DNA of 38,960 nt from Acidimicrobiia bacterium (GTDB lineage Bacteria; Actinomycetota; Acidimicrobiia; Acidimicrobiales; Bin134): positions 1 to 38,960 of the forward strand of contig JAJEDQ010000216.1 in NCBI GenBank assembly GCA_022821445.1. The letters are read 5' to 3'. The notes beneath the pieces are model-generated. The model saw only the letters and a list, made by a program, of their open reading frames with translations, did no database searches and was not told the origin of the DNA. Position 1 is the first letter of the stretch. Each line of letters begins with the position of its first letter. Positions 1-38,960 of the stretch are shown here, piece after piece. A program made the position numbers and the translations under genes.

Positions 1-338
1 CACCGGCCGGGGCACGGTCTCTCCCGAGAGATCCGGAGGTCTCAGGGCGAGTAAGTGCTCACCGGCCGGCCGGTCCGGGACCAGTCTCCCAGATCGCTCC
101 AGGGTCCAGGTCGAACCCCATTAGGGCGGGGGTGAGGGGGCCTCGCCGAACTCTCTCGCGCCCCCGAAGGCGCCGATGGCGCAACGGAACTTCGGAGGGA
201 CTGGATTCCGGCGTTCGCCGGAATGACGGAGAGGGCCAGGGAGAGTGGACCGGAGGGGATGGCTCCCGCTGTACCGGCAGGGGTTACGCCAAGGTCTCGC
301 CGGGGAGGGGGGGCCGGAGGGACCGGAGGGGAGGGCGG
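1..338. other. Gene-free left edge
   Basis: No convincing gene lies before the enoyl-CoA hydratase stop at 339. Open frames here are long only because the DNA is very GC-rich, and their translations are low-complexity Arg/Ala/Gly. The only structured element seen is the palindrome at 205-224. The purine-rich GGAGGG runs at 290-335 have no clear meaning. Confidence 0.6.
205..224. repeat. Short perfect palindrome, REP-like dispersed element
   Basis: The sequence ATTCCGGCG-TT-CGCCGGAAT is a perfect 9-bp stem with a 2-nt loop, set between TGG and GAC. From memory, intergenic palindromes of this TGGATTCC...GGAATGAC type are dispersed in many copies in various bacterial genomes; in frame they read like DSGVRRND. 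Only one copy is visible here, so the dispersed status is inferred. It sits in the gene-free stretch downstream of the enoyl-CoA hydratase and could also act as a terminator for it. Confidence 0.55.
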
Positions 339-1166
339 TCAGCGGCCCTCGAAGTGCGGGTCGCGGCGCTCGAGGAAGGCGCGGAAGCCCTCCCGGGCGT
401 CCTCGCTGCCGAGCAGGCCGAGCTGGGTGGTCCACTCGTACTCGATGTAGTGGGAGAGCGGCAGCTCGGTCCCGCGCATCAGCATGCGCCGCACGCCGGT
501 GTAGCCGAGCGGCGGCCCGGCCGCGATCCCGCGCGCGTACTCGAGCGCTCGCTCCAGCAGCTGGTCGTCGGGCACGACCTCGCTGGCGAGGCCCAGCTCG
601 AGGCAGCGCTCGGCGTCCAGCAAGTCGCCGCTGTAGAACAGCTCGACGGCGCGCGCGTAACCGACGATGCGGGGCAGCCAGTACGAGGCGCCGTAGTCGG
701 CGGCGAGTCCGCGCTTGATGAAGATCGTCCCCATCCGCGCCGAGGCGGCCAGGAAGCGCACGTCGCAGCAGAGCGCGAGGCCGAAGCCGGCGCCGACCGC
801 GGGCCCGTTGACCGCGGCGATGATCGGCACCTCGCAGCGCGCGAACGCCTCCACCGCGTCGCCGGAGAGTCCCCGCCGATCCATGCGCTGGCGACGCGAG
901 CCCGCTCCCCGGTCGCGCGAGGAGATGTCGCCGACGTCGGCGCCGGCGCAGAAGCCGCGGCCCTCGCCGGTGACCAGCAGCGCGCGCACCTCGTCGCTCT
1001 CGTTGGCCTCGTCGACGGCGTCGAGCAGCAGCGCGAGGACGTGCGCGTTGAGCGCGTTCATCGCCTCCGGCCGGTTGAGCCGCGCGAGCAGCACGCCGTC
1101 CTCGATCGAGGTGAGGAGCGGCGGCTCTCCCGTGTCGTCGGGCGGTTCCGTACTGCGTGCCACCAT
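339..1166 (-). CDS. Enoyl-CoA hydratase/isomerase family protein
   Basis: A 275-residue crotonase-fold protein that probably hydrates or isomerises an acyl-CoA in the cytosol. It shows the family signatures in order: NRPEAMNALN near residue 33, the oxyanion-hole segment GRGFCAGAD near 70, and the AAVNGPAVGAGFGLAL segment near 117 followed by DVRFLAASA. Length is typical. The ATG at 1166 is preceded by GAGGAG at good spacing. It is divergent from the flavin oxidoreductase at 1279 across a 112-bp gap. Substrate cannot be told. Codons are CGC- and GTC-rich like the rest of the first 6.6 kb. Confidence 0.92.
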   Translation of the reverse strand: MVARSTEPPDDTGEPPLLTSIEDGVLLARLNRPEAMNALNAHVLALLLDAVDEANESDEVRALLVTGEGRGFCAGADVGDISSRDRGAGSRRQRMDRRGLSGDAVEAFARCEVPIIAAVNGPAVGAGFGLALCCDVRFLAASARMGTIFIKRGLAADYGASYWLPRIVGYARAVELFYSGDLLDAERCLELGLASEVVPDDQLLERALEYARGIAAGPPLGYTGVRRMLMRGTELPLSHYIEYEWTTQLGLLGSEDAREGFRAFLERRDPHFEGR

Positions 1167-1278
1167 CGTCCCTGCTCCTCGCCTGCCGCCGCGCGCGTGC
1201 AGCTCGCCGGGGTGGAGTCTGCGCTACCGCGAGCCGCGACGCCATCGGCTATGCTCACGCGGCGCGAAGGGAGCCGGC

Positions 1279-2421
1279 ATGAAGATCGGCGTCCATCTCA
1301 ACTTCCAGAACTACGGCGACTGGGAACGCTACGAGGCGCGGTCGAACGAGCCGCAGGCCGTCACCGACCAGCAGATCTACGAGGAGGACCTGCACCTCGC
1401 CTCGCTCGTCGAGCCGCTCGGCTACGACTCCTACTGGACGATCGACCACCACTTCTCGCCCTACATCATGACCGGCGGGGCGATGCAGCACCTGACCTAC
1501 ATGGCCGGCGCGACGGAGAAGATCGACTTCGGGACGATGGTGATCGTGCTGCCCTGGTACGACCCGGTGGTCGTCGCCGAGCAGATCTCGGTGCTCGACA
1601 ACATGCTGCAGGGGCGCAAGCTGACGATCGGCCTCGGGCGCGGGGCGGCGCAGCGCGAGTTCGACTCCTACCGCATCCCGATGGGCGAGTCGCGCGACCG
1701 CTTCATGGAGTCGCTCGCGATCCTGCGCAAGGCGCTGACGCGCGAGTGGTGGAGCCACGAGGGCGACTTCTACTCGATCCCGGAGACGACGATCCGCCCG
1801 CGGCCGCGCAACGGGCCCGAGATCGTGGAGAACCTCAAGGTTGCCTGGGTCAGCCCGGAGACACTGGAGATCGCGGCCAACGCCGACCTCGGCGTGCTGA
1901 TGACGAACCAGAAGAGCTGGGACGAGTACCGCGAGGAGCTCGGCCAGTTCAACCGGATCCGCCGCGGCAACGGCCGGGCGCCGGTGCAGCCCACCACCGT
2001 CGCCAACCTCGCCTGCTTCGAGACGGAGGAGGAGGCCTGGAGCATCATCCTGGAGGCGGTGACGCAGGCGCAGATCAGCAACAACAACCACTACCAGTTC
2101 TCGGACAGCTCGATCTTCAAGGCGGCGAAGGGCTACGGCTACTACGAGAACTTCGAGAAGACCTTCAAGCGCAAGACCACCGAGGAGATCGGCGAGTTCA
2201 ACGCGCGCCCGCAGGCCTGGGGCACCCCGGAGCAGGTGCTGCGGAAGCTGATTGACATCCGCGACAAGACGAGCGCCGAGGAGATCGTGCTCAACGCACG
2301 CTACGGCGGCATGTCCGCCGAGCACGCGGAGCGCAGCCTGCGCCTCTTCGCACAAGAGGTGCTGCCGAAGCTGCAGGAGCTCGACGCGCCGCTCTCGCCC
2401 GAAGTAGCCGGGCTGGCGTAG
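1279..2421 (+). CDS. LLM class flavin-dependent oxidoreductase (luciferase-like)
   Basis: A 380-residue TIM-barrel monooxygenase of the bacterial luciferase family. It would use reduced FMN or F420 to oxidise an unidentified substrate. Family features seen: the N-terminal MKIGVHLNFQNYGDW, EEDLHLASLVEPLGYDSYW, the HH of IDHHFSPY, MVIVLPWYDPVVVAEQ, and the GLGRGAAQREF stretch near residue 116. The ATG at 1279 follows AAGGGAG at good spacing; the open frame upstream is a GC artefact overlapping the opposite gene. A 50-bp gap separates it from the SDR at 2472, so the two are probably co-transcribed. Hand counting gave about 21 CGC to 5 CGG Arg codons and no TTG Leu codon. Confidence 0.92.
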   Translation: MKIGVHLNFQNYGDWERYEARSNEPQAVTDQQIYEEDLHLASLVEPLGYDSYWTIDHHFSPYIMTGGAMQHLTYMAGATEKIDFGTMVIVLPWYDPVVVAEQISVLDNMLQGRKLTIGLGRGAAQREFDSYRIPMGESRDRFMESLAILRKALTREWWSHEGDFYSIPETTIRPRPRNGPEIVENLKVAWVSPETLEIAANADLGVLMTNQKSWDEYREELGQFNRIRRGNGRAPVQPTTVANLACFETEEEAWSIILEAVTQAQISNNNHYQFSDSSIFKAAKGYGYYENFEKTFKRKTTEEIGEFNARPQAWGTPEQVLRKLIDIRDKTSAEEIVLNARYGGMSAEHAERSLRLFAQEVLPKLQELDAPLSPEVAGLA

Positions 2422-2471
2422 CGCCTCGATCGCGGCGCGAGACCGGCGCGGGCTCTCGAACGGGGGACGAC

Positions 2472-3320
2472 GTGGAGCAACTCGCGGGCGGGACGGCGGT
2501 CGTCAGCGGCGGCGCCAGCGGCATCGGGCTGGGGATCGCGCGCGCCGCCGCCGGCGAGGGTATGCACGTCGTCATCGCCGACATCGAGGAGGGCCCCGGC
2601 GAGGAGGCCGCCGCCGCGATCGCGGCAACGGGCGCCCGCTCGCTCTTCGTCCGCACCAACGTGATGGACCTCGATTCCGTCGAGGCGCTGGCTGACTGCG
2701 CCTACGCGGAGTTCGGCCGCGTCGATCTGCTCTGCAACAACGCGGGCGTGCACCACCCGAGCCCCGTGAACGAGATGAGCCGGGAGGACTGGCGCTGGCT
2801 GCTGGGCGTGAACCTCGAGGGCGTGATCCACGGGCTGCTCGCCTTCCTGCCGCGGATGCGGGAGCAGGGCGGCGAGTCGCACATCGTGAACACCTCGTCG
2901 CTGGCCGGCCTGGCGCCGCTGCCCGGCGGCGCGGGCTATACGGCGAGCAAGTTCGCGGTCACCGGACTGACCGAGGTGTTGCGCGGCGAGCTTGCTCCGC
3001 ACCGCATCGGTGTCTCGCTGCTCTGCCCCGGCCCGGTGAACACCAACATCGGCAGCTCGGCGCGCAACCGCCGCAGCGCCCTCGACGAGGACGGGGAGGA
3101 TGCCGGCGGGACGGCGGGGCGAGACGCGGAGGCCCACGTCTCGGCGGTAACCTCGCGGGGGATGGATCCGGACCTCGTGGGGCGGCTGGTGATGGCCGCC
3201 GTCATGGCGAACGACCGCTACATCATCCCCCACCCGGAGTGGCGGGAGGTCATCGAGACGCGCTCGGCGCGCCTGCTCCAGGGCTTCGACCGCGCCGGGG
3301 AGCTGCTCTCCAACCTCTAG
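2472..3320 (+). CDS. SDR family NAD(P)-dependent oxidoreductase
   Basis: A 282-residue classical short-chain dehydrogenase with a Rossmann fold, cytosolic. The cofactor motif GGASGIG is at 13-19, the NNAG motif at 89-92, the catalytic Ser near 142, and YTASK with Tyr156 and Lys160. The GTG start at 2472 is preceded by GGGGGA, a reasonable ribosome site. It likely shares a transcript with the flavin oxidoreductase 50 bp upstream and ends 11 bp before the convergent nuclease gene. The alcohol or ketone substrate is unknown. Confidence 0.92.
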   Translation: MEQLAGGTAVVSGGASGIGLGIARAAAGEGMHVVIADIEEGPGEEAAAAIAATGARSLFVRTNVMDLDSVEALADCAYAEFGRVDLLCNNAGVHHPSPVNEMSREDWRWLLGVNLEGVIHGLLAFLPRMREQGGESHIVNTSSLAGLAPLPGGAGYTASKFAVTGLTEVLRGELAPHRIGVSLLCPGPVNTNIGSSARNRRSALDEDGEDAGGTAGRDAEAHVSAVTSRGMDPDLVGRLVMAAVMANDRYIIPHPEWREVIETRSARLLQGFDRAGELLSNL

Positions 3321-3331
3321 CGCGCGAGCGC

Positions 3332-3970
3332 TTAGCTCTCGTCCGCGTCTTCCTGCTCGCACGCGGTCCAGAGGCCGGCGCCGGCTTCGCGGGCGCGAGC
3401 CTCGGCGTCGCGCAGGCGCTGCCCGTGCCGCTCCTCGTCGCCCGACTCGTAGATCGTGGCGTAGCCGCCCTCGAGCAGCAGCTCGTTCAGCATCCGGCCG
3501 TCCTCGAGGTAGACGTAGCGCAGCAGGCGGCCGAATGAGTCCTTATCGGTGACGTCGCGTTCCAGCCGCACTGTGGAGCCTTCCGGCAGCAGCGATCTCA
3601 CGTAGTCGCTGGCCTCCGGCCCGTAGCACTCCGTCCCGCCGTGGACCTCGGGCGTATCGACCAGCAGCAGCCGCACGCGCCGCGTCTCATCCCAGATCGT
3701 CACGTCGATCGTGTCGCCGTCTACGACGCGCGCGACGGGAACGGTCCCGGTCGTCGAGGGCGGCTCGATGACCCAGCGCTCGATGAAGCGGGCGTTCACC
3801 CAGTCCGGCGCGGCGGGGAAGTACCCGTACCACTCGCGGTCCTCGTCCTGCACCCAGAGCGCGCGGGCGCCCTCGATGTCGAGCGTGAGCCCCGGCGCGG
3901 ACGCGCGCGCGTCGACGCTGGCGACAACGAGGCACAGTGCCGCGAGCAGCGCGAGTACGCCCTTTCTCAT
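3332..3970 (-). CDS. Secreted thermonuclease (SNase-like) family protein
   Basis: A 212-residue protein with an N-terminal signal peptide (MRKGVLALLAALCLVVASVDARA), so probably exported. Residues about 80-205 form a staphylococcal-nuclease-like OB fold: VARVVDGDTIDV, RLLLVDTPEV, ECYGPEASDYV and FGRLLRYVYLEDGRMLNE. The metal-ligand Asp residues and the catalytic Arg/Glu positions appear present, so phosphodiesterase activity on DNA or RNA is plausible. The segment between signal peptide and nuclease (about residues 25-75) is not recognised. ATG at 3970 has GGGAGG at proper spacing. Confidence 0.9.
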   Translation of the reverse strand: MRKGVLALLAALCLVVASVDARASAPGLTLDIEGARALWVQDEDREWYGYFPAAPDWVNARFIERWVIEPPSTTGTVPVARVVDGDTIDVTIWDETRRVRLLLVDTPEVHGGTECYGPEASDYVRSLLPEGSTVRLERDVTDKDSFGRLLRYVYLEDGRMLNELLLEGGYATIYESGDEERHGQRLRDAEARAREAGAGLWTACEQEDADES

Positions 3971-4075
3971 CGCCTGCCTCCCGTCCCGCGGCGCTCCTCG
4001 CAGGCAAGACTACCGTCCGCAAGCCGCTGCAACGTGGCGCAGCTGTGCGATGATGGCAGTGACCCGGAGGCGATC

Positions 4076-4261
4076 ATGGTGACCCGCCACTTCCGCGCCA
4101 GGTACTCACGGGGAGTCTTCGAGCCGCTCGAGGAACTCGACCTCGATGAGGGCGAGGTAGTCCTGCTCAGGATCAGGCAGGAACCGACTCCGAAGCGCGA
4201 GCGTGAGGCGATGGAGCCAGGACCAGGGCCCGGGTCGGCCGATCGCGACCCGAGCAGTTGA
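4076..4261 (+). CDS. DUF104-type antitoxin family protein, orphan
   Basis: A 61-residue protein whose first 40 residues match the DUF104 (AF2212/PG0164) pattern: a beta-hairpin with RARYSRGVFEPLEELDLDEGE followed by VVLLRI. Such proteins are usually antitoxins next to a PIN-domain toxin. No PIN gene follows here; the next gene is on the other strand. The last 20 residues are Pro/Gly/Glu rich and look unstructured. ATG at 4076 follows GGAGG with good spacing, so it is probably translated. An isolated or decayed toxin-antitoxin remnant is the likeliest reading. Confidence 0.72.
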   Translation: MVTRHFRARYSRGVFEPLEELDLDEGEVVLLRIRQEPTPKREREAMEPGPGPGSADRDPSS

Positions 4262-4326
4262 AGCGGACGTCTACGAGGCCCACCGCCCGGGCTCGCATGT
4301 AGCGCTGCTCGGAGCGCACCCGACCC

Positions 4327-4776
4327 TCAGCTTGGGCCGTCGGGCTTGTCCTCCTGGCCCACCCAGACGACGCCGAGCGTGCGGTGGGCGAAGCGCCAGG
4401 CGCCCTCGTGGCGCGCGTACTCGTCGCGGTAGTGGATGTACATCACGCGGTCGCGCGTGCCCTCGTCCTCCGTCTCGGTGAAGTGGTGGGCGATGCAGTA
4501 GGTCTCGCCGCGCACCACGCCGTCCTCGATCCAGTAGCGCGACTGGCCGACGAAGTGGAAGGTGCGGTCGTAGCGCCGGAGGCCGGATACGCCCTGCGCG
4601 ATCGCCTCGCGGCCGTCGTAGCGGCCGCGCGAGGGGATGAGCACGCCGTCCGGCGTGAACAGCGCGGCGAAGCCCTCGAAGTCGCGCGCGTCGGCGGCGA
4701 AGGCGTAGGCGTGGCCGAGGGCGACCAGCTCCTCGCGGTCCTCGCGCGTCAGCTCCGCCGGCGTGGACTCGCTCAC
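4327..4776 (-). CDS. Nuclear transport factor 2 / SnoaL-like family protein
   Basis: A 149-residue alpha+beta cone-fold protein. Seen are an N-terminal helix with DREELVALGHAYAFAADARD, then FAALFTPDGVLI, and the later HHFTETEDEG and HYRDEYARHEGAWRFAHRT strands. These match the SnoaL-like family, which contains small-molecule isomerases, dehydratases and binding proteins. The start is GTG at 4776 inside a GTGA overlap with the upstream oxidoreductase, so the two are translationally coupled and may act on the same compound. Substrate unknown. Confidence 0.88.
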   Translation of the reverse strand: MSESTPAELTREDREELVALGHAYAFAADARDFEGFAALFTPDGVLIPSRGRYDGREAIAQGVSGLRRYDRTFHFVGQSRYWIEDGVVRGETYCIAHHFTETEDEGTRDRVMYIHYRDEYARHEGAWRFAHRTLGVVWVGQEDKPDGPS

Positions 4777-5705
4777 GAGGCAGCCGCCCGGAAGGCCTCG
4801 ACGATGGCGCTGAGCTGCTCGGTCGCGGCCTCGCGCTGCTCGGAGATGGGGAAGCCCGCGCGCACGTCCGTCACGCCCGCGGCGACGAGGTCCGGCACCG
4901 CCGCCATAGTCGCCTCGAGGTCCAGCTCCCCGCTGTCATCGCGGACGATGCGACGCAGCCGCCCGACGATCTCGATCTCCGAGGGGTCGCGGCCGTAGCC
5001 GGCCACGGCCTCGCGCATGCGCTCGATGCCACCGGCGATGTCGTTGACCTCCGGGCCCCAGGGGATCCAGCCGGAGCCGTGGCGCGCGAGGCGCCGCATC
5101 GCGCCGGGATTGATCGTGCCGCTCACCCAGATCGGCACGCCGCCGGGCTGCACCGGCTTGGGCATCTGGTGGATCTTGCTGAACGTCACGCCCTCGCCGT
5201 TGTAGTCGGCGACGCGGTTGCGCCAGAGCGCCTGGCAGACCTCGAGCGTGTGGTCGAGCAGCCGGCCGCGGCGCTGGTAGGGCAGGCCGGCGGCCTCGTA
5301 CTCCGCGCGCTGCCAGCCGATGCCGACGCCGATGTCCAGCCGCCCGCCCGAGAGCACGTCGATCGTCGCCGCCACCTTGGCGAGCACGAGCGGGCGGCGC
5401 AGCGCGGCGAGCAGGATGTTGGTCCCGAAGCGCACGCGCGTGGTCACGGAGGTGAGGTGGGCGATCACGGTCAGCGGATCGAGCCAGTAGCCGTCCGGGC
5501 TGGTCGGCTGGACGCCGCCCTCGGTGCCGCCCAGCTCCGGCCGGGCGTAGTCCTCGAGCTGCTCGCCGAAGGCGACGTGGTCGGAGACGACGAGCCGGTC
5601 GACGCCGGCCTCGTCGGCCGCCCGGGCGACGTCGATCAGGTGTTGCCAGCTGCCGGGATCCTCCGGCGTGAACGAGCGGAGTCCCGTCGAGAGTTGCGGC
5701 TGCAC
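4773..5705 (-). CDS. LLM class (probably F420-dependent) oxidoreductase
   Basis: A luciferase-fold oxidoreductase of about 310 residues. Family features: DEAGVDRLVVSDHVAFGE, the PLTVIAHLTSVTTRVRFGTNILLAALRRP strand-helix region (here in pieces), IDVLSGGRLDIGVGIGW and a WVSGTINPGAMRRLARHGSGWIP segment. The pattern resembles the TIGR03619/TIGR03560-like F420 group more than alkanal monooxygenases, but the cofactor is inferred. I place the start at GTG 5705, preceded by GAGGGAG 8 nt upstream. A GTG at 5732 would add nine residues but lacks a ribosome site. Its TGA overlaps the start of the NTF2-like gene. Confidence 0.9.
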   Translation of the reverse strand: MQPQLSTGLRSFTPEDPGSWQHLIDVARAADEAGVDRLVVSDHVAFGEQLEDYARPELGGTEGGVQPTSPDGYWLDPLTVIAHLTSVTTRVRFGTNILLAALRRPLVLAKVAATIDVLSGGRLDIGVGIGWQRAEYEAAGLPYQRRGRLLDHTLEVCQALWRNRVADYNGEGVTFSKIHQMPKPVQPGGVPIWVSGTINPGAMRRLARHGSGWIPWGPEVNDIAGGIERMREAVAGYGRDPSEIEIVGRLRRIVRDDSGELDLEATMAAVPDLVAAGVTDVRAGFPISEQREAATEQLSAIVEAFRAAAS

Positions 5706-5790
5706 GGCTGACGCTCCCTCCCGGGCGCGCACGCCCGATGCACGGCGGCGAGGCCGGGCGATGATAGCGCCTCGGGTCGGGCGCGCGGCC

Positions 5791-7230
5791 TCAGGCGAGC
5801 GGCTCGGCGGCCGCGCCGCGCCCGCTGATGCGGCCGAAGGCGAGCGCGTCGGCTATGTGGAAGCCGCCGTCCTTGCACCAGCTGTAGGTGGAGCTGACGC
5901 AGCCCGCGGCGTAGAGGCGCGGGATGACGCGCCCGAGGGCGTCCAGCACCTGCGAGCGCTCGTTGCGCCTCGGGCCGCCGTTGGTCCAGCCCAGCAGCGG
6001 CGCCGACGTGAAGGCGTAGTACGGCGGCTGGTCGATCGGCGCGAGCGTCGCCGGGTGGCGCTGGAACTGGTCGTCGACGCCCGCGGCGCAGGCCGCGTTG
6101 TAGCGCCGCACGGTCTCCTCGAGGACCTCGCCGTCGACGTCCAGCAGCGCGGCCAGCTCGCGAGGGGAGTCGGCGCGCTTGATCCAGCCGCGCTCGATCT
6201 CGGCGCTGTTGTCCTCGCTCCACTCGTAGCCCTCGACGAGCATGTTCCAGCCCACCGGCAGCAGCTCGGGCGGCGGGGAGATGGGGCCGGCGAGGCGGGT
6301 GCGCTCGTCGAAGATCACGTGCATCGGCGCGGCCGGGTAGAGCTCGTAGGCGCCGTTGAACTTGCCGTGGCCGTGGCCGCCCCGGGGGAACTCGTCCATC
6401 ACCCGGCGGCCGTCCATGCCGGTGAAGACGAAGCCGCGCGCGAAGACGAAGGAGACGTAGAAGCCGCTCTCGAAGCCCTCCGCGCGGAAGCCGAAGGCGG
6501 TCGCCATGTTGTCCATGTGCCAGAGGTCCGCGCCGACCTGCTGCGCCATGCGGATGCCGTCGCCGGTGCCCGCGGGCGAGCCCCAGACGGGCGAATCCGG
6601 CAGCCGCAGGTAGTCGCGCACCATCTCCGGGTTGTTCTCGAAGCCGCCAGTTGCCAGCACCACACCCCGCCGGGCTCCCACCCGCAGCGGCTGGCCGCCG
6701 GAGGTGGCCGCCACGCCGACCACCGCACCGTCGGCGTCGGTCACCAGCTCGTTGGCCGGAGTGTCCAACAGCACCTCCACGCCCTTGTCCCGCACCGCGG
6801 CAGAAAGGGCCTTCCACAGCAACTGCTGTCCCATCTCCCCGTTGACCCCCAGATAGCCGCCATAGAACTCGGCGCCGGGCATCTCCGGGTATTCCGGCTT
6901 GTAGTCGGCGTGGACGCCCGGAGTCACCCCCAAGCCCTCCAGCCACTCGGTGTTCTTGTAGGTCTCGTCAGCCCACACCTGCACGATCTCCTCGGGCAGC
7001 GTGTAGGGCCCGCACAGCGACCGCAAGTACGTGGCCATTCCGTCGCGATCCAAGCTGTTGAACCAGATCCCCCCCGAGATGCGGGTGTTGCCCCCCTCAC
7101 GCCCCTCGGGCATCTTCTCCAACAAGATGACCGAAGCCCCCGCTTCAGTCGCCGCGATGGCCGCCGCGCACCCCGCCGCGCCCATCCCCAGCACTACTAC
7201 ATCAGCTTCTCTGTCCCATCCATTGCTCAT
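5791..7230 (-). CDS. FAD-dependent oxidoreductase, fumarate reductase/ketosteroid dehydrogenase-like (possible chimera)
   Basis: A 479-residue flavoprotein. It has an N-terminal dinucleotide fold GMGAAGCAAAIAA with LLEK, a GGNTRISGG FAD-contact segment near 46, the VLATGGFENNPEM segment near 191-203, and a C-terminal GGFHIADALAFGRISG flavin-capping motif. This is the FAD_binding_2 family that includes fumarate reductases and 3-ketosteroid delta1-dehydrogenases. The reaction is probably removal or addition of hydrogens next to a carbonyl. Codon use switches abruptly near codon 195: in the first part Leu is TTG 7, CTG 10, CTC 0; in the rest TTG 0, CTG 10, CTC 10. The reading frame stays intact. 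The ATG at 7230 has no Shine-Dalgarno but a TACATT box 8 nt upstream. Confidence 0.9.
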   Translation of the reverse strand: MSNGWDREADVVVLGMGAAGCAAAIAATEAGASVILLEKMPEGREGGNTRISGGIWFNSLDRDGMATYLRSLCGPYTLPEEIVQVWADETYKNTEWLEGLGVTPGVHADYKPEYPEMPGAEFYGGYLGVNGEMGQQLLWKALSAAVRDKGVEVLLDTPANELVTDADGAVVGVAATSGGQPLRVGARRGVVLATGGFENNPEMVRDYLRLPDSPVWGSPAGTGDGIRMAQQVGADLWHMDNMATAFGFRAEGFESGFYVSFVFARGFVFTGMDGRRVMDEFPRGGHGHGKFNGAYELYPAAPMHVIFDERTRLAGPISPPPELLPVGWNMLVEGYEWSEDNSAEIERGWIKRADSPRELAALLDVDGEVLEETVRRYNAACAAGVDDQFQRHPATLAPIDQPPYYAFTSAPLLGWTNGGPRRNERSQVLDALGRVIPRLYAAGCVSSTYSWCKDGGFHIADALAFGRISGRGAAAEPLA

Positions 7231-7238
7231 GGCCGGGA

Positions 7239-7244
7239 AATGTA
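7239..7244 (-). promoter_or_regulatory. Putative -10 box for the flavoprotein gene (leaderless type)
   Basis: On the minus strand TACATT lies 8 nt before the ATG at 7230, with no ribosome site between. A transcript would begin at or next to the start codon. No clear -35 box was seen. Confidence 0.35.
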
Positions 7245-7257
7245 GTGGGTCGCCTGC

Positions 7258-8400
7258 CTAGGCGGGCGCCTCCACCCGGTACAGCTTTTCGGCGTTGCCC
7301 CAGAGGAGCTGGTGGCGATCTTCGGGAGAGAAGTGGCCCAGGCTGGCGGCGATCTTCTCCTCCACGTTGTCGTAGAGGCAGGTCGGGTGGGGGAAGTCGG
7401 TCTCGAACAGCACGTTGTCGAGCGGGATTCGGCCGCCGAGCAAGTCTTGCGGTGCGGACTCTTCGAACCAAAACGTGGTGTACACCTGTCCGGTGAAGTA
7501 CTCGCTGGGCAGCCGGTCGAACTCAGGCCGGTCATTCATCCCGCCGCCTTCGACGAACTGGTTGTCCACCGCCTCGAGCATGAAGGGCAGCCAGCCGATG
7601 CCCGACTCCACCGACACCACCTTCAGCTTGGGGTAGCGGGGGAGCACACCCGACAGCAGCAAGTCGCACACCTGGATGCCGTTCTTGGTGAACAGGTCCA
7701 CCGATTGCAGGGCGTAGGCCTCGGCGAAACCCCGGCGCTCTACCCGGTTGTGGTCCCAGTTGAACTCGCCGCTGCCGATGTGGAACGACGCCACCATGTC
7801 GCAGTCGCACACCGCCGACCAGAACGGGTCCCAATGGGGCTCGCCCAGATAGGGCAGGCCGAACACCTGGGGCTCGCCGGTGAAATTCACCGACCTATAG
7901 CCCTTGGCCGCGCACCGCTGCACCTCGGCCACCGCATTGTCCACGTCCCAGAACGGGGTGGCCATCGACGGGATGAGGCGGCGGTCATCGGCGCTGCACC
8001 ATTCGGAGAGGAAGTCGTTGTAGGCCCGGACACACTCGTACTTCAATTCGGCGTCGTCGATGGACAAGAACTTTTGGGCGCCGAACCCGCCGACGTTGGG
8101 GTACAGAACCTCAGCCCACACCCCTCGCTGGTCCATCAGCTCGAGGCGGGCGTGGGCGTCGAAGGCCGCCGGATGTACCTCGTTGTAGCCGGCGGGCGAG
8201 TCAGGCATCGGCTTGGACCACCCGGCGGGGGCCGTGGGGCCCACCGCCCCGACGCGGTCGTCGCCCAACAGCCATATCTGGCGGCCGTCGATCTCCTCGA
8301 CTCTGGGAACGTGGTCGCGGTGGCGGGCGGCCACTCGGCTGGTCCAGGTGTCGGCTGGCTCTGTGATGTGGGTGTCGACATCGATGATCGAATAAGCCAT
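7258..8400 (-). CDS. Amidohydrolase family protein (amidohydrolase 2)
   Basis: A 380-residue metal-dependent TIM-barrel hydrolase or decarboxylase of the PF04909 type. The N-terminus IIDVDTHITEPADTW carries the metal-binding D-x-H pattern. Further ligand candidates are the His in VASFHIGSG and the acidic ETDFPHP segment near the C-terminus. A catalytic core around VSVESGIGWLPFMLEAVD is also typical. These enzymes often process acids with a vinylogous carboxyl or lactone in aromatic and steroid breakdown. I chose ATG 8400 because the longer frame to 8460 runs into the divergent glnS leader. It ends 27 bp before the flavoprotein start, so the two form a likely operon. Confidence 0.92.
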   Translation of the reverse strand: MAYSIIDVDTHITEPADTWTSRVAARHRDHVPRVEEIDGRQIWLLGDDRVGAVGPTAPAGWSKPMPDSPAGYNEVHPAAFDAHARLELMDQRGVWAEVLYPNVGGFGAQKFLSIDDAELKYECVRAYNDFLSEWCSADDRRLIPSMATPFWDVDNAVAEVQRCAAKGYRSVNFTGEPQVFGLPYLGEPHWDPFWSAVCDCDMVASFHIGSGEFNWDHNRVERRGFAEAYALQSVDLFTKNGIQVCDLLLSGVLPRYPKLKVVSVESGIGWLPFMLEAVDNQFVEGGGMNDRPEFDRLPSEYFTGQVYTTFWFEESAPQDLLGGRIPLDNVLFETDFPHPTCLYDNVEEKIAASLGHFSPEDRHQLLWGNAEKLYRVEAPA

Positions 8401-8423
8401 GTCCCAGTCTCGCACCAATCGAG

Positions 8424-8434
8424 CGCATAATGCG
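8424..8434. promoter_or_regulatory. Palindromic -10-like element in the amidohydrolase/glnS divergent gap
   Basis: CGCATAATGCG is a palindrome around a central A, lying between the starts at 8400 (minus) and 8472 (plus). It reads CATAAT on the plus strand and CATTAT on the minus strand, so it could serve as a shared -10 box or a small operator. Matching -35 boxes are not obvious. Confidence 0.25.
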
Positions 8435-8471
8435 TTGCCGGTCGGTGCGAAATCGGTCAAGGATGGTGGGT

Positions 8472-10175
8472 ATGAGCAGTGCCGGGAACCAGGGAGGAGA
8501 TGAACCCGGCGAGCGCAACGACTTCATCCGCAGTCTGATCCGCCAGGACATCGCCGATGGCACCTATGGCGGCCGGGTGCAGACCCGGTTCCCGCCCGAG
8601 CCCAACGGCTATCTCCACATAGGCCACGCCAAGTCGATCTGTTTGAACTTCGACTTGGCCGCCGAGTTCGGCGGCACCTGCAACCTCCGGTTCGACGACA
8701 CCAACCCCGAGACGGAGCGGGCCGACTTTGTGGCCGCCATCGAGGAGGACATCGCCTGGCTGGGCTACCAATCCGACCGGGGCACCTTGTATGCCTCCGA
8801 CTACTTCGAGCAGCTCTACCAGTGGGCTGAGGACCTGATCCGGGCCGGGCTGGCCTACGTGGACGACCAGGACGCAGAGGCCATCTCCGAGAACCGGGGC
8901 AGCTTCACCGAACCGGGCACCGACAGCCGGTGGCGCGATCGCGCCCCTGAAGAAAACCTCGACCTGTTCCGGCGAATGGGGGCGGGAGAGTTTGCCGACG
9001 GTGAGCGGGTGCTGCGGGCCCGAATCGACATGGCCCACGAGAACATGCTGATGCGCGACCCGGTGCTGTACCGAATCCGCCACCAGACCCACCACCGCAC
9101 CGGGGGCAAATGGTGCATCTACCCCACCTACGACTGGGCCCACGGCCAAAGCGACGCGGTGGAGGGGGTGACCAACTCCATCTGCACCCTGGAATTCGAC
9201 GCCCACCGCCCGCTGTACGACTGGTTCTTGGACCAGCTCGACCTGCCCGGCGACCGCCCCCGCCAGACTGAGTTCGCCCGTTTGAACATCACACACGCCG
9301 TTTTGTCCAAGCGCCGTCTCTTGCAGCTGGTGGATGAGGGCCATGTAGACGGGTGGGACGACCCCCGCATGCCCACCTTGCGGGGACTGCGCCGCCGGGG
9401 CTTCCCGCCCCAGGCAATCCGGGAGTTCTGCCGGCACATAGGGGTGGCCCGGGTGGACGGCACCGTGGAGGTGGAGTTGCTGGAGTCGTTCGTCCGCCGG
9501 GAGTTGAACGCCACCGCGCTGCGCCGGATGGCGGTGCTCAACCCGCTGCGCCTGGTGATTGAGAATTACCCTGAAGGCCAAGTGGAGATGCGGGAGGCAG
9601 GCAACAACCCCGAGGACCCCTCAGCGGGTGCCCGGGAGGTGCCGTTCACGAGGGAGCTCCACATAGAGCAGGACGATTTCATGCTCGATCCGCCCCCCAA
9701 GTTCTTCCGGCTAGCCCCGGGCCGAGAGGTGCGGCTGCGGTCCGGCTACTTCGTGACCTGCACCGGGGTGGACACCGACGCCGACGGCAACGTGACAGAG
9801 GTGCGCTGCACCTACGACCCTGAGACCGGCTCAGGCCAGGCCCCCGACGGCCGCAAGGTGAAGGCCACCATTCACTGGGTGTCGGCCGCCCACGCCCTAG
9901 AAGGCCGGGCTGTGCTCTATGGGCGCCTGTTCACCGACCCCCACCCCGGCGATGACGGCGCCGATCCCATGGGCTCGCTCGATCCCGACTCCGCCCAGCT
10001 CATCGAGGGCGCCTGCTTCGAACCGGCCATGGCCGACATCGCCCCCGGCCAAGTAGTCCAATTCGAGCGCCTCGGCTACTTCGCCCGCGACCCCGAAACC
10101 CCCGACCTTTTCCACCGCACCGTCGGCCTAAGAGACGAGTGGGCCCGCATCCAAAAGCGCCAAAGGGGCAAGTAG
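8472..10175 (+). CDS. glnS: Glutaminyl-tRNA synthetase
   Basis: A 567-residue class I aminoacyl-tRNA synthetase that charges tRNA-Gln with glutamine in the cytosol. The HIGH signature is exact within PNGYLHIGHAKS (residues 49-52), and the KMSKS loop appears as VLSKR at 277-281. GlnRS-type landmarks include RFDDTNPETE, YPTYDWAHGQSDAVEGVTNS, TLEFDAHRPLYDW, and a C-terminal beta-barrel anticodon-binding region ending RTVGLRDEWARIQK. Length is normal. ATG 8472 is preferred over the upstream ATG at 8463, which is too close to any ribosome site. Most actinobacteria make Gln-tRNA by the GatCAB route, so a GlnRS is notable if the host is one. Confidence 0.97.
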   Translation: MSSAGNQGGDEPGERNDFIRSLIRQDIADGTYGGRVQTRFPPEPNGYLHIGHAKSICLNFDLAAEFGGTCNLRFDDTNPETERADFVAAIEEDIAWLGYQSDRGTLYASDYFEQLYQWAEDLIRAGLAYVDDQDAEAISENRGSFTEPGTDSRWRDRAPEENLDLFRRMGAGEFADGERVLRARIDMAHENMLMRDPVLYRIRHQTHHRTGGKWCIYPTYDWAHGQSDAVEGVTNSICTLEFDAHRPLYDWFLDQLDLPGDRPRQTEFARLNITHAVLSKRRLLQLVDEGHVDGWDDPRMPTLRGLRRRGFPPQAIREFCRHIGVARVDGTVEVELLESFVRRELNATALRRMAVLNPLRLVIENYPEGQVEMREAGNNPEDPSAGAREVPFTRELHIEQDDFMLDPPPKFFRLAPGREVRLRSGYFVTCTGVDTDADGNVTEVRCTYDPETGSGQAPDGRKVKATIHWVSAAHALEGRAVLYGRLFTDPHPGDDGADPMGSLDPDSAQLIEGACFEPAMADIAPGQVVQFERLGYFARDPETPDLFHRTVGLRDEWARIQKRQRGK

Positions 10176-10201
10176 GAGTCTGAGGCCCGAAGGGGCGGCG
10201 A

Positions 10202-10999
10202 TCAATCGCCAACAGGCCAGCGGTCGGCGGTGGTGTTGGTGGTGGGCCAGGCGTCGGCGTTGAGGGCGGCGTCGTTGCCGCCGTCCATGAACACCACCGA
10301 GCCGCAGAAGAAACTGGCGTCGGGCGACAGCAGGAAGGCCAGCAGGTTGGCCACCTCGGCGGGACGGCCGGGGCGGTTCTGGGGGATGGGGTACACATCG
10401 CCCAGGTTCATGATCATGTCGATGTTGTCGGCCACCAGCGGGGTGTCGATGAGGCCGGGGGCCACCGCGTTGAGCCGGATGCCCGATCCGATCCAGTCGG
10501 CGCCGATGGCGGTGCGGCGGGTCCAGCGGGCCAGGGCCAGCTTGCTGGTGGCATAGGCTGTGCCCGGATCGGCCCCGGCCAGCTCCCGGGCCTGTTCCTC
10601 GTCGTCGTTGAGGCAGGCATCCACCAGGCCTTCAGGTAGGGAGACCAGCGTGGTACTGGAATTGGAGCTGATCGCGATGGCCGAGGAGTCGGTGCCCTGG
10701 GCCAGCAGGGGGCGCAGGCCCTCCACGGTGGCCACCGCCCCGAAGTAGTTGATCGACACCACCTGCTGGGGGTCGGGGCCGGTTATTCCTGCACCGGCCA
10801 CTAGGCCGTCGATCCGGCCGCCGCTGGTGGCGGCCACCGCGCCTATCATCGCGTTGCGCCCCTCGGGAGTTGAGAGATCGGCAATGACCTCGGCGTTGCG
10901 GATGTCCACCCCGATCACCTCTTTGCCATCTCGGTATAGTCGCTCCCTAGTGGATTGGCCGATTCCGCCTGCTGATCCGGTGATGACAATCGTTCCCAT
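10202..10999 (-). CDS. SDR family oxidoreductase, 3-alpha-hydroxysteroid dehydrogenase-like
   Basis: A 265-residue short-chain dehydrogenase. The cofactor loop TGSAGGIG is at 7-14, AGAG replaces NNAG near 68-71, and the catalytic pair is Tyr149/Lys153 in YATSK. A stretch of about 30 residues (LPEGLVDACLNDDEEQARELAG) lies before the catalytic Tyr. Insertions at this site are known in 3-alpha-hydroxysteroid dehydrogenase/carbonyl reductases, so a hydroxysteroid or similar alcohol is a reasonable but unproven substrate. The C-terminus has the usual VVFMDGG. Its stop is 26 bp from the convergent glnS stop. TAGGAT lies 8 nt before the ATG. Confidence 0.92.
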   Translation of the reverse strand: MGTIVITGSAGGIGQSTRERLYRDGKEVIGVDIRNAEVIADLSTPEGRNAMIGAVAATSGGRIDGLVAGAGITGPDPQQVVSINYFGAVATVEGLRPLLAQGTDSSAIAISSNSSTTLVSLPEGLVDACLNDDEEQARELAGADPGTAYATSKLALARWTRRTAIGADWIGSGIRLNAVAPGLIDTPLVADNIDMIMNLGDVYPIPQNRPGRPAEVANLLAFLLSPDASFFCGSVVFMDGGNDAALNADAWPTTNTTADRWPVGD

Positions 11000-11007
11000 G
11001 GGCCCAC

Positions 11008-11013
11008 ATCCTA
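11008..11013 (-). promoter_or_regulatory. Putative -10 box for the SDR gene (leaderless type)
   Basis: On the minus strand TAGGAT is 8 nt upstream of the ATG at 10999 and no Shine-Dalgarno is present. A -35 box is not convincing. Confidence 0.3.
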
Positions 11014-11061
11014 AGCGGGGTCCAGAGGGCCTTCCATGTCCTCATTTTCCTCATGAATAAA

Positions 11062-11089
11062 TTGTATTCACTAGATGAATAGATATCAT
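11062..11089 (+). promoter_or_regulatory. Promoter of the DUF4143 ATPase gene with inverted repeat in the spacer
   Basis: TTGTAT (11062-11067) and TATCAT (11084-11089) are 16 nt apart in an AT-rich pocket, and the ATG follows 7 nt after the -10 box, implying leaderless mRNA. An imperfect palindrome ATTCA-CTAGA-TGAAT spans 11066-11080, between the boxes, where a repressor could bind. Confidence 0.5.
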
Positions 11090-11096
11090 TTGCCGC

Positions 11097-12320
11097 ATGG
11101 ACGGAACTGCCCTACCCCGTCTTGCTGCGTCAAGCTTGGCGGCTCGGCTCAATGTCATGCCCGCGGTGGTGGTGACTGGCGCGCGCCAATCGGGTAAGAG
11201 CACCCTGGCCCAGGAGCTGATTCCGGGTACTCGGCGGTATTTCACCCTTGACGACCTCGATGTGGTCGATATGGCCCACAGCGACCCCTCTGCTTTGGTG
11301 GGAGGCGACCAGCCAACAGCGATCGATGAGGTTCAGCGTGCGCCCGAACTGCTCCACGAGATCAAGCGAGCCATCGACCGCGACAGAAAGCCGGGACGGT
11401 TCTTGCTCACTGGTTCGGCCAATCTGCTGCTGATGAGCCAGGTCTCCGAGTCGTTGGCCGGACGGGCCAGCTACCTGACACTGTGGCCGATGACCCGTCA
11501 GGAGCAAATGGGTCTAGGCCAGAGCGGTATCTGGGAGGATCTGTTGAGTGTCCCCGGTGAGGAGTGGCTGGAATTGGTGGCCGCGCGGCCCGACCACAGC
11601 GAAGACTGGCGGGCCTTGTGTCGTAGGGGCGGATTCCCGCAGCCTGCGGTGCATCTGGACACTGTTGAAGAGCGGGCCATCTGGTTCGACGGCTATGCCA
11701 GAACCTATCTGGAGCGCGACCTACGAGACCTCTCATCGATATCGTCGCTGCCCGACTTCCGCCGGTTGATGCGGGCCGCCTGCCACCGCCTGGGCCAGAT
11801 CCTCAACCAGGTGGAGTTGGGCCGGGATGTGTCGCTGTCCCAGTCCACAGCTCACCGGTACCTCAACTTGTTGGAGACTTCGTACCTGCTGGTGCGGCTT
11901 CCGGCGTTCGCAGTGAACCGAACCAAGCGGCTCGTCAAGTCTCCCAAGCTGTATTGGGGGGATACCGGGGTGGCCCTGCATCTGGCCCAGACAGACGAGC
12001 CCCGAGGCGCCCATCTGGAAAATCTGGTGCTCTGCGACGTGCTGGCTTGGCGCGACGCCCGGATCGAGCAGGCCGATGTGTTCTATTGGCGCACCAGTAC
12101 AGGAGAGGAGGTGGATCTCGTGATCGAGTCCGCCGACCGCCTGCTGCCCATCGAGATCAAAACCGCCGACCGCCCCCGCCTCAGCCACGCCGCCCACCTG
12201 CGGGCCTTCCGGTCGGAGTACGCCGACCGGGCCGCTCCCGGCCTGCTGCTCCACACCGGAACAACCCTCGAATGGCTCGCCCCAGACGTTCTCGCCGCTC
12301 CCTGGTGGAAGGTGATGTAA
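11097..12320 (+). CDS. AAA-type ATP-binding protein with DUF4143 domain
   Basis: A 407-residue protein. The N-terminal half is an AAA_14-type P-loop ATPase: Walker A TGARQSGKSTL near 27, FTLDDLD, Walker B-like AIDEVQRAPELL near 75-86, and FLLTGSANLLLM. The C-terminal half is DUF4143: YARTYLERDLRDLSSI, SQSTAHRYLNLLETSYLLVRLPAF, KLYWGDTGVALHL, FYWRTSTGEEVDLVIE and LLPIEIKTA. The last elements resemble a PD-(D/E)XK nuclease fold (E...D...EIK). The family is widespread in accessory DNA, often near toxin-antitoxin genes, and its function is unknown. A decayed copy of its C-terminal segment lies at 13068-13090, beyond the VapBC pair. Confidence 0.92.
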   Translation: MDGTALPRLAASSLAARLNVMPAVVVTGARQSGKSTLAQELIPGTRRYFTLDDLDVVDMAHSDPSALVGGDQPTAIDEVQRAPELLHEIKRAIDRDRKPGRFLLTGSANLLLMSQVSESLAGRASYLTLWPMTRQEQMGLGQSGIWEDLLSVPGEEWLELVAARPDHSEDWRALCRRGGFPQPAVHLDTVEERAIWFDGYARTYLERDLRDLSSISSLPDFRRLMRAACHRLGQILNQVELGRDVSLSQSTAHRYLNLLETSYLLVRLPAFAVNRTKRLVKSPKLYWGDTGVALHLAQTDEPRGAHLENLVLCDVLAWRDARIEQADVFYWRTSTGEEVDLVIESADRLLPIEIKTADRPRLSHAAHLRAFRSEYADRAAPGLLLHTGTTLEWLAPDVLAAPWWKVM

Positions 12321-12359
12321 CCCAAGGCGTCCCATGGTTACGAGCGGGCCCACAACCAT

Positions 12360-12407
12360 CTAGCTGCTGAACAGTTGATGCCGGGGGCGACAACTTTTTC
12401 GAAGTAA
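12360..12407 (+). repeat. Direct repeat, left copy, flanking the VapBC pair
   Basis: CTAGCTGCTG, then a divergent stretch, then CCGGGGGCGACAACTTTTTC and GAAGTAA. It matches the right copy at 13100-13146 (CTAGCTGGTG ... CCGGGG-CGACAACTATTTC GAAGTAA) with few differences in the last 27 bases. The pair brackets the toxin-antitoxin genes. Confidence 0.6.
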
Positions 12408-12418
12408 GTTACCAAAGG

Positions 12419-12457
12419 TTGCCGTATTTACACGGGTCAAATACCATATCTATATGG
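12419..12457 (+). promoter_or_regulatory. Promoter and probable operator of the vapBC-type operon
   Basis: TTGCCG (12419-12424) and TACCAT (12442-12447) are separated by 17 nt. The ATG at 12454 begins 6 nt after the -10 box, so the mRNA should be leaderless. The inverted repeat CCATAT-CT-ATATGG (12444-12457) covers the -10 box and start codon. It fits autorepression by the ribbon-helix-helix antitoxin, as is usual for such operons; binding itself is inferred. Confidence 0.5.
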
Positions 12458-12699
12458 CAGTGAAGACAACGATCAACCTTGACGAGGAGATGGAGGCCGC
12501 TCTTTCCGAGCTGGTGGCCTTGGACGGCACCAAGACGCTGGCCATCAAACGATCATTGCTTGCCGAAGTGAAACGCCGGCGCCGCAGTCAGGCGATGCTC
12601 GACATGATCGCTTCGTGGGAGGCCGAAGAGGGTCCAATCAGGTCCGAGCATCTCGACTGGGCTGATGCAGTTCTCGACCGCCAGGGAGTGGATCGTTGA
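12454..12699 (+). CDS. VapB-like ribbon-helix-helix antitoxin
   Basis: An 81-residue protein beginning MAVKTTINLDEEMEAALSEL, the short beta strand plus helix of ribbon-helix-helix DNA-binding antitoxins, then an Arg-rich helix (EVKRRRRSQAM). The C-terminal acidic part (ASWEAEEGPIRSEHLDWAD) probably wraps the toxin. It overlaps the PIN toxin gene downstream, typical of toxin-antitoxin operons. It should neutralise the toxin and repress its own promoter at the palindrome on its start codon. The assignment rests on fold pattern and context. Confidence 0.8.
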   Translation: MAVKTTINLDEEMEAALSELVALDGTKTLAIKRSLLAEVKRRRRSQAMLDMIASWEAEEGPIRSEHLDWADAVLDRQGVDR

Positions 12700-13049
12700 T
12701 CGTTGACGCCGGACCGCTGATTCTCGACAGCGAGAATCTGAACTCCCGATTGTGGGCTCTGATCAAGCGGGCAACTGAGCGCGGCGATGACCTGCACACC
12801 ACCCACCCGGTGCTCGCACAGGTCTGGCGGGAACCGGCCAGGCAGGCAAACCTGTCGCGCGCGCTGCGCTACTTCGATGTCCACCCTCTGGATGAGTCCG
12901 TGAGCGTAGGCCTCAGACTCGCAGAATCCGGAACCTCAGACGTGGTCGATGCCCATCTCGCTGTGGTCGCAGAGAGCCTGGGCGCCTTCATCCTCACCAC
13001 AGACCACGAAGACATGTCAGGGCTCAACGCCCGCTTCGAGCGCTACTGA
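12696..13049 (+). CDS. PIN-domain ribonuclease toxin, VapC-like
   Basis: A 117-residue PIN protein. MIVDAGPLI carries the first acidic metal ligand (Asp4), SDVVDAHLAVVAE the third-strand acidic residues, and ILTTDHEDM the last. The second conserved acidic position falls in VLAQVWREP, where the usual Glu is shifted or replaced. Such toxins cleave tRNA or rRNA. The start is TTG at 12696 overlapping the antitoxin TGA (TTGA), so translation is coupled. Note the 12 codons of shared transcript with no ribosome site. Confidence 0.85.
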   Translation: MIVDAGPLILDSENLNSRLWALIKRATERGDDLHTTHPVLAQVWREPARQANLSRALRYFDVHPLDESVSVGLRLAESGTSDVVDAHLAVVAESLGAFILTTDHEDMSGLNARFERY

Positions 13050-13067
13050 ACCCCTAGCCGATTCTGT

Positions 13068-13090
13068 CTGCTGCCCATCGAAATCAAACC
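13068..13090 (+). pseudogene. Remnant of a DUF4143 ATPase gene
   Basis: These 23 bases match 12141-12163 of the intact DUF4143 gene at 21 positions and read LLPIEIK, the putative nuclease-fold core of that family. The matching frame ends within ten codons, and the flanking direct repeat follows at once. The fragment is what remains of a second copy of the DUF4143 gene end. Confidence 0.5.
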
Positions 13091-13099
13091 TGAAATCAA

Positions 13100-13146
13100 C
13101 TAGCTGGTGGGGATGCAAGTCCGGGGCGACAACTATTTCGAAGTAA
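13100..13146 (+). repeat. Direct repeat, right copy, flanking the VapBC pair
   Basis: Right partner of the repeat at 12360-12407. It comes directly after the DUF4143 remnant, as the left copy comes shortly after the intact DUF4143 gene. The likely origin is therefore duplication of the gene end plus downstream spacer rather than a transposon end. Confidence 0.55.
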
Positions 13147-13167
13147 TTGGTGGTTGACTATGGGTTG

Positions 13168-13647
13168 ATGAGCGTCACTCCGAGATGGATTGTGGCTTCG
13201 GCAGTGGCATTTGGAGTAGCGGTGTCTGGTCTCGTGGTCCCTGTGGGTGCTCAGTCGGCGGATAGCCCAACGACTCCGCCTTCGCCTCCTGAATTTGTTG
13301 CTGGGGGGTTGGTTGCGGGTTTGCAAGGAGGGGTTGATGATGAGCAATTGGATGAGTTTGTCCTCGTATCAGCAGAGCAGGGGGTGCCGCCTGCCGACGG
13401 GCCGTTCTCAGAGGATCTAGGCAGGCTGGACGCGTCGGCGGCAGACAACATAGCAACGGAGGAGAACGATGAGCCAGACCCATTACCGGTTGCAAGGAAT
13501 CGCAGGTTTCAAACCCCCTCGGGTCCCGTGCTGGGTACTTGGCATGATTTCGCTCCTGAGGGTTTTGGGGGGATAGCCCCCTGTGCCGGGGGGCATCCGT
13601 GCGGGAAGTCCCAGCTTCTGCCTCCGCCTCGCGAATTGAAATGTTGA
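13168..13647 (+). CDS. Secreted fibronectin-III protein, N-terminal part, ended by an in-frame TGA
   Basis: These 159 codons encode a signal peptide (VTPRWIVASAVAFGVAVSG to VGAQS), a Pro/Ser linker and a low-complexity acidic region. The first strand of an FnIII domain starts with RELKC and then meets TGA at 13645-13647. The frame continues after the TGA without a shift as VTSTEIAVSWHPLARADDYT, which completes the same FnIII strand, and reads on to 15744. The residue replaced is Ala or Val in sibling domains (SCAATST, TCVATSS). This is therefore one gene of about 858 codons broken by a nonsense codon. The start could also be a TTG at 13147. GC content is lower than in neighbouring metabolic genes. 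Confidence 0.7.
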   Translation: MSVTPRWIVASAVAFGVAVSGLVVPVGAQSADSPTTPPSPPEFVAGGLVAGLQGGVDDEQLDEFVLVSAEQGVPPADGPFSEDLGRLDASAADNIATEENDEPDPLPVARNRRFQTPSGPVLGTWHDFAPEGFGGIAPCAGGHPCGKSQLLPPPRELKC

Positions 13648-13719
13648 GTTACTTCGACAGAGATTGCTGTTTCTTGGCACCCGCTAGCAAGAGCGGACGA
13701 CTATACAGCGAGGCTCCAG

Positions 13720-15744
13720 TTGGCGATGGCTGGAGAGCGCCAAGTCTCCAAGAACACTGAATCTACCTGGGCAGTATTTTCCGGGTTATCGCCGTCAACT
13801 AGGTATTTCATCGGTGTCAACGCCAATCGGGGCGGCGGTGAGCAGTATTACTCCGGCGTCTATTGCACGACGGCAGTGGGCTCACCGGCCTGTGGTGCGG
13901 TCTCGGCCAATGGGATAAGGCTCCATTGGCGGGCCGATGACAGGGTTCACCGGTGGTATGTGGCTCGGGCGACCACTACGGGCCAATTCGTAGATGGGCG
14001 TTCTCTTTCCGGACCGGATTTGTCGTCCGTTTTCGGCGGATTGGAGGATGATGCCTCATACAAATTCTATTTCTGGTGGCAGGGCTCACCCGGTGACAAG
14101 TGGATCCAAGTTCGTCCCAGCACTGTCTGTGAAACAATGGACCCACCGACGGCACCGTTGATTTCCTGCACGGCGGCGGTCAGCGGCATCACGGTGAGGT
14201 GGGATTCGCTTGAGGAGGCGACTAGTTACCGGGTTTCTCGGGGCAATGGTTGGGCTCCTTCGTCGGGGCTGAGCCACGAATTCCCAAACCTGGACCCATC
14301 GACCAGATATTCGATACGGATTCAAGGTGGCAACTCCGCTGGTTGGAGCGATGATGGCGACACGAGCTGCACCACAGCGTTGGCGACTCTGCCTGGGCCG
14401 ACTGGGTTGTCGTGTGCGGCAACGTCCACGGCCATCAAGCTCACTTGGAAAGCGGTTGAGGGGGCGGACCGCTATTCGGTGGATATCCAGTTGGCGGAAC
14501 CGGGAAGTCCTCAGATGGAGAAGGCCGCGACCTCCGAATCAGCGGTGTTCGCTGGCCTAACGCCTGCCACCAAGTATTGGGTAGCCGTTCAGGCGGTCGA
14601 AAACAGCACCCCCCAGCAGTCCACGGGGGTGTATTGCAGCACTCTGGCCGATATTCCCCCACCGTCTGTTACCTGTGTGGCAACGTCGAGCAGCATCGCA
14701 GTGTATTGGAAGCGGGTTGCGGAAGTATCGAGGTACAGGGCCATGCTGGAATCAGGAGCTTGGACTCCTGATCTCGATGACACCAATTACGAATTTTCGC
14801 CACTGGTGCCGGGAACGTTGTACAGGGTTGTGGTTCAATCAGGCGACATCACTGGATGGGGTCGTGGTGACGCTATCGAGTGTGTTACCGCTGCGGCTGG
14901 GGTGGCCTGCGGCAAGAGTTCTGATTCCAGTATAGTCTTGGAATGGGAACCCAAGTCCGATGTCAAGTATTGGTACGCAGCCCGATCTGATGGTGGTTAT
15001 ACCGATGGCAGAATGATAAGGGGACACAGTTCGACAGAATTCACAAACTTATCCAAAGGTAAGCGCTATGTGCTGTTCTTGTGGCGATATGGCGATGAAG
15101 GGTGGCATTCAATAATTCCGGCTCCCGAGTGCTACACCAAACCCCTTGTCACACCGACCATCAAGGGTAGCTACTCTGGAGGCACCACGCTGACTATAAG
15201 GTATGACCCGGTTGATGGTGCGCAGTACTACGAGGCGAGTATCGTGCCTAGCCAGCCACTAGGTGAACCGGAGGAAGGCTGGCCTGCCCGGCCACCAGGT
15301 GTGTTTCCGTATGAGTTTGGTGACTGGGAGTTGGTGGCTGCAACAGATGACAACTCCTATACTTTCTATGGGCTAACTCCCGGTACCAAGTACCATGTAA
15401 AACTCAGAGCGCGGAGATTTGACACAGGTTCTTGGTTACGGGAGGCAGCAATTGAAGACTTAGAACCATCAGTCTTAGAATGCGCGGCTGCTACTTCAAC
15501 GAGTATTACACTTTTCTGGGAGTATCCAGGCGGTAGTCATGACTGGCGGTTTATGCTTGTGTCAGACATCGACTTTTTCACAGGACCCATGGCTTCTGCA
15601 AGTGCCCATGAGACCAAAGCACAATTCACAGGACTTGAACCAAATACAAGATATCAGATTGTCATTTGGAGGCGCGCCAACAGCTCGGATCAATGGCTAT
15701 TATACTCTTCCATCCCCTACTGCCATACCACCCCTGCGAGCTGA
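13720..15744 (+). CDS. Fibronectin type III repeat protein, main part
   Basis: A 674-residue stretch from the first ATG after the TGA; true coding continuity begins at 13648. It contains the rest of the first FnIII domain and seven more of about 85-95 residues. Each starts near a C-x-A-T-S-x-S-I-x-L-x-W pattern and ends with an S-P-x-T-x-Y segment and a Cys-Thr pair (VYCTTA, TSCTTA, VYCSTL, IECVTA). All but the seventh have one Cys at each end, suggesting an intradomain disulfide after export. Such repeats usually mediate adhesion or carbohydrate contacts at the cell surface. No membrane anchor or catalytic domain is seen. Without the upstream signal peptide, this fragment alone would not be exported. 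Confidence 0.85.
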   Translation: MAMAGERQVSKNTESTWAVFSGLSPSTRYFIGVNANRGGGEQYYSGVYCTTAVGSPACGAVSANGIRLHWRADDRVHRWYVARATTTGQFVDGRSLSGPDLSSVFGGLEDDASYKFYFWWQGSPGDKWIQVRPSTVCETMDPPTAPLISCTAAVSGITVRWDSLEEATSYRVSRGNGWAPSSGLSHEFPNLDPSTRYSIRIQGGNSAGWSDDGDTSCTTALATLPGPTGLSCAATSTAIKLTWKAVEGADRYSVDIQLAEPGSPQMEKAATSESAVFAGLTPATKYWVAVQAVENSTPQQSTGVYCSTLADIPPPSVTCVATSSSIAVYWKRVAEVSRYRAMLESGAWTPDLDDTNYEFSPLVPGTLYRVVVQSGDITGWGRGDAIECVTAAAGVACGKSSDSSIVLEWEPKSDVKYWYAARSDGGYTDGRMIRGHSSTEFTNLSKGKRYVLFLWRYGDEGWHSIIPAPECYTKPLVTPTIKGSYSGGTTLTIRYDPVDGAQYYEASIVPSQPLGEPEEGWPARPPGVFPYEFGDWELVAATDDNSYTFYGLTPGTKYHVKLRARRFDTGSWLREAAIEDLEPSVLECAAATSTSITLFWEYPGGSHDWRFMLVSDIDFFTGPMASASAHETKAQFTGLEPNTRYQIVIWRRANSSDQWLLYSSIPYCHTTPAS

Positions 15745-15767
15745 AGCGAATCGCAATCAAGAGCGGT

Positions 15768-15796
15768 GATTTCCGATACATTCCTTAATCGGAATC
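15768..15796. terminator. Hairpin between convergent genes, probable bidirectional terminator
   Basis: GATTTCCGAT and ATCGGAATC form a 9-bp stem with one bulged T around a 10-nt loop. It lies between the FnIII stop (15744) and the convergent enoyl-CoA hydratase, whose TAA is in the loop. There is no long T run, so efficiency is uncertain. Confidence 0.45.
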
Positions 15797-16603
15797 TAGA
15801 TGTAATGTCCATAGAGGTTCCCATTGAGGCTCGCGTTTTTCGGCGAAGGCGGCGGGGCCTTCTACTTGGTCGGGATGGCCCCAGATGCCGGTCATGTGGA
15901 AGGCGCCGGCTTTGCTGGCCTCGGTGAGGCCGTGCTCCATGGCATCCCACAGGGCCTTCTTGGTGGCGGCCATGGCAGAGGGGGAGTTGCGGGCGATGGC
16001 TTCGGCTATCTCGCCGGCCCGCTCCCGCAGGCGCTCGGGCGGATCAACGATCTCGCTGATCATGCCCAGCTCGTAGGCCCGCTGGGGTCCCATCCGCTCG
16101 TGCGCCCCCATCAGCGCCATGCGCATAACAGTCTCGGCGGGCATCTTCTTCAGCAGCGCGATGGCCTCCAAGGCCACTACTTGGCCCACCGACACGTGAG
16201 GGTCGAAGAACTGGGCGTCGGAGGCGGCGATCACGATGTCGGCGTCGGCCACCCAGTGGAAGCCGCCTCCGCAGCAGATGCCGTTCACCGCTGTGATCAC
16301 CGGCTTGCGCACTTTCTGGTGCCATGAGGTGAAGTGCAGGTCGAAGTTCTCCACCGACTCCCGGTAGCGCTCCATGCCCTGCCCGTCGGTGGCCAGCTCC
16401 ACCACGTCCACCCCGGTCTGGAAGGCCCGACCCTCCCCGGTGTGGACGATCACCCGCACTTCGGGATCTCGGTCCAGTTCCAGCCAGGCGTCGGCGAACT
16501 CCTCGCGCATCTGGGAGTTCATGGCGTTGAGCTGGTCGGGCCGGTTGTTGATCAGCCATCCAACTCGTCCCTTGCGCTCCACGATCAGCGTCTCGTAGCC
16601 CAT
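15785..16603 (-). CDS. Enoyl-CoA hydratase/isomerase family protein
   Basis: A 272-residue crotonase-family protein. Signatures: NRPDQLNAMNSQM near 19, GRAFQTGVDVVEL near 64 (FQTGVD in place of the usual FCAGAD), and TAVNGICCGGGFHWVADADIV near 105. The double Cys and the FHWV segment are unusual, so it may not be a plain hydratase. The downstream DPHVSVGQVVALEAIALLKKMP matches the part of the fold that carries acidic catalytic residues. ATG 16603 gives the expected N-terminus MGYETLIVERKG; the frame extends upstream only as a shadow of the divergent DM13 gene. Acyl-CoA substrate unknown. Confidence 0.9.
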   Translation of the reverse strand: MGYETLIVERKGRVGWLINNRPDQLNAMNSQMREEFADAWLELDRDPEVRVIVHTGEGRAFQTGVDVVELATDGQGMERYRESVENFDLHFTSWHQKVRKPVITAVNGICCGGGFHWVADADIVIAASDAQFFDPHVSVGQVVALEAIALLKKMPAETVMRMALMGAHERMGPQRAYELGMISEIVDPPERLRERAGEIAEAIARNSPSAMAATKKALWDAMEHGLTEASKAGAFHMTGIWGHPDQVEGPAAFAEKREPQWEPLWTLHLDSD

Positions 16604-16669
16604 ATCGCCAGTCTGTCGCGGCAGTCGGGGAAATGCCGCGTCGATAGAAATCCGCCTACGTTGGGGAGC

Positions 16670-17512
16670 ATGAAACGGCTTATATCCCGCTTGTGGGGAT
16701 GGTTGAAGGTGTTGCCGGTCCGGGCCAAGGTGCTGATAACGGTGGGATTGGCCGCCTTGCTGGGCTTTGCCATCTGGGCGGTGTTCTTCTGGTTTGCGTT
16801 CCAGACCTACTTCATCGACGACGAGGTGGAGGAAGCCGGGCCGGTGTTCGACAGCGGCGTTGCAGCCGGCACTCCGGCCCCAGAGCCCGCCACAACTTCC
16901 ACGGCACCGACTTCCACGACGCCGACATCCACCGATACCTCGACTGCCGATGCGGCGACCCCCGCCGATGAGCCGGCCCAAGCCGCCACGCCGTCGGCGG
17001 CCGGCGATGCCGCCCCCGGCCCTGACGACAGCCCGCCGGTAGGGGCCATGCCGGGGGACGAGATCTCAGAAGAGCTCCTGGCCGAGATGGACGAGGTCAT
17101 GGAGGAAGATGGCATGCCCGCCGAGGTCGAGGTGGAAGAGGCGATGCCCGATATGCCCGAACAGCCCCAGGTTCGGGTGGAGGCATCGGGTCCGTTCATC
17201 AACCGCAGCCACCCCACCACGGGCAACGCCATCGTGCTGGGCGACGGCACGGGCCAGCGGTTTCTGCGCTTCGAGAACTTCCGCACCGACAACGGCCCCG
17301 ACCTGAACGTGTATCTGAGCTCCGCGCCCCAGGACGCTCCCGCTGGCCAGTTCGACGACGATTTCATCGACCTCGGCGACCTCAAAGGCAACGTGGGCTC
17401 GCAGAACTACGAGATTCCCCGCGAAGTGGACCTGAGCCGCTACTCCACCGTGGTGATCTGGTGTGTGAGGTTCTCGGTGATATTCGGTGCCGCCGAGCTC
17501 GTAGCATCCTGA
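16670..17512 (+). CDS. Membrane-anchored DM13 domain protein
   Basis: A 280-residue protein. Residues about 22-45 (VLITVGLAALLGFAIWAVFFWFA) form one membrane segment after a short basic cytoplasmic tail. A Pro/Thr/Ala and then Glu/Met-rich extracytoplasmic linker follows to about 170. The last 100 residues are a DM13 domain: GPFINRSHPTTGNAIVLGDG, RFLRFENFRTDNGPDLNVYL, LGDLKGNVGSQNYEIP and VVIWCVRFSVIFGAAEL with its single conserved Cys. DM13 is proposed to take part in extracytoplasmic redox reactions. ATG 16670 follows GGGGAG. It is 16 bp from the following enoyl-CoA hydratase gene. Confidence 0.87.
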   Translation: MKRLISRLWGWLKVLPVRAKVLITVGLAALLGFAIWAVFFWFAFQTYFIDDEVEEAGPVFDSGVAAGTPAPEPATTSTAPTSTTPTSTDTSTADAATPADEPAQAATPSAAGDAAPGPDDSPPVGAMPGDEISEELLAEMDEVMEEDGMPAEVEVEEAMPDMPEQPQVRVEASGPFINRSHPTTGNAIVLGDGTGQRFLRFENFRTDNGPDLNVYLSSAPQDAPAGQFDDDFIDLGDLKGNVGSQNYEIPREVDLSRYSTVVIWCVRFSVIFGAAELVAS

Positions 17513-17528
17513 TTAGCCTGGGCCGGGC

Positions 17529-18338
17529 ATGAAGCCCTATCCGACGCCGCCCGACGGGCTGCACGTGGTCTCGGCGCCGCCGGTGTTGACCCTCACCCTC
17601 GACCGGCCCCAGCGCCGAAACTCGCTGACCGACGATATCGTCTTGGCCCTGATCGACACCTTGGAAGCGGCCAGCGCTGACGAGGAGATTCGGGCGGTTC
17701 TACTCAACGCGGTCGGCGAGAACTTTTGCAGCGGTTTCGACTTGGCCGGGCGGGCCGGTGACGGTTCTCGGCCCCGGCCGGGCAGCATCTCCCGGCGCAT
17801 GCCCTATCTGGTGAACCGGCTCATCCCGGTGATGCTGGAAGTGCAGGTGCCCATTGTGTGCGCCGTTCGAGGTTGGGCGGTGGGGTTGGGGCTCAGTCTG
17901 GCCCTGGCCTCGGATTTCGCGGTGGTCGCCGACGATGCCCGGCTGCGGGCCCCTTTCTCCGCCATGGGCATCACCCCTGATAGCGGCTCGTCGTGGTTGT
18001 TGCCCCGTCTGGCCGGTGTGGCCCGGGCCAAACAAATGCTGATGCTGGGTGAGGAGGTGTCGGGGGCTGAGGCCGCAGAATGGGGGCTGATCCATCAGGC
18101 GGTACCGGCCGACCAAGTCGACGCCAAAGCCGCCGCGCTGGCCTCCCGGCTCGCTGCCTCGGCCACTGTGGCTGTTGGACTGGCCAAAATGCTCATTCAC
18201 CGCGGCTCCGGCCGCAGCCTGGAGGCCCACCTGGGCGACGAGGCTTTCGCCATGGAGCTGTCGTCGCGCTCAGCCGACTTCCGAGAGTGGGCCGAATCCC
18301 GCCGACAGGGCCGTTCTCCCGACTTCACCGGTCGATAG
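17529..18338 (+). CDS. Enoyl-CoA hydratase/isomerase family protein
   Basis: A 269-residue crotonase-fold enzyme, the third in this window. Signatures: DRPQRRNSLTDDI near 24, GENFCSGFDLAG near 61, and CAVRGWAVGLGLSLALASDF near 110, with the SAMGITPDSGSSWLLPRLAG segment near 140 as in acyl-CoA isomerases and hydratases acting on branched or ring-derived acyl-CoAs. The ATG is 16 bp after the DM13 stop and the stop is 47 bp before the UGSC gene, so it may share a transcript with either, although the UGSC gene has its own -10 box. Substrate not deducible. Confidence 0.92.
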   Translation: MKPYPTPPDGLHVVSAPPVLTLTLDRPQRRNSLTDDIVLALIDTLEAASADEEIRAVLLNAVGENFCSGFDLAGRAGDGSRPRPGSISRRMPYLVNRLIPVMLEVQVPIVCAVRGWAVGLGLSLALASDFAVVADDARLRAPFSAMGITPDSGSSWLLPRLAGVARAKQMLMLGEEVSGAEAAEWGLIHQAVPADQVDAKAAALASRLAASATVAVGLAKMLIHRGSGRSLEAHLGDEAFAMELSSRSADFREWAESRRQGRSPDFTGR

Positions 18339-18373
18339 CGACTACTCACACCGGTCTCAGCTCCACCGGCCGG

Positions 18374-18379
18374 TAGTCT
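18374..18379 (+). promoter_or_regulatory. Putative -10 box of the UGSC selenoprotein operon
   Basis: TAGTCT ends 6 nt before the ATG at 18386 with no ribosome site between, the same geometry as at the DUF4143 and VapB genes. A -35 match is not clear. Confidence 0.35.
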
Positions 18380-18385
18380 GCTCCC

Positions 18386-18919
18386 ATGTTGGTAATGGAT
18401 CCGACGGCTGCTCCGCCGCTGATCGACCCCGATCGGGGCCCCGATGCCGGTCCGCTGACCGGCAAGCGGGTGGGCATCCGCTACGACCTCACCTGGCGCT
18501 CGTTCCTGTGGACCACCGACGAGTGGACCCGCAAACTGGAGGCGGCCGGTGCCGAGGTTGTTCCGTGGTGCTCGGAGTCCCGCCAGGACGTGAAGCTCGA
18601 GGACGCGGTGCTCGAGGAACTGGATGGCTTCGCCACCGACGTGGATATCGCCATCGTCGGCTTGGGCAATTGAGGCAGCTGCACGTCCTGGACCGTCCAC
18701 GACGCAGTTGCGGTGGCGGCCCAGGGCAAGACGGCGGTCGCCGTCGTAACCGAGGAGTTCGTGCCGCTGGCCGAGATCATGGCCCGCAACATGGAGCGGC
18801 CAGGCTTGCGGCTTTGCGTACTGCCCTATCCGCTGGACACCCGCCCCGAACCGGAAGTACGCCAGATCGCCCACGACTTCTGGTCGTCGCTGCTGGACTC
18901 CCTGGGAGTGCCGTCGTAG
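18386..18919 (+). CDS. UGSC-family selenoprotein, in-frame TGA read as selenocysteine
   Basis: Read through the TGA at 18671-18673, this is a 177-residue protein with Sec at position 96 in the motif U-G-S-C followed by TSWTVHD. The frame is unbroken on both sides. The N-terminal part has GKRVGIRYDLTWRSFLWTTD; VDIAIVGLGN leads into Sec; and AVVTEEFVPLAEIMARN follows. U-G-S-C is the hallmark of a named (seleno)protein family with Cys homologues, whose C/U-x-x-C layout suggests a thiol redox site. Substrate is unknown. A strong hairpin begins two bases after the TGA. A caller treating TGA as stop would report 18386-18673 and perhaps 18713-18919. The stop TAG directly abuts the next ATG. A nonsense mutation is the alternative, but exact placement at the motif argues against it. 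Confidence 0.85.
18671..18711 (+). ncRNA. UGA codon with SECIS-like hairpin
   Basis: After TGA-G, GCAGCTGC (18675-18682) pairs with GCAGTTGC (18704-18711) over 8 bp including one G-U. Inside, GTC pairs with GAC and TGGA with TCCA, closing on the loop CCG at 18693-18695. The loop starts 19 nt after the TGA, within the range known for bacterial SECIS elements. The loop lacks the preferred G in its first two positions, and alternative inner pairings (GTCC/GGAC) exist, so SelB recognition is inferred. Confidence 0.6.
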
Positions 18920-19966
18920 ATGCCCTCTGACGACAATGCCATACCCGAGGGGCGGGTCGAGGCCCCCGACGACCCGGTGGAGTTCATGCGCTGGGCTACC
19001 GATCAGGGCTGGGGCGACGGCCTGCCCCTGATTCCGCCCACGCCGGAGCGGGTGGCCCAGTTCACCACCGCTGCCGACCGCCCGGCCGATTCGGTGCTGT
19101 TGGAGGTGCCCCCGGCTAACGCCTGGTGCACGGTGGAGAAGCTGGCCGTCAACGCCTGCATGGCCGGGGCTGCTCCCGAGGCCATGCCGCTGATGATGGC
19201 CGCGCTGGAGGCCATGGCCGAGCGCCCCTTTGACTTGTTTGCCCTCAACACCACCACCAGCTCGGTGGTGCCGTGTTTGTTTGTGAATGGACAGGCCCGC
19301 GACCGGCTGGATCTGCCCTGCCAGGCTGGGTGTTTCGGCGGGGCGGCCGGGGCAGGGCCGGCCATCGGACGGGCCATCCGGCTGGTGATGCGCAACGTCG
19401 GCGGCCAGGTGGCCGGGGAGACGTCCAAATGCGTGCTGGGCCAACCCGCCCGGGTGGTGGGCCTGGTGATGGGCGAGTGGGAGGAGCGCTCCCCGTGGCC
19501 GCCCCTGGCGGAGCGCCGGGGGGTGAGCGGCGACGCGGTCACCGTCTACGGCACCATCGGCACCATGGACATCGCCGATATCGCCGCCGACAACGGCCAG
19601 TCGCTGGCCTGGGTCATCGGCCAGTCGCTGGCCTATGTGGGCACCAACGCCTACATCTCCCACTGGGGGGCCGAGGTCATGGTGGTGGTGCCCCCACCCT
19701 GGGCCGACATGCTGGCCGCCGCCTACCCCACCATCGAAGACGTGCAAGAGGCTCTGTGGCAAAACGCCCGCCACCAGGTGGATCAATTCCCCGAAACCCA
19801 CAAGCAGTGGCTGGCCGAACGCGACCGGATCAGCCCCGACGGTACTGCCTACATCGTGGAGCACCCCTCCGATGTGATTGTGATGTGCGCTGGCGGGCTG
19901 GGCAACTTGCACGCCGGCGGTCTGCACAACTTCGGCCCCACCCGGGCCATCACCCGGCCGTTCTGA
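18920..19966 (+). CDS. Conserved protein associated with UGSC selenoprotein, function unknown
   Basis: A 348-residue protein starting at the base after the selenoprotein stop, so almost certainly coupled to it. Landmarks: FMRWATDQGWGDGLPLIPPTPERV near 23, WCTVEKLAVNACMAGAAPEAMPL near 70-95, VPCLFVNGQARDRLDLPCQAGCFGG near 115-140, IGRAIRLVMRNVGG near 150 and SDVIVMCAGGLGNLHAGG at the end. I recall proteins with this GDGLPLIPPT ... TVEKLAVNA ... GRA-RL---N-GG layout beside or fused to UGSC domains; no reaction is known to me. Seven or more Cys could be redox or metal sites. No signal peptide or membrane segment. It overlaps the thiamine diphosphokinase gene by one base. Confidence 0.85.
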   Translation: MPSDDNAIPEGRVEAPDDPVEFMRWATDQGWGDGLPLIPPTPERVAQFTTAADRPADSVLLEVPPANAWCTVEKLAVNACMAGAAPEAMPLMMAALEAMAERPFDLFALNTTTSSVVPCLFVNGQARDRLDLPCQAGCFGGAAGAGPAIGRAIRLVMRNVGGQVAGETSKCVLGQPARVVGLVMGEWEERSPWPPLAERRGVSGDAVTVYGTIGTMDIADIAADNGQSLAWVIGQSLAYVGTNAYISHWGAEVMVVVPPPWADMLAAAYPTIEDVQEALWQNARHQVDQFPETHKQWLAERDRISPDGTAYIVEHPSDVIVMCAGGLGNLHAGGLHNFGPTRAITRPF

Positions 19967-20610
19967 TGGCGTTGCCAACGGAGCCAGCGGTCACCGTGGT
20001 GGTGGTAGCGGGCGGCGACCCCCCGACACCAGAAGAGACCGCCCGCCTCCCCGCCGACCCGATAGTCGTGACTGCCGACGCCGGACTAGATCACGCCTTA
20101 GCCGCCGGCCTAACGGTGGCAGTAGCAGTAGGCGACATGGACTCCGTTTCCCCCGAAGCCCTAAGCACCGCCGAACAGTCCGGAACCCGAATAGAACGCC
20201 ACCCCCCCGACAAAGACCAAACGGATCTGGAACTAGCCCTAAAACTATCCGCCCGCCTAGCCGACCAAGTGATCGTCATCGGCGCAGGAGGCGGCCGCCT
20301 AGACCACCTAATCGGCAACCTAAACGTACTGGCCTCCCCCGCCTGGGCCGGAGTAGACATCGAAGCCTGGCTAGGCAACGCCCAAGCCGTGGTAGTCCGC
20401 GGCCACCGCGTCCTAGAGGTAATGCCAGGAGACCATGTGTCGCTGTTCGCCCTGGGCGGCCCGGCCCGGGTAACCACCACTGGTCTGGCCTGGCCTCTCA
20501 ACGACGAAGTTCTAGACCCCCTAACCAGCCGAGGTGTAAGCAATCAAGCCACCACCCCCTCACCGGGAATAGCGGTGTCTGAGGGAGTCGTTCTGGCCGT
20601 TATCCCGTAG
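19966..20610 (+). CDS. Thiamine diphosphokinase
   Basis: A 214-residue cytosolic enzyme that transfers diphosphate from ATP to thiamine. Motifs: VVTADAGLDHALAAG near 34, VGDMDSV near 54, HPPDKDQTDLELAL near 75 and IGAGGGRLDHLIGN near 102. These are the canonical Asp clusters of the family. The C-terminal beta-sandwich ends GIAVSEGVVLAVIP. The ATG at 19966 overlaps the preceding TGA (TGATG). Codon use is odd: about 14 of roughly 24 Leu codons are CTA, a codon nearly absent from the adjacent genes. It overlaps the convergent NTF2-like gene by 11 bp. Confidence 0.93.
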   Translation: MALPTEPAVTVVVVAGGDPPTPEETARLPADPIVVTADAGLDHALAAGLTVAVAVGDMDSVSPEALSTAEQSGTRIERHPPDKDQTDLELALKLSARLADQVIVIGAGGGRLDHLIGNLNVLASPAWAGVDIEAWLGNAQAVVVRGHRVLEVMPGDHVSLFALGGPARVTTTGLAWPLNDEVLDPLTSRGVSNQATTPSPGIAVSEGVVLAVIP

Positions 20611-21067
20611 GCCGCTCCGCCGGAAACACCCGATTCCCCTCAACCTCCACCCGCTGCCGCCGCAAAAGCAGCGAAGCAATCCGCCACTTCCCATCGTCGC
20701 ACTTGCGATAGGTCTCCTCGTACCACCCCGTACCCCACATCTGCCCCACACCACTCTCCGGCGGCCAGTCCAAGTGGTCCTCCATCGACCACACAGCAGA
20801 AGCAGTATCAGGCCCGTCGATGCTGATCTCGCTCATGTGGCCGTGGTGGGTGGTGATGATCGGGGCCAAGATGGGCTCCAAGTACACCCGGAACGCCTTG
20901 TTGCCGGTGATGTCGGAGTCCTCACCGGTGTCGTCGGGGGTGGAGATCACCACGTCGTCGCAGAACACGTCCTCCCACTCGTCCCACCTCTTTTGGTCCA
21001 TAAACCGGAAATACCGGGCCTTGAGCTGGCGAATGGCCTCGATCTCAACCAAATCCTCAGGAGTCAT
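20600..21067 (-). CDS. Nuclear transport factor 2 / SnoaL-like family protein
   Basis: A 155-residue protein of the SnoaL_4-like group. It begins MTPEDLVEIEAIRQLKARYFRFMD, continues WEDVFCDDVVISTP, THHGHMSEISID, and ends with the GTGWYEETYRKCDDGKWRIA strands typical of the cone fold. Members include small dehydratases and hydroxylating enzymes as well as binding proteins. GTG at 21076 is an alternative start, one base after the upstream oxidoreductase stop. It closes an operon with the MDR oxidoreductase and the TauD-type dioxygenase. Substrate unknown. Confidence 0.88.
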   Translation of the reverse strand: MTPEDLVEIEAIRQLKARYFRFMDQKRWDEWEDVFCDDVVISTPDDTGEDSDITGNKAFRVYLEPILAPIITTHHGHMSEISIDGPDTASAVWSMEDHLDWPPESGVGQMWGTGWYEETYRKCDDGKWRIASLLLRRQRVEVEGNRVFPAERPTG

Positions 21068-21077
21068 GGCTGGCACG

Positions 21078-22088
21078 CTAGTCGGCTGAAACTCTCACGA
21101 GCTGTTTGCCGATGTTGCGGCCCTCGAAGAGCCGGGCCAGTGCCTCCGGGACGTTCTCGATGCCGTCCACCACGTCTACCCGGTAGCGGATGCGCCCGTC
21201 GCGCACCCACTGGGCCAGGACGGGGAGCGCCTCGCCGAAGCGGTGGAAGTAGTCGGTGATGATCACTCCCTGCACCTTCAACCGCCGGAACAAGATATTG
21301 CGGAACAGACGGGGCGACCACCAGTCGCCCTCGGCGTTGTAGGTGGAGATCATGCCGCACAGCACTACCCGGGCGTGGTTGTTCACCAGGCCCAGAACGG
21401 CATCCATCACCTCGCCGCCCACGTTCTCGAAGTCCACGTCGATGCCGTCCGGGCACGCCGCCCGGAACTGCTCGTCCAAGTTGCCGGCTTTGTGGTCCAC
21501 ACAAGCGTCGAAGCCCAGTTCCTCGGTCACGAACCGGCACTTCTCCGGCCCACCGGCCACCCCTACCACGCGACAGCCCACGATCTTGCCGATCTGTCCC
21601 GCCACCGAGCCAGTGGCCCCGGCGGCCGCCGACACCACCAGGGTGTCGCCGGGGCGGGGTTCACCGATGTCGAGCAGGCTCCAATAGGCGGTCATGCCGG
21701 TGGGGCCGAGCACGCCGGTGAACGCCTCCAGCGGCACCCCCAAGTCGAGGGGAATGGCCTCGGCCCGGTCCAGCACCGAGTACTCCTCCCATATCAGCCC
21801 GCCGGTGACCACATCGCCGGGCTCAAACTCCGGATGGCGGGACTCGATCACCGTGCCCCACGTGCGCCCCCGCATGGGCTCGCCCACCTCAATGGGAGGC
21901 ATGTAGGCGTCCAAGTCGCTCATCCAGATCCGGTGGGTGGGGTCCATCGACAGATAGGTATTCCGCACCAGCATCTGGCCTTCGCCCGGCTTGGCCACCG
22001 GCAACTCGGTTAGCTCCAAGTCGTCGGCGGTGATGTCGCCCTCTGGCCGAGCCCGCAGCACCCACCGCCGATTCGATGAGGCGCTCAT
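21078..22088 (-). CDS. NADP-dependent oxidoreductase, MDR family (zinc-free)
   Basis: A 336-residue medium-chain dehydrogenase/reductase of the leukotriene B4 12-hydroxydehydrogenase type. Seen are RWVLRARPEGDITADDLEL at the N-terminus, NTYLSMDPTHRIWM, the Rossmann segment VVSAAAGATGSVAGQIGKI near 155, GVAGGPEKCRF, and GIDVDFENVGG near 225. No structural or catalytic zinc Cys cluster is visible. Such enzymes reduce the double bond of enones with NADPH. The ATG at 22088 gives the expected start; the longer frame upstream is a shadow of the dioxygenase gene 22 bp away. Confidence 0.92.
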   Translation of the reverse strand: MSASSNRRWVLRARPEGDITADDLELTELPVAKPGEGQMLVRNTYLSMDPTHRIWMSDLDAYMPPIEVGEPMRGRTWGTVIESRHPEFEPGDVVTGGLIWEEYSVLDRAEAIPLDLGVPLEAFTGVLGPTGMTAYWSLLDIGEPRPGDTLVVSAAAGATGSVAGQIGKIVGCRVVGVAGGPEKCRFVTEELGFDACVDHKAGNLDEQFRAACPDGIDVDFENVGGEVMDAVLGLVNNHARVVLCGMISTYNAEGDWWSPRLFRNILFRRLKVQGVIITDYFHRFGEALPVLAQWVRDGRIRYRVDVVDGIENVPEALARLFEGRNIGKQLVRVSAD

Positions 22089-22110
22089 CGGACTACCAGC
22101 GTGTCCCTGC

Positions 22111-22920
22111 TCATATGACCGCCTCGCCGCCCAGCGTGACCCGGTGCATGGTGCGGGCAGAGCCGTAGTCCTGCACCGCATAGTGCTGAAGGCAGCGGTT
22201 GTCCCACAGCACCACATCGCCAGGCGTCCACCGCCAGCGAATCTGGAAATCGGGGGACCGCAACTGGCCGCACAGCAGGCCCAGCACCGCTCGGCTCTCC
22301 TCTTCAGCCAGCTCATTGATCCGAGTGGTGAAGAGCCGGTTCACGAACAGGCACTTTCGGCCTGTCGCCGGGTGAGTGCGCACCACCGGATGCGATATGG
22401 GTCGCTCGGGCATCTCAACTCCGACCATGGCCGCGCTGCGGGCCAGATGCGTCCCTCCCTCGTGGACGGCAGTCAGCCTGTCAGCCAGGGCTCGCAGTGG
22501 CACCGACAGATCGTCGTAGGCCGCGCCGGCATGGGAGAAGCAGGTATCGCCCCCGTCGGGGGGAAGCCGCATGGCCCGGAGCATGGTGCCGATGGGGGGC
22601 TGGGCCATCCAGGTGGCGTCGCTGTGCCAAATGGCTACTCCGGCGCCGCGGCGGGCACCGTCTTCGTGGATGATGTGGACCAAGGGGAGGTCGTCGCGCA
22701 CTGGCGGGGAGAAGTGGAACTCCTCGGGGGCGCCGAAGATGGACGCTGCATCCAACTGCTGGTCGTCGGTCATCTTCTGGTTGCGGAAGAAGAGAACCCC
22801 ATGGCGGTGCCAAGCGTCCCGCAGCGCCGAGGCGGTGGCGTCGTCAACGGGAATTGAGAGATCCACCCCGCGTACGATGCCACCCAGCACCGGCGAGATG
22901 GGAGTCACCTCTAGAGGCAC
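22111..22920 (-). CDS. TauD/TfdA family dioxygenase
   Basis: A 269-residue Fe(II)/2-oxoglutarate dioxygenase. The metal triad is HxD at His99/Asp101 (IWHSDATW) and distal His246 (DNRCLQHYAV). The 2-oxoglutarate-binding Arg is Arg260 in ARTMHRVTL. The N-terminus PLEVTPISPVLGGIVRGVDL is typical. Family members release sulfite from taurine, cleave aryloxyacetates or hydroxylate other acids. With two sulfatases and a sulfonate-type importer nearby, a sulfonate or sulfate ester is possible but not shown. I chose GTG 22920; a TTG at 22932 would add four residues. It heads the operon with the MDR and NTF2-like genes and is divergent from the sulfatase. Confidence 0.92.
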   Translation of the reverse strand: MPLEVTPISPVLGGIVRGVDLSIPVDDATASALRDAWHRHGVLFFRNQKMTDDQQLDAASIFGAPEEFHFSPPVRDDLPLVHIIHEDGARRGAGVAIWHSDATWMAQPPIGTMLRAMRLPPDGGDTCFSHAGAAYDDLSVPLRALADRLTAVHEGGTHLARSAAMVGVEMPERPISHPVVRTHPATGRKCLFVNRLFTTRINELAEEESRAVLGLLCGQLRSPDFQIRWRWTPGDVVLWDNRCLQHYAVQDYGSARTMHRVTLGGEAVI

Positions 22921-23021
22921 GCACCCATTCAATCACCTGGTTGGACTGGCAGTCGGGCTGTTGCGCCGTTCTTTGCCCTAAGGCGCTACTGTCTCCCGGC
23001 GTCAGACCACGGGGAGGACCG

Positions 23022-25346
23022 ATGACCGATCAGCGCCAGCAGGAGCACTATCCCGGTTTCGGGGGCAAGATCGGGCGCATCATCGCCACCTCGGAGTCGT
23101 GGTGGCCGCCCAAGCCCACGCCGCCCTCCGATGCCCCCAACATCGTGGTCGTGCTGGCCGACGATCTGGGCTTCTCCGATCTGGGCTGCTACGGCTCGGA
23201 GATACCCACCCCGGCCATCGACGCGTTGGCCGCCACCGGGGTGCGCTACACGAACTTCCACGTGACCCCGCTGTGCTCGCCCAACAGGGCGGCGCTGTTG
23301 ACCGGGCTCAACTCCCATCACGCGGGCATGGGATTCGTGGCCAACGCCGATCCAGGCTTCCCCGGCTATGCCGGAGAGCTGCCCCACAACCAGTGCACGC
23401 TGGCCGAGATGCTCAAGGCAAACGGCTACGCCACCGCGGCGGTGGGCAAGTGGCATCTGTGTTTGGAGTCCGACCTGTCTATCGCCGGCGACACCCACTC
23501 GTGGCCGCTCCAGCGGGGCTTCGACCAGTACTACGGCTTCTTTGAGGCCCTCACCGACTTCCACTTCCCCCACCAGCTCTACGAGGGCAACAACCCCGTA
23601 CACGTGGACGAGTATCCCGAGGGCTACTACCTGACCGACGACCTCACCGACCGGGCGTGCCGCATGATCCGCGAGGTCAAGACCACCGATCCCGAAAAGC
23701 CGCTCTTTCTGTATTACGCCCACGGGGCGGTCCACGCTCCGCTGCACGCCAAGGCCACCGACACCGCCCGCCACCGGGGCAACTACGACAAGGGCTGGGA
23801 CCAGATCCGCGAGGAGCGCCTGGCCCGCCAGAAGGAACTGGGCATCGTCCCCGCCGATGCCGAGCTGCCGCCCCGCAATACCGAGCCCAACGAGGACGTG
23901 GCGGCCTGGGACAGCTATCCCGAGCCCGACCGCCGGGTGATGGCCCGCTACATGGAGGTGTACGCCGCCATGGTGGAGTCGATCGACGAGAGCGTGGCTC
24001 GCATCTCAGCCGAGCTGGAGGCCCTCGGCCAGCTCGACAACACCATCTTCGTGTTCACCAGCGACAACGGGGCGTCCCGCGAAGGCCGGGCTCAGGGCAG
24101 CACCTCGTATTTCACTCACAGCGGCACCGGCGCCCGGCCCTCGCCTGACGTGGGCGACTTCGAGGTGGCCGCCCTCGAGGCCGACGAAATCGGTGGCCCG
24201 ACCACTTGGCCCCACTATCCCCGGGGATGGGCCATGGCCTGCAACACCCCCTTCAGGCTGTACAAGATCACCGCCCACCGGGGCGGCCACTCGGTGCCCA
24301 TGGTGCTGTCGTGGCCGGCCCGCACCGCGGCCATCGGCGGGGAGTTGCGCCACCAGTACACCCATATCACCGACCTGCTGCCCACCCTGGCCGACCTGCT
24401 CGGCCTCGAGGTGCCCACCGAACGCCAGGGACAGGCCTCCGACGCCCCCGACGGGGTGTCGTTCGCGGCCACCCTGAGCGACGCCGACGCCCCGTCCGAC
24501 CACACCGAGCAGTACATCGAGTGCATCGGCCACCGGGGCATGTACCGCGACGGCTGGGGGGCGGCCATCTTCCACGAGCACCACACCCCGTTCAGCGAGG
24601 ATCGCTGGGAGCTGTTCAATTTGGCCGACGACTTCAACGAGCGCAACGACCTGGCCGACGCCGAGCCCGAGAAGCTGGCCGAGATGGTGGAGGCCTGGGA
24701 GGAGGCCGCCTGGCGAAACCGGGTCTTCCCCCTCGACGAAGCCTCCGGGCTCTTCCGCACGTTGAAACCGCCCGAGCACGCCAGGCTCACCCGGGAGCTG
24801 CGCATCCTGCCCGGATCGCCCACCGTGGAGCGATTGCGGTCGTCCCGGCTCATCGCCGGCGGCAACTTCACCTTCACCGTCGACCTGCACCACCGCCCCG
24901 GCGACCAGGGCGTGCTGGTGGCCCACGGCAGCCAGGCGTCGGGCTATGTGCTCTACATCGAGAACGACGCCCTGTGCTTTGTGGTCAACAGCTCCGGCCG
25001 GTACTTGGCCGCCGATCCCGTAAGCCTGCCAGGGGAGTGCCGCGAAGTTGTGGTCGACGCCGCCGCCCCCGGCGGACGGATCTGGAATTTCACCGTGAGC
25101 GCCGACGGGCAGGAGGGCGCCACGCTCGCCGAAGTCCCCCAGATGATCGGCTTTCTGCCCTGGCAGGGCATCGACGTCGGGCTCAACCGGCGCTCCCCGG
25201 TGTCGTGGGACCTCTACCAGCGCTACGGCACCTTCCCCTACACCGGCACCATCCACCAGGTGACCTACACCCCCGGCCCCCCCGCCCCCGACGTAGACGA
25301 CGCCCTCCTAGAAGACTTCCGCGAATTCGGCATGGTGTTGGAGTAG
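23022..25346 (+). CDS. Arylsulfatase-type sulfatase with long C-terminal extension
   Basis: A 774-residue sulfatase that would hydrolyse sulfate esters. The metal site starts with NIVVVLADDLGFSDLGCYG (Asp47, Asp48). The catalytic signature CSPNR has Cys85, expected to be converted to formylglycine. Further sites are AAVGKWHLCLE, YYAHGAVHAPLHA, FVFTSDNGASREG, and KITAHRGGHSVP. Residues from about 600 onward form an extra beta-rich domain (FTFTVDLHHRPGDQGVLVAHG) beyond the core. No signal peptide is seen, so it may be cytosolic. ATG 23022 has GGGGAGG at ideal spacing. No formylglycine-generating enzyme lies in the window. Confidence 0.94.
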   Translation: MTDQRQQEHYPGFGGKIGRIIATSESWWPPKPTPPSDAPNIVVVLADDLGFSDLGCYGSEIPTPAIDALAATGVRYTNFHVTPLCSPNRAALLTGLNSHHAGMGFVANADPGFPGYAGELPHNQCTLAEMLKANGYATAAVGKWHLCLESDLSIAGDTHSWPLQRGFDQYYGFFEALTDFHFPHQLYEGNNPVHVDEYPEGYYLTDDLTDRACRMIREVKTTDPEKPLFLYYAHGAVHAPLHAKATDTARHRGNYDKGWDQIREERLARQKELGIVPADAELPPRNTEPNEDVAAWDSYPEPDRRVMARYMEVYAAMVESIDESVARISAELEALGQLDNTIFVFTSDNGASREGRAQGSTSYFTHSGTGARPSPDVGDFEVAALEADEIGGPTTWPHYPRGWAMACNTPFRLYKITAHRGGHSVPMVLSWPARTAAIGGELRHQYTHITDLLPTLADLLGLEVPTERQGQASDAPDGVSFAATLSDADAPSDHTEQYIECIGHRGMYRDGWGAAIFHEHHTPFSEDRWELFNLADDFNERNDLADAEPEKLAEMVEAWEEAAWRNRVFPLDEASGLFRTLKPPEHARLTRELRILPGSPTVERLRSSRLIAGGNFTFTVDLHHRPGDQGVLVAHGSQASGYVLYIENDALCFVVNSSGRYLAADPVSLPGECREVVVDAAAPGGRIWNFTVSADGQEGATLAEVPQMIGFLPWQGIDVGLNRRSPVSWDLYQRYGTFPYTGTIHQVTYTPGPPAPDVDDALLEDFREFGMVLE

Positions 25347-25460
25347 TTACCCGCTCCGCTAGGGGGTCGCGGCGGTCGGAAGGCAACTGCACGGTTCTCG
25401 GCAGGGCCGATTGTTAGCAGCCTGTTGGTACGCGCGCGTTGGTGGTACGCCCGCAGGTGA

Positions 25461-27869
25461 TTGGGCAGGTGGCAGGATCAGGCACAGCCGGGTTGCTGGG
25501 CCGCGGGGTTGGCACTGGCAGTGTCGTCTGGCTCTCAACCGTCGGCGTCGGCTCATGACCAAACCGAGCGGGTGCGGGTTCGGATGGCGCCGTTCACAAA
25601 ACGGGTTCGGGTGGCGCCGTTCACCCGGGAGGTGCAGGTGCGAGTGCCGCCGTACCTGGAGGAGGTGGCGGTGTTCAACTACGAGTGGCAGGATCGCCCT
25701 GTCGCGCACACTCACCCCACTCCTAGTTCGACGCCGTGTCCTGTGGAGCGTTTCGATCCTTCGACGGGGGCGTGTTGGCCTGATCCGGCGAGTTGCGGGA
25801 GTCTGCATACCCATGGGGGGTCGGCGTGCCATGATCCCAACAAGTCGCATGTGGGGGAGTGCCCGACCGGCACGCAGCTTCAGGGCCACAGCGACTGTGT
25901 GCCGACGCCGACTGCGGCGCCATCTGTGACTGCCACGCCGACGCCGACTGCGACGCCATCTGTGACTGCCACGCCGACGCCGACTGCGACGCCATCTGTG
26001 ACTGCCACGCCGACGCCGACTGCGACGCCATCTGTGACTGCCACGCCGACTGCGGCGCCATCTGTGACTGCCACGCCGACTGCGGCGCCATCTGTGACTG
26101 CCACGCCGACTGCGGCGCCGTCTGTGACTGCGACGCCGTCTGTGACTGCCACGCCGACGCCGACACCGGTTCCTGTTGTGGTGCCGTCTGGCGTTGCGCT
26201 GGGGTGTACGTACTCTGGCGGCGGTTATGTGTTGTCTGCCTCGTGGGTTTTGCCGGCGGGTGCGCGGGTGTATTGGCAGTGGCTCAAAGATGGGAAGATC
26301 ATCAAGTACGGGAGGCTGGCCCGCGTGCTCAGCGCCACCCGTTGGGTGGACGGGCCTGGTGATTACGCGGTGCGGGTGCGTGCCCACTTCTCCAACGGCA
26401 GGCGGTCGGAGTGGGCGAGTGCATCGGTGACCTGCTCGGCTGACTCGCTGGCCGCGCCCGCAAACGTGTCAGCGGTGTGCTCGGCAGACGGGGAGCTGCA
26501 GGTGTCGTGGGGGCATCGGGGTCCGCTGTTGCCGCGCCTTCATCTTGAGGTGGAGGTGGACGGGACGACAGTCGGCTCGGTCAACTATCGGTCGGTGCCG
26601 AGCACGGTGGAGTCCTACGCTTACCGGTGGAATGGGGCGGAGTCGAACCGGGCCCACCGGGTGCGGGTGCGCGTCGCGAGCGCTCCGGCAGGCGTCGCGT
26701 TGGGCGAGGACCGCGAGTCGCCGTGGTCCGGTCTGGTGACCGCGAACAATTGCGCAGTGTTCAAGCCCGCGGGCTTCACCACAGCGACGTGCAATGCCCA
26801 CGGCGTGGTCCACCTTGAGTGGGACTCAGTGGGCGGCGCAGATCGCTATGACTTGAAGAACACCGCGCCGGGAGAGGAGAGCGTGAATTACGAGGGACCG
26901 GCTACCGAGGTATACGCCCCAAGATGGGAGGGCGAGACCTACAAGTTCAGGATCAGGGCCCGCGCCCGAACGGGCCAGAAATGGTCCGGCTGGACCAACC
27001 CCACAACCGTCCAATGCGACCCCCTTGACCCGGTGCTGCTCACCGCTAACCGCGCGGCTGGTGTAAGCCCCCACTGGTCGAGTCCGAACGGTAACTGGGT
27101 CAACGCTCCCGGAGGGCGGTTCTGGGTCGCCCCACAGGTGCTGCGCTACATGCCCGACGATGCCAAGAGCCCCAATCTGGGCCGCGACAACTGTACGGCG
27201 ACCAAACGCAACAAAGACGACGACGGCTGGACCCGCACCTGCACCTTCCACTGGACCGAGCCGCTGGCGGTCCGCCTCGACGAGGCCACTGCCCAGAAGT
27301 TGAGCCATCCCGCCCACATCGACCACAGTCCCACCCAGCACCTGCACATGGACGCCGACGGCAACCCGACGACCGCAGCCCACCAGCACTGCAAAGCCGA
27401 CAGCGACAAGGACGGCCAGCCCGACGGCGACGGCACCTGCCCCGGCCCCGATAACCCCAACGCCCCAGACCTCCCTTGGCACACCTCGCTGCCACCCCTC
27501 GACGACAACTTCTGGATTGAAGCGTTTGCAGCGTCTACAATCACCACATCTGTGAGCGAGGCAATTGGCATAGGAGCGGCTGCTCTGAAGGGCGCACTTG
27601 CAGGCTCAAAAGTCAAACTCGGAGCAGTCACGCTGGTCTCGACTCTTATAGGCATCGGAGCAGGTATCGTTGTCGTGTTGCTGTTCAGATCGGACTCTAA
27701 GCTATATCTCGTCATGAATCCTGCTATTGACTGTTTTGATTTTTCAATTGCTGGAGGTTCGAAATGGCAGCAGGAAACAGCGGTTGTTAGGCACAACCTT
27801 CAGAATGGAGAATACGAAACCGTCTATGAGCACAAGATAGCTAACTGTACAAAGGGGACATCGTCCTGA
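25461..27869 (+). CDS. Secreted repeat protein: Pro/Thr linker, FnIII domains and C-terminal membrane segment
   Basis: About 802 residues. The N-terminus (CWAAGLALAVSSGSQPSASA) looks like a partial signal peptide; the TTG at 25461 lies right after an in-frame stop, so the true start or an upstream frameshift is uncertain. Order: basic RVRVAPFTREVQVRVPPY stretch, a Cys-containing module with SLHTHGG, a PTPTATPSVTAT repeat linker (residues about 147-235), then three FnIII domains bounded by Cys. A His/Asp-rich region with DSDKDGQPDGDGTC, resembling calcium-binding loops, comes before a hydrophobic segment near 719-743. The last 60 residues are encoded by AT-richer DNA. Probably a cell-surface protein, coupled to the next gene by TGATG. 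Confidence 0.75.
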   Translation: MGRWQDQAQPGCWAAGLALAVSSGSQPSASAHDQTERVRVRMAPFTKRVRVAPFTREVQVRVPPYLEEVAVFNYEWQDRPVAHTHPTPSSTPCPVERFDPSTGACWPDPASCGSLHTHGGSACHDPNKSHVGECPTGTQLQGHSDCVPTPTAAPSVTATPTPTATPSVTATPTPTATPSVTATPTPTATPSVTATPTAAPSVTATPTAAPSVTATPTAAPSVTATPSVTATPTPTPVPVVVPSGVALGCTYSGGGYVLSASWVLPAGARVYWQWLKDGKIIKYGRLARVLSATRWVDGPGDYAVRVRAHFSNGRRSEWASASVTCSADSLAAPANVSAVCSADGELQVSWGHRGPLLPRLHLEVEVDGTTVGSVNYRSVPSTVESYAYRWNGAESNRAHRVRVRVASAPAGVALGEDRESPWSGLVTANNCAVFKPAGFTTATCNAHGVVHLEWDSVGGADRYDLKNTAPGEESVNYEGPATEVYAPRWEGETYKFRIRARARTGQKWSGWTNPTTVQCDPLDPVLLTANRAAGVSPHWSSPNGNWVNAPGGRFWVAPQVLRYMPDDAKSPNLGRDNCTATKRNKDDDGWTRTCTFHWTEPLAVRLDEATAQKLSHPAHIDHSPTQHLHMDADGNPTTAAHQHCKADSDKDGQPDGDGTCPGPDNPNAPDLPWHTSLPPLDDNFWIEAFAASTITTSVSEAIGIGAAALKGALAGSKVKLGAVTLVSTLIGIGAGIVVVLLFRSDSKLYLVMNPAIDCFDFSIAGGSKWQQETAVVRHNLQNGEYETVYEHKIANCTKGTSS
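25901..26167 (+). repeat. In-frame tandem repeat coding for a Pro/Thr/Ala linker
   Basis: Units of 36 bp (PTPTATPSVTAT) come first, followed by units of 30 bp (PTAAPSVTAT), about eight in all. Units are nearly identical at the DNA level, pointing to recent expansion and likely length variation between strains. Multiples of three keep the frame. Confidence 0.85.
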
Positions 27870-28360
27870 TGGGAAAGCTAGAGCAGGACTTCTTATCGAG
27901 AGCCGACTATGCGGCAGACCTCACTTGGTGGGAGATAACGAGAATCAGTTTTTGGTCAGGATATTGCAAGAAGCCGGTTCCTCGACCGCACGGTTGCGGG
28001 CCAGTGATGAGGTGGTTGATAGGCTTCAGAGAAACCCATACTGTTAATGGAAAAGAAAATTGGATACCCCTTATTGTCTATCTTGGTTTAGTGATCATGG
28101 CATTTGTTTTGACATGGATTTTCGGGCATATCATTGGCAATTGGGCGTTGCTATGGTTTGGTCTGGTAATCGTTGGTTTAGGAATTCATGTTTATTCAGG
28201 CGTGCTCTGCTTTCGGGCTGGTGGTTGGGAAGAGATACTTGAAGAGAGGTGTAAAAAAACGGCTTGGGATGAGCAGTTGGGGGTTTTGCGGGGGGATTCA
28301 GACGGGGGCGCCGGTCGGCGGTTTGGCAGGTTCTGGCGGCGGGTTCGACGGGTTGGGTGA
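27869..28360 (+). CDS. Small membrane protein, function unknown
   Basis: A 163-residue protein with two membrane segments, about 66-86 (WIPLIVYLGLVIMAFVLTWIFG) and 92-115. The N-terminal part has WWEITRISFWSGYC and CGPVMRWLIGFRETHT; the C-terminal tail is Arg-rich (GAGRRFGRFWRRVRRVG). Its ATG shares a base with the stop of the secreted repeat protein (TGATG), so the two are made together and may form a complex. The DNA is AT-richer than its surroundings up to about 28260. No family recognised. Confidence 0.65.
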   Translation: MGKLEQDFLSRADYAADLTWWEITRISFWSGYCKKPVPRPHGCGPVMRWLIGFRETHTVNGKENWIPLIVYLGLVIMAFVLTWIFGHIIGNWALLWFGLVIVGLGIHVYSGVLCFRAGGWEEILEERCKKTAWDEQLGVLRGDSDGGAGRRFGRFWRRVRRVG

Positions 28361-28378
28361 GGGCTGTCGGGGGTTTGG

Positions 28379-28987
28379 GTGGCACGGTTTCGTTGTGTTT
28401 TGGAGGGTGTTTCTGGTTTGGTGATGCACAATGGGGCGGCAGGGTTGGACGCTGGCAGTGCGTGGAATGTGGAGCGGGCAGGGATCGCTCGGAAGCGGGC
28501 GGGGTCTCGCACGGCGGCCGATGAGTTGCGTTTGCGGGAGTTGGAGTGCTTGGTGTCGTTGTGGTTGGACGATGAGCAGCGGCCGGCGGTGCCGACGGCG
28601 GCGGTGCGGGCGTGTGTTGAGTCGGGGGCGCGGCGGGTGAGGCAGGGGCCTTTGGTGCGCGAGGGCCTGCGGGTGGAGTCGGTGGGGCGGTTCGGCTACG
28701 ACACTGAGCGGTATGGGACGTCGTTGGAGGAGCTGGGGACCTCCGCGCAGTTCACGGCGGCGGTGGTGGTGCAGCGGGCCCGGATTCTGCGGACTAGGGC
28801 CAAGTTCGATGCGCCGTGGTCGCTGGAGTTCACGGTGGGGGTGAACCCGGAGCTGGTGGGCAAACAGGAGTTGGCCCAGTGGTTGGAGATCGCCGGCAAC
28901 CGGGTGGGTTTGGGCGACTGGCGCCCGGAGAAGTCGGGCAGCTACGGGAGGTTCCGCACAGACAGCATTGAGGAGTTCCCGCCCTGA
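28379..28987 (+). CDS. Phage-type conserved protein (GxGDWRPEK motif), function unknown
   Basis: A 202-residue protein. It starts at a GTG with an LVMHNGAAGLD segment near 14, has a central acidic/hydrophobic helix (AADELRLRELECLVSLW), then VPTAAVRACVESGARRVRQG, SAQFTAAVVVQRARILRTRAKFD in pieces, WSLEFTVGVNPELV and the end motif GLGDWRPEKSGSYGRF. I recall this MHN ... R-ILRTRP-F ... G-GD-RP---G-FGRF layout from hypothetical proteins of phages and mobile DNA, but no function is known to me. It stands 18 bp after the small membrane protein. Confidence 0.7.
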   Translation: MARFRCVLEGVSGLVMHNGAAGLDAGSAWNVERAGIARKRAGSRTAADELRLRELECLVSLWLDDEQRPAVPTAAVRACVESGARRVRQGPLVREGLRVESVGRFGYDTERYGTSLEELGTSAQFTAAVVVQRARILRTRAKFDAPWSLEFTVGVNPELVGKQELAQWLEIAGNRVGLGDWRPEKSGSYGRFRTDSIEEFPP

Positions 28988-29071
28988 CGGGAAGGCGGAA
29001 CCGCGCGACAGGGTCGCCGGGGCCAGGCCAAATGCCGTAGATCCCGATGGGAATTAGAGCCTCCGAGGCTA

Positions 29072-29121
29072 GGCATGGCATGGCGGGGCAGGCCGCGGCA
29101 GGGCAAGGCGAGGCAGGGCAT
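29072..29121. repeat. Degenerate pentamer tandem repeat (GGCNN x10)
   Basis: Ten consecutive 5-mers in register, mostly GGCAT, GGCAG, GGCGA or GGCGG with one GCCGC. It fills the gap between the phage-type gene and the convergent sulfatase. No stable hairpin stands out. Confidence 0.6.
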
Positions 29122-29180
29122 TGGGAAGCGAATCCCGTCGCTGTGTCCGGCACCGCGCTTCAGCCCGGTTCGCTGTGGGA

Positions 29181-30668
29181 TTATTGAACCCCGTATTCCG
29201 CCGCTTCCAGTTCTCGTAGCAACTCAAACCGCTCCCTCAGCTCCCGACGCCGGCTGCGGTCGTTGGCCAGATTCACCAATTCGTGCGGATCGTCATCGTG
29301 GTCGTACCACTCGTGGTCGTGATCGTCGAAGTCGGCGTCGGGGCCGAACAGCATGGAGTCGCCCAGCGACACACCGAGATTGCTGACCCCGCCGCCGATG
29401 CCGTAGTAACGGCAGTATTTGTGGCGGCCGTCGAACACCCCGGATGAGGCGTAGCGCACCTTCTCCACCCCCAGGTACCACGGCCACCGCTGGGCGAACA
29501 GGATGTGGTCGCGGATCGCCGCCGACTGGTCGTCGAACAGCGGGCTGAGGCTCAGGCCGGGCAGATCGGAGGCGTCCACCCCGGCCAGCTCCAAGATGGT
29601 GGCGGCCAGGTCGGTGTGGCACGTGAGCGACTCGGTGGCCGTCCCCGCCGCCGTCAGCCCCGGCGCGGACACATACAGCGGGATCCGCATGGTCTCCTCG
29701 TAGTTCCACGGTCCCTTGGAGCGCAGCCTGTGCGAGCCGCACTGGTCGCCGTGGTCGGAGGTGAACACCACCACGGTGTTGTCCCACTGGTCGATGTCGT
29801 CGAGCGCGGCCAGGATCACCGCCAGGCACTGGTCGCTCAACTGGTGCAGCTTCACGTAGTAGTCGAGCTGGCGCAGCCACAGGTCGTGGTCGCCGGGGTC
29901 CATCGGCCCCGGGGTGCTGTTGCGCTCCATCTCCAGCAGCCACCGGCGGTGCACCTCGGGCTTGGAGTGCAGGTCGTCGTCGAAGTTCTCGGGCAGCTCG
30001 GTACACCACCGCTCGATCTCGTGGGCGAAGGCGGGCAGGTTGGTGGCCCGGCCCCACTTGCGCCGGTCGAGCTTCTCCCGGCTCTGGGCCACGTAGTCGG
30101 GCGCCTGTTCCCAGAACCAGGGCTGGTCGAGGGGGAACCACATGATGTCGTGGGGGTTCACCAAGCCCACCGTCAAGAACCACGGCTGGGTTGCGCCCCG
30201 TTGATCGCGCAGCCAGGCGGCCGAGTCGGCGGCGATGGGCTCGTCGAACTCGGTGCCGCTGCCCGGCAGCCCCCAAAAGGCCATGTCGTTGCCGGTCCAG
30301 TCGGAAAAGCCGTAGGCCTCCATGTTTGGTTCGGCGGCGGCTTCGAGGTGCCACTTGCCCTTGTAGGCGGTGCGGTAGCCGGCCTCTCGCAGCCTGGTGC
30401 CCAGGGTGGGGATGTCGGAGGAGAGCTGGGTGTTGTTCGGATAGCTGGAGTTCTCGGTCACCCCGTGCTCGTCCATGTGCAGCCCGGTGAACAGCGTGGC
30501 CCGCGACGGCGAGCACGGCGAGGTGTGGGTGTAGTGGCGGCGGAACTCCAGCGACTGGTCCAACAAGCGCCGGCGGGCGGGAAGCGGCACTTCGGGCGGC
30601 AGCCAATCCCTCTGGCGCTCTTGATCGGACACCAACAACAAGATGTTGGGCGACCTGTTTTCGGGCAT
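29181..30668 (-). CDS. Sulfatase
   Basis: A 495-residue sulfatase. Metal-binding begins at NILLLVSDQE (Asp15, Gln16). The catalytic signature CSPSR has Cys52 for formylglycine conversion, followed by ATLFTGLH. Later sites are YKGKWHLE near 100, VNPHDIMWFP, VVFTSDHGDQCGSH near 310 and KGPWNYEETMRIPL. It belongs to the choline-sulfatase/iduronate-sulfatase-like group without an obvious signal peptide, so a small sulfate ester taken into the cell is plausible. The ATG at 30668 lacks a ribosome site but has TACGCT 7 nt upstream. It is divergent from the ABC importer operon. Confidence 0.94.
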   Translation of the reverse strand: MPENRSPNILLLVSDQERQRDWLPPEVPLPARRRLLDQSLEFRRHYTHTSPCSPSRATLFTGLHMDEHGVTENSSYPNNTQLSSDIPTLGTRLREAGYRTAYKGKWHLEAAAEPNMEAYGFSDWTGNDMAFWGLPGSGTEFDEPIAADSAAWLRDQRGATQPWFLTVGLVNPHDIMWFPLDQPWFWEQAPDYVAQSREKLDRRKWGRATNLPAFAHEIERWCTELPENFDDDLHSKPEVHRRWLLEMERNSTPGPMDPGDHDLWLRQLDYYVKLHQLSDQCLAVILAALDDIDQWDNTVVVFTSDHGDQCGSHRLRSKGPWNYEETMRIPLYVSAPGLTAAGTATESLTCHTDLAATILELAGVDASDLPGLSLSPLFDDQSAAIRDHILFAQRWPWYLGVEKVRYASSGVFDGRHKYCRYYGIGGGVSNLGVSLGDSMLFGPDADFDDHDHEWYDHDDDPHELVNLANDRSRRRELRERFELLRELEAAEYGVQ

Positions 30669-30675
30669 CGAGGGA

Positions 30676-30681
30676 AGCGTA
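30676..30681 (-). promoter_or_regulatory. Putative -10 box of the sulfatase gene (leaderless type)
   Basis: On the minus strand TACGCT lies 7 nt before the ATG at 30668. No ribosome site is present. Confidence 0.3.
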
Positions 30682-30777
30682 GTGGCGCGCGGGGCCGCAT
30701 ATCTTGCGCTTCCGATAATTTAGTGGTGGACTATCGGCCTGAACGTTGCGCAACCGCGCCTGCCCGAGGGGGACTCC

Positions 30778-32934
30778 ATGAAAACGCGTTCTTGGCTGTA
30801 TTCGCTTTTCGCCGTTCTGCTGGCGTTCTCGCTGGTTGCCACTGCTTGTGGCAATGACGATGACGATCCTGGAGCGGGCCCTGCGGCGTCTTCGGATGAC
30901 TCTGGCGACATGGCTGGCGACGATTCCGGCGACGACATGGCCGATGACTCCGGCGACATGGCTGGCGACGATTCCGGCGACGACATGGCCGATGACTCCG
31001 GCGACATGGCCGACGATTCCGGCGACGGCATGGCCGACGACGCCGTTGTCATAGAGGAGATCGGCCCCCCCGAAGACACAGTGGTCACGGTGTGCGACGC
31101 GCCTTCGTTCACACAGATCTATGCCAAGGTGATGGCCAATCGGGGCTTCGCCGAGAACCGGGGATTCGAGATGGACTTCGTGGCCTGCCACTCCGGCGCC
31201 GCCCAAGCCGCCGCCTTGGTCTCCGGCCAGGTTGACATAGCCCTGAACACCCCCGACAACATGCTGGGAATCCGCAACGCCGACTTCGACGTGGTGATGT
31301 TTGCCCAGGTTGTCGACAACCACTTCTTCGACATTGTGGTCAGCAACAACTTCGGCGAAATCGACTGCCCCCAGGGCGATTGGGAGTGCGCCATGGCCGC
31401 GCTCAACGGCACCCGAGTTGGCGTTGTCGCCCGAGGGGTCGCCGCCGAGCAGATCGCCCGCCAGCTCTTGGACTCCGCCGGGTTCGACCCCGACGATTCC
31501 ACCTACATCGCCACCGGCTTGGCTGGCACCACGCTGGCCGCCTTGGACGCCGACGAGGTGGATTGGGCAATCACCTTTGAGCCCGGTTTGAGCACAGCCG
31601 AACTCGATGACATCGGATACGCCCCGTTCCGGCTGCGGGCGGGGGATGGGCCGACCGAACTGGATTGGCCATCGGCGATCATGCTCACCGCTCGCTCTTA
31701 CTGGGATGCCAATCCCAACACCGTTTTGCATTATCGAGCGGCGATCCTCGAAGCCATGGAGTGGTTGCGCGACCCGGCCAACCGCGACGCGGTCTTGGAG
31801 GAGTTGGACGCCCACCTGGGCCTTGACCCTGAAATGGCTGCGTACATATTCGACAACAACATCGGCTCGATGACGGTTACCGCTGAGCTCGACCCGGTCC
31901 GGATCACCAACAACGTCAACTACGCCGTTGGCCGAGGCATCCTCGCCGAGGCCCAAGAATTCGGCGAATTCGCGGTGGGCCCGGACATCGATGTCATCCT
32001 GCCGCCAGCGTTGGTGCCAGAGACGACAACCGTCAACATCTGCCAGGCGCCCTCGTTCAATGGAATGATCCCCCACATTGCCGAAGAGGAGGGCTTCTTT
32101 GCTGACCGCGGCATCGACGGCGAGTTTGTCCAGTGCCACTCCGGTCCGGCCAACGCCGCGGCGCTGATTGCCGGCGAAGTCCACTTCGTCCAAAATACGC
32201 CCGACAACATGCTGGGCATCCGCAACGCCGGGTTCGACGTGGTGATGTTCCAGCAGTTGGTGGACAAGCACTTCTTCGACATTGTGGTGTCCAACAACTT
32301 CGGGCCGATCGATTGCGAGCAAGGCGACTGGCAGTGCGCAATGCAAGAGCTTGAGGGCACCAACGTAGGTGTGGTGGCCCGCGGCGCGGCGGCCGAGCAG
32401 ATTGCCCGCCAGCTCATTGACTCTGCCGGACTTGATCCCGACGGCGCGACCTACATCGCCACTGGCTTGTCGGCTACCACGCTGGCGGCTCTCATATCGG
32501 GCGAGGTGGACTGGGCTATCACCTTCGAACCCGGCCTGAGCCAGGCCATCGTTGACGATATCGGCTACGCCCCGTTTGCCCTGAGAGCCGGAGATGGTCC
32601 GGCCGAGCTGGACTGGCCATCGTTGGTCAATACCGCCTCACGGGAATTCATCGAGCAGAATCCCAACACGGTGGCCATCTTCGCCCAGGCCAGTCGCCAA
32701 GCCATGGACTTCATGCGCAATCCTGCCAACCGCGACGCGGTGCTGGAGTACATGCGCGACTTCCTCAGTTTGGAGGGGGCAGTGGCTGAAACAGTCCTCG
32801 ATTCCAACATCGGAAGCTTGTCGCTCAACGGTGCACTCCAGCCCGCCCGCCTCCAGAACAATGTGGACTACGCGGTGGGCCGCGGCATCCTCGAAGAGGC
32901 CCAGGCCATCGACGAATTCACGGTTTCTCCATAG
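30778..32934 (+). CDS. ABC transporter substrate-binding lipoprotein with two tandem NMT1/SsuA-like domains
   Basis: A 718-residue protein. The signal peptide ends in a lipobox-like VATAC, so Cys24 is probably lipidated. An acidic Asp/Ser/Gly/Met linker with 48-bp DNA repeats covers residues about 40-90. Two homologous periplasmic-binding domains follow, about 100-405 and 415-718. They share APSF, CHSG-A-AAAL--G-V, NTPDNMLGIRNA-FDVVMF, FFDIVVSNNFG-IDC, GVVARG-AAEQIARQL and DNIGS/NVDYAVGRGIL. Single-domain SBPs of this class are about 330 residues. It should present an organic acid, sulfonate or thiamine-precursor-like ligand to the permease. A GGGGGAC ribosome site precedes the ATG. Confidence 0.92.
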   Translation: MKTRSWLYSLFAVLLAFSLVATACGNDDDDPGAGPAASSDDSGDMAGDDSGDDMADDSGDMAGDDSGDDMADDSGDMADDSGDGMADDAVVIEEIGPPEDTVVTVCDAPSFTQIYAKVMANRGFAENRGFEMDFVACHSGAAQAAALVSGQVDIALNTPDNMLGIRNADFDVVMFAQVVDNHFFDIVVSNNFGEIDCPQGDWECAMAALNGTRVGVVARGVAAEQIARQLLDSAGFDPDDSTYIATGLAGTTLAALDADEVDWAITFEPGLSTAELDDIGYAPFRLRAGDGPTELDWPSAIMLTARSYWDANPNTVLHYRAAILEAMEWLRDPANRDAVLEELDAHLGLDPEMAAYIFDNNIGSMTVTAELDPVRITNNVNYAVGRGILAEAQEFGEFAVGPDIDVILPPALVPETTTVNICQAPSFNGMIPHIAEEEGFFADRGIDGEFVQCHSGPANAAALIAGEVHFVQNTPDNMLGIRNAGFDVVMFQQLVDKHFFDIVVSNNFGPIDCEQGDWQCAMQELEGTNVGVVARGAAAEQIARQLIDSAGLDPDGATYIATGLSATTLAALISGEVDWAITFEPGLSQAIVDDIGYAPFALRAGDGPAELDWPSLVNTASREFIEQNPNTVAIFAQASRQAMDFMRNPANRDAVLEYMRDFLSLEGAVAETVLDSNIGSLSLNGALQPARLQNNVDYAVGRGILEEAQAIDEFTVSP
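30904..31038 (+). repeat. 48-bp tandem repeat coding for an acidic linker
   Basis: Two exact-looking 48-bp copies (30904-30951 and 30952-30999) and a shortened third copy encode GDMAGDDSGDDMADDS units. The frame is kept. The linker spaces the binding domains from the lipid anchor. Confidence 0.85.
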
Positions 32935-32938
32935 CCAA

Positions 32939-32985
32939 CCCCTCTTCTGGTCGGGTGGCCTGCTTGGGCCGCCCGACCGGAGGGG
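32939..32985 (+). terminator. Strong hairpin after the binding-protein gene (terminator or attenuator)
   Basis: CCCCTC pairs with GAGGGG and, inside, GGTCGGGTGGCC pairs with GGCCGCCCGACC (one G-U) around TGCTTG. No T run follows. Located between the binding protein and the ATPase gene, it probably reduces readthrough or protects the upstream mRNA so that binding protein exceeds transporter. Confidence 0.7.
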
Positions 32986-33109
32986 CTGACTAAGTGGGGC
33001 GCGTAGACGGGAAACACCCCATGCCTTCCAATCACTGGATTCTCAATAGATTCGGCAATCCAAGATCCACCTATCGGCGCGGATTCTAAGGTGTCTTGAT
33101 GGTGGCGTT

Positions 33110-33886
33110 GTGAGCCCAGCGGTCGAACTGAAGGATGTGACCCTCATCTTCGGGGGCGATCACCCCAAAGACGAACCGGTTCTCGCCATCCAAGACATCA
33201 ACCTCTCCATCCCGGCTGGCCAGTTCGTGGCCGTGGTCGGGCCGAGCGGCTGTGGCAAGACCACCATCTTGAACATGCTGGCCGGGATCCTCAACGCCAC
33301 CCGGGGATCGGTCATTCGCCATGGCGAAGAGGTCGACGGCCCCAGCGACGACATCGGCTACATGCTGGCCCGGTCGGGGCTGAGCCCGTGGCGCACGGCC
33401 CGCCGCAACGTCGAGCTCGGCCTTGAGTTCCGGGGCGTGCCCCGAAGCGAGCGGCGCGAGCGGGCCATGGAGCTGTTGGCCAAGCTGCGCTTGGAGGGCT
33501 TTGCCGACTCGTTCCCATCTCAGCTCAGCCAGGGCATGCGCCAGCGGGTGGCCATCGCCCGCACGCTGGCCATCGACCCCGACCTGTGGCTCATGGACGA
33601 GCCCTTCGGCGCCCTCGACGCCCAAACCCGGCTTACCGTCCAGTCTGAGTTTTTGGAGCTGTGGTACGAGACCCACAAGACGGTGATCTTCGTGACCCAC
33701 GACCTTGAAGAGGCCGTGCTTTTGGCCGACCGGGTGGTGGTGATGACCGCCCGTCCCGGCCGCATCAAGTCGGACACCATCGTCGACCTGGCCCGGCCCC
33801 GGGTGATCGACGAGCTCCGGTTCGACCCGGTCTTCCGGGAGACAGAGCACAGGATTTGGGAGGAGCTGCGCGGTGAGATCGTCTGA
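33110..33886 (+). CDS. ABC importer ATP-binding protein, nitrate/sulfonate/taurine type
   Basis: A 258-residue ATPase that powers the importer at the inner face of the membrane. Walker A is GPSGCGKTT near 44, the Q-loop region MLARSGLSPWRTARRNVELGL, the signature LSQGMRQRVAIAR near 140, Walker B LWLMDEPFGALD near 160, and the switch His in VIFVTHDLEEAV. GALDAQTR and ARPGR are typical of the SsuB/TauB/NrtD group. The Q-loop position carries Ala-Arg-Ser instead of the usual Gln, which is unusual. GTG 33110 is the start. It overlaps the permease gene by 14 bp. Confidence 0.93.
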   Translation: MSPAVELKDVTLIFGGDHPKDEPVLAIQDINLSIPAGQFVAVVGPSGCGKTTILNMLAGILNATRGSVIRHGEEVDGPSDDIGYMLARSGLSPWRTARRNVELGLEFRGVPRSERRERAMELLAKLRLEGFADSFPSQLSQGMRQRVAIARTLAIDPDLWLMDEPFGALDAQTRLTVQSEFLELWYETHKTVIFVTHDLEEAVLLADRVVVMTARPGRIKSDTIVDLARPRVIDELRFDPVFRETEHRIWEELRGEIV

Positions 33887-34829
33887 CGTCGACGAGCCTC
33901 GGGAAGCCGACATGGCCGACCAAATCCGGTTGGCCGACGCCCTCAGCCAGGAGGAAGTCGAGGCGCTGATCCCCGAAGAGCCGATTTGGAGATACCGCCT
34001 GCGCCGCCTGGACATACCCGTGCAGATATTTCGGATAGTGATCCTGTTCATCATCTGGGCGCTATGGCACTACGAGATCGTTTGGAATGGCTGGGACGCA
34101 TTGTCGATTGCCGGCATCCAGCCGTTCCCCGATGTGCCCGAGACGTTCCGGGCCAGCCCTGGTGAGACCTGGGAGTACTTCACCAAGATCTACCACGAGA
34201 AGCTGTTCTGGCAAGACCTCTGGGTCACGGTGAAGGAGGCGTTGTTCGGCTTCGTCATCGGCTCGATCCTCGGACTCCTCGTCGGCATCGTCTTGGGGCG
34301 CTTCCGGCGGGCGGCCAAAACGATGGGGCCCTTCATCGTCATCATCAACGCCATGCCCAAGATCGCCTTCTTGCCGCTGATCTTGATCGTGTACGGCGTG
34401 GGCGAGACCTCCAAGGTGGTCTTGGCCGTGATCATCGTGTTCTTCATCGTGCAGGTGCCCACCCAAGCCGCCGTGGCACTAGTGGATCCCGATTTGGACC
34501 TGGTGGCCCGCACCATGGGCGCCTCCCAGCGCCAGCTCTTCACCAAGGTCACACTGCCCGGCATCACCCCGGCGGTGTTCGGCGCGCTGCGGCTGTCGGC
34601 GGTGATCTCGGTGCTGGCGGTGGTGTTCGGCGAGATCTTCTCGGCCCGCCGCGGCCTCGGCCAGCGCCTCATCACAGCGGCCAACCAGCTCTCCTACGGC
34701 GACACCTTCGCCATCGTGTTCATCCTGGCCCTGATCGCGCTCATCATGAACGGCGGCATCGGATTCGCCGAGCGCAAAGCCCTCCGCTGGCAAGCCACCC
34801 AACAAGGCGGCCAAGTCATCTCGCTTTAG
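33873..34829 (+). CDS. ABC importer permease, nitrate/sulfonate/taurine type
   Basis: A 318-residue integral membrane protein with about six membrane segments between 50 and 305. The coupling-helix EAA loop reads VARTMGASQRQLFTKVTLPG near 208, with the conserved Gly and LPG. The N-terminal cytoplasmic part is acidic and about 45 residues long. The loop between the first two segments (IAGIQPFPDVPETFRA) contains the segment typical of SsuC-like permeases. GTG 33873 overlaps the ATPase gene; ATG 33912 is an alternative start. Its stop overlaps the convergent methyltransferase stop by 4 bp. Confidence 0.92.
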   Translation: MRSSDVDEPREADMADQIRLADALSQEEVEALIPEEPIWRYRLRRLDIPVQIFRIVILFIIWALWHYEIVWNGWDALSIAGIQPFPDVPETFRASPGETWEYFTKIYHEKLFWQDLWVTVKEALFGFVIGSILGLLVGIVLGRFRRAAKTMGPFIVIINAMPKIAFLPLILIVYGVGETSKVVLAVIIVFFIVQVPTQAAVALVDPDLDLVARTMGASQRQLFTKVTLPGITPAVFGALRLSAVISVLAVVFGEIFSARRGLGQRLITAANQLSYGDTFAIVFILALIALIMNGGIGFAERKALRWQATQQGGQVISL

Positions 34830-36190
34830 GGGCTAGAACTTCGGAATCGGCCCTCGGCTAGTTCGGCTAGGCGCTCCAAGTCGGCCTCAGCAAGCATCTC
34901 GATGACATCGGAGACCGGCTGGTCGTCCCCTTTGACTGCTTCTAGTGCCCGATGCCCTGCACTATTGGATGCCGGTCGGTCGGTGGTCAACAGCACCAAT
35001 CGAGGATGCCCTCCTTCGGCGTGTAGCACTGCGGCTTTGCCTAGCGCCTTCCACAGTGTGTCGGTGCGGCGCAGCCCAGGGCGCTGGGTCACGCTGAAGG
35101 CACCGGATACATCGAACAGCCATTCTTTGCCCAATTGGTCGACGGCCCTGAAGTTGACCTCCACTCCGCAGGGGAAACGAACCTTCTCTCGGATATCTCG
35201 GAATCCGCACTGTTGGAGAATTTCGCGCGCCAATTCCTGGGCCTTTCGGCCTTGTTGCGCGGCTCGGACTTGGAAGTTGTCGCTCCATTCAGGTTCGGCT
35301 CTACTGGCAGAAGGAGCGACCGTGACCTGCCACTGGAGCTTGTCTGATCGCTTCTTGAGTCGCTCGCGTTCGTCGGCGATGCGCTGCTCGGCCAACTCGA
35401 TGTAGTCGGCGTCGGTGTCGAAGCCCACGTAGTGCCGTCTAGTGCGACCTGCGGCTACAGCTGTTGTCCCTGCTCCAACGAAGGGATCGAGCACCAAATC
35501 GCCTCGGTAGGTGTAGAGGTCGATCAGCCTTTGGGGCAATTCCACCGGGAACGGTGCGGGATGGCCGACACGAGTGGCCGACTCGGGGGAGATCTCCCAT
35601 ATGTCAGTAGTGGCCTCCATGAACTCATCCACGAAGGCGGTTCCCTCGGAGGGGAGCTCCTGAGCTTCCCTCTCGGCTGCGGTCAGGGCCCTGTCGAAGC
35701 GCCCTTTGGAGGCAATCACCACCCGCTCAGTGATGTCCCGCAATACCGGGTTTCCCGGCCGCTGGCAGCTGCCCCACGCGCAGCTGCCCCCTGCACTGGA
35801 AGCCTTCTTCCAGATCACTTCGCCCCGCAGCAGCAGCCCCAAGCGGTCTTGGAGTATGTCGATCACATCGGCGGATAGGGAGCGATAGGGGCGTCGTCCC
35901 AGGTTGGCCACATTCACTGCTATGCGTCCGCCTGTTTCCAGCTTGCGCACGCACTCAGCAAAGACCTCTTCCAGCATGGCGAGGTAGTCCACGTAGTCGG
36001 CTGGGATGTGGCCTTGGCCCACCGCCTCCTCATACTCCTTGCCCACGAAATAGGGCGGCGAGGTGACCACCAGCGCTACGGAGTCGTCGGCGACCTGCCC
36101 GTGCAAGTCCATCTTGCGGGCATCGCCAACCCAGAGTTGGTCACGGCAAGCCGGAGGGGAAACATCATCGGCTTGGCTGATTTCCGGCAC
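34826..36190 (-). CDS. DNA methyltransferase, beta-class N4-cytosine/N6-adenine, with C-terminal extra domain
   Basis: A 454-residue site-specific methyltransferase. Catalytic motif IV TSPPY is at 43-47 and the AdoMet-binding motif I DPFVGAGTT at 235-243, the order of the beta class. ATTDIWEI and HPAPFPVELP are also typical. TSPPY allows N4-cytosine or N6-adenine methylation. Residues about 310-450 form a further domain with KAQELAREILQQCGF, GVEVNFRAVDQLGKEWLFDV and LRRTDTLWKALGKAAVL, which could be a degenerate PD-(D/E)XK nuclease fold or target-recognition domain. The only start is GTG 36190, but family-like coding continues upstream to 36289. No separate restriction enzyme is seen. Confidence 0.9.
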   Translation of the reverse strand: MPEISQADDVSPPACRDQLWVGDARKMDLHGQVADDSVALVVTSPPYFVGKEYEEAVGQGHIPADYVDYLAMLEEVFAECVRKLETGGRIAVNVANLGRRPYRSLSADVIDILQDRLGLLLRGEVIWKKASSAGGSCAWGSCQRPGNPVLRDITERVVIASKGRFDRALTAAEREAQELPSEGTAFVDEFMEATTDIWEISPESATRVGHPAPFPVELPQRLIDLYTYRGDLVLDPFVGAGTTAVAAGRTRRHYVGFDTDADYIELAEQRIADERERLKKRSDKLQWQVTVAPSASRAEPEWSDNFQVRAAQQGRKAQELAREILQQCGFRDIREKVRFPCGVEVNFRAVDQLGKEWLFDVSGAFSVTQRPGLRRTDTLWKALGKAAVLHAEGGHPRLVLLTTDRPASNSAGHRALEAVKGDDQPVSDVIEMLAEADLERLAELAEGRFRSSSP

Positions 36191-36289
36191 CGGAAACCGG
36201 TCGTAGAACGCGGAAGAATCGTGTCCTTCCCGCCGACTTACCCTGAAATTGGAGGTAGCCGTCCCTTGTCTAGGCCGGGCAGATCCTAC
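36191..36289 (-). other. In-frame coding-like extension of the methyltransferase without a start codon
   Basis: Directly upstream and in frame with GTG 36190 the DNA reads TATSNFRVSRREGHDSSAFY and then DRFPVPEIS, which looks like a genuine methyltransferase N-terminus. It is closed by TAG at 36290-36292 and holds no ATG, GTG or TTG. The gene may have lost its start by mutation or frameshift and may now use GTG 36190. Confidence 0.45.
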
Positions 36290-36388
36290 CTATCGAAGTT
36301 GCATCGCAGCAGCGACAATTTGGCGGAGCGACCCCGTCGTGGGTTGTGACTATTGGGGCCCGTCAGGTCTCGAATCCATCACTTCGGC

Positions 36389-36637
36389 TCAGCCCTCTAG
36401 CCGGCCCACTCTCCGGCACAGGTCCATGACAACATCGGTGAGCTTGTCCAGGCGGCTGTGGACCTCCCTGAAACCTTCCTTCATGTCATCGCGGAGCTTG
36501 GCATTGTCCGAGCGCACTTCCCTGAAACCCTCGTTCATGTCATCGCGGAGCTTGGCGGTGTCGGCTCGACGGCCGCGGTCAAGATAGAGGGTGAGGGTGA
36601 TGCTTATCCCCAGCAGGGCGAGTATGGCTTGTTCCAC
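36389..36637 (-). CDS. Small membrane-anchored coiled-coil protein
   Basis: An 82-residue protein. Residues 3-19 (QAILALLGISITLTLYL) form one membrane segment, and the rest is a charged coiled coil. Two near-identical segments occur: KLRDDMNEGFREV and KLRDDMKEGFREV, from a 54-bp internal DNA duplication. The GTG start at 36637 follows AAGGAGG with 5-nt spacing, the strongest ribosome site in the right-hand part, so expression is likely. No function known; membrane-tethered oligomeric scaffolds have this build. It lies alone between the methyltransferase and the ABC genes. Confidence 0.75.
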   Translation of the reverse strand: MEQAILALLGISITLTLYLDRGRRADTAKLRDDMNEGFREVRSDNAKLRDDMKEGFREVHSRLDKLTDVVMDLCRRVGRLEG

Positions 36638-36708
36638 GTGTCCTCCTTAGAGGGCGTGTCGCGTGGGGGAAGCTTGGGATCAGTGTAACAGGACCATCAA
36701 TCGCTGCC

Positions 36709-37506
36709 TCAACAGGCCTGGGAGTGCCAGCGGCCGTTGCGGTGCTCTAGTTCTAGGGGGAGGCCGAAGCAGGCTGAGAGAGATTCGGAGGTCAGCACTT
36801 CTTCCAGGGGGCCTTGGGCCAGCACTTGGCCCTCGCGGAGGAGCAGCGCGTGGGTGAAGCCGGCGGGGATCTCCTCGGTGCGGTGGGTGACCATCACCAG
36901 GGGAGGGGCGGCGGGGTCGGCGCCCAGGCGGGCGAGGTCGGTCACCAGCATCTCTCGGCCGCCCAAGTCCAGGGTAGAGGCGGGCTCGTCCAGCAGCACC
37001 AGGCCGGGGTCGGTCATCAGGCTGCGGGCGATCTGCACCCGCTGGCGCTCGCCTGAAGACAGGGTGGCGACGGTGCGCTCGCCCATTCCTCCCGCTCCCA
37101 CCTGCTCCAGCAGCGATGCCGCCCGTTCCCGGTCAGCGTCGGTGTAGTCGTGCCACCACGGCTCCAGGGCGCCGTGGCGGGCGGTCATCACCACATCCAC
37201 TGCCTTCAGATGGGGACGCAGCATCTGGGCCAGCGCAGGGGAAACGAACCCCACCCGGTGCCGCAGGCGGCGCACGTCCACCTTGCCCAACTGCTGGCCC
37301 AGCACCTCGACGGTGCCGGTGGTGGGGTGCTCGTACAGAGCGGCGATCCGCAGCAGCGAGGTCTTGCCACTGCCGTTGGCCCCCAGCACCACCCACCGTT
37401 GGTCAGCAGCCACCTTCCAATCCACGCCGGAAAGGATGGGCCGCTTGTCGCGAGTGAATCCCACCCCGGTCATCCGCAGCGCCAATGTCCGCGTCTGGCT
37501 GCCCAT
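36709..37506 (-). CDS. ABC transporter ATP-binding protein
   Basis: A 265-residue ABC ATPase. Walker A is LGANGSGKTSLL near 41, signature LSSGERQRVQIARSL near 148, Walker B LVLLDEPASTLDLGG near 168, and the switch His in PLVMVTHRTEEIP. The HRTEEIPAGFTHALLL stretch is like the ModF/YlmA-type soluble ATPases, which often lack their own permease. No permease is next to it; the adjacent upstream gene is a complete exporter-type ABC protein 5 bp away. The transported compound is unknown. Confidence 0.92.
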   Translation of the reverse strand: MGSQTRTLALRMTGVGFTRDKRPILSGVDWKVAADQRWVVLGANGSGKTSLLRIAALYEHPTTGTVEVLGQQLGKVDVRRLRHRVGFVSPALAQMLRPHLKAVDVVMTARHGALEPWWHDYTDADRERAASLLEQVGAGGMGERTVATLSSGERQRVQIARSLMTDPGLVLLDEPASTLDLGGREMLVTDLARLGADPAAPPLVMVTHRTEEIPAGFTHALLLREGQVLAQGPLEEVLTSESLSACFGLPLELEHRNGRWHSQAC

Positions 37507-37511
37507 GATGC

Positions 37512-38960
37512 TCAGTTGGCGTGGGCCATCCAGGTGGCGTACATCTCGGCGTAGTGGCCGCCCTGGGCTACTAACTCCTCGTGGGTGCCGATCTCGGTGA
37601 TCTTGCCGTCTTCCACCACCGCGATCCGGTCGGCTCGCATGGCGGTGGCCAGCCGGTGGGCAATGATGATGGCCGTCCGCCCCTCCAGCACCACGTCCAA
37701 CGCAGCCTCGATCTTCGACTCCGATCGCAGGTCGAGATTAGAGGTGGCCTCGTCCAGCACCAGCACCCGGGGCCGGGCCAGAAACGCCCGGGCCAGCGCC
37801 AGAAGCTGCCGCTCGCCCGCCGACAGGGACGCTCCCCGCTCGTGGACCTGGGAGTTCACGTCATCGGGCAGCCGCTCCAGAAGCTCGGTCAACCCCACCA
37901 CCCGACAGGCCTCCAGCACCTCGGCCATCGATGCCTCAGGCCGGGCGAAGGCCACGTTGTCGCGGATTGATCCGTAGAACAAGAACGGTTCCTGGGGTAC
38001 AACCCCCAACTGGCGCCGGAGCGAGGGCAACGTCACCGTGTGAAGGTCGTGGCCGTCGATGCAGACCGTTCCCTGCTGGGGGTCGTAGAACCGGGCGATG
38101 AGCTTGGCCACCGTGGACTTGCCCGCCCCGGTGGGCCCGACCACCGCCAGGCTCTCGCCCGGTGCCAGCCGCAAGCTCACGTCGTGCAGCACCGGGGTGT
38201 CGTCCTCATAGCCGAAGCTCACCTGGTCGAGTGTGATCTCACCCTCGATGGGGGGCAGTTCCACGGCATCGGGGGCCTCCACCACCGAGGGCTCGTTCAT
38301 CAGCACCTCGCGCAGCTTCTTGGCCGAGGCCTGCCCCTGCTGGTAGCCGTTGTAGAGCTGCACGAGCTGCTGGATGGGGGCGAAGAAGAAGGTCAGATAC
38401 AGCACGAAGGCGGTGAGCTCGCCGGGGGTCAGGCTCCCGTTGATCACCATGGTCCCGCCGATCACCACGAGAAGGGCTTGGCCGATGATCACAATGGCCT
38501 CAGTGGTGGGGGCGTAGATGGACGCCGCCCGTACTCCGGCCAAGTTGGCGTCCTTGTGCCGCCCCACCACGTTGTTGTGGTGAACGATGTTGTGGCGCCG
38601 GCGGTTGTGGGCGGTGATCACCCGGATGCCGGCCAGGCTCTCCTGCAAATCAGCCAGCACATCGGCGATGCGGTCCCGCACCAGCCCGTAGTACAGGTTG
38701 GACACCCTCCGGAACCAGATGCTGAGCACGAACGTGCCCGGCACCACGATCACGAGGGTCAGCACTGCCAGCAGCGGATTCAGGTAGAACAGCACGCCGG
38801 TGATCACCGCGAGCACCAGCGATTGCACCGCGAAGTTCACCAGGCCCTCTTGGAACAGCACGGTCAGGGCCTCGATGTCGCTGGTCATGCGGGTCATCAG
38901 CACGCCCGCCTTCTCCCTGGTGAAGAAGTCCAGCGACAGCCGCTGGTAGTGGGAGAACAC
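37512..38960 (-). CDS. ABC transporter, fused permease and ATPase (exporter type), 5' end outside window
   Basis: 482 residues are visible; about 100 N-terminal residues are missing beyond 38960. The first 230 are the second part of a type I exporter membrane domain, including LTVLFQEGLVNFAVQSLVLA and LLVVIGGTMVINGSLTPGEL. The nucleotide-binding domain has Walker A VGPTGAGKSTVAKLIA near 267, the Q-loop VVPQEPFLF, signature LSAGERQLLALARAF near 373, Walker B VLVLDEATSNLD and switch His IIAHRLAT. It resembles MsbA/LmrA-like multidrug or lipid exporters, which act as dimers. The soluble ATPase gene follows 5 bp downstream. Confidence 0.95.
   Translation of the reverse strand: MFSHYQRLSLDFFTREKAGVLMTRMTSDIEALTVLFQEGLVNFAVQSLVLAVITGVLFYLNPLLAVLTLVIVVPGTFVLSIWFRRVSNLYYGLVRDRIADVLADLQESLAGIRVITAHNRRRHNIVHHNNVVGRHKDANLAGVRAASIYAPTTEAIVIIGQALLVVIGGTMVINGSLTPGELTAFVLYLTFFFAPIQQLVQLYNGYQQGQASAKKLREVLMNEPSVVEAPDAVELPPIEGEITLDQVSFGYEDDTPVLHDVSLRLAPGESLAVVGPTGAGKSTVAKLIARFYDPQQGTVCIDGHDLHTVTLPSLRRQLGVVPQEPFLFYGSIRDNVAFARPEASMAEVLEACRVVGLTELLERLPDDVNSQVHERGASLSAGERQLLALARAFLARPRVLVLDEATSNLDLRSESKIEAALDVVLEGRTAIIIAHRLATAMRADRIAVVEDGKITEIGTHEELVAQGGHYAEMYATWMAHAN

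Follow-up and report, generated by a model that had tools for sequence, protein, structure and literature searches.

A predicted UGSC selenoprotein of an Acidimicrobiia bacterium is paired with a partner gene and is probably related to the selenocysteine-bearing domain of GrdB/PrdB

Introduction

The locus studied here raises a double question: whether a TGA that splits an open frame of an Acidimicrobiia bacterium is a stop or a selenocysteine (Sec) codon and, if the latter, what the resulting protein might do. The window (the whole 38,960-nucleotide stretch of DNA that was analysed) had previously been read from sequence alone, and this sequence-only reading proposed a selenoprotein of the UGSC family. 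A bacterial selenoprotein gene is expected to have an in-frame TGA with conserved coding sequence after it, a SECIS hairpin following the TGA, and a host that encodes SelA, SelB, SelD and tRNA-Sec.

UGSC appears as a named selenoprotein family in passages of several papers (PMC2398784, PMC9312934, PMC13188914, PMC5029168, PMC7539508, PMC9402790, PMC7435645, PMC5330540), and the relevant part of one of them ranks it among the commonest selenoproteins of marine metagenomes, with 8.2% of selenoprotein genes (PMC9402790). The passages of reviews that name UGSC give no function for it, and those of the papers naming the family mention neither a link to GrdB nor a partner gene; the same holds for the titles and abstract openings among the matches listed in searches of an open-access library. 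The family and its use of Sec are known; the partner gene and the five gene pairs described here offer a handle on the family's role.

An in-frame TGA in a UGSC-family gene

The features of the locus are as follows.

17529..18338, forward strand: enoyl-CoA hydratase-family gene, upstream of the UGSC gene (PF00378, E 1.7e-44)
18386..18919, forward strand: gene for a UGSC-family selenoprotein, 177 residues long when the TGA is read as Sec (PF24696, E 5.7e-30)
18671..18673, forward strand: Sec96 codon TGA (U-G-S-C); TGA in 23 of 23 relatives spanning the site and at 90 of 98 sites
18684..18704, forward strand: SECIS-like hairpin region, eight candidate pairs, nucleotides +11 to +31 after the TGA; seven of eight form in the window
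18920..19966, forward strand: partner gene, encoding 348 residues without a Pfam or NCBIfam family; begins with an ATG immediately after the UGSC stop codon

The ATG at 18386, the TGA and the TAG at 18917-18919 share one frame with no further stop between them, which confirms the two open frames, split by the TGA, that had been described. Reading the TGA as Sec gives a protein of 177 residues containing U96-G97-S98-C99. The sequence-only reading placed the truncation at codon 95: the standard-code product is indeed 95 residues long, and the TGA itself is codon 96. Its assignment to the UGSC family was borne out by profile search, in which the read-through product matches Pfam PF24696 with 105.1 bits (curated cut-off 25), residues 3-173 aligning to positions 2-170 of the 172 in the profile, and has the U/C-G-S-C motif of the family at the conserved place. 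PF24696 also recognises each part on its own, the 81 residues that follow the TGA at E 2.1e-18 and the piece before it at E 0.0056. The NCBIfam UGSC equivalog NF041046 has a cut-off of 125 bits, and residues 73-173 reach only 68.9 bits against it, so that the window protein belongs to a divergent branch of UGSC rather than to the equivalog itself. With its full-length Pfam match, its motif and, as seen below, the exchange of Sec and Cys at the first motif position, it otherwise resembles the known family.

Conservation of the selenocysteine site

A scan of genome contigs yielded 24 loci related to the window gene, of which 23 span the Sec codon, and TGA is present in all 23 (L026, which covers residues 1-55 only, was left out of this count). 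Fifteen of the 23 relatives are 90-99% identical to the window protein and come from metagenome-assembled genomes labelled Acidimicrobiia, Acidimicrobiales, Sva0996 or only bacterium, while the remaining eight are 54-61% identical and are labelled Myxococcales, Deltaproteobacteria, Actinomycetes, Acidimicrobiia or bacterium. In the 11 near relatives that were compared, out of 15, dS is some five times dN or more both before and after the TGA; in L009, for example, dN is 0.028 and dS 0.241 after it. These substitution patterns indicate that purifying selection acts on both sides of the TGA, and the in-frame TGA is accordingly followed by conserved coding sequence.

We then assembled 97 UGSC loci, window not counted, comprising 23 from the pattern search, four paralogues from the window's own genome, 30 from a search of the class and 40 hand-picked for spread among the matches listed; ten duplicates from the same genome (L045-L054) and L026 were left out. 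Sec (TGA) is present in 89 of the 97, and the other eight have CGSC at the motif. Cys homologues had been suggested as something to look for, and relatives do carry either U (TGA) or C at the TGA position. Only P6, U/C96, G97 and C99 are invariant in an alignment of 81 UGSC sequences.

Either the TGA is decoded, or the locus is a pseudogene, a sequencing error, or an ordinary stop followed by a frame that is open by chance. TGA is a stop in the standard code and high G+C content leaves long chance frames, but TGA recurs in 23 of 23 relatives and in all five UGSC genes of the window's genome, selection is purifying on both sides of it, and both a hairpin and Sec machinery are found (see below). 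The PF24696 match on both sides of the TGA, the conservation of the TGA, the hairpin and the dN/dS ratios rule out a chance frame or a pseudogene, a reading to which we give practically no credence.

A hairpin downstream of the TGA

We examined the hairpin at 98 sites, which after removal of 12 identical sequences left 78 TGA and eight Cys sequences. With a pairing model that was picked after inspecting several of the tested sequences, 84.1% of hairpin cells are paired in the TGA set (n = 78), as against 51.6% at most for slid versions of the model. When the TGA set was resampled with synonymous codons, pairing averaged 59.3% and peaked at 66.3%, and none of 500 resamples reached 84.1%. At the innermost position, 50 of the 78 TGA sequences have C-G and 23 have G-C; the outermost pair forms in 26 and fails in 52. 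The Cys set, of only eight sequences, shows 59.4% pairing, which 124 of 500 resamples match.

Taken alone, the window hairpin with its seven of eight pairs is not significant, as 29% of synonymous resamples do as well. The corresponding values for the paralogues in the same genome are seven of eight pairs for L055 (5% of resamples), eight of eight for L057 (5%) and seven of eight for L058 (12%), and L056, with five of eight (61%), is not significant. Since pairing exceeds the synonymous-codon null for the family and not for the window alone, we regard the hairpin signal as a property of the family, and it is at the family level only that the SECIS hairpin expected of a bacterial selenoprotein is found.

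Selenocysteine machinery in the host and the class

The sequence-only reading had predicted that the host should possess Sec machinery, and considered a complete genome lacking selA, selB and selC as evidence against a selenoprotein. In the window's genome (3.41 Mb in 256 contigs, 92.7% complete), genome search recovered all the expected components: SelA overlaps SelB on contig C243, which also carries a tRNA-Sec with anticodon TCA, and SelD lies on C91 (L043, 27404-28348), its gene containing a single in-frame TGA close to the start. A near-copy of the tRNA-Sec lies at the end of C78, within a 309-base stretch (C78:1-309) that is 97.4% identical to C243, and may represent a strain variant, a contig overlap or a real duplicate. 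UGSC-motif selenoproteins are also mentioned, in the part of PMC5330540 that deals with them, in three genomes with a tRNA-Sec of anticodon CUA, apparently including Blastococcus saxobsidens.

We conclude that the window gene belongs to the Pfam UGSC family, that its in-frame TGA is conserved and that its host has the Sec genes. Judged from its sequence, it is a real and intact gene for a predicted selenoprotein, an ordinary representative of a known family.

The accompanying remark that actinobacteria-like lineages seldom have Sec machinery does not hold for this class, since SelA is found in 267 of its 395 genomes (profile match at E <= 0.001). PF24696 is present in 139 of the 395: UGSC and SelA co-occur in 118, UGSC is found without SelA in 21, SelA without UGSC in 149, and neither in 107. 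SelA is present in 98 of the 103 genomes with a TGA-containing UGSC copy among the matches listed, and in one of the seven with Cys copies only. As for the 21 UGSC genomes without SelA, five have a TGA copy and six have only Cys copies among the matches listed, and the remaining ten were left unclassed because their UGSC matches fall outside these. The five with a TGA copy (G188, G292, G361, G364 and G377) include three that are 56-79% complete and two that are 96% complete, and they count against the Sec reading. Many genomes of about 1 Mb in genus g88 of family f34 match SelA, often twice.

Another gene of the window's genome (G000:C137:20447-20878, recovered as both L122 and L182) codes for a PrdB-like protein and carries an in-frame TGA within a UPLC motif. 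If SelD and the UGSC genes, five in number, are counted as well, the candidate Sec-codon genes of the genome come to at least seven.

A partner gene forms a two-gene module with UGSC

The window's genome contains five UGSC genes, each with one TGA, and the standard code would cut all five at that codon. The four paralogues are 20-34% identical to the window protein. When the genome was searched with the protein encoded immediately downstream of the window gene, exactly five homologues were found, the query among them, and every UGSC gene has one of them next to it.

This partner gene adjoins UGSC on the same strand in 92 of the 97 loci. It precedes UGSC in 63 of these 92 and follows it, as in the window, in the other 29. 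Two of the five unpaired loci (L023 and L062) are within 301 bases of the end of the available sequence, and in L063, L074 and L081 no partner was seen in at least 1.4 kb of sequence on both sides of UGSC. In the vicinity of L074 and L081 is a frame that we take by eye to be a short-chain dehydrogenase, and near L081 another that is presumably, also by eye, an aminomethyltransferase/DMSP demethylase. L134 has two partner homologues in tandem (6506-7480 and 7643-8422) beside one UGSC gene.

Co-occurrence extends to the level of genomes: among the 395 of the class, 134 have both genes, five only UGSC, five only the partner, and 251 neither (Fisher p 5e-92), with copy numbers possibly low as at most eight UGSC and five partner candidates were scored per genome. 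Moreover, the UGSC and partner distance matrices, compared for the 88 of 92 pairs within length limits, are correlated at 0.96, and at 0.94 for distant pairs only, values reached by none of 999 permutations; this correlation is partly due to the shared descent of the species. Within the window's genome, the nearest relatives of UGSC and partner coincide at L055 and L056, agree only in broad terms at L058 and differ at L057. UGSC and its partner therefore constitute a two-gene module, present in five copies in this genome and co-inherited across the class.

The partner matches no Pfam or NCBIfam family, and we judged its scattered weak matches to be due to chance. Its alignment contains no invariant Cys; position 84 is Cys in 87% of members and Ala in the window partner. 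The partner was modelled with a pLDDT of 93.1, and the best structural candidates from Foldseek, fumarate hydratases (E 1.3e-4, TM 0.26, rmsd 16 A) and cyclic amide hydrolases (from E 1.8e-3, TM 0.20), are too weak to assign it a fold. A search by sequence for solved relatives gave none for A2, and three matches for A1 (E 0.067-0.48) that we judged to be chance. We also considered whether the partner might be a second selenoprotein, as several of its members appeared to stop short in the profile; at the 12 loci inspected the frame is closed by a TGA that comes after the conserved part, and no conserved reading follows, so that it is most simply an ordinary stop.

Genomic neighbourhood

No third gene is common to most of 68 UGSC-partner loci, and 34 of these modules have no operon neighbour at all according to a simple gene caller that misses real genes. 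The enoyl-CoA hydratase gene of the window is an operon neighbour in 17 of the 68, namely the window, 14 near relatives and two others. We could not derive a pathway from these surroundings: no neighbour names a substrate, and 15 of the 17 enoyl-CoA hydratase loci are the window and its near relatives. Further downstream, the window encodes a TauD-type dioxygenase (22111-22932) and two sulfatases (PF00884; 22854-25343 and 29181-30668), and the genes at 22111-30668 are perhaps involved in the metabolism of sulfated compounds. A search of viral contigs gave no match.

Predicted fold and probable relation to GrdB/PrdB

An AlphaFold2 model of UGSC built from 81 sequences (pLDDT 93.0) predicts a domain of alternating strands and helices with five strands (b28-33, a38-53, b57-62, a69-85, b88-94, a97-111, b116-122, a123-135, b142-146, then helices), in which Sec96, modelled as Cys, occupies the tip where strand 88-94 passes into helix 97-111. 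The best 50 of 1614 PDB matches are headed by NQO1, flavodoxin fusions, a dipicolinate synthase chain and MdaB, and also include flavodoxins, diflavin proteins and other Rossmann-like folds. The best match has E 3.4e-4 and five of the 1614 reach E <= 0.001; with TM about 0.5 and rmsd mostly 5-9 A, the likeness concerns the fold class only.

These results bear on another possibility for UGSC, that of a general thiol/selenol oxidoreductase or peroxidase of thioredoxin-like fold, with the partner as an accessory. Its UxxC motif is that of thioredoxins, and the part of PMC13188914 that treats UGSC places it beside Prx-, Trx- and Grx-like proteins with a Trx-like fold. The predicted topology differs: the model is flavodoxin-like rather than thioredoxin-like, no thioredoxin is present in the best 50 of the 1614 PDB matches, and no thioredoxin family occurs among the Pfam and NCBIfam matches of 81 UGSC members. 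We consequently hold this possibility to be improbable, the resemblance to UxxC selenoproteins lying in the motif and the difference in the predicted fold.

A different relationship emerged from profile comparison. Aligned by hhalign with profiles from the class, UGSC matches PrdB-like proteins (n = 25) at 85.3% probability, GrdB (n = 22) at 89.4%, and the two combined at 96.2% (P 2.3e-9), or 97.1% with roles exchanged. The alignment places the UGSC Sec on that of GrdB/PrdB with 83 aligned columns around and after it, in a profile for which 47 of 51 fetched loci gave sequence (L122 and L182 being the same gene) and whose choice by a motif filter favours the motif itself. Controls remained low, with at most 1.7% for 20 column shuffles, 0.1% for the reversed profile, 0.1% for the partner profile, and at most 2.9% for nine unrelated families. 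In addition, a scan of the 81 UGSC members, which also returned chance families such as MTA phosphorylase (5 of 81, best E 5.7e-4), gave matches to TIGR01917 (glycine reductase selenoprotein B) at E <= 0.01 for 37 of them (best 1e-6), to the sarcosine model GrdF for 24, to TIGR01918 for seven and to the betaine model for three. No GrdB model is found among the matches of 75 partner proteins.

The relation is one of profiles, with TIGR01917 recognising under half of the UGSC members. The window protein itself matches no GrdB profile, so that the homologous Sec-bearing domain is detected for the family profile and not for the window sequence alone, and a single GrdB sequence found no solved relative. 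Nor does the window protein belong to PF07355 (GRDB): it gives no match at E <= 1, and at E 0.1 the Pfam matches obtained for the 81 members do not include this model. A likely reason is that the Pfam model seems to stop at Sec: in L092, the PF07355 match fills a 348-residue frame ended by the motif TGA. UGSC also differs from GrdB in size (177 residues against the 436-residue GrdB frame of L092) and in its partner.

In GrdB/PrdB systems the pyruvoyl subunit GrdE/PrdA is represented by PF09338, which has no match in the window's genome and is absent from 125 of the 139 UGSC genomes, being present in 14. Nor is the UGSC partner related to this subunit by profile, its probability as a GrdE/PrdA homologue being 0.1%. 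We consider it well supported that UGSC consists of one flavodoxin-like domain and that this domain is a relative of the Sec-bearing one in GrdB/PrdB (PF07355, TIGR01917, TIGR01918), known from glycine, sarcosine, betaine and D-proline reductases. A near-obligate partner, a confident fold prediction unlike the one in print, and a link to selenoenzymes that break C-Se bonds together make the function of UGSC testable.

A possible mechanism

In the putative mechanisms outlined in the relevant part of PMC10298544, Sec of D-proline reductase attacks proline held on the pyruvoyl group of another protein, and in glycine reductase the cleavage of a selenoether yields a selenenyl sulfide. By analogy, we infer that the likeliest role of the module is that of a two-protein, thiol-dependent reductive enzyme, in which the partner would hold the substrate and UGSC would supply Sec96 and a resolving Cys99. 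The partner would form the substrate site, Sec96 would attack the bound substrate, Cys99 would resolve the intermediate as a selenenyl sulfide, and a cellular dithiol or reductase would recharge UGSC. Substrate activation would have to differ from that in GrdB/PrdB, because PF09338 is mostly absent and the partner is unrelated to GrdE. The lack of a third gene common to most of the 68 loci is in keeping with a self-contained enzyme that draws on the general thiols of the cell for recharging. Different UGSC-partner pairs might serve different substrates, which would explain the several paralogous pairs per genome and their varied surroundings.

Alternatively, a GrdB/PrdB-like domain may have turned into a carrier or sensor, for instance of a metal, selenium or a sulfur compound, without reductive bond cleavage. 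The missing pyruvoyl subunit in most UGSC genomes and the want of a common pathway neighbour agree with such a role, against which stand the retention of Sec in 89 of 97 copies and the very few invariant positions, as catalysis predicts, as well as the several paralogous pairs per genome; we regard it as unlikely. The account that we prefer, of a Sec-containing UGSC and partner module related to GrdB/PrdB and working in a PrdB-like manner, seems to us on the whole probable, if by no great measure. We advance more tentatively, and with some doubt, the further proposal that a miniature Sec domain of GrdB/PrdB type has combined with an unrelated substrate-binding protein in place of the pyruvoyl subunit, and that substrate-specific pairs have multiplied in non-clostridial bacteria, which would make this a new two-subunit selenoenzyme.

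Full-length GrdB matches also occur in the class (e.g. L092-L115), with a UGTG motif in 22 extracted sequences, and the pyruvoyl family PF09338 is found in 24 of the 395 class genomes.
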